Origin: OCS155 cluster bacterium AG-349-E07
Lineage (GTDB): Bacteria > Actinomycetota > Acidimicrobiia > Actinomarinales > Actinomarinaceae
Length of the DNA stretch: 35,669 nt
Direction of reading: 5' to 3'
Assembly (NCBI GenBank): GCA_003281085.1
Contig: QCCZ01000007.1
Coordinates: 1 to 35,669 of the forward strand
Part shown: piece after piece, positions 1-35,669 of the stretch
Layout of the letters: each line of letters opens with the position of its first letter
Position numbering within the stretch: position 1 is the stretch's first letter
Made by a program: the position numbers and the translations under genes
Notes under the pieces: generated by a model
The model's database searches: none
Seen by the model: only the letters and a program-made list of their open reading frames with translations
What the model was told of the DNA's origin: nothing

Positions 1-6
1 AAACAA

Positions 7-1266
7 ATGTTGATAAGTTCTTCTAATGGTGTATCTAAAGTTGCAATTTTAGAGGGCCCTACTTTAGTTCAATATTATTCATCAGAAAATACTGGAAAAT
101 CAAAAGTCGGAAATATTTATCTTGGAAAAGTTAAAAATGTTCTACCTGGTATGGAAGCAGCTTTTGTTTCATTTGGTGAAGAGAAAAATGGTGTTTTATA
201 TGTTGCAGATATTGAAGGTTCAACTAAAAATTCTAAAATCGAAAATCTTTTAAAAGCAGATCAAGAAATCTTAGTGCAGGTTGTAAAAGATGCAATGGGT
301 GAAAAAGGCGCGAGATTAACAGGACAAATTTCACTACCCGGAAGATATTTAGTTTTAATCCCTAACTCCAAAACAAAAGGAATTTCACGAAGGCTTGCAG
401 ACAACGAAAGAGAGCGGTTAGACAAAATCATTAGAAAAATAAAGCCAAATAATTTTGGAGTGATTGTTCGAACAGCTGCAGAAGGGGTCAGTGAAGAGTC
501 TCTCAAAGTTGATATAGAAAAATTGGTTGAAGAATGGAAAACAGTAAGTAATTATCAAAGTGGTGATGCACCTAAACTAATACATAAAGAACCCGATGTA
601 TCAATAAAAGTAATTCGTGAACATTTAAATTCCACATTTAAGAAAGTACTTATTGATAAAAAATCACAACATGATCAAGTTAAAGAATATGTTAAATTAA
701 CTTCACCTGAAATTTTAGATATTGTTGACCATTATGATGATCAACTTGGATTATTTGAAAGATATCATATTGAAGATCAAATAAAAAAAGCTTTAGACAG
801 AAAAGTTTGGTTGCCTTCAGGTGGTCATTTAATTATTGATAGAACAGAAGCATTAACGGTTATTGATGTTAATACTGGAAAATTTGTTGGCAAGAACAGT
901 CTAGAAGAGACTGTTTATGAAAATAATTTAGAAGCAGCAGAAGAAATCGCTAGGCAATTAAGGTTAAGAGATATTGGTGGAATTATTGTTATTGATTTTA
1001 TAGATATGGAATCTCAGAAAAAACAACAAAATCTATTAAATAAATTTAAACAAGAGCTTGCCAAGGATAAAACAAGAACACAAGTTTTTGATATATCCAG
1101 ATTAGGTTTAGTTGAAATGACCAGGAAAAATGTAGCAGCTGGTTTAATAGAAAGCTTTTCAGATGAGTGTGAAAAATGCAATGGTAGAGGACTTATTATC
1201 AATGATATTTTTTCTAACAAAACTATAGATGAAGGTTTGCTTGAGTCAGAAGCTGTAGTAGAGTAA
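7..1266 (+). CDS. rng: Ribonuclease E/G family protein (RNase G-like, short form); the frame is open to base 1, so the start may lie upstream
   Basis: VGNIYLGKVKNVLPGMEAAFVSFG S1-like start, LTVIDVNTGKFVG...NLEAAEEIARQLRLRDIGGIIVIDFIDM catalytic core, CEKCNGRG Zn-link; directly upstream of rplU-rpmA. Confidence 0.93.
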   Translation: MLISSSNGVSKVAILEGPTLVQYYSSENTGKSKVGNIYLGKVKNVLPGMEAAFVSFGEEKNGVLYVADIEGSTKNSKIENLLKADQEILVQVVKDAMGEKGARLTGQISLPGRYLVLIPNSKTKGISRRLADNERERLDKIIRKIKPNNFGVIVRTAAEGVSEESLKVDIEKLVEEWKTVSNYQSGDAPKLIHKEPDVSIKVIREHLNSTFKKVLIDKKSQHDQVKEYVKLTSPEILDIVDHYDDQLGLFERYHIEDQIKKALDRKVWLPSGGHLIIDRTEALTVIDVNTGKFVGKNSLEETVYENNLEAAEEIARQLRLRDIGGIIVIDFIDMESQKKQQNLLNKFKQELAKDKTRTQVFDISRLGLVEMTRKNVAAGLIESFSDECEKCNGRGLIINDIFSNKTIDEGLLESEAVVE

Positions 1267-1273
1267 TTGAGTT

Positions 1274-1600
1274 ATGAGTAAATACGCTGTAGTCAAAATT
1301 GGTGCCTTACAAGAAAAAGTTTCCATTGGAGACGAGCTAGTTGTTTCATCAAGCTTTTCAGAAACAACTTTAATTCCAATATTAGTTAGTCCAAAAAAAG
1401 GACAAATTGTTTCTGATTCTAAAGAGCTTGGTAAATTTAAAGTAGAAATAGAACATATTGGTGATGCAAAGTCTAAAAAAATTAATATTTTTCAATATAA
1501 AAATAAAACTGGTAACAGAAGAAGAATGGGCTATAGAGAAGACAATAAAATTATTCAAATAAAAAATATTGTAGGCCTAGAGGGTAGCGAGGAGGAATAA
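1274..1600 (+). CDS. rplU: 50S ribosomal protein L21
   Basis: [19 protein letters not shown]...[21 protein letters not shown]; position before rpmA. Confidence 0.95.
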
Positions 1601-1851
1601 TGTCAAAGACAAAAGCCGGAGGTTCAACAAGAAACGGTAGAGACTCAGAGTCAAAACGACTTGGGACTAAAGTTTTTGATGGTGAAAAAATTTCTGCTGG
1701 TTCCATAATGGTTCGTCAAAGAGGGACAAAAATACATCCTGGTGAAAATGTATCTAAAGGTGGAGATGATACTTTATTTGCAAAAACAGATGGTGTTGTA
1801 AAATTTTCTACTAGAAATGGCCGTAAATTAGTCAATGTAATCCCACAATGA
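1600..1851 (+). CDS. rpmA: 50S ribosomal protein L27
   Basis: [48 protein letters not shown]; strong SD (gaggagg) upstream; TAATG overlap with rplU. Confidence 0.97.
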
Positions 1852-1855
1852 ACTC

Positions 1856-3055
1856 ATGTTCGTTGACGAAATTAAATTATCAGTTCATTCTGGAGCTGGC
1901 GGCTCGGGTTCAGTAAGTTTTAAAAAAACATCATCAAAGTCATCTCCTTCTGGCGGATCTGGCGGATCTGGTGGAAGTGTAATTATCACCGTAAATGAAC
2001 AATTGAATGATTTATCACATATAATCTCTAAAAGTTCTCTTAAAGCAGAAAATGGAACTGATGGGAATAAAAATTTTCAAAATGGTAAAAAGGGCAAGGA
2101 TTTAATAATCGAGGTACCAAAAGGTACAAAAATAAAAGTAGATAACGAAGTTTATGCTGATCTTCATGAAAATAAATCATCTTTCATTGTTTTAGAAGGA
2201 TCAAAAGCAGGTAGAGGTAATTATGATTTAATTTCAAAAAGAGTTCCAAATCCTCAGTTTTGCGAACATGGTGAAAAACGAAATAAAATTGAAATTACAT
2301 TAACTTACTCAATCTATTCAGATCTTGTTATTGTGGGCTTACCCAATGCAGGAAAAAGTACGCTGATAACTAAATTAACAAATTCGAAGGCCCAAATTGC
2401 AGATTATGAATTTACAACAACATCTCCTAATTTGGGTATATTAAACAATTCAGATCTTAAATTAAAAATATGTGATCTACCTGGTCTAATAAAAGGTGCT
2501 TCAGATGGCGTTGGCATGGGAGAGAGAATTCTTAGACACATTAGAAATACAAAACTAATCGTTTATTTATTAGACCCATTGAATCAAAGCTATAGTTTAG
2601 AAGATCAAGTTAATTTGTTAGAAAAAGAGATAATTGAATACGACCAAAATTTTTCTGAAATCCCAACTATTAAAGTAGTAAATAAGTTAGATAAATCTGA
2701 AATAAGCATTGATGACTCTATAAATATTTCAGCGCAAACAGGTTTAAATATTGAAATGTTAATTCAAAATATAGTTGAAATTTTTCAATCTGACAAGAAT
2801 AGGCTTTACGGAGACTTTCAAAAGATTACCTTGCAGAAAGATGATCTAATAATTAATCAAGATCAAGGAAAATTTAAATGTACCGGAAGATTTGTTGAAT
2901 CTATAATTGGGTTATCTGGAAACAAAGATGAAGTAAATAATGAAATATTTTACAGATATGAAAATTCATATCTGCCAAATAAACTTGAAGAACTCGGAGT
3001 TGTTGATGGAGATACAATTATGTTAGGAAACCTAGAATTTGAATATAAAAAATAA
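1856..3055 (+). CDS. obg: GTPase Obg/CgtA
   Basis: Gly-rich Obg fold, G1 GLPNAGKST, G3 DLPGLIKGA, G4 NKLD, C-terminal OCT-like domain. Confidence 0.95.
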   Translation: MFVDEIKLSVHSGAGGSGSVSFKKTSSKSSPSGGSGGSGGSVIITVNEQLNDLSHIISKSSLKAENGTDGNKNFQNGKKGKDLIIEVPKGTKIKVDNEVYADLHENKSSFIVLEGSKAGRGNYDLISKRVPNPQFCEHGEKRNKIEITLTYSIYSDLVIVGLPNAGKSTLITKLTNSKAQIADYEFTTTSPNLGILNNSDLKLKICDLPGLIKGASDGVGMGERILRHIRNTKLIVYLLDPLNQSYSLEDQVNLLEKEIIEYDQNFSEIPTIKVVNKLDKSEISIDDSINISAQTGLNIEMLIQNIVEIFQSDKNRLYGDFQKITLQKDDLIINQDQGKFKCTGRFVESIIGLSGNKDEVNNEIFYRYENSYLPNKLEELGVVDGDTIMLGNLEFEYKK

Positions 3056-4085
3056 AAAAACAATTGTAATAAAGATTGGAACTACATCTTTAATAGATGA
3101 AGGTAAATTAAGTCAACCACTTCTTCATTCGCTTGCAGAAAAAATAAAACAACACCAAAACACTCACAATTTTGTCATTGTTACATCTGGTGCAGTAAGT
3201 CTTGGAGGTATGGAGTTAAATTATAAAACAAGACCAAAGTCAATGAAAAAATTACAAGTTGCTTCAGCAGTAGGTCAAATTCAATTAATTAATGAATACA
3301 AAAAAGTGTTTAATGAAAACGATTTACAAATTGCTCAAGTATTGATTACTAAAAACCTTATTGATGATAGAGAACAATTTGTTAATACTACTCAGGCGCT
3401 GAATGAACTTTTAGCTCAAAATATAATTCCTGTAATTAATGAAAACGACGTTGTTGCAACTGAGGAATTAAAGTTTGGAGACAACGATAGATTATCAGCA
3501 ATTGTCTCGATAATTGTGAATGCATCTAAGTTGATACTTGTAACTAACAAACAAGGTTTATATAACTTCAATCCAGATAAAAATTCAGATGCAAAAATGA
3601 TTGAATTTATACAATTTAACTCATCACAATTGAACGATTTAATTCCAATCTCTAGCGACGGTGAAGGCGAGGGAGGATTTTCAACAAAGATAATGGCAGC
3701 GCAAATTGCAGGTTTCTCAGGAATACAAACTCAAATAATTAGTTGGTCTGAACAAAATTTTGTAGATGCTATAGAAGGCAAACAAGTTGGAACTTTAATA
3801 CTTGAATCTGATAAAAAAATTAGACTCAGAAAATTATGGATAGCTTATGGAATGCAATCAACTTCAAAAATAGAAATTGACGCCGGGGCATTTGATGCAA
3901 TTAAAAAGAATGCATCACTTTTATGCAATGGGGTAGTTAAAATACATGAAGATTTCAATATTGGCGATGGAATTGATGTTGTTTTAAATGATATAAATGT
4001 AGCAAAAGGAATTGCCAAAATTTCATCTAATGAAATTTCAGACAATATTGTATTAATTCATACAGATGATTTAATTATTTTGTAA
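3039..4085 (+). CDS. proB: Glutamate 5-kinase with C-terminal PUA domain (TTG start)
   Basis: TIVIKIGTTSLIDEGKL, VTSGAVSLG, IPVINENDVVATEELKFGDND, PUA-like C-terminus; overlaps obg by 17 nt. Confidence 0.94.
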   Translation: MNIKNKKTIVIKIGTTSLIDEGKLSQPLLHSLAEKIKQHQNTHNFVIVTSGAVSLGGMELNYKTRPKSMKKLQVASAVGQIQLINEYKKVFNENDLQIAQVLITKNLIDDREQFVNTTQALNELLAQNIIPVINENDVVATEELKFGDNDRLSAIVSIIVNASKLILVTNKQGLYNFNPDKNSDAKMIEFIQFNSSQLNDLIPISSDGEGEGGFSTKIMAAQIAGFSGIQTQIISWSEQNFVDAIEGKQVGTLILESDKKIRLRKLWIAYGMQSTSKIEIDAGAFDAIKKNASLLCNGVVKIHEDFNIGDGIDVVLNDINVAKGIAKISSNEISDNIVLIHTDDLIIL

Positions 4086-4125
4086 AAATATTTTACTAAT
4101 AAGATTTCTTAATTAACCTTTAGAT

Positions 4126-5367
4126 ATGTTAAATGAAATAGGAATCAAAGCACAAAAAGCTTCGTTACAAATTGCAAGGCTTGATACCGAATTAAAGAAC
4201 AAAATTCTTCTTGATATGTCTGAAGAATTGTTAAACAATCAAGAAAATATACTTGAAGCTAATTTATTAGACATTGAAAACTCTAAAGACTTAAAATTAT
4301 CTACTGCACTTACTGACAGACTTACTCTTAACGAAGAAAGAATTGTTGGTATGTCAAACGGACTAAAAAAAATTATACCTTTAAATGATCCTGTTGGTGA
4401 AGTTACTAGTAGTTGGACGACGGATGACGGATTATTAATTAATAAAGTTAGGGCTTCATTTGGTGTAATTGGAGTAATTTATGAGGCAAGACCAAATGTT
4501 ACAAGTGATGTATCTGGCTTATGTTTAAAATCGGGGAATGCAGTAATTCTTAGAGGGTCAAGCTATTGTCTTGATTCAAATAAAGTAATTCTGCAGACAC
4601 TTCAAAATGCATTGAGGAAAAATCAAGTTGATGAAAATGCAATCCAAATTATTGATAGTAAAGACAGAGAAGACACAATTAAATTTATGCAAATGACTGA
4701 ATATATAGATCTAATTGTTCCTAGAGGTGGCAAAGGATTAATTCAGACGTTAGTTGAAAATGCAAAAGTACCATTTATTTTAGACGGAGATGGAAACGTC
4801 CACTTATATATCCATTCTGATGCAAAAAAAGACAATATTATTGATATTGTTATTAATTCAAAAGTTCAAAGACCAGGGGTTTGCAATGCATTAGAAACAT
4901 TATTAATTAACGCAGAGGTGTATAAAGAAATGGGTGAAGAAATCGTTAACTCTCTACTTAAAGAGGATGTAGAGCTATATGTTGATCCAATAATCAAAAA
5001 AAACTTTCAAGAACTTACAATTGCAACTGATGAACACTTTGAAACAGAATTTCATGATTTGAAGCTTGCAATCAAAGTAGTAAATAATATTGAAGAGGCA
5101 ATAAGCCATATAAACGAATTTTCTTCAGGCCACACTGAAGCAATTTTGACTGAATCAACAGAAGCTGCTGACTTATTTACAAGTTCAATTGATTCTTCTG
5201 TGTTGTTCGTTAATAGTTCAACAAGATTTACTGATGGTGAAATGTTTGGGTTTGGTGCTGAGATAGGTATTAGCACTCAAAAATTGCATGTAAGAGGACC
5301 TATGGGATTAGAAGCGCTAACTTCTGAAAAGTATGTAGTTAAAGGAAATGGACAAATTAGAAAATGA
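4126..5367 (+). CDS. proA: Glutamate-5-semialdehyde dehydrogenase (gamma-glutamyl phosphate reductase)
   Basis: FGVIGVIYEARPNVTSDVSGLCLKSGNAVILRGS, RPGVCNALETLLIN, FGFGAEIGISTQKLHVRGPMGLEALTS. Confidence 0.97.
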   Translation: MLNEIGIKAQKASLQIARLDTELKNKILLDMSEELLNNQENILEANLLDIENSKDLKLSTALTDRLTLNEERIVGMSNGLKKIIPLNDPVGEVTSSWTTDDGLLINKVRASFGVIGVIYEARPNVTSDVSGLCLKSGNAVILRGSSYCLDSNKVILQTLQNALRKNQVDENAIQIIDSKDREDTIKFMQMTEYIDLIVPRGGKGLIQTLVENAKVPFILDGDGNVHLYIHSDAKKDNIIDIVINSKVQRPGVCNALETLLINAEVYKEMGEEIVNSLLKEDVELYVDPIIKKNFQELTIATDEHFETEFHDLKLAIKVVNNIEEAISHINEFSSGHTEAILTESTEAADLFTSSIDSSVLFVNSSTRFTDGEMFGFGAEIGISTQKLHVRGPMGLEALTSEKYVVKGNGQIRK

Positions 5368-6203
5368 GTGACAAAAAATTACAAATCAAAGATTTCGAGA
5401 AAAATAATTATTTTGCAACCCAAGAATTGGTTGATGTTGTAAATGCTGCATTATTTTTAGATAAACCTCTTTTAATTGAGGGTCCAGCTGGTACCGGAAA
5501 GACTTATCTTGCTAAGTCGTTATCAAATATGTTAAGTAAAGAACTTATCAGACTTCAATGTCATGAGGGTATTGATGAGGATAAAGCAATTTATGAATGG
5601 GATTATAAAAAACAATTATTATCTATACAAAATGACAAAAATGAAAAAGATTTATTTACTGATGAGTATCTGATAGAAAGACCAATTTTAAAATCATTGA
5701 AAACATCAGACTCATTATTTCTTGTTGATGAGATAGATAGATCAGATGAAGAATTTGAGGCACTTCTCTTGGAAGTGTTGGCAGAAAAACAAGTAACTAT
5801 TCCTGAGATAGGAACAGTTGCTGGCGAAGGTAGTAATTTTACAATCCTTACTTCAAATGCCACAAGAGATCTTTCAGAGGCACTCAGAAGGAGATGTATT
5901 TACTTTTTTCTTGATTATCCTTCCATTGAAATTGAAACTAAAGTAATACTCAGTAATGTTGAGAGCATATCAGAGGAAAAAGCAAAAAAATATTCTCTTT
6001 TTAGTTCTTTTATAAGAAAACTAAATTTAAATAAACCTCCTTCCTTGATTGAAACTGTTGAATGGGTTAAATACAATCATGAGAACAATCATGAGGAGCT
6101 TGATTCCAACATCGGTATCCTTATAAAAGATATAGATGATCAAAAGCTCTACAAAGAAAAATTAAAAGAGAATAATGATTTTAAAAACGGATCAGTTACT
6201 TAA
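5364..6203 (+). CDS. MoxR-type AAA+ ATPase
   Basis: Walker A GPAGTGKT, LFLVDEIDRSDEEFEALLLEVLAEKQVTIPEIG, TSNATRDLSEALRRRC; ATGA overlap with proA. Confidence 0.9.
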   Translation: MSDKKLQIKDFEKNNYFATQELVDVVNAALFLDKPLLIEGPAGTGKTYLAKSLSNMLSKELIRLQCHEGIDEDKAIYEWDYKKQLLSIQNDKNEKDLFTDEYLIERPILKSLKTSDSLFLVDEIDRSDEEFEALLLEVLAEKQVTIPEIGTVAGEGSNFTILTSNATRDLSEALRRRCIYFFLDYPSIEIETKVILSNVESISEEKAKKYSLFSSFIRKLNLNKPPSLIETVEWVKYNHENNHEELDSNIGILIKDIDDQKLYKEKLKENNDFKNGSVT

Positions 6204-7515
6204 ATTCTCACAGTTTTGTAAAGAGAATGAACTATTTTTTTCATCTGACAGGCTGTCAGACTTAATCATTTTTCTTAAAAAAAATGAATTAGATAATCAA
6301 GATACTGAAATAAATTTTTTATACCATTTACTTCCTACAAACAAACTTGAAAAGGAACGGCTCAGAGACTTAATAAATGAATTTTTTGGTTATTCAATCA
6401 GCGCTGGTCAAGAAGAATTTCTTTACTTAGATGAATACAAAATTGACTCAATGACTGATGGTCAAATTAATATTAATTTTGAAAATGTTTCTGATGATTT
6501 ATTAAACAATTTTGGTGATATAGATTTCAGCAGACCTGTTTCAAATATTTACTGGCTAAACCAAATTAAAAAATCACAAAACTATATTAATGAAATAGCA
6601 TTTTTTGATGTTGAATTTAATTCTGCTTTAGATTCAATCGTAAACAATCAAAATAAAGAAACATATGTAGAAATGCTTGATTTGGCTTTGTTAGAGAGAA
6701 TACAGGAATTGAGAAATCAATTTAAAGAACCTTATGTGCCAAGTGATTTAAGCAAGAAAGAAGATTTACAAGAAAAAGATTTCTTATTTACAGACAGTGA
6801 TGAAAGAAATAAATTACTTAAAGAAACAAGACAACTCGGTTTAATTTTGGCTAATAAATTTATTAGATACTCAAATTCTTCCTCAAAAGGAAAATTAAAT
6901 TTTCGAAAAACTATCAGGAAATCATTACAAAGTGGTGGAAGCTTGTATAAAACTGTATTTAAACCACAAATAAGAAAAAAACCGAGACTTATCTTGTTAT
7001 GTGATATTAGTGGATCTATGGCGCTTTACTCATTATTTGGATTAACTTTACTTTTTGGAGTTGTTCAAAGATTTAGGTCTGTAAAAGCTTTTGTTTTTAT
7101 TGATGGTTTAACTGAGATAACTAAAGATCTTCAAAATCTGAAAATTAATAATATTAAAAGTATATTAAATAATTGGAATGAATACGTAAAAGTCGATGGT
7201 CATTCTGATTATCAAAGATCTTTTGAAGATTTGTTAGCCTCTAAGAGTATTCTTAATTCAAGTAGTAATTCCTTACTTGTTATTGGGGATGCAAGAAATA
7301 ATTATCGTTCAATTAATAAAAATACTATTGATAAACTTTCAAAGTGCTTTAAAGATATATATTGGATGAACCCAGAGAGATCACAATATTGGAATACAGG
7401 AGACAGTAGGTTTATGGATTTTCAACAAATTTGTGAACACTACAGTGAGGTAAGAAACTTTAAACAGCTCAAAGATTTTATAATAAAAATTAACTTTAAG
7501 AAAGTAATAAGGTAA
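6175..7515 (+). CDS. VWA domain-containing protein, CoxE-like
   Basis: MIDAS motif LLCDISGSMALYS, late RNNYRSINK...IYWMNPE typical of CoxE-like VWA partners of MoxR; overlaps the MoxR gene by 29 nt. Confidence 0.85.
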   Translation: MILKTDQLLKFSQFCKENELFFSSDRLSDLIIFLKKNELDNQDTEINFLYHLLPTNKLEKERLRDLINEFFGYSISAGQEEFLYLDEYKIDSMTDGQININFENVSDDLLNNFGDIDFSRPVSNIYWLNQIKKSQNYINEIAFFDVEFNSALDSIVNNQNKETYVEMLDLALLERIQELRNQFKEPYVPSDLSKKEDLQEKDFLFTDSDERNKLLKETRQLGLILANKFIRYSNSSSKGKLNFRKTIRKSLQSGGSLYKTVFKPQIRKKPRLILLCDISGSMALYSLFGLTLLFGVVQRFRSVKAFVFIDGLTEITKDLQNLKINNIKSILNNWNEYVKVDGHSDYQRSFEDLLASKSILNSSSNSLLVIGDARNNYRSINKNTIDKLSKCFKDIYWMNPERSQYWNTGDSRFMDFQQICEHYSEVRNFKQLKDFIIKINFKKVIR

Positions 7516-8078
7516 TGAACATAGGGGTCTTAGGTGGTACATTTGATCCACCACATTATGCACATCTTAGGATTGCAGAGAGGTCAATTGACCAATTTAA
7601 CTTAGATAGAGTAATATTTATTCCGTCAGGAAATCCTTGGCAAAAAAAAGATGCTACATCTTATCGCCATAGATATGAAATGACAAAAATTCTTATCGGT
7701 GATTCTCATGATTTAGAAATAAGTGATATTGAAAATTCAGAGAAAAATCCATCATATACTTATGAAACTTTAAATAAATTGAATCACCCTAAAGAAAGGT
7801 TATATTTTATTCTTGGCTCAGATGCTGCAATCAATATTAAAACTTGGAAGAATTATGAATTACTACCAAACTTAACTAATTTTTTAATTGCATTAAGAAG
7901 TGAAGATAATATCGACATACTCAAAAATAATTTTCCGTTTAATTATGAAATAATTTCTGGAGATAAATTAGATTTAAGTTCTACAATTTTACGAAATAAA
8001 ATAAAAGAAAATAATATTGAGGTTAGTGAGTTACCTTCCGAAGTGTTAATTTATATTAAAGAAAACAGTCTTTATTGA
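7515..8078 (+). CDS. nadD: Nicotinate-nucleotide adenylyltransferase
   Basis: MNIGVLGGTFDPPHYAHLRIAE, FIPSGNPWQK, LSSTILRNKIKE. Confidence 0.95.
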   Translation: MNIGVLGGTFDPPHYAHLRIAERSIDQFNLDRVIFIPSGNPWQKKDATSYRHRYEMTKILIGDSHDLEISDIENSEKNPSYTYETLNKLNHPKERLYFILGSDAAINIKTWKNYELLPNLTNFLIALRSEDNIDILKNNFPFNYEIISGDKLDLSSTILRNKIKENNIEVSELPSEVLIYIKENSLY

Positions 8079-8533
8079 AATTTGTCCTTTATATCTTGAA
8101 TTTCAGAATCTAATTCGTCTAGTTTTTCTAGTTCATCTTCCTCTAATTCTTTAAGTTTCTCAATTTCATTTTCTAATTCCTCAAGTTTTTCTAAAACATC
8201 GTCATTTGTATGATGATCTACGTAATTTCTTGTGAATTTTGCTGAGATAATAGCTGTAACAGTAGCAATTAACCCAATTCCTAAAAACATTAAAGCACTT
8301 GCTACAAATCTTCCAAGGGTCGTCGTAAGTTCAATGTCACCATAACCAACTGTTGTTATAGTAACTAAAGCCAGCCAAATACCATCACCAAAATTATTAA
8401 TATTTGGTTCAGATATGTAAAACAGATATCCAAATACTCCAACAAAAAATATTAATGCTCCTAATATCGTTCTTAATCTTTTGCTGTTAAAAACTGTCTC
8501 TAGTAAGCTAAAAAAGTTTTTTATTCTGCTCAA
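8072..8533 (-). CDS. Two-TM potassium channel-family protein with C-terminal charged coiled coil
   Basis: Selectivity filter TTVGYGD in the ion-channel pore region IWLALVTITTVGYGD, flanking TM helices, heptad-rich Glu/Leu/Lys tail; GAGGAGA SD upstream of the TTG start. Confidence 0.88.
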   Translation of the reverse strand: MSRIKNFFSLLETVFNSKRLRTILGALIFFVGVFGYLFYISEPNINNFGDGIWLALVTITTVGYGDIELTTTLGRFVASALMFLGIGLIATVTAIISAKFTRNYVDHHTNDDVLEKLEELENEIEKLKELEEDELEKLDELDSEIQDIKDKFQ

Positions 8534-8578
8534 ATTTTCTCCTCATATCTAAGAATAGTGTGTTTATTTTTTACATGG

Positions 8579-8584
8579 TAAGAT
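8579..8584 (+). promoter_or_regulatory. Candidate -10 element for rsfS (leaderless spacing)
   Basis: TAAGAT, 8 nt, then GTG 8593; no SD in the gap. Confidence 0.3.
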
Positions 8585-8592
8585 ATTTATAA

Positions 8593-8949
8593 GTGTCAAA
8601 TTTAAAGAAACAAAATATTCAGGAATCATATTTCTTAGACACTTTGTTAGACATCATTTATTCGCAAAAGCTTCAAGATATTATTATTTACAAAGGCAAT
8701 AATTCTTTGGCATATAAAAATATTATTATCTCAACCGCAAATTCAAATACTCAAATGAATGGTGTAGTAAAAAAAATAACAGATATCTTAAAAGATAAAT
8801 CATCATTTAATGTTGAGGGCAAAGATTCTTCATGGGTGTTAGTTGAAGTAAAAGATGTTTTAATTCATATTTTTAACAATGATTCAAGAGAGTTCTATAA
8901 TCTTGAAGATATATACTTTGATTGTGAATTAATTTATCAGTATGAATAA
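8593..8949 (+). CDS. rsfS: Ribosome silencing factor RsfS (GTG start)
   Basis: Iojap/RsfS features: KLQDIIIYKG...STANSNTQMNGVVKKI...WVLVEVKDVLIHIFNNDSREFYNLEDIY; downstream of nadD. Confidence 0.92.
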   Translation: MSNLKKQNIQESYFLDTLLDIIYSQKLQDIIIYKGNNSLAYKNIIISTANSNTQMNGVVKKITDILKDKSSFNVEGKDSSWVLVEVKDVLIHIFNNDSREFYNLEDIYFDCELIYQYE

Positions 8950-8960
8950 TCTTAAGTTAC

Positions 8961-9033
8961 GGGGCTGTAGCTCAGTTGGCAGAGCACTTGCATGGCATGC
9001 AAGGGGTCAGGGGTTCAAATCCCCTCAGCTCCA
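8961..9033 (+). tRNA. tRNA-Ala (anticodon GGC)
   Basis: Cloverleaf readable by eye: acceptor GGGGCTG/CAGCTCC, anticodon stem CTTGC/GCAAG with loop ATGGCAT, T-arm GGGGTTCAAATCCCC. Confidence 0.96.
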
Positions 9034-9042
9034 CTTTTAATT

Positions 9043-10248
9043 ATGAAAAAATTTCTTAACGAGACTAAAGAATTACTTCTTTCACAGGGCTTAGTTGCTA
9101 TTCTTGCAATAATTCAAGTTAGGGTTGTTGCTAGTAATTTGGGTCCAGAAATTTATGGAAATATTGGAGTATATTTAGGGTTTGTTGGAATTAGTTTCAG
9201 ATTATTAAGTTCAAGAAATTCAGATTTAGTTTTACTAAATTTTAATGAAACAAATAAAAACTTTCTTAATAGTGCCATAAAATTTGAGATTTTACTTGGC
9301 AGCTTTTCTTTATTTTTTGTTTTGAGTATTTTTTATTTGTACTATCAATATATACCAACATATCTTTGGTTATATTTTCTATCTAGAATTCTTTTAAATG
9401 TCCTTGAAGTTTTTAAAGGCATTTATACACATTTGGGTAATATGAAAATGTATTCTTTAATAGAATCTTCGTCAAACACACTGAGGTTTATTCTTGTAGT
9501 ATCATTTATTTTGAATCAGCCAACAATTGAAAGCTTTTTTTATGCTCTTGGTATTCATCAATTAATCGTGAGTTCAACTGTTTTAATAGTTCTTTTAAAA
9601 AATAATATCTCTATAGGTGAGCAAATTTCATTTATAGAATATGTTAAATTATGTAAAAAAAATTTTTACAAAATTAGAACGGATCAGGCTGTTGGATTGA
9701 TTCCTACTCACTTGGATGTTGTTATTATTGGTTATTTTGCTAATTATTATTCAGCAGGAATATATCGAATTGCCAAAAAATTAGTAGAACCAGTTAACTC
9801 AATAATTGTTGCTTTTTCTCCATGGATTTTAAACAAAATTAATGATGAAAAAAAATACAATTTTAAAAATTTAACTACAAATATTTTGATGCCAACATCT
9901 GTGGCAATCGTTTCTAGCTACTTTTTTTTTGGTAAAAAACTTATTGAAATTATCGCAGGAAATGAATTTGAAAACTCTTACATCCCTATGCTAATTTTAC
10001 TTGTTGGATATATGTCTTATTATTTAACATTTTGGACAAGACACTTTTTATTGCTAAATAATTTAATTTTGAAACATACAATGGGAAGAATTGTAAACCT
10101 TATTATTTTTATGATTACATCACCCTTCTTGATATCAAATTATGGATATAATGGCATAGCATTGGCTATAAGTTTGAGTATTTTGATTCAAAAAAGTTAT
10201 GAATTGTTTGTTTATTTCACAAATAAAAATATAGAAAATAATATCTAA
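9043..10248 (+). CDS. Oligosaccharide flippase family membrane protein (Wzx-like)
   Basis: Multi-TM protein; NLGPEIYGNIGVYLGFVGI start and VVIIGYFANYYSAGIYRIAKKLVEP typical of polysaccharide flippases. The ORF-track start (8992) lies inside tRNA-Ala; ATG 9043 is preferred. Confidence 0.82.
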   Translation: MKKFLNETKELLLSQGLVAILAIIQVRVVASNLGPEIYGNIGVYLGFVGISFRLLSSRNSDLVLLNFNETNKNFLNSAIKFEILLGSFSLFFVLSIFYLYYQYIPTYLWLYFLSRILLNVLEVFKGIYTHLGNMKMYSLIESSSNTLRFILVVSFILNQPTIESFFYALGIHQLIVSSTVLIVLLKNNISIGEQISFIEYVKLCKKNFYKIRTDQAVGLIPTHLDVVIIGYFANYYSAGIYRIAKKLVEPVNSIIVAFSPWILNKINDEKKYNFKNLTTNILMPTSVAIVSSYFFFGKKLIEIIAGNEFENSYIPMLILLVGYMSYYLTFWTRHFLLLNNLILKHTMGRIVNLIIFMITSPFLISNYGYNGIALAISLSILIQKSYELFVYFTNKNIENNI

Positions 10249-10282
10249 AAATATATAAATTCATTAGTTAGAGTTAAATGTA

Positions 10283-11620
10283 ATGATTAAAAATTTGATT
10301 AGAGATGAAAAGGTTATAGAAATTTCATTTTTCTTGTCATTAATTCTGGTCTTCCTTGACTCCTATGAGTTTATGAAATTTCCACTAACATGGATTGGAA
10401 ATTTTATGATAGTTGCAATTTGTATTTTTATTTTTTATAAAGAAAAAATGCAAATTTCATCTTTGGTTCTACTAATAATTTTTATCACTTTAATACCTAC
10501 AATATTTAATTTATTTACATTTGATTTCTTATCTAGTGAGATAGTTTATACCATTACGAGAGTCGCAAGCTATCTTGGATTTGTAATCACCTTTTTTGTT
10601 ATTTCGCAATCAAAGTTTAAAAAAATTATTTTTAAAAATATGATCAAAGCTTTCTATTTAATAATTGCATTGTCAATTTATACTTATTTTGCTCAGTTAT
10701 TTAATTTTTATGAACCAATAAGAAATAGACCTGGAACTGGAATACTAGGTTTTGATAATCAAACTAACTTCTGGCCATCAAGTAGTCATAGAATGATAGG
10801 TACATTTAGAGAACCAGTATTTTTAGTATCAATCTTATTTCCATTTTTTTTAGTAATTCACTACAAATCCATCAATAAAACAATTTTTTATGCTTTATCA
10901 GCTATTTTATTTGGCTTGACTAAGAGCGAACTTTCATTAATTCTTATAGCTACTTTTATATTTTTAGAAATTATCTTAATGAAAAAACTTAATTCAAAAG
11001 TAATTATTTTTATTTCTGTTTTTTTAATATGTTTCTTTATACCTATAAATGAATGCAATATAAGCCCAGAGAACTATGAGTGTCCACAAAATGATGATAT
11101 TCAAACTAGTAATAACTTGAATGTCGAAGAAATAGAGTATCAGCAATCAAGTCCGGAGGATTTTGAATTTCAAAACAGGGAAAGATTAGACAGTGTCAAA
11201 TTTTTTACAAATTTCATTAGTAACAATTCAGGATATGGCTTTCAATCAGCTAATCAAATATACACGAATTACTTAGCAAAAGAGGTCAAAAATGAAATGT
11301 ATTTAACTAATAGGACTTTGCCAAAATACTTAAGTGTAAGATACTTATCAGAATCCTTTGGTACAGGAAGATATTTTCTAACCTATGAAAATATCAATTT
11401 GCAGAACAATTTTATGTTTAACTTATATTCAATTGGCATGATATATTTCGTATTATTATTTTGTGTTATTTTATTTTCTTTACTAAATAATTTCCATAAT
11501 GGATTAAAAATTTCATTCATTTTATTTTCGGTTGCAATAGCTTCAATTGAAGATTTGCTACCTATTTATGGCTTATACTTAAGCCTTTTGTTTACAATGG
11601 AGCAAAATGAAGATAAATAA
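10283..11620 (+). CDS. O-antigen polymerase/ligase-like (Wzy-like) multi-TM membrane protein
   Basis: Many hydrophobic TM segments, GTFREPVFLVSILFPFFLVIHYK, one large hydrophilic acidic loop, neighbour of a flippase. Confidence 0.6.
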   Translation: MIKNLIRDEKVIEISFFLSLILVFLDSYEFMKFPLTWIGNFMIVAICIFIFYKEKMQISSLVLLIIFITLIPTIFNLFTFDFLSSEIVYTITRVASYLGFVITFFVISQSKFKKIIFKNMIKAFYLIIALSIYTYFAQLFNFYEPIRNRPGTGILGFDNQTNFWPSSSHRMIGTFREPVFLVSILFPFFLVIHYKSINKTIFYALSAILFGLTKSELSLILIATFIFLEIILMKKLNSKVIIFISVFLICFFIPINECNISPENYECPQNDDIQTSNNLNVEEIEYQQSSPEDFEFQNRERLDSVKFFTNFISNNSGYGFQSANQIYTNYLAKEVKNEMYLTNRTLPKYLSVRYLSESFGTGRYFLTYENINLQNNFMFNLYSIGMIYFVLLFCVILFSLLNNFHNGLKISFILFSVAIASIEDLLPIYGLYLSLLFTMEQNEDK

Positions 11621-12680
11621 TTTTTCTGCTGGACCTTCAAAAATACCACAAATAGTTCTTGATCAAATAGCAAAAGATATTATTGATTATCAAGATTTAG
11701 GATATTCAGTCTTGGAACTATCTCACAGAAGTACAATATTTGAAAAAATATTGAGACAAACAAAAGCAAAATTAATACAAATTTTAGATATTCCAGAAAA
11801 TTTTGAAATAATTTTCTTACAAGGTGGTGCAACTTTTCAAAATACTTTTATTCCTGCAAATAAACCAAGTTTATTAGACAACATTTCGTTTTTGATATCA
11901 GGAACTTGGGGAAAGAAAACTCATGAAGATTTTCAAAAATACTATGGAAAAAAAATTGAAAAATTTGATATACCTAATGGAAAGCATGGAATGAATCAAC
12001 TAATTAGTGCTGTAAAACGTAATCAATCTGAGTATATTTATTTAACTTCTAATGAAACTATTGAAGGAATACAAATAAAAAATACCCAACTGTTCACAGA
12101 AAAAAAATTAATTATTGATATGTCTTCTGATTTTTGTTCGTATCATTTTGATTGGCACAATATATCTTTTCTTTATGCAGGAGCTCAAAAAAATTTGGGT
12201 ATACCTGGAGTTACAGTTTGTATTTTTGATACAGACTTTGGTGAAGAGAATAATCTAACAAGTTATCTAAATATTCAGAATCATATCGATAAAAAATCAG
12301 CATTCAACACACCTCCAACATTTTCAATTTATGTAATGTTAAAAATGTTGAATTGGATAGAAAGCAATGGAGGGCTAAAAGAGCTTGAATCGAGAAACAT
12401 TTCAAAAGCAAAAAAAATATATAGTTTTTTGGAAGACAAAGAAAGCAAGCTTACTTTATTAGCTCCAAAACTCTGGAGAAGTAATGCAAATATCGTTTTT
12501 GACTTTAAAGGTAAAAACTTGACTGAACTCTTTCTACAGGAGAGTATAGAAAATGGGTTTATAGGTTTAAATGGTCATAGAAGCGTTGGCGGCGTGAGAG
12601 TTAGTAATTATAATAGTGTAACTGAAGAGATGGTTTCAGATTTCTTACTCTTCCTTGAAAAATTTATTTCGAGTAATTAA
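11607..12680 (+). CDS. serC: Phosphoserine aminotransferase-like
   Basis: NFSAGPSKIPQ, LELSHRS, IIFLQGGATFQNTFIPANK, PLP lysine region FLYAGAQKNLGIPGVTV, GHRSVGGVRVSNYNSV; 14-nt overlap with the upstream gene. Confidence 0.93.
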   Translation: MKINNFSAGPSKIPQIVLDQIAKDIIDYQDLGYSVLELSHRSTIFEKILRQTKAKLIQILDIPENFEIIFLQGGATFQNTFIPANKPSLLDNISFLISGTWGKKTHEDFQKYYGKKIEKFDIPNGKHGMNQLISAVKRNQSEYIYLTSNETIEGIQIKNTQLFTEKKLIIDMSSDFCSYHFDWHNISFLYAGAQKNLGIPGVTVCIFDTDFGEENNLTSYLNIQNHIDKKSAFNTPPTFSIYVMLKMLNWIESNGGLKELESRNISKAKKIYSFLEDKESKLTLLAPKLWRSNANIVFDFKGKNLTELFLQESIENGFIGLNGHRSVGGVRVSNYNSVTEEMVSDFLLFLEKFISSN

Positions 12681-12688
12681 GAGCATCA

Positions 12689-13333
12689 ATGGAAATAAAT
12701 AACTTTACAAAATTAAATTTAATTAATCCAAACGTGACTGCTTTTACAACAAAATTAAATATTTTAAAAAATAGTGAAATAATTTATCCACATGAAGAAA
12801 CTGTTGATGATAATCGTATTACAAATTCAATAATTAAGAATTCTGTGATTGTGCTGGGGGTTATTTTTGAATCTTTTCATGATGACCTTGTTATCAAAGA
12901 TGAGATATTTATTTTGGATGGACATCATAGATATCAATATATAAAAAATAATTCAATAGATGATTTATTTGAAGTTGTACTCGTAAGTATGAATGACATA
13001 AAAATTGAGTCCCATAATTCCGAACTGTTGATTGATGATGATATTTTTATAAATAAAATTTTGTCTGAAAAAGGCTTTTCTGAAACAGTAAAAAGTAAGT
13101 ACTTTATAACTTTAAATAATAAGCAATACTTTTCAGAAAATATTTTAGATATTAATGCGCTATATTTTTACAAAAAACAACTTTTAAAAGAATTTGTTAT
13201 TTTACCAATAAAAAACGATCAAGAAACAGATAAATCATTAGTCAAATTCACTCCAATCACTAAAAGTAATTTTCATAAAAATTATGTTTTTCCATATAAA
13301 TCTACATGGATTACACCGAGGTTTGATGTATGA
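12689..13333 (+). CDS. ParB/SerK-like protein with DGHHR motif (putative free serine kinase-like or DUF1015-related)
   Basis: IFILDGHHRYQYIKNN, late VFPYKSTWITPR resembling the FPPKSTRH-type tail of ParB-like/SerK proteins; adjacent to serC. Confidence 0.55.
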   Translation: MEINNFTKLNLINPNVTAFTTKLNILKNSEIIYPHEETVDDNRITNSIIKNSVIVLGVIFESFHDDLVIKDEIFILDGHHRYQYIKNNSIDDLFEVVLVSMNDIKIESHNSELLIDDDIFINKILSEKGFSETVKSKYFITLNNKQYFSENILDINALYFYKKQLLKEFVILPIKNDQETDKSLVKFTPITKSNFHKNYVFPYKSTWITPRFDV

Positions 13334-14436
13334 AAATTTGCCATGTAATAAATGATTTATCTAGGGGTGGAGCAGAATCACACCTTTTTACTCTGGTTAA
13401 ATTACAAATCGAAAAAGGTAACGATGTATCCCTATTATTACTTGGCAAAGATCAATCAGATTTTACATCATTAGAAGAGGATTTCGTCTCTTTAAATGTC
13501 AAGATAATGAGATTTAAAGGTCCAAAAAAACTTCAAGGTATCAATCCATGGTCAGTTATTCAAGGAATAAATTATTTTAAAAATCATGATTTTGATATTG
13601 TTCACACACATTCTCCTAGAAGTGACTTTTTAGTGTATTTGTGCAGTTTATCTTTATCAAAATCTATTAAAAGAATTGTTACTATTCATGGAAAATATGG
13701 AACATATCTACAAGGAAATTATTTTATTGATTTATTAAGAAAAATTTTTGTTAAACAGCAATCAAAAATATGGAAAACAGCAGCTAATGTTATCGTTATT
13801 TCTGAAAGTATAAAAGATTGGCTAAAACACCTCAATCCATCATTAAATCCAATAGTAATTCCTTACGGAATTGAAGTTCCACAAATGACTAATGACGATA
13901 AATCCAAAACCTTTACATTGGGGTACTTAGGAAAACTAAATAAAAATAAAGGAATCGAGGACTTAATTGATGTTTATGAAACGCTTCTCCAGAAAGAAAA
14001 TTTCAATAAATTAGAACCCAATCTTTTAATTGGTGGGGTAGGTTCAGAAAATTACATAAGAAGTATAAATGAAAGAATTAGTAATAAAAATATTCAATTT
14101 CTAGGTTATGTAGAAGATAGGCACAGTTTCTTTAATTCAATTAAAGTTTTTATATTTCCTTCTTACTCTGAAGGTCTTGGGCTAGTTTTGTTGGAAGCCA
14201 TGTCTCATGGAGTTTTATGTATAACAAGAGACGTTTCTCCAATGAATTCAATAATTAATAATGGAGAAAATGGTTTCTTGTTTAAAGACAATAATGAACT
14301 AATGGAGATAATTGAAAAAGCATTAAAATTGAATTCATTAGAAAAAGATAAGATGGTTAAATCTGCAATTGAGAAAATTGAAAAATCCTACAGTATAATG
14401 CAAATGTATTTGAGTATAGACAAAGCTTATAATTGA
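13330..14436 (+). CDS. Glycosyltransferase family 4 (GT-B)
   Basis: [71 protein letters not shown]. Confidence 0.9.
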
Positions 14437-16865
14437 TGATCATGGATTATAAACATAGTGAAATTGAAAAAAAATGGCAAGAACATTGGAGAGATATCAA
14501 ACTCGCTAATTGTGATGTCTCACTAGAAAAAAATAATTTTTATAATTTATGCATGTACCCATATCCATCGGGAGATTTACATATGGGACACATTAGAAAT
14601 TACACAATTGGAGATGTAATTACTCGATATAAACAAAAAAAGGGATTCAATGTATTGTCTCCAATGGGCTGGGATTCATTTGGTCTGCCAGCTGAAAATG
14701 CAGCTATTAAAACAGGAATTCATCCAAAAAAGTTCACTGAAGACAGGATTAATAACATGAAAGATCAAATACAACGATTAGGGTCTCTTTATGATTGGGA
14801 CAAAGAAGTTGCAGCTCATGATAAAAATTATTATAAATGGACTCAATATCTTTTTATACAATTATTTAATAATGATTTGGCATACAAAGAGGACGCTCCT
14901 GTAAATTGGTGCACATCATGCAACACAGTATTAGCAAACGAGCAAGTTATTGAAGGCGACTGTGAAAGATGTGATTCGGAAGTTATAAAGAAAAACCTTA
15001 ACCAATGGTTCCTTAAAATATCAAACTATTCAGAAGAGTTATTAAACGGGCTTGATGAAATTGGTGATTGGCCTGAAAATGTTAAATCAATGCAGGAAAA
15101 CTGGATTGGTAAATCTTCTGGAGTTCAATTTAATTTAAAAATTGATGAAACTGAACTTGATTTTGATGTGTTTACAACTAGACCAGATACATTGTTTGGG
15201 ATGACTTTTGCAGTTATATCACCTGAGCATGATTTAATGAATGAAATTTTGTCAATATCATCAAATTCTAAAAAAATTAAAAAGTATATAGATACGGCTA
15301 AATCAAAGTCTGAATTTGAGAGAATGTCCATTACAAAAGAAAAAACTGGGGTTGATACGGGGTTAAAAGTATTAAATCCAATAAATAACAAAAAAGTACC
15401 TTTATGGGTTGCAGATTATGTATTAATTAATTATGGAACAGGTGCAATTATGGCTGTACCAGGTCATGATGAAAGAGACTATGAGTTTGCTAAAAAATAT
15501 AATCTTGAAATTGTTCAAGTCATAATTGATAAAGATCACAGCATTGACATTAAGGAAAAACCATATATTGAAAATGGAGTATTGATTAATTCTGGTGATT
15601 ATGATGGATTAAAATCTCATACTGATGGCTCAGAATCTATACTTGAATATTTATCTGAGCAAAATCTTGGAGAAAAAAAAGTAACTTATAGACTGCGAGA
15701 TTGGCTTATAAGTCGTCAAAGATACTGGGGGTGTCCAATTCCCTTAATTAATTGTTCTAAATGTGGATTAGTTCCCGAAAGTATAGAAAATTTACCAGTC
15801 TTATTACCTGAAATTGATGATTATAAAAACTCAGAGGATTCTCCTTTGGCAAAAAGTGAGGATTTTGTTTTAACCAAATGTCCTAATTGTGATTCTGAAG
15901 GTAAAAGAGAAACTGACACAATGGACACTTTTGTTGATTCATCATGGTATTTTTTGAGATATTTAGACTCTCAAAATGAAGAATCTCCATTCGATGAAAA
16001 GATAATAAACTCATGGTTGCCAATTGATCAATATATCGGTGGTGTAGAGCATGCAATTTTGCATCTTTTATATTCAAGATTTTTTGTTAAAGCATTAAGA
16101 GATATAAATTTAATTGATGTAGATGAACCATTTCATAATTTATTTAGTCAAGGAATGATTAATTTTGGAGGTTCTAAAATGTCAAAGTCTAAAGGAAACA
16201 TAGTTGATCCCGAGGCTTATTTTAAAACACACGGTGCTGATGCATTAAGATTATATATCCTATTTATGGCACCACCAAGTGATGGAGTAGAGTGGAATGA
16301 TGGGGGTATAGAAGGAACTAAACGATTCTTAAATAAATTTTGGGACAATATGACAAAATTTTCGAATTTAGAAAACAACAAAACTAATGATGAAGATAGT
16401 CTCGTAAGATCAATGAATCAAACTATCTTTAGCGTAACTAGACATCTTGAAAAATTTGAATTTAACACTGGTGTTTCAGATTTGATGAAGGCAAATAACG
16501 AAATTTCTTCTTATTTAAACAAAAATACAACCGTTTCTAAGGAGACTAAAGAACTCGTCTTTAGTTCAATGTGTAATCTTCTGTATCCTTTTTCTCCTCA
16601 CATATCTTCGGAAATATATGATTTATATTTGAACAAAGATATCTCTACTTTAGATTGGCCAACCTATGAAGAATCAAACTTAACTAACCCTACGTACGAG
16701 CTTGTTGTACAAATAAATGGTAAGAAAAAATTCACAAAAGTTGTAAATACTGGAACATCACAAGAAGATGCTGAAAAAATTTGTAAGGATGAATTTAATT
16801 TAGATGTTTCAGATTTTAATAAGGTAATTTTTGTTGAAGATAAGATCATAAATTTTATTGGCTGA
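14433..16865 (+). CDS. leuS: Leucyl-tRNA synthetase (start may be the ATG two or three codons downstream)
   Basis: [21 protein letters not shown], editing-domain TTRPDTLFG and [27 protein letters not shown]. Confidence 0.98.
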
Positions 16866-17527
16866 TGACGTATATAGTAGTTACAGATAATTTAATAGAT
16901 AATCTAGATAATCTAGATATTGATGAATTCAAATATGAAAAAATAAAATCAAACGAATTCAGGTCCAATACAAATGTGAGTTTATTTTCAGATGATTTAT
17001 ATAAATTTGTAACTGATGAATTTTTTACATTTAATAACTTAGTAAAAATAAATTACGACTTTAGTTCAAAATATATATTTCAAGTTAAAAAATCTAATTT
17101 AAGTAAATTCCAAGATATTAAATCATTACAAATCATTCATAATTCAAAAAATGTTGTTGAATTTTTTCCATGGGATCTTTCTAATACAATTTTTGATAAT
17201 AGGAAAAAAATAGATAAAAGATTACTTTCGTTTTTCACAGAGACAGAGTCAAATTTTAGAATGTTTTTAAACTTTTTCTCTAAAGAGATTTTCAGATTAA
17301 AACTTCTGACATCAGCTGATAAAAGAGATGTTTTAGAGGTTTTAAAAGAGAAAGAAGATTATAAATATAAAAAAGCTCAAACCTTTCTTAAGAAAACTAG
17401 TTCTGATAACATTGACGATTCAATTAAATATATTTATAAAATTGAAAAAAAATTGGTTGAATCAACTTATAATCAAGAAAATTCTAAAAGATTTATTATT
17501 GCGATGAAGCAAAAACTACAGACTTGA
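16865..17527 (+). CDS. holA: Probable divergent, N-terminally reduced DNA polymerase III delta subunit (HolA-like)
   Basis: Conserved position leuS-X-rpsT(-)-lepA; C-terminal KYKKAQTFLKKTSSDNIDDSIKYIYKIEKKLVES...SKRFIIAMKQKL resembles the HolA helical C-terminus; no Walker A seen; 220 aa. Confidence 0.5.
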   Translation: MTYIVVTDNLIDNLDNLDIDEFKYEKIKSNEFRSNTNVSLFSDDLYKFVTDEFFTFNNLVKINYDFSSKYIFQVKKSNLSKFQDIKSLQIIHNSKNVVEFFPWDLSNTIFDNRKKIDKRLLSFFTETESNFRMFLNFFSKEIFRLKLLTSADKRDVLEVLKEKEDYKYKKAQTFLKKTSSDNIDDSIKYIYKIEKKLVESTYNQENSKRFIIAMKQKLQT

Positions 17528-17746
17528 GATTCTAGATTTATTTCTATCTCTATAATTTTTAGAAATTACGCCTTTAGAGAACGCTACATCAAGTGATTTC
17601 AAAGCTTGATTCTTAGTTTCTGACGAAACATCACCATTTTCGATTGTTTTTAATGTAGTTTTTAACTCACTTTTAAGTGATTTATTACGAACATTTCTTT
17701 TCGAATCTTGTCGAATTCTCTTTTTTTGTGAATTAATATTTGCCAT
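17516..17746 (-). CDS. rpsT: 30S ribosomal protein S20
   Basis: MANINSQKKRIRQDSKRNVRNKSLKSELKTTLKT...ALKSLDVAFSKGVISKNYRDRNKSRIS; divergent from lepA. Confidence 0.96.
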   Translation of the reverse strand: MANINSQKKRIRQDSKRNVRNKSLKSELKTTLKTIENGDVSSETKNQALKSLDVAFSKGVISKNYRDRNKSRISSL

Positions 17747-17772
17747 GTAAAACCTTTCGGTATATAAGATAT

Positions 17773-17778
17773 TAACTT
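17773..17778 (+). promoter_or_regulatory. Candidate -10 element for lepA (leaderless spacing)
   Basis: TAACTT, 7 nt, then the lepA ATG; no SD in the gap. Confidence 0.3.
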
Positions 17779-17785
17779 AGTAAAT

Positions 17786-19564
17786 ATGTTACATAATAAA
17801 AATCTAAGAAATATTTCGATAATTGCTCATGTAGACCATGGTAAATCAACATTAGCAGATCGCTTAATTGAAATATCAGGATTAATTAAACCAGGCGAAC
17901 ATGTAGATCAAATACTTGACAGTATGGATTTAGAGAGAGAAAAAGGGATAACAATAAAGTCTCAACCAATAAGATTGCAATTTGAAGATTTGACTTTAAA
18001 TCTTATTGACACACCGGGTCATGTAGATTTTTCTTATGAAGTCTCTAGAGCACTAATTGCTTGTGATGGAGCTATTCTATTGGTAGATGCGACTCAGGGA
18101 ATCCAAGCCCAAACTTTTGCCCACTCATATGCTGCAATTGAAGCAGGTCTAGAAATAATTCCTGTTTTAAACAAAATTGACTCTATTGATGCTGATATTG
18201 AAAATGCAAAAAAACAAATTTTTAATCTAATTGGATCTAAAGAAAATGAGATATTCCAAATTTCTGCAAAAACTGGAGAAGGGGTTGAAGATTTGTTATT
18301 TGAACTTCCACATTTAATTAGCCCTCCGAAAAAGAAAATAGATGGAGTTAATGCATTAATTTTTGATTCTTTTTTTGATTCTTATAGGGGTGTTGTTGCG
18401 TCAGTGCGTGTTTTTGGTGATGAAATTAATTCAAATCAAAAACTTAAACTTGTAAATTCGAATTATTCTTTTGAACCATCTGAAATGGGTTATTTTGATT
18501 TAGATTTTGTACCATCAAATAATTTAAAAACGGGAGAAGTGGGATATATCATTACAGGAGCAAAAGAGTTATCTCAGATAAGAGTTGGTGACACTTTAGT
18601 TTCTGACGAAGATGAAAGTCCAGTAATAGTATCTGGTTACAAGGAACCACAACCAACGGTTTTTTCAAGCGTATTTCCTTCAGACTCAGATGACTATACC
18701 AAACTCAGGGATTCATTAGACAAATATGTACTAAATGATGCAAGTTTTTATTATGAACCTGAAACATCATCGGCTTTTGGTTTCGGATTTAGATGTGGAT
18801 TTTTAGGTTTATTACATTTGGAAATTGTAATTGAAAGACTTGAAAGAGAATTTGATCTGTCTTTAATTGTTACTCCTCCTTCTGTTGAATTTAAAATTGT
18901 TAGAAATAACGATTCGGAGATAATAATTCGTAATCCAAGTGAAATTGAAAAATATACTGACATTAAGCATTTAATGGAAAAATACTGCGAGGTTAATCTA
19001 CTGTTTCCAAAAGAATACTTAGGTTCAATAATGCAATTACTTAGTGAAAAAAGAGGTACTCAGGAAGATTTAAATTATTTAAGTACATCAATGGTCAAGG
19101 TTAGATACAAACTTCCGTTACTTGAACTTGTTAGTGGATTTTATGATAATTTAAAATCTATCTCGCAAGGTTTTGCAACATTAGACTATGAAATTTTAGA
19201 TTTTGAAAAAGGAAATTTAGTCAAGCTTGATATATTAGTTAACGGACAAATAATTGATTCATTTAGTTCTATTCTTGCCAAAGAAAATGCAGAATTTGTA
19301 GGTAGAAATAGGGTTAAAAAATTATCTGAACTAATCCCTCGTCAGCAATTTGATATTCCTATCCAGGCAGCTGTCGGATCTAGAATAATAGCTAGAGAAA
19401 CAATTAAAGCTTTAAGAAAAGATGTTACAGCTAAATTATATGGTGGTGACGTAACAAGAAAAAGAAAGCTTCTTGAAAAGCAAAAAGAGGGAAAGAAAAA
19501 AATGAGACAAATTGGCAAAGTCAATGTACCAAAAGAAGCTTTTAGAGATTTTTTGAAACAATAA
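17786..19564 (+). CDS. lepA: Elongation factor 4 (LepA)
   Basis: NISIIAHVDHGKSTLADRLIE, DTPGHVDFSYEVSRAL, NKID, C-terminal AKLYGGDVTRKRKLLEKQKEGKKKMRQIGKVNVPKEAF. Confidence 0.99.
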   Translation: MLHNKNLRNISIIAHVDHGKSTLADRLIEISGLIKPGEHVDQILDSMDLEREKGITIKSQPIRLQFEDLTLNLIDTPGHVDFSYEVSRALIACDGAILLVDATQGIQAQTFAHSYAAIEAGLEIIPVLNKIDSIDADIENAKKQIFNLIGSKENEIFQISAKTGEGVEDLLFELPHLISPPKKKIDGVNALIFDSFFDSYRGVVASVRVFGDEINSNQKLKLVNSNYSFEPSEMGYFDLDFVPSNNLKTGEVGYIITGAKELSQIRVGDTLVSDEDESPVIVSGYKEPQPTVFSSVFPSDSDDYTKLRDSLDKYVLNDASFYYEPETSSAFGFGFRCGFLGLLHLEIVIERLEREFDLSLIVTPPSVEFKIVRNNDSEIIIRNPSEIEKYTDIKHLMEKYCEVNLLFPKEYLGSIMQLLSEKRGTQEDLNYLSTSMVKVRYKLPLLELVSGFYDNLKSISQGFATLDYEILDFEKGNLVKLDILVNGQIIDSFSSILAKENAEFVGRNRVKKLSELIPRQQFDIPIQAAVGSRIIARETIKALRKDVTAKLYGGDVTRKRKLLEKQKEGKKKMRQIGKVNVPKEAFRDFLKQ

Positions 19565-20196
19565 TGTTTATTCCTACTATTTACATTGAAAATTCAAACG
19601 ACAATATGAGTGTTGAAGTTTCTGATAAAAAATTACATCATTTGAATAAAGTATTAAGACTTAGAGATGGAGATAAAATTAATATATCTAATGGAAAAGG
19701 GCTTATCTATTATGGAAATTTGATTAATAATTTTGTAGAAATAAAAAATTCAAGAATGTATCAACGACAAAATAGTTTAAAAATATTTGTACCTTATTTA
19801 AGAGAGAAAAATAGATTTAGATTTTTAATTGAAAAATTGACGGAATTAAATGTTAATGAGATTTATATAGGTATCACTAAAAATACTCAAAATACAAATT
19901 ACAGCAAATCAAAGATTAAAGAGTGGGTAGTCTCTGCTTTAGAACAGTCAGGCTCAGCATATTTACCCGAACTATTTTTTCCTGAAAATATAAATTTTTC
20001 TGTGTTTACGACATGTTTTGATATCAGCGGAGAAAGTTTAGATAAAAAGACCGAAAAACTAAACAACTTTGCAATTGGCCCTGAAGGTGGTTGGACAGAT
20101 GAAGAATTATCAAAATTTCAGCACAAAATAAAAATTTCAGAATTTAGTCTGAGAACTGAAACTGCTGCAATAACTGCAGTATCATTAATGATGTAA
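19564..20196 (+). CDS. rsmE: 16S rRNA (uracil-1498-N3)-methyltransferase, RsmE family
   Basis: HHLNKVLRLRDGDKINISNGKG, AIGPEGGWTDEEL, LRTETAAITAVSLMM SPOUT knot motifs. Confidence 0.92.
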   Translation: MFIPTIYIENSNDNMSVEVSDKKLHHLNKVLRLRDGDKINISNGKGLIYYGNLINNFVEIKNSRMYQRQNSLKIFVPYLREKNRFRFLIEKLTELNVNEIYIGITKNTQNTNYSKSKIKEWVVSALEQSGSAYLPELFFPENINFSVFTTCFDISGESLDKKTEKLNNFAIGPEGGWTDEELSKFQHKIKISEFSLRTETAAITAVSLMM

Positions 20197-20201
20197 TACA
20201 T

Positions 20202-20543
20202 ATGAAACAAAAATCAGTATTTGAATTGATATTATCTGGAGAACTCGATTCAGAGATTATTTATGAAGATGATGAAATATTTGCTATTAATGATATAAAT
20301 CCTGTTGCAAAAGTTCACATATTAATAATTCCAAAAAGAAAGATTGAGACGATCAATGATGCTTCTTCAGAGGATCAAAATTTACTAGGAAGAATGATAT
20401 TGGTAGCAAAAGATTTAGCAAAAAAACATAATATTAATGACTCCGGATATAGATTACTTTTTAATACCAATTCAGATGCAATGCAGACAGTATTCCATAT
20501 ACACCTTCATTTGATAGGTGGAGAAAAACTTAAAAATATTTAA
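20202..20543 (+). CDS. HIT family protein (histidine triad)
   Basis: IIYEDDEIFAINDINPVAKVHILIIPK and HIHLHLIGG histidine triad. Confidence 0.95.
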   Translation: MKQKSVFELILSGELDSEIIYEDDEIFAINDINPVAKVHILIIPKRKIETINDASSEDQNLLGRMILVAKDLAKKHNINDSGYRLLFNTNSDAMQTVFHIHLHLIGGEKLKNI

Positions 20544-21475
20544 TGAGTATTGAAAAAATTATTCCAATAGATAAAGAACTTGTAAATATTTTTGGCGTTA
20601 ATGACCAAAACTTAAAATATTTAAAAGATAAGTTTAAAAAAATAAAAATTAATGTCAAAGGCAACGTGGTTTATATATCAGGTGACAATGGCCAGACAAC
20701 AGATATTATGAACATTCTTGATGAAATGCTATCAATGGCTGATAGAGGTGAGATTATAGAGATTGAAGATTTAAAGTTAATGTCTAATATTGAATCAAAA
20801 GATATAAGTAATATTTCTTCATCAAACAATATATCAATCATTGGTTCAAAAGCAATTAAGGTTAAGAATGTTACACAATTCAAATATATTGAAACAATCG
20901 AGAATTCAACTATAACTTTTGGAATTGGTCCAGCTGGTACTGGGAAAACTTTTTTAGCAGTTGCAAGCGCTGTCAAAATGTACACTGATGAAAAAATTAA
21001 AAAAATAGTTCTTACTAGACCGGCTGTAGAAGCAGGCGAGAGGCTAGGGTATCTTCCTGGAGATTTGTCTCAGAAAATAGATCCCTATTTAGTTCCTTTA
21101 TTTGATTCATTAGAGTATTTTTTTGGTAATGAAACTTTACAATATTTAATTGAAAAGAGAAATATTGAAATTGTTCCTTTGGCTTACATGAGAGGTAGAA
21201 CACTAAACAACGCATGCATAATTTTAGATGAAGCACAAAATGCAACCGTAAGCCAAATTAAAATGTTCTTAACAAGATTAGGTGAAGACTCAAAAATGAT
21301 AATTACTGGTGATGAGACTCAAATTGATCTTCATAATAGAGATTTTTCAGGCTTGAAAAAAACTAGAAAATCTTTATCAAATATAGAGGAAATATCAGTA
21401 GTAGAATTTAAAAATTCTGATATCGTAAGAAATAAAATAGTATCAAAGATTTTAGAAGTATTTCCCGATAAATAA
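20543..21475 (+). CDS. phoH: PhoH-like ATPase with N-terminal KH-like region
   Basis: FGIGPAGTGKTFLAVASAV, LTRPAVEAGERLGYLPGDLSQKIDPYLVPLFDSL, YMRGRTLNNACIILDEAQNA. Confidence 0.96.
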   Translation: MSIEKIIPIDKELVNIFGVNDQNLKYLKDKFKKIKINVKGNVVYISGDNGQTTDIMNILDEMLSMADRGEIIEIEDLKLMSNIESKDISNISSSNNISIIGSKAIKVKNVTQFKYIETIENSTITFGIGPAGTGKTFLAVASAVKMYTDEKIKKIVLTRPAVEAGERLGYLPGDLSQKIDPYLVPLFDSLEYFFGNETLQYLIEKRNIEIVPLAYMRGRTLNNACIILDEAQNATVSQIKMFLTRLGEDSKMIITGDETQIDLHNRDFSGLKKTRKSLSNIEEISVVEFKNSDIVRNKIVSKILEVFPDK

Positions 21476-23640
21476 TGAATATCTACATTATCCACTTTAG
21501 AAAGATATTTTATATTATTTTATTTTCTGCAGCTGTATGGTTTATTTCTTTTTCAATTTTTCCAGAAAACCAAGTAATAAAGATTGAAGTAGGAGATGAA
21601 TCACCAGCATCTTTTTCTGCTCCTAGGTTTCTAACTGTTGTAGATGAGCAAAAAACAGAAGAGTTAAAAGAAGATGCAAGAAATGATGTTGCCCCCGTTT
21701 ATTCTATTGATGGCAAAATAAACGTTTCGGTAATTGATGGAATTACTGAAATGTTTCTTACTGTCATAAAAGCTAGAACAGAAGAGGTACTTATTACTGA
21801 CAATGAAAGTAATCCAGAAAATCCTCAATCTATAGTCGAAATAGTAGAATTGAGTAAAGTTGAGCAAATTGAAAAAGTACAGTCTTCATTATTATTTTCA
21901 ACAATCTCAACTTCTGCTATTGAAGTCTTGATTGAAATCTCAAATCTAGATAATATAAATTCTTCAAATTTCTTGACTCAAATTGAATTTGAAGCAAAAA
22001 GTCAAGCTGACAAATTTTTATCAAATGGAATAAATAATGAAAATCTAAATCAAATTAGGCAAACAATTGTTCAGACGCCTCCTAATTTGAATTTACCCAG
22101 TGAATTATACGTTTTAGTTCCTGAAGCGAGAGTAAGATCAATGGTCGGAGAAATTATTGCAGAAAATCTTATAGCTAATCAAAAACTCGAAGAAGAACTA
22201 TGGAATGAACAAAAAAACAAGGCTTCTGATGCAGTTGAAGAGGTTACTATTCAGTTTTTTAAAGATGAAATTATTGTAAATGAAGGAGAAGTTATAAATG
22301 TGGTTTTATATAAAGCTCTAGATGAATTTGGTTATCTTTCTGGTGAATCAAGAACAGTCCAAACCTCTGCAATTCCAATAATCTTTTCTGTATTTCTTGT
22401 TTTATATGTTCTTTTGTGGAGATTAAGAGATTCAATTTGGAAAAATGATAACGAATTGCTTTTGATGCTTACTTTAATTCTTGTATCTTCAATATTTCTA
22501 AGAGGGGTTTCATATTATTCAAACTTGTCAGATTTAGCTTTCATTCAGTATGCTCTACCTGTTTCTTTTGTAGGAGTTATCTCAGTTATACTTTTAAATC
22601 TTCGTGCTACTTTAATTCTATCTCTGTCTAGCTCACTCTTGGCGCTTGCAGGTGGTGGAAACATCGGTTTAGTAGCTTTAGGTGCATTAGGTACAATTAT
22701 CCCAGCAGTATTTTTATCAGAAGATACAGACAGAACACTACTTAGAGAAAGAATTATCTATATTTCTCTTACCCAACCATTGCTTGCTTTTGGAGTTTAT
22801 TTCTTTTTAAGAGAAGATGGTAATCTAACGCAAATTTTGGTTCTTTCTTTTTTAAGTGCATTGGTTGCAAACCTAGCAGCTTTTTCGCTTACTTCTTACA
22901 TAGAGAGTATGTTTAGGTTAACATCAAGCTTTAAATTATCAGAATTGGCTGATAGAAATCATCCAGCTTTACGCTATCTTGAGGATAATGCTATTGGTAC
23001 TTTCAATCACTCATTAGTAGTAGGAACACTTGCAGATAGAGCAGCTAATAAAATTGGTGCTAATAGTCAACTAGCTAGAGCGATGGCTTATTACCATGAT
23101 CTTGGAAAAACAGCTAATCCAACAATGTTCGTCGAAAATCAAATTGGATCTTCAAACCCACATGATGGACTTCTGCCAATGGAGTCTGCAAACATATTAA
23201 AAGCTCATGTAACAGAGGGAGTAAAGCTGGCCAAGAGATTTAAAATACCTGAAACTGTATATAAAGGAATTTTAGAGCACCATGGGGATGCAGTAATCAG
23301 ATTCTTTTATGAAAAAGAAAAAATGGTAAACAAAAATGTTTCAAAAGATGAATTTAGACATTTGGGAAATAAACCTACATCTAAAGAGTCTGCAATATTA
23401 ATGATGGCTGATTCTTTAGAGGCAGCTTGTAGAGCAATTTTTATGAACGAAGATGCTGATGAGGAAAAAATAAAAAATGTTATCAACGAAATATTTGAAG
23501 AAAAAATAACAGATGGACAATTAAATAATGCACCAATTACATTTAAAGAATTAAATATAATTAAAAATTCTTTTCAGGAAAGCTTGGAGGGTCTTTATCA
23601 CCAAAGAGTTTTATATCCTGAAATAACTGAAGAAGAATAG
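21475..23640 (+). CDS. pgpH: 7TMR-HDED/HDIG membrane phosphodiesterase, PgpH family (c-di-AMP phosphodiesterase-like)
   Basis: Extracellular 7TMR-HDED-like N-terminus, ~7 TM helices, FNHSLVVGTLADRAA...AYYHDLGKTANPTMFVENQIGSSNPHDGL...ILEHHGDAVIRFFYEKE. Confidence 0.9.
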   Translation: MNIYIIHFRKIFYIILFSAAVWFISFSIFPENQVIKIEVGDESPASFSAPRFLTVVDEQKTEELKEDARNDVAPVYSIDGKINVSVIDGITEMFLTVIKARTEEVLITDNESNPENPQSIVEIVELSKVEQIEKVQSSLLFSTISTSAIEVLIEISNLDNINSSNFLTQIEFEAKSQADKFLSNGINNENLNQIRQTIVQTPPNLNLPSELYVLVPEARVRSMVGEIIAENLIANQKLEEELWNEQKNKASDAVEEVTIQFFKDEIIVNEGEVINVVLYKALDEFGYLSGESRTVQTSAIPIIFSVFLVLYVLLWRLRDSIWKNDNELLLMLTLILVSSIFLRGVSYYSNLSDLAFIQYALPVSFVGVISVILLNLRATLILSLSSSLLALAGGGNIGLVALGALGTIIPAVFLSEDTDRTLLRERIIYISLTQPLLAFGVYFFLREDGNLTQILVLSFLSALVANLAAFSLTSYIESMFRLTSSFKLSELADRNHPALRYLEDNAIGTFNHSLVVGTLADRAANKIGANSQLARAMAYYHDLGKTANPTMFVENQIGSSNPHDGLLPMESANILKAHVTEGVKLAKRFKIPETVYKGILEHHGDAVIRFFYEKEKMVNKNVSKDEFRHLGNKPTSKESAILMMADSLEAACRAIFMNEDADEEKIKNVINEIFEEKITDGQLNNAPITFKELNIIKNSFQESLEGLYHQRVLYPEITEEE

Positions 23641-23645
23641 AAATA

Positions 23646-24089
23646 TTGAAATTTCAATTTAACGGTTATTTTTTTAAAAATGAAAAAAAAGCTTTTGAAG
23701 ATGTAAGGAAAGTATTTTTGAAAAATTTTTCAATTTCTGAAAATTTTTTATTACATATTCACTCTGTTTCAGATCATTACTCAAAAGAGTTGAATGAACA
23801 TTATTTTCAAAAAGATTATCCTACAGATGTATTGACAATCCCTCTTTATAAAGACTTGGCAAGTATCAATAAATTAGACAAAAACAATAATGAAATTCTT
23901 GGAGATTTATTCTTAAATAGAAAACTTATAAAAAAACATTCAAAAAAGTACACAAAAACATTAATTGAAGAATATCAACTAGTACTTGTTCATGGATTGC
24001 TACATTTAATTGGATATTCTCATGATGATCCAAAAAAGCTGAGTAATATTGAAAATACAATTCTAAAAAAGGTTTGGAATGAAAAATAA
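23646..24089 (+). CDS. ybeY: Endoribonuclease YbeY / rRNA maturation factor (TTG start)
   Basis: PTDVLTIPL, EILGDLFLN, LVHGLLHLIGYSHDDPKK metal-binding motif. Confidence 0.93.
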   Translation: MKFQFNGYFFKNEKKAFEDVRKVFLKNFSISENFLLHIHSVSDHYSKELNEHYFQKDYPTDVLTIPLYKDLASINKLDKNNNEILGDLFLNRKLIKKHSKKYTKTLIEEYQLVLVHGLLHLIGYSHDDPKKLSNIENTILKKVWNEK

Positions 24090-24786
24090 CAATCTTGACC
24101 ATTTAGCAATCATTATGGACGGTAATGGTAGGTGGGCACTTGATAAAGGACTTGACAGAACTGCTGGACATGCTGCTGGTGAACATTCTTTGTCAAAAAC
24201 AATAGATTGGGCAATAAAAAATAATATTAAGTGGCTCACGGTTTATGCTTTTTCTACTGAAAATTGGCTTCGTTCTGATGAAGAAGTGGAATATTTGATG
24301 TTTTTTAATAGAGATATTCTTATTAGGAGAAGAGATGAATTTAATCAAAAAGGTGTGCGGTTTAGATTTCTTGGAGACTTAACTGATGAAAAAATACCTA
24401 ATGAGAATAAAGAATTAATGCGAGAGACAGAAAACTTAACTCAAAACAATACTCAATTAAATTTAAATTTTGCATTTAATTACGGGTCACACGATGAAAT
24501 TCACAATGCAGTGTTAAATTTACATAATTTAAATCTCAATAAAAAACTTACTTTAAAAGATATAAAAGATAGCTTTAATAACTATTTTCAGTACCCAGAG
24601 GTTCCATTTCCCGATCTTCTATTAAGAACAGCAGGAGAGAACAGAGTAAGTAATTTTTTACTTTACCAACTTTCGTATACCGAACTGTTATTTATTGAAG
24701 ACCTTTGGCCTGATATAAATGCAGACATATTAGATGATGTCTTACTAGAATTTAATTCAAGGAATAGAACTTATGGAAAAAATTGA
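24079..24786 (+). CDS. uppS: Undecaprenyl diphosphate synthase (isoprenyl transferase)
   Basis: LAIIMDGNGRWALDKGL, TVYAFSTENWLRSDEEV, FNYGSHDEI, DLLLRTAGENRVSNFLLYQLSYTELLF. Confidence 0.96.
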   Translation: MKNNNLDHLAIIMDGNGRWALDKGLDRTAGHAAGEHSLSKTIDWAIKNNIKWLTVYAFSTENWLRSDEEVEYLMFFNRDILIRRRDEFNQKGVRFRFLGDLTDEKIPNENKELMRETENLTQNNTQLNLNFAFNYGSHDEIHNAVLNLHNLNLNKKLTLKDIKDSFNNYFQYPEVPFPDLLLRTAGENRVSNFLLYQLSYTELLFIEDLWPDINADILDDVLLEFNSRNRTYGKN

Positions 24787-26065
24787 TAATTTATTCGACA
24801 AAATTGTAAAAATAGCAAATTCGAGAGGCTTTGTTTTTAATGCTTCATCAATATATGGCGGATTAAGAAGCTCTTATGACTATGGCCCATTGGGTGCTTT
24901 GCTTAAAAATAATATCTCTGGAAGCTGGTGGAAAGATATTAATCAAGATAGCAAAGTGTCTATATTTCCCATAGATACAGCTATTATTCAAAGTTCTGAA
25001 GTATGGAAAGCATCTGGTCATTTAGCTGAATTTACAGATCCTATGGTAGATCATAAACCTACAGGTGAAAGATTTAGAGCTGACCAAGTACCAGAAAATC
25101 TTAAAAAAGAAGATTTAACAGAGCCGCGTCAATTTAATCTTATGTTTGAAACAAATATAGGCCCTGTACAAAATGAAAACTCAGCAGTGTATCTACGACC
25201 AGAAACAGCACAAGGTATATTTGTAAATTTTGAGAATGTTCAAAGAACAATGAGAGCAAAACTACCATTTGGAATAGCTAATATTGGAAAATCATTCAGA
25301 AATGAAATTACTCCTGGTCAGTTTATATTCAGGACTAGAGAATTTGAACAAATGGAAATTGAATATTTTTGTAAAAAAGAAAATGAAAATGAGTGGTTTG
25401 ATTTCTGGGTAAATAAGAGACTTGAGTGGTACAAGGAGATAGGCATACCAGAAGAGAAGCTTAGGTTGAGAGAACATGAAGAAAACGAATTAGCTCATTA
25501 TGCATCTAAAACCGTAGACATTGAATTTGATTACCCTTGGGGATGGGGTGAGCTTGAAGGCATTGCAAATCGAGGAAGTTTTGATTTAAGTTCACACGAA
25601 AGCTCTAGTGGAAAAGATTTATCATATTTTGATTCAGAAACAAATGAGAAAATAGCACCAGTTGTGATTGAGCCTGCGGGGGGATTAACAAGAACACTCT
25701 TTGCTTTACTGTGTTCAACATATGATGAAGAAATAGTTAATGATACTACTAGAACACTTTTTAGATTTAATTTTGAAATCGCACCTGTCCAAATCGGGAT
25801 TCTACCATTGAGTAAAAAAGAAGAGTTAATAAAAGTTTCAAATGAAATACAACAAACTTTGCAGAAATTTTTCAGAACAGAAGTTGATGTCACTCAATCA
25901 ATTGGTAAAAGGTACAGACGACAAGATGAAATTGGGACCCCTTATTGTGTAACTATAGATTTTGATTCTTTAGAAGATTCATCAGTCACGATAAGGAATA
26001 GAGATTCAATGGTCCAGGAACGAATAAAAATAGAGGACCTTCTTGATTATTTCTTAAAAATATAA
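24773..26065 (+). CDS. glyS: Glycyl-tRNA synthetase (single-chain class II type)
   Basis: RGFVFNASSIYGGLRSSYDYGPLG, YLRPETAQGIFVNFENVQRTMRAKLPFGIANIGKSFRNEITPGQFIFRTREFEQMEIEYF. Confidence 0.97.
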   Translation: MEKIDNLFDKIVKIANSRGFVFNASSIYGGLRSSYDYGPLGALLKNNISGSWWKDINQDSKVSIFPIDTAIIQSSEVWKASGHLAEFTDPMVDHKPTGERFRADQVPENLKKEDLTEPRQFNLMFETNIGPVQNENSAVYLRPETAQGIFVNFENVQRTMRAKLPFGIANIGKSFRNEITPGQFIFRTREFEQMEIEYFCKKENENEWFDFWVNKRLEWYKEIGIPEEKLRLREHEENELAHYASKTVDIEFDYPWGWGELEGIANRGSFDLSSHESSSGKDLSYFDSETNEKIAPVVIEPAGGLTRTLFALLCSTYDEEIVNDTTRTLFRFNFEIAPVQIGILPLSKKEELIKVSNEIQQTLQKFFRTEVDVTQSIGKRYRRQDEIGTPYCVTIDFDSLEDSSVTIRNRDSMVQERIKIEDLLDYFLKI

Positions 26066-27690
26066 TGGGTATATCAAAGCAATCAATCGAAGATTTAAAA
26101 AAAAGATCAAAAATTAGCGAATTTGTTTTATCTACTACAACTGGAAAACTTAGAGGAACTAAAGGGATGGCATTGTGTCCTTTTCATGGTGAAAAAACTG
26201 CAAGTATGAGTTTTACAGACGTTGAAAATTTATTTCATTGTTTTGGATGCAAAATGGGTGGTGACATATATAAATATGTTCAAGAAATTCATAATTTGGA
26301 GTTTCAAGATGCAGTTGAATTAGTTGCTGAAAAGTATGGATTTAAACTTAAGTATACCGAAACTAATCAAACTAATGATTTTAAAAATTTTCAACAAAAA
26401 ATTAATCTCATTGATGAATATTTTAAAAAAATGATGGATTCGGAGAAATCTAAAAAAGCAAAAGAGTACCTTACTTCAAGAAAGTTCAATGAACAAGATT
26501 TAAAAAAATATGACATATCTTTTATTGATTCAAATATTGAAGATTTTCAAAAGTTTTGTGATAAAAATAAAATTTCTGACTTTGATTTAAAAAAATTAGG
26601 ATTTATCTCTAGCAATAATAATTTTCTATTTAAAAATAGAATAATGTTTCCAATTCTTAACTTTAGATCTGAAACTATTGCTTATGGTGGAAGAGCACTT
26701 GAGGATTTTGGTCCTAAATATTTAAATTCTTCTGATTCGGTTCTATATAAAAAAAATAGGAATTTGTATTTTACAAAAGAATTCATATCTTCTGTCAAGA
26801 AAAAAGGGTATGCATTTTTAGTAGAAGGTTACTTTGATGTTTTATCGTTAAACCAATTAGGTTATTCAAATAGTGCCTCACCGTCAGGTACTGCTCTTAC
26901 GATTCAACAACTAGATGCTGTTTCACGCTATACGAATAAAATCTTACTTTGTTTTGATAATGACGAAGCAGGACTAAAGGCAACTGAGAGAGTTTTAGAA
27001 ATTAAAAATCAAGTCTCTAATCAACTGGAAATACATTGTCTCAATTTACCAGAAAAATATAAAGATATTTCAGAACTGTATGAAGATGATGAAGATACTT
27101 TTAGAAGTGTTTTGAAGGATAATCATGAAATAATTGAATTTTTAATTGATAAATTTATTGTAAGTACATCAGATAAAAAAAGTATTTTTAATTATTTTAT
27201 GAAAATAACTGCTAACCTAAGCCCACTTGAAGTTGATGTCTCGTTAGATTTGCTATCTTCAAAATTAAACACAGCCAAAGATATCCTTAAAAAAGAGTTA
27301 AGATTTCAAACTTCATACGAAAAAGAAGACGTAACAGAACAAACTATTAGCTCTATATCTATTTTTAAAGATATAATTATTGCAGAAATGATTTCTAATG
27401 AATTTAGTTCAAATGAAGAAATTGAACAGTTAATGGAGTTAAATTTTGAATTTAAAAAATTAGTAAAAAGCATCAAAAATGAAAATTCAAAAAAAGAAGA
27501 GTACCTTAATATTTCTTATACAAAAGAACAATACTCTGAGGCTGTTTCAAGGATGTATTTACATTTTGCAAACATAAAAATTGATGAATTGATATATGAA
27601 TTTGAACAAGCGAAGGATAAAAATTTCCAAATTCTTCAAGAAGTGGAAGACATCAAAAAGAAAAAAGAAATTTATCAGAATACCATTTAA
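26065..27690 (+). CDS. dnaG: DNA primase
   Basis: Zn finger CPFHGEKTASMSFTDVENLFHCFGCKMGGDIYKYVQ, TOPRIM AFLVEGYFDVLSL / LCFDNDEAGLKA. Confidence 0.97.
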   Translation: MGISKQSIEDLKKRSKISEFVLSTTTGKLRGTKGMALCPFHGEKTASMSFTDVENLFHCFGCKMGGDIYKYVQEIHNLEFQDAVELVAEKYGFKLKYTETNQTNDFKNFQQKINLIDEYFKKMMDSEKSKKAKEYLTSRKFNEQDLKKYDISFIDSNIEDFQKFCDKNKISDFDLKKLGFISSNNNFLFKNRIMFPILNFRSETIAYGGRALEDFGPKYLNSSDSVLYKKNRNLYFTKEFISSVKKKGYAFLVEGYFDVLSLNQLGYSNSASPSGTALTIQQLDAVSRYTNKILLCFDNDEAGLKATERVLEIKNQVSNQLEIHCLNLPEKYKDISELYEDDEDTFRSVLKDNHEIIEFLIDKFIVSTSDKKSIFNYFMKITANLSPLEVDVSLDLLSSKLNTAKDILKKELRFQTSYEKEDVTEQTISSISIFKDIIIAEMISNEFSSNEEIEQLMELNFEFKKLVKSIKNENSKKEEYLNISYTKEQYSEAVSRMYLHFANIKIDELIYEFEQAKDKNFQILQEVEDIKKKKEIYQNTI

Positions 27691-27713
27691 TACCTAGTAT
27701 TATTAATTTGCTA

Positions 27714-27786
27714 TCCGAGGTAGCTCAATTGGCAGAGCAGCGGACTGTTAATCCGTTGGTTGTGGGTTCAAGTCCCACCCTCGGAG
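27714..27786 (+). tRNA. tRNA-Asn (anticodon GTT)
   Basis: Acceptor TCCGAGG/CCTCGGA, anticodon stem-loop CGGACTGTTAATCCG, T-arm GTGGGTTCAAGTCCCAC. Confidence 0.96.
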
Positions 27787-27833
27787 CTTTTTTAAAAAAG
27801 AAATAAAAGTATACTTAACTTGAATGGAGGAAT

Positions 27834-28124
27834 ATGGATAATTTAGTTGAAGTAATTACCCAAAATGCAGAAGGAAAAGATCTCAGTGTTTTAGGTGGAA
27901 CTGTTAAATTAGTCGTTGATGATCAGATTGTATTTGTAACACCTGAAGGAGAAATCTCCGGAAGTGACGACGATGCTGATTGTACAATGACTATAGACTC
28001 TGAAACCATGCAAGCAATCATGAATGGCACGACTTCTGGTCAAGCAGCATTTATGACTGGAAAATTAAAAGTAGCTGGAGATATGAGTATCGCTTTAAAA
28101 ACCCAAGCATTTTTAGGCAACTAA
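27834..28124 (+). CDS. SCP-2 sterol transfer-family protein (small single-domain)
   Basis: ADCTMTIDSETMQAIMNGTTSGQAAFMTGKLKVAGDMSIALKTQAFL matches the SCP-2 pattern; SD ggagga and TATACT at 27810-27815 upstream. Confidence 0.88.
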   Translation: MDNLVEVITQNAEGKDLSVLGGTVKLVVDDQIVFVTPEGEISGSDDDADCTMTIDSETMQAIMNGTTSGQAAFMTGKLKVAGDMSIALKTQAFLGN

Positions 28125-28138
28125 CTTTAAGCCTTTTA

Positions 28139-28212
28139 GGGCCTGTAGCTCAGTTGGTTAGAGCAACGGACTCATAATCCGTCGGTCGTAGGTTCGAGTC
28201 CTGCCAGGCCCA
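28139..28212 (+). tRNA. tRNA with CAT anticodon (elongator Met or Ile2; not resolved)
   Basis: Acceptor GGGCCTG/CAGGCCC, anticodon stem-loop ACGGACTCATAATCCGT, D-arm GCTCAGTTGGTTAGAGC, T-arm GTTCGAGTC. Confidence 0.93.
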
Positions 28213-28225
28213 CTTGAGAACAGAT

Positions 28226-30676
28226 ATGAAATATTTTGTAGGTGGAAGTTTATTTTTTTGTTCATTTTTAATACCTGCCAATATATATTCATTATTATTT
28301 TTTGATTTATCTGAAATTGTTCTAATCATTTCTTTGATCTACAACCTGTCAATGTCTCGATATCAACTAAAAACTTTTTTTGTAAAAAAAGTTTTTATAA
28401 ATAATATTTGGACTTTAGTGATTTTATCACTCGGTTTTATATTTATCGTTTCAAGATTTGATTTATTTATTGTCAGATTAATATTTTTTACATTTATTGG
28501 ATTTTCAATTTATATTCTCTTGTCTGGCTCAGACTTTTATCAAAAAGAATTGTTTATTCTTCCTTCTATATTTTTATTGATAGTTAATTTAATTATTTCA
28601 ATATTTCAAATCTCATTAATTGATAATTCTTATGGATGGATATTATTTAATATAGAAAATCCAAATTTTTTTCAAGCTGGACGATTATCTGGTTTACAAG
28701 GTTCAGGTCCAAATGTCGCGGGTGCAATGTTTGCTTTATTATTTATTATTTACTTAGCGCATTATCATAAAACAAAGAAAATAGTTTATTTTATATCTAG
28801 TCTAGTTTCGATATTTCTTGTTTTAGTTACATATTCTAGGGGTTCATATTTGGCAATCTTTTTGAGTACTATACTTTTTTTTGTTATAAAAGACTTTTCA
28901 TTCAATAAATTAGCAAAGTATTTTTTTATAATTTTAATCCCTTTTGTTTTATTTTTATATTTTGGGAATTCTCAAATCTTTCTTAAAGAAAGCGACAGGG
29001 GATATTTAAACAATATAGCAGTTGACAACCTTAAACTAATTTCTGGATTAGGAGGTGGTAATTACGTAGAGGAAATTTATGGAAATTATTTACTTTCTAT
29101 TAATCCTGAAATTTTAGAAAGTTCTTTAAATATTGTATTAAACGACGTTGAACTAGGTATAACTCCAGAAGAATATAGAGACTCAGGTATTAATTTTTTT
29201 ATGGGGACTTCTGGTTCTGGATATGAACTCTTACAAAATAGTTTTATCGTAGATGAATGTGAATATGATCGCCGAACATGTCAATATCAGAGGATAGACA
29301 ACAATATATTATCAAAATTTACTTCAATTTTATTGAAATTAGATCTTGCAGAAACTTCAAAGCTGGTTGAAGATTCTCTTTGTATTGATAGCTCTTCATT
29401 TATTACCAGAATTGAATTTGCTTGTTTTATTGAATCAAATAATGTACGAATACTTAATCAAAATATCAATATATCTGAATTCATTGACATTGAAGATATG
29501 GAAAAACAAAGACAAATGAGTTTTATTAGAAGTAATTATTTATTTGTTGAATGCGAAGATTCTAATCAATATGCTTGCCCAAATAGAGAAATGTCTGTCG
29601 GCGAGCTAGCTGTGATAATTGAAAATGTCACTATAAACCGTAATATTTTGCCTATCGAAAATTTTACTTCTTTTTGTTCTGAATGTTCGTTTCTATCTGT
29701 AGATGGTTTTATTAAAATTATTTATGATAAATATCAAGGTATCTTACCAAGAAGTACAATTGCTTTCTATACATCCTCAGACGGAACAAACTGGGATATT
29801 GTTGGATCTAAAAGAACAACTGGTGAGATATTAAATCTAAATACCAACAATGGATATATAGAAGTAGGTGGTCACTCTGACGGTCAATCTTTTGGTAATA
29901 CGTTTTTAGATGCAAATATCAAAAAATTGATTATTAAAGATCAAAATAAAATTCAAGAAATTAATTTTATCAACGAAAAACTTGGAGAAGATTATTTTGT
30001 TTTTAAACCCAATACTTTTGACAGCTACACTTCTAAAATTACTTTTGAACAAGAAGGTATTAAATTATTTAGGCCAAATAAATATTGGTTGGCTGTAGAT
30101 AATAGTTTTGATTTCCAAAATGATTTTGAAATAATAATTGAAATATCTTTTCCAGAATTACCTTGGGAAAAGCAAACTTTAATATCCAATACTTCTAGAG
30201 AAACAAATCAACATCAATCATGGAGAATCGACATAAATGATGGAAGATTTTTCCTCAGATGGGCTGATGAAGATGGCGCTATTAAAGATAGCTATGTTTT
30301 AGGTGATAAAAGTCTTAGAAGTGGAATATTATCTCAAAAAAATGGTATATTAATTAGCAAAGATTCACCTATAGTTGATCCATCTTTTTTAAGTCAGTTA
30401 ACAACTGCCCATAATGGCTATTTAACTTTCTCTGTAGAATTTGGCTTAATTTGGTCACTATTTTTATTTTCTATTTTTATTTATATCTTTAGGTCAATAT
30501 ATTTAAAAATAGGAAAACAAAACTACCAAATATTGATATTTTTAACTTTGATAATTTTTTTAATTACTAATTTAACCAATGATATGCTGTATTCGCCAGA
30601 TATATATCTATTATTTGTTTTTTGTCTTGCATTAAATTATTTACCAATTACAGATTCAGATTTTAAGAATTCATAA
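28226..30676 (+). CDS. O-antigen ligase/polymerase-like membrane protein with a very large extracytoplasmic insertion (SLH-like Cys repeats plus ConA/LamG-like region)
   Basis: N-terminal TM helices, LKLISGLGGGNYVEE before and TTAHNGYLTFSVEFGLIWSLFLF after the insertion resemble the canonical loop ends of Wzy_C/O-antigen ligases; C-terminal TM helices. ORF track starts at TTG 28214; ATG 28226 is likely. Confidence 0.7.
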   Translation: MKYFVGGSLFFCSFLIPANIYSLLFFDLSEIVLIISLIYNLSMSRYQLKTFFVKKVFINNIWTLVILSLGFIFIVSRFDLFIVRLIFFTFIGFSIYILLSGSDFYQKELFILPSIFLLIVNLIISIFQISLIDNSYGWILFNIENPNFFQAGRLSGLQGSGPNVAGAMFALLFIIYLAHYHKTKKIVYFISSLVSIFLVLVTYSRGSYLAIFLSTILFFVIKDFSFNKLAKYFFIILIPFVLFLYFGNSQIFLKESDRGYLNNIAVDNLKLISGLGGGNYVEEIYGNYLLSINPEILESSLNIVLNDVELGITPEEYRDSGINFFMGTSGSGYELLQNSFIVDECEYDRRTCQYQRIDNNILSKFTSILLKLDLAETSKLVEDSLCIDSSSFITRIEFACFIESNNVRILNQNINISEFIDIEDMEKQRQMSFIRSNYLFVECEDSNQYACPNREMSVGELAVIIENVTINRNILPIENFTSFCSECSFLSVDGFIKIIYDKYQGILPRSTIAFYTSSDGTNWDIVGSKRTTGEILNLNTNNGYIEVGGHSDGQSFGNTFLDANIKKLIIKDQNKIQEINFINEKLGEDYFVFKPNTFDSYTSKITFEQEGIKLFRPNKYWLAVDNSFDFQNDFEIIIEISFPELPWEKQTLISNTSRETNQHQSWRIDINDGRFFLRWADEDGAIKDSYVLGDKSLRSGILSQKNGILISKDSPIVDPSFLSQLTTAHNGYLTFSVEFGLIWSLFLFSIFIYIFRSIYLKIGKQNYQILIFLTLIIFLITNLTNDMLYSPDIYLLFVFCLALNYLPITDSDFKNS

Positions 30677-31746
30677 AAATTTGAAGTAAGAATTAGTACT
30701 TGGGCACCACTTTCAGTCTCGTAATTTTTTGTAGGTACTGTTAATGCTTTAAGTTCATCAAAATTAAAATTTCTAAAATTCCACAACAATCTTGCAGCAT
30801 TATTAGTCGTCAAATTTTCATCCACAATAAAAGTATTCTCAAGTGCATCAATAAATTTAAATAAAGAATTTAAATTTCCAAAGTTTTTAACTTCGCTCAA
30901 AAGAGATGTTACAATATACTGTTCTTTTTTTATTCTTGTTAAATCACTAACGCCAGACATTTTCTCCCAAGTGGAGTTGTCATTCCCATCTTTATCAACT
31001 ATTTTATCTCCAACTAAAACTTCTGTATTTCTTGATACGACCCAGTTTAATGCAATCTCACCTCGAACAGTCTGACATCCTTTTTGTAGTTCAAAAGAAA
31101 AACCCTCCCTTTGTGTTGAATCAACGCAGATTTCAATACCACCTAAACTATCTATAATTTCCTCAAAACCCTCAAAATTAAATTTTGCAAAATGTTCAAT
31201 TTTTAAACCAGTTAAATTAAGAATTACAGCAGATAAATTTTCTGGAGCATTTCCACAATCGTTTTTTTTATAAGCACTATTTATACGTTCAAGTTTTCCT
31301 GTACATGGATTCTCAATAAGTAAGTCTCTGGGAAGAGAGACTAAACTAATAATATTATCTTTATCAACAATACCAAGTATTAGTACGTCTGCTCTCTCAC
31401 CTTGAACAAAGCCTCTTGATTCTGACGAATTCTCTGTTCTTTTATCTGAACCTATAATTAAATATGTTGTAAAAATATCATCAATTCTGATCGTTTCATT
31501 AAATTCTAAGACACTATTGCTTTCAATTATTATTTCTTCTTCAATAGTTTCTGGAGTTTGTATATCAATTTCCGGTTCTACGTCTTGAATTAAACTCGTA
31601 GTTGTTGAACCCAGTGAAATATCTTCGATGATATTTTGATCAAAATCTTCAGTTTGAAAGTTTGGAATCACGGAATACATTATTGTTGCGAATAAAATTA
31701 ACGAAAATCCCAAGATGATATTTAATTTATTATTTTTCATAACCAA
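30637..31746 (-). CDS. LytR-CpsA-Psr (LCP) family glycopolymer transferase (start TTG 31746 or ATG 31740)
   Basis: N-terminal TM anchor, YLIIGSDKR, ERADVLILGIVDKDNIISLVSLPRDLLIENP, INSAYKKN, FEEIIDSLGGIEICVD. Confidence 0.92.
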   Translation of the reverse strand: MVMKNNKLNIILGFSLILFATIMYSVIPNFQTEDFDQNIIEDISLGSTTTSLIQDVEPEIDIQTPETIEEEIIIESNSVLEFNETIRIDDIFTTYLIIGSDKRTENSSESRGFVQGERADVLILGIVDKDNIISLVSLPRDLLIENPCTGKLERINSAYKKNDCGNAPENLSAVILNLTGLKIEHFAKFNFEGFEEIIDSLGGIEICVDSTQREGFSFELQKGCQTVRGEIALNWVVSRNTEVLVGDKIVDKDGNDNSTWEKMSGVSDLTRIKKEQYIVTSLLSEVKNFGNLNSLFKFIDALENTFIVDENLTTNNAARLLWNFRNFNFDELKALTVPTKNYETESGAQVLILTSNFYEFLKSESVIGK

Positions 31747-31752
31747 ATTTCA

Positions 31753-31760
31753 ACTATAAT
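31753..31760. promoter_or_regulatory. Candidate bidirectional -10 element (TATAAT on +, TATAGT on -)
   Basis: ACTATAAT in the short gap between the divergent LCP (-) and nucleotidyltransferase (+) genes. Confidence 0.4.
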
Positions 31761-31785
31761 GAAGTAGTTTTTTAAATGGAAAAAT

Positions 31786-32499
31786 ATGAAAAAAAATTTT
31801 ACTGTAATAGCAGCAGGTGGATTAGGAACTCGTTTAAAAAATTATAAAAATAACGACTATACAAAAGTTTTAATACCTATTGGGCTAACATCTATGATTT
31901 CTCAGCAAATTAAGCAACTTAAAAATTGGGGATATGACAACATAGTTATTGTAACTAATCCAGAATACGATAAATTAATTAAGGAAGATGTTAAAGGCAA
32001 TTTCCCAAATGAAAATATAGAATTTGTAATTCAGAATGAACAATTAGGAATCGCTCATGCCTTAAAGCAGGCTGAACCAGTTATTGATAAAGGTTCACAA
32101 ATTTCATTTATTTTAGGAGATAATTTTTTTGGAGTTAATCCTTTCGCAAATAACAAATCAATTTACTCAGATAATTCAGCAGCTTTGGTTTTAAAAAAAG
32201 TAAATAACCCTGAAGATTTTGGTGTTGCAGTACTTAAAAATAGTAAAATTGTGGATTTAATTGAGAAACCCAAAAAGTTTATATCAAATTATGCAGTGCT
32301 GGGTTTTTATAAATACGAATATGAATGTTTTGAAATTATCGATAGTCTCAAAAAATCTGATAGGGGAGAGTACGAGATTACTGATCTAAACAAAAAGTAT
32401 TTAAACCTCAGTAAGGTGAATTACAGTATATTTGATTCTTGGTGGATTGATGCAGGTACGCCCGAAAGAATTGAAGAGTTATCACAAAAGCTAATTTAG
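31786..32499 (+). CDS. Sugar nucleotidyltransferase (RmlA-like NTP_transferase family)
   Basis: FTVIAAGGLGTRLKNYKNNDYTKVLIPIG, ISFILGDNFFG, SWWIDAGTPERIEE. Confidence 0.9.
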   Translation: MKKNFTVIAAGGLGTRLKNYKNNDYTKVLIPIGLTSMISQQIKQLKNWGYDNIVIVTNPEYDKLIKEDVKGNFPNENIEFVIQNEQLGIAHALKQAEPVIDKGSQISFILGDNFFGVNPFANNKSIYSDNSAALVLKKVNNPEDFGVAVLKNSKIVDLIEKPKKFISNYAVLGFYKYEYECFEIIDSLKKSDRGEYEITDLNKKYLNLSKVNYSIFDSWWIDAGTPERIEELSQKLI

Positions 32500-33528
32500 T
32501 GGTTCTAATTTTTGGAAGTAAAAAAATAAATAAGAAATAATTATTATGTAAGATAAAAAAGCTATATTAGCGAAAGAATCAAAAATAATTGTTGCTGCGA
32601 TAGTTAAAAATACTATGATATTTAAACCAATAAATAAATAAAGTATTTTTCTTACCGATAAACCTTTTTTTAGCAATCTATGAGATATATGGTCTGTACC
32701 TCCTGTTGTTGGAGAAATATTGTTTTTTATTCTATGATAAAAAACTGTTAAAAAATCTAAAATTGGTATTGTAAAAAATAAAAAAACTGGTGCAATTGAG
32801 TTGTAAAGTTGTATATCTGAAGTTGGATTCCAATTAAATAGTATGCTGATAAAACCAAATACAAATCCAATGAACAAACTTCCAGAATCACCCATATATA
32901 TTTTTGCTGGTGGATAATTAAATAAAATAAATCCAGATATTGAAGCAAAAAGAACAAAACTAATATCTGCTAGGTAATTTTGATTAAAAACAAAAGAAAG
33001 TATGGTAGTTGCCAAACAAATAAAGCTACAATTTATAGCAGCAAATCCATCCATGTTATCTATAAAATTTATCGAGTTCATTAGAGTTATTACCCAAAAA
33101 ATTGTAAAGACGAAATTAACACGACCTCCAAAATCAATACCTATAAATATTTCTAAATTTATTTTTTGATCAAGTATATAAATTGGCAAACTAACAAAAA
33201 TTAATTGAAAAAATAATTTTAGTTTCCAATTCAAGTCAAAGAAATCATCTAAAACGCCTAATAATGAAATTGCTAAAGCAAAAATTGATATATTTACAAT
33301 TTCAGGATCTGCTTCACCGAGAAGCCTTACTGAAATAAAAAAGCTTATTGCCATTGCAACACCACCAAGTGGGACAATATTGAAATCGTTTAAACGCTTT
33401 TGAGTATTTTTAGATTTTGAAAAATTTGATATATATTTAATTAATAAAAAACACAATATTGCTGTAATCAAAAATGAAGAAATAGAAGCTACATAAACAG
33501 ATACTTGAAAGTCATTATATAAATTCAT
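32491..33528 (-). CDS. Undecaprenyl-phosphate sugar-1-phosphate transferase, WecA/MraY-like
   Basis: Multi-TM; GGVAMAISF, LGVLDDFFDLNWKLKL, INFIDNMDGFAAIN, PPAKIYMGDSGSLFIGFVFG, late GGTDHISHRLLKKGLS. Confidence 0.93.
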   Translation of the reverse strand: MNLYNDFQVSVYVASISSFLITAILCFLLIKYISNFSKSKNTQKRLNDFNIVPLGGVAMAISFFISVRLLGEADPEIVNISIFALAISLLGVLDDFFDLNWKLKLFFQLIFVSLPIYILDQKINLEIFIGIDFGGRVNFVFTIFWVITLMNSINFIDNMDGFAAINCSFICLATTILSFVFNQNYLADISFVLFASISGFILFNYPPAKIYMGDSGSLFIGFVFGFISILFNWNPTSDIQLYNSIAPVFLFFTIPILDFLTVFYHRIKNNISPTTGGTDHISHRLLKKGLSVRKILYLFIGLNIIVFLTIAATIIFDSFANIAFLSYIIIISYLFFYFQKLEPLN

Positions 33529-34609
33529 AATATAATTCTTTGAATTTGTCTGATATTGCTTTTACTGAATAATTTTCTTCAATAACCTGAGCAGCGTATT
33601 CATGATTTAGTGTGTATTTGCCATTTAAATAATTGTTAATTTCATCAATATATAAATCAATATTGTTTTCCTTGATCAAAAGACCGTGCTTCGTCTTGCT
33701 AATAATTTCATTCATTCCCGGTATATCGTTTACAATGCAAAAAAGACCTGAATATATGCTTTCCAACAATACTCGTGAAAACCCTTCGTGGTAGCTAGGC
33801 TGAATTAAAATATCAAAATCATGTAAATTTTCTTGTACATCGATCTCTCCAAGATAATTTATATTTGGGTTATTTTTTAGTTCATCAAATTCTTTAAGAT
33901 TAAGACTACTTTTATTACCAAAATCTGGTTTGCCTGCTATGTGAAAACTAATATTTTTATTTTCTTTCATACCATCGGCAATAGCTAAATATTCATAAAT
34001 ACCTTTTTCCCTCATTAACCTTCCAACAAAAATAATTTTATTTTTTTTGACCTGTTCTTTTTTTTGTTTAAATGCTTCAGTATTTAAACCACTACCTTCA
34101 ATAATTTTTACGTTATTTTTATAGTTTGAATATCTTAAAAAATCTGAATAATTTTTCTTATTCTGAAAAATTATCGTATCAACTTCTTTGTTTATTTTAT
34201 ATTTTATAAATGGTTTAATTAAAACTCTTAATATATTCCCAAGCAGTGAATTACCAAATAAATAACCTAGGCCTGTTATTGAGACTATTACTACAAATTT
34301 CTTTTTTAAAAAAAAGGTTGAAAATATAAATAAAAATAAAGATTTAATTGTAAATATGTGTATTAAAGAATTTGATTCAATGTTTTTTAATATTTTTCTT
34401 AAGTTAAAAACTCCACCTATGTCCAAAAGCTTTTTGTTATTTATTTGCCAATCAATAAAATTTTGATACGTTTGATTAATTTCAGATTTGTTATCTCCAA
34501 GTGGACAAATAGAAGTGATGTTAAAATACTCTTTTAAATAATTGACCATGTCTGCTCTCGATCTTTGCAGTATCCAATCTGAGTGAGCAATAAAATAAAT
34601 CACTAACAT
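33515..34609 (-). CDS. Glycosyltransferase family 4 (GT-B)
   Basis: KIIFVGRLMREKGIYEYLAIAD, FDILIQPSYHEGFSRVLLESIYSGLFCIVNDIPGMNEII; 14-nt overlap with the WecA-like gene. Confidence 0.9.
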   Translation of the reverse strand: MLVIYFIAHSDWILQRSRADMVNYLKEYFNITSICPLGDNKSEINQTYQNFIDWQINNKKLLDIGGVFNLRKILKNIESNSLIHIFTIKSLFLFIFSTFFLKKKFVVIVSITGLGYLFGNSLLGNILRVLIKPFIKYKINKEVDTIIFQNKKNYSDFLRYSNYKNNVKIIEGSGLNTEAFKQKKEQVKKNKIIFVGRLMREKGIYEYLAIADGMKENKNISFHIAGKPDFGNKSSLNLKEFDELKNNPNINYLGEIDVQENLHDFDILIQPSYHEGFSRVLLESIYSGLFCIVNDIPGMNEIISKTKHGLLIKENNIDLYIDEINNYLNGKYTLNHEYAAQVIEENYSVKAISDKFKELYYEFI

Positions 34610-34631
34610 TATTATAAAGTTATTGAAAGGT

Positions 34632-34637
34632 TATCAT
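34632..34637 (+). promoter_or_regulatory. Candidate -10 element for the nucleotide-sugar dehydrogenase (leaderless spacing)
   Basis: TATCAT, 6 nt, then ATG 34644; no SD in the gap. Confidence 0.3.
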
Positions 34638-34643
34638 CAAATT

Positions 34644-35669
34644 ATGAACATTGTTGTAATTGGTGTTGGTTATGTAGGTTTAGTATCAGGATTATGCTTA
34701 GCAAAATTAAAACATAATATTCAATTTATAGACATTGATGAATCAAAAATAAATTCTTTAAAAAAACACCAGCCAACTTTTTTTGAACCTGAGTTAGAAG
34801 ATTATTTAAACAACAAAGAAATTTTGGGCAATGTCAACTTTTCTAGTGAATATAAAAATATAGATTGGGACAATGTTGACATTGTAATGGTTTGTGTTCA
34901 AACTCCATCACTTGAAAGTAATCAAATAGACACAAGTTTTGTTAAAAAAGTTTTTATGTCTATAGAAAATTATATAAATGAAAATACAGTAGTTTGTATC
35001 AAGTCAACCATCCATCCAGAAGCTCTTGAAAAGATTATTGCTGATTTAAGTTTTGATGAGCGTAGGATTGTATTTAATCCAGAATTTTTGAGAGAAGGTT
35101 CGGCTTTCACTGACTTTTTTCAACCTGACAGAATAGTCATTGGCTCCACTGACGAAGAGAATGCGAAAAAAGTTGGTTCATTATACAAGGATTTAGATAC
35201 GGAAATCTTGTTTACAGATCCTGTAAGTTCGCAATTAATTAAGTATCTTTCAAATGCATATCTACCTTTAAGATTATCTTTTGTAAATGAGGCTTCTCAA
35301 ATTATTAGTGTAATGGGTGGCAACTTGCAAGAAACTCTAAAAGGTATAGGGATGGATAATAGAATCGGACAAAATTATTTTAGACCTTCTCCAGGCTGGG
35401 GAGGTTCTTGTTTTCCAAAAGATGTTGCTGAAATTAATTCAATTATAAAATCTAATAATCTAATTTTGCCTTTAATTTCAAATATAAAAAAATCTAATTC
35501 TACCCATCAAGAATGGTTTACTGAATACTTAATAAATCTAAAAAATGAAAAAAAGTTTGAAAATATATTTTTGATTGGACTTGCATTTAAAGATAATACT
35601 GATGACTTAAGGCATTCACCTACAGTTTCAATATATGAAATTCTTGACTCAAAAAACCAATCAGTGCAT
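34644..35669 (+). CDS. UDP-glucose/GDP-mannose dehydrogenase family (nucleotide-sugar dehydrogenase), 3'-truncated by the window end
   Basis: Not in the ORF track because no stop is reached. Own translation: MNIVVIGVGYVGLVSGLCLAKLKHNIQFIDIDESKI..., FNPEFLREGSAFTDFFQPDRIVIGS, catalytic Cys region PGWGGSCFPKD. Confidence 0.93.
   Translation, partial: MNIVVIGVGYVGLVSGLCLAKLKHNIQFIDIDESKINSLKKHQPTFFEPELEDYLNNKEILGNVNFSSEYKNIDWDNVDIVMVCVQTPSLESNQIDTSFVKKVFMSIENYINENTVVCIKSTIHPEALEKIIADLSFDERRIVFNPEFLREGSAFTDFFQPDRIVIGSTDEENAKKVGSLYKDLDTEILFTDPVSSQLIKYLSNAYLPLRLSFVNEASQIISVMGGNLQETLKGIGMDNRIGQNYFRPSPGWGGSCFPKDVAEINSIIKSNNLILPLISNIKKSNSTHQEWFTEYLINLKNEKKFENIFLIGLAFKDNTDDLRHSPTVSIYEILDSKNQSVH

Follow-up and report, generated by a model that had tools for sequence, protein, structure and literature searches.

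A Wzy_C-type membrane glycan polymerase/ligase of Candidatus Actinomarina with SLH and apparently circularly permuted LamG-like modules in its catalytic loop

Introduction

The Wzy_C/O-antigen ligase superfamily (PF04932) corresponds to GT121 and the related BP-Pol families of CAZy (clan GT-C1), and Wzy/WaaL-type enzymes are usually bare membrane cores. It is poorly understood how these enzymes deal with long chains and locate their acceptors. In the O-antigen ligase WaaL, two arginines (Arg-191 and Arg-265) bind the diphosphate of the carrier while His-313 activates the acceptor (PMC10920833). WadA, from Brucella and related bacteria, is a bimodular O-antigen ligase of GT121+GT25 composition (PMC10920833), and the superfamily also includes protein O-glycosylation ligases (PMC3643930).

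Candidatus Actinomarina and OCS155 bacteria form a streamlined marine actinobacterial group (PMC7771536). In Actinomarinales, there is no evidence of an outer membrane and one order-wide flexible envelope-polysaccharide island is present, which is bounded and fed at tRNAs (PMC7771536). Here, we describe a gene from a 0.95 Mb genome of the genus Candidatus Actinomarina, which is contained in a stretch of 35,669 nucleotides (the window) and encodes a Wzy_C-type membrane protein with folded domains inside its catalytic loop. The features of the locus are collected in Table 1.

Table 1. Coordinates in the window of the insert gene, its parts and its neighbours
Feature	Position	Strand	Remarks
tRNA-Met (CAT), directly upstream	28139..28213	+	same position in relatives
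Whole gene, Wzy_C-type membrane glycan polymerase/ligase with loop insert	28226..30676	+	816 aa
N-terminal transmembrane part, aa 1-246	28226..28963	+	AF2 helices, hydropathy
Motif GRLSGLQGSGPNVAG, aa 152-166	28679..28723	+	invariant or nearly so, 28 members
Arg205 of SRG, candidate diphosphate-binding Arg	28838..28840	+	invariant in family and paralogues
Arg258 of (D/N)RG, candidate second diphosphate-binding Arg	28997..28999	+	invariant in family
GLGGGNY motif, aa 274-280, start of extracytoplasmic loop	29045..29065	+	
Linker before SLH module	29066..29203	+	low model confidence
SLH triple repeat, aa 327-476	29204..29653	+	profile links, Foldseek
LamG-like module, first half (the C-terminal one of canonical domains), aa 494-603	29705..30034	+	hhalign vs 10 phage LamG domains
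LamG-like module, second half (the N-terminal one of canonical domains), aa 604-696	30035..30313	+	hhalign; Laminin_G_3 6-67 in relative
TTAHNGYLTFSVEFG motif with invariant His729 (30410-30412), candidate acceptor-activating His	30401..30445	+	
C-terminal transmembrane helices	30446..30631	+	AF2 helices, hydropathy
LytR-CpsA-Psr (LCP) glycan-to-wall transferase, convergent	30637..31746	-	in same 31 genomes
Nucleotidyltransferase (sugar-nucleotide type)	31786..32499	+	
Glycos_transf_4, WecA/TagO-type lipid-carrier sugar-phosphate transferase	32491..33528	-	
Glycosyltransferase group 1	33515..34609	-	
UDP-glucose/GDP-mannose dehydrogenase family	34623..35669	+	

Results

The membrane core is of the Wzy_C type

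The open reading frame spans positions 28214-30676 on the forward strand; its upstream TTG coincides with the end of the tRNA-Met, and the ATG at 28226 was therefore taken as the natural start. Wzy_C was matched by the core in 20/20 members scanned (best, 2.9e-8). Moreover, R205, R258 and H729 are invariant in the 28 members of the family alignment, and the GR..G.Q..GPN part of the GRLSGLQGSGPNVAG region is also present in paralogues. By analogy, and judging from motif position, R205 would correspond to Arg-191, R258 to Arg-265 and H729 to His-313 of WaaL. The AlphaFold2 model (pLDDT 74.6) gave WaaL (7TPG), the fold of which has ~12 transmembrane helices, weakly in Foldseek (prob 0.41, TM 0.36 by target). 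Searched against PDB sequences, the core profile had no near match and the whole-family profile had a single irrelevant match at 0.46. In total, we conclude that the 816-aa protein is a Wzy_C/O-antigen-ligase-type membrane protein.

Inserted domains split the Wzy_C domain

In the 816-aa protein, ~445 hydrophilic residues separate GLGGGNY from TTAHNGYL (aa 726-733, 30401-30424), which is followed by the last transmembrane helices. By contrast, ~28 residues lie between the G-x-G and HN motifs in the closest paralogues of the genus (382-414 aa), which carry the GR..G.Q..GPN, SR and HN(S) motifs. These paralogues lie 13-15 kb from the insert gene where both are on one contig (e.g. G019, G032). Within the family, the insert between G-x-G and HN comes in a long form of ~445 aa and a short form of ~275 aa.

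With the insert kept, the 816-aa protein scored 17.2 bits against Pfam Wzy_C and matched profile positions 2-61 of 149; with the insert omitted, the score rose to 26.7 bits and the match to positions 2-143 of 149, both scores being below the curated cut-off of 31.7 bits. Since omission of the insert lengthens the match in this way, the insert splits the Wzy_C domain. In two relatives, the same omission brought the score above the cut-off, i.e. from 22.7 to 39.1 bits (L042) and from 26.9 to 32.6 bits (L057), and in a third (G009), the insert is flanked, within a single reading frame, by Wzy_C matches to positions 1-59 and 68-149. We conclude that the catalytic-loop domain is split by inserted domains.

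A preliminary description of this DNA had proposed transmembrane helices up to ~28960 followed by a loop motif, then more than 400 hydrophilic residues before a second motif and the last helices, and had interpreted this arrangement as a Wzy/WaaL-type core in which whole domains are inserted between two motifs that normally sit within one modest loop. All of this was borne out: the helices extend to ~aa 246, the core matches Wzy_C at near full length once the insert is omitted, and the inserted domains appear to be a LamG-like sandwich in permuted order together with three SLH repeats.

Other Wzy_C proteins of the genus, with a length of 668-701 aa (G019:C4:68289 and G032:C9:37206), have an uninterrupted Wzy_C match together with a large extra N-terminal membrane part.

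The insert consists of two separable modules preceded by a short, conserved linker: the LamG-like module is found in every complete member and the SLH-like module in one clade. The AlphaFold2 model of the insert (pLDDT 79.6, pTM 0.72) has mostly confident strands in both LamG halves. Pfam, NCBIfam and PHROGs gave nothing useful on the insert, and weak TadZ-like, DbpA, RRM and AGMP matches were rejected as chance. In Foldseek searches with the predicted models, all E-values were above 0.001, with rmsd values of 5-17 Å.

The halves of the LamG-like module are in swapped order

In the insert, the stretch FYTSSDGTNWDIVG...IEVGGHSDG, which belongs to the second half of actinophage LamG domains such as that of the L065 tail protein, comes first, and DFEI...QTLIS...SWR...GRFFLRW, which belongs to their first half, comes second. 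We compared the family profile with an hhalign profile of ten phage LamG domains. In the native order, 78 columns were aligned (score 39.4, E 3e-5); in the swapped order, 147 columns were aligned (score 71.2, E 2.6e-10, prob 96.8). Taken singly, the halves scored ~40 each (E 1e-5 and 3e-6), and both aligned where they are expected in the canonical profile. When the cut point was rolled along the module, a plateau of 70-72 was reached solely for cuts that place the second half first, while the reversed profile scored 16.5 and the best of 20 column shuffles 17.1. The result holds separately for the long forms and for the short forms, and in the alignment the halves are swapped in 28/28 full-length members.

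Concanavalin A and the Dioclea lectins, which are circularly permuted relative to other legume lectins, were the leading lectin matches in Foldseek against the PDB (prob ≤0.97, E ~0.005-0.5, rmsd ~9-14 Å). This structural result is consistent with the permutation and weak alone; the main evidence is the profile test. A cytochrome c, the sole match of the permuted domain in a PDB sequence search (E ~0.1), was rejected. Canonical LamG domains, as a possible source, were not found in the genus with a query that has no positive control there. Altogether, the profile comparisons support well that the LamG/concanavalin-like module is a natural circular permutation at the level of the gene.

The SLH module is shared with a candidate wall protein

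Over the length of three repeats, residues 327-476 can be aligned with part of a 989-aa PG_binding+SpoIID protein of Actinomarina, with reciprocal matches down to E 1.3e-5 and six cysteines, one pair per repeat, common to both. The 989-aa protein has four peptidoglycan-binding domains, SpoIID and the SLH block (L075:1879-4845, L076:2925-5894) and was found in 40/42 Actinomarina genomes; it is a candidate for the main wall protein of the genus.

Pfam SLH (PF00395) had no match in the 42 genus genomes at E ≤ 0.001, and it misses both the insert and the wall-protein block. A joint profile of the two blocks reached other Acidimicrobiia proteins with E-values down to 3e-10, and all five of these that were retrieved carry Pfam SLH (E 3e-9 to 9e-19), two of them being SpoIID-SLH proteins. 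Moreover, Foldseek matched the module to the SLH structures of Sap (3PYW; prob 0.99, TM 0.52), 6BT4 (prob 0.94) and SpaA (6CWR; prob 0.84) with weak E-values (0.25-0.5), and Sap was the sole match in a phmmer search with the wall-protein SLH block (E 0.019). The identification of residues 327-476 as a three-repeat SLH domain is, thus, well supported through intermediate sequences.

Eight cysteines of the module (aa 345, 352, 386, 400, 443, 451, 484 and 487) are invariant in 11/11 long forms, and none was present in the inserts of those short forms that were checked; the last pair (484 and 487; 29675-29686) lies just outside the profile match. This pattern would fit disulfides outside the membrane.

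The usual SLH ligand, a pyruvylated wall polymer, is made by the pyruvyltransferase CsaB. A CsaB-type pyruvyltransferase (PF04230) was absent from 42/42 genus genomes, with the control positive in 8/14; therefore, the usual ligand is not assumed, and the SLH repeats of Actinomarina may use a ligand other than a pyruvylated polymer.

The insert gene is conserved at one locus throughout the genus

A scan of the genome contigs with the 816-aa protein alone gave no match, its patterns being too specific, while the family profile gave 31 loci. The insert profile matched 31 of the 395 genomes of the class, all of Candidatus Actinomarina, and none of 396 other genomes from across the phylum. Within the genus, the gene was detected in 31/42 genomes and in 8/8 of those at least 90% complete. 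The adjoining LCP gene is absent from exactly the 11 genomes in which the insert gene was not detected, and all 11 are less than 90% complete, so that the locus is probably missing from the assembly; true absence of the gene in some genomes was rejected as unproven.

Of the 31 copies, 11 are of the long form (808-846 aa) and 17 of the short form (open frames of 675-687 aa); a further two are fragments and one is broken. The long forms fall into one group in the core tree (support 92/86), and therefore the SLH module, which is confined to this single clade of 11 genomes, was gained or lost once. The LamG-like module is kept by all complete members and, therefore, its insertion is older. The "~440-aa multidomain insertion" of the preliminary description is accordingly real, occurring in 31 genomes at the same locus; it is not one unit, however, being composed of two separable modules, of which the SLH module is found in one clade only. 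The expectation that the insertion recurs in homologues and is missing from other Wzy-like proteins encoded in these genomes proved correct.

In an Actinomarinales metagenome assembly (L064/G172), the insert gene and its LCP neighbour are both broken by frameshifts and stops, which probably reflects an assembly with sequencing errors.

Genomic context

The ATG lies 12 nt past the tRNA-Met, and in relatives the spacing is ~0-15 nt; because of this close spacing, the mRNA of the insert gene may be released, nearly leaderless, through tRNA processing. At its 3' end, the gene is overlapped by the convergent LCP gene over 40 nt (30637-30676). The insert gene apparently lies at the margin of the published island for envelope glycans (PMC7771536). 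That it is conserved despite this position suggests that the glycan it serves is constant rather than variable.

A second, small glycan cassette (window positions 8961-14436) lies between a tRNA-Ala (8961-9034) and leuS, with housekeeping genes around it. It has a low GC content (~26%) and encodes a Wzy_C-like protein without insert (10283-11620), a class-V aminotransferase and a glycosyltransferase as well as proteins of 418 aa and 214 aa of no assigned family.

Discussion

On balance, we lean towards the insert gene encoding a Wzy_C-type transferase that takes its glycan from a lipid diphosphate carrier and has glycan- and wall-binding modules in its loop; sequence alone does not separate a ligase from a polymerase here. 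The presence of the LCP gene in the same 31 genomes and the cluster of TagO-type and sugar-nucleotide genes argue for a glycan transferase. Points that weigh against this reading are the score of the 816-aa protein below the Wzy_C cut-off, the lack of a near PDB sequence match for the core, the weak Foldseek E-values, a LamG-like module with no assigned ligand site and with phage tail proteins as its canonical relatives, and the absence of CsaB from the genus. From what the families are known for, the donor would be a lipid-diphosphate-linked glycan on the outer face of the membrane, and the insert would project from the catalytic loop, where it could touch donor, acceptor or product. Most economically, the lectin-like module might keep the acceptor or the growing glycan close to the active site while the SLH module might dock the enzyme on a peptidoglycan-linked polymer. 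The product could be a conserved wall polymer, which the neighbouring LCP protein would attach to peptidoglycan. Glycan recognition and anchoring by the inserted modules are read from their folds, and we propose them as such.

More tentatively, the protein might be a self-anchored polymerase or ligase in which the SLH module grips the wall and the lectin domain, permuted at the gene level and placed in the catalytic loop, grips the nascent chain. If true, anchoring and chain handling, which are otherwise carried out by separate partners, would be joined in a single protein of a streamlined genome.

Proteins can also be ligands of LamG and SLH folds, and the insert could be a structural or protein-protein module, e.g. 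for docking the LCP protein or a chain-length partner, that binds no carbohydrate. No ligand-site residues are assignable in the LamG-like module and the gene of the SLH pyruvate-ketal pathway is missing, both of which would agree with such a role. However, on bacterial surfaces it is mostly glycans that SLH repeats and LamG-type sandwiches bind; moreover, genomes with long forms and genomes with short forms have the same LCP partner and, therefore, LCP does not require at least the SLH part. We regard a purely structural or protein-binding role as rather unlikely.

We also think it improbable that the core is a PglL-like protein O-oligosaccharyltransferase, the modules of which recruit an acceptor protein, e.g. 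a surface glycoprotein, and not a wall glycan. The superfamily does include protein O-glycosylation ligases (PMC3643930) and an SLH-bearing wall protein is present in the genus, but the gene conserved next to it encodes a glycan-to-wall transferase of the LCP type and not a candidate acceptor protein, and no PglL-type model matched.

As for the sandwich itself, it might be an unrelated beta-domain that shares the FYTSxDGxxW..G motif with LamG by chance. No Pfam LamG model scored over cut-off on the insert family, the best being Laminin_G_3 in a single relative (E 0.02-0.09); this test is insensitive here because the canonical phage domain of L065 also fails it. By contrast, the two halves match separately at the expected places and only the swapped order joins them, the Laminin_G_3 match (positions 6-67) falls in the second half, and Foldseek points to concanavalin A-type lectins. 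We consider a chance resemblance very unlikely and already mostly refuted. Finally, although one metagenome assembly has a gene broken by stops and frameshifts, a chimeric assembly, a frameshift fusion or a decaying gene is refuted by 28 intact full-length members from independent genomes, at the same locus and with the catalytic residues kept.

For a glycan transferase with binding modules in its loop, the family offers an entry point into chain handling and acceptor finding by Wzy/WaaL enzymes. The insert can be produced alone and would be a natural soluble handle on what such enzymes hold; it also appears to offer a LamG-type lectin domain whose circular permutation is natural and encoded in the gene, and the short and long forms of the enzyme are natural controls. 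The host, moreover, is an abundant ocean actinobacterium with a tiny genome.

The preliminary description knew of no described family with this architecture and, in agreement with this, we found no paper in the open literature that describes a Wzy_C protein with a LamG/SLH loop insert; thus, the combination of Wzy_C with permuted LamG and SLH loop modules appears to be undescribed so far. Like the Wzy_C superfamily, the protein has a core with multiple transmembrane helices, the SR(G/S/A) and DR arginines, and the HN(G/S) histidine in a large extracytoplasmic loop; unlike its relatives there, it has folded domains between G-x-G and HN. Like WadA, it is a Wzy_C-type ligase relative with an additional functional domain (PMC10920833); however, in WadA a glycosyltransferase is appended, while here non-catalytic-looking modules interrupt the catalytic loop domain. 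With the LamG domains of actinophage minor tail proteins (e.g. L065 and those of Curtobacterium phage Teagster and Streptomyces phage phiSASD1), the insert shares the two half-domain motifs in swapped order. It resembles concanavalin A and the Dioclea lectins, its top Foldseek lectin matches, in being circularly permuted; concanavalin A is permuted after translation, whereas the permutation of the insert would be encoded in the gene. Finally, like the SLH domains of Sap, SpaA and the Acidimicrobiia SpoIID-SLH proteins, the SLH module has three repeats, and it is linked to these domains in fold by 3PYW, 6BT4 and 6CWR and in sequence via intermediates; unlike usual SLH domains, it is diverged below Pfam detection, has a cysteine pair in each repeat, and is located inside a membrane enzyme in a genus without CsaB.
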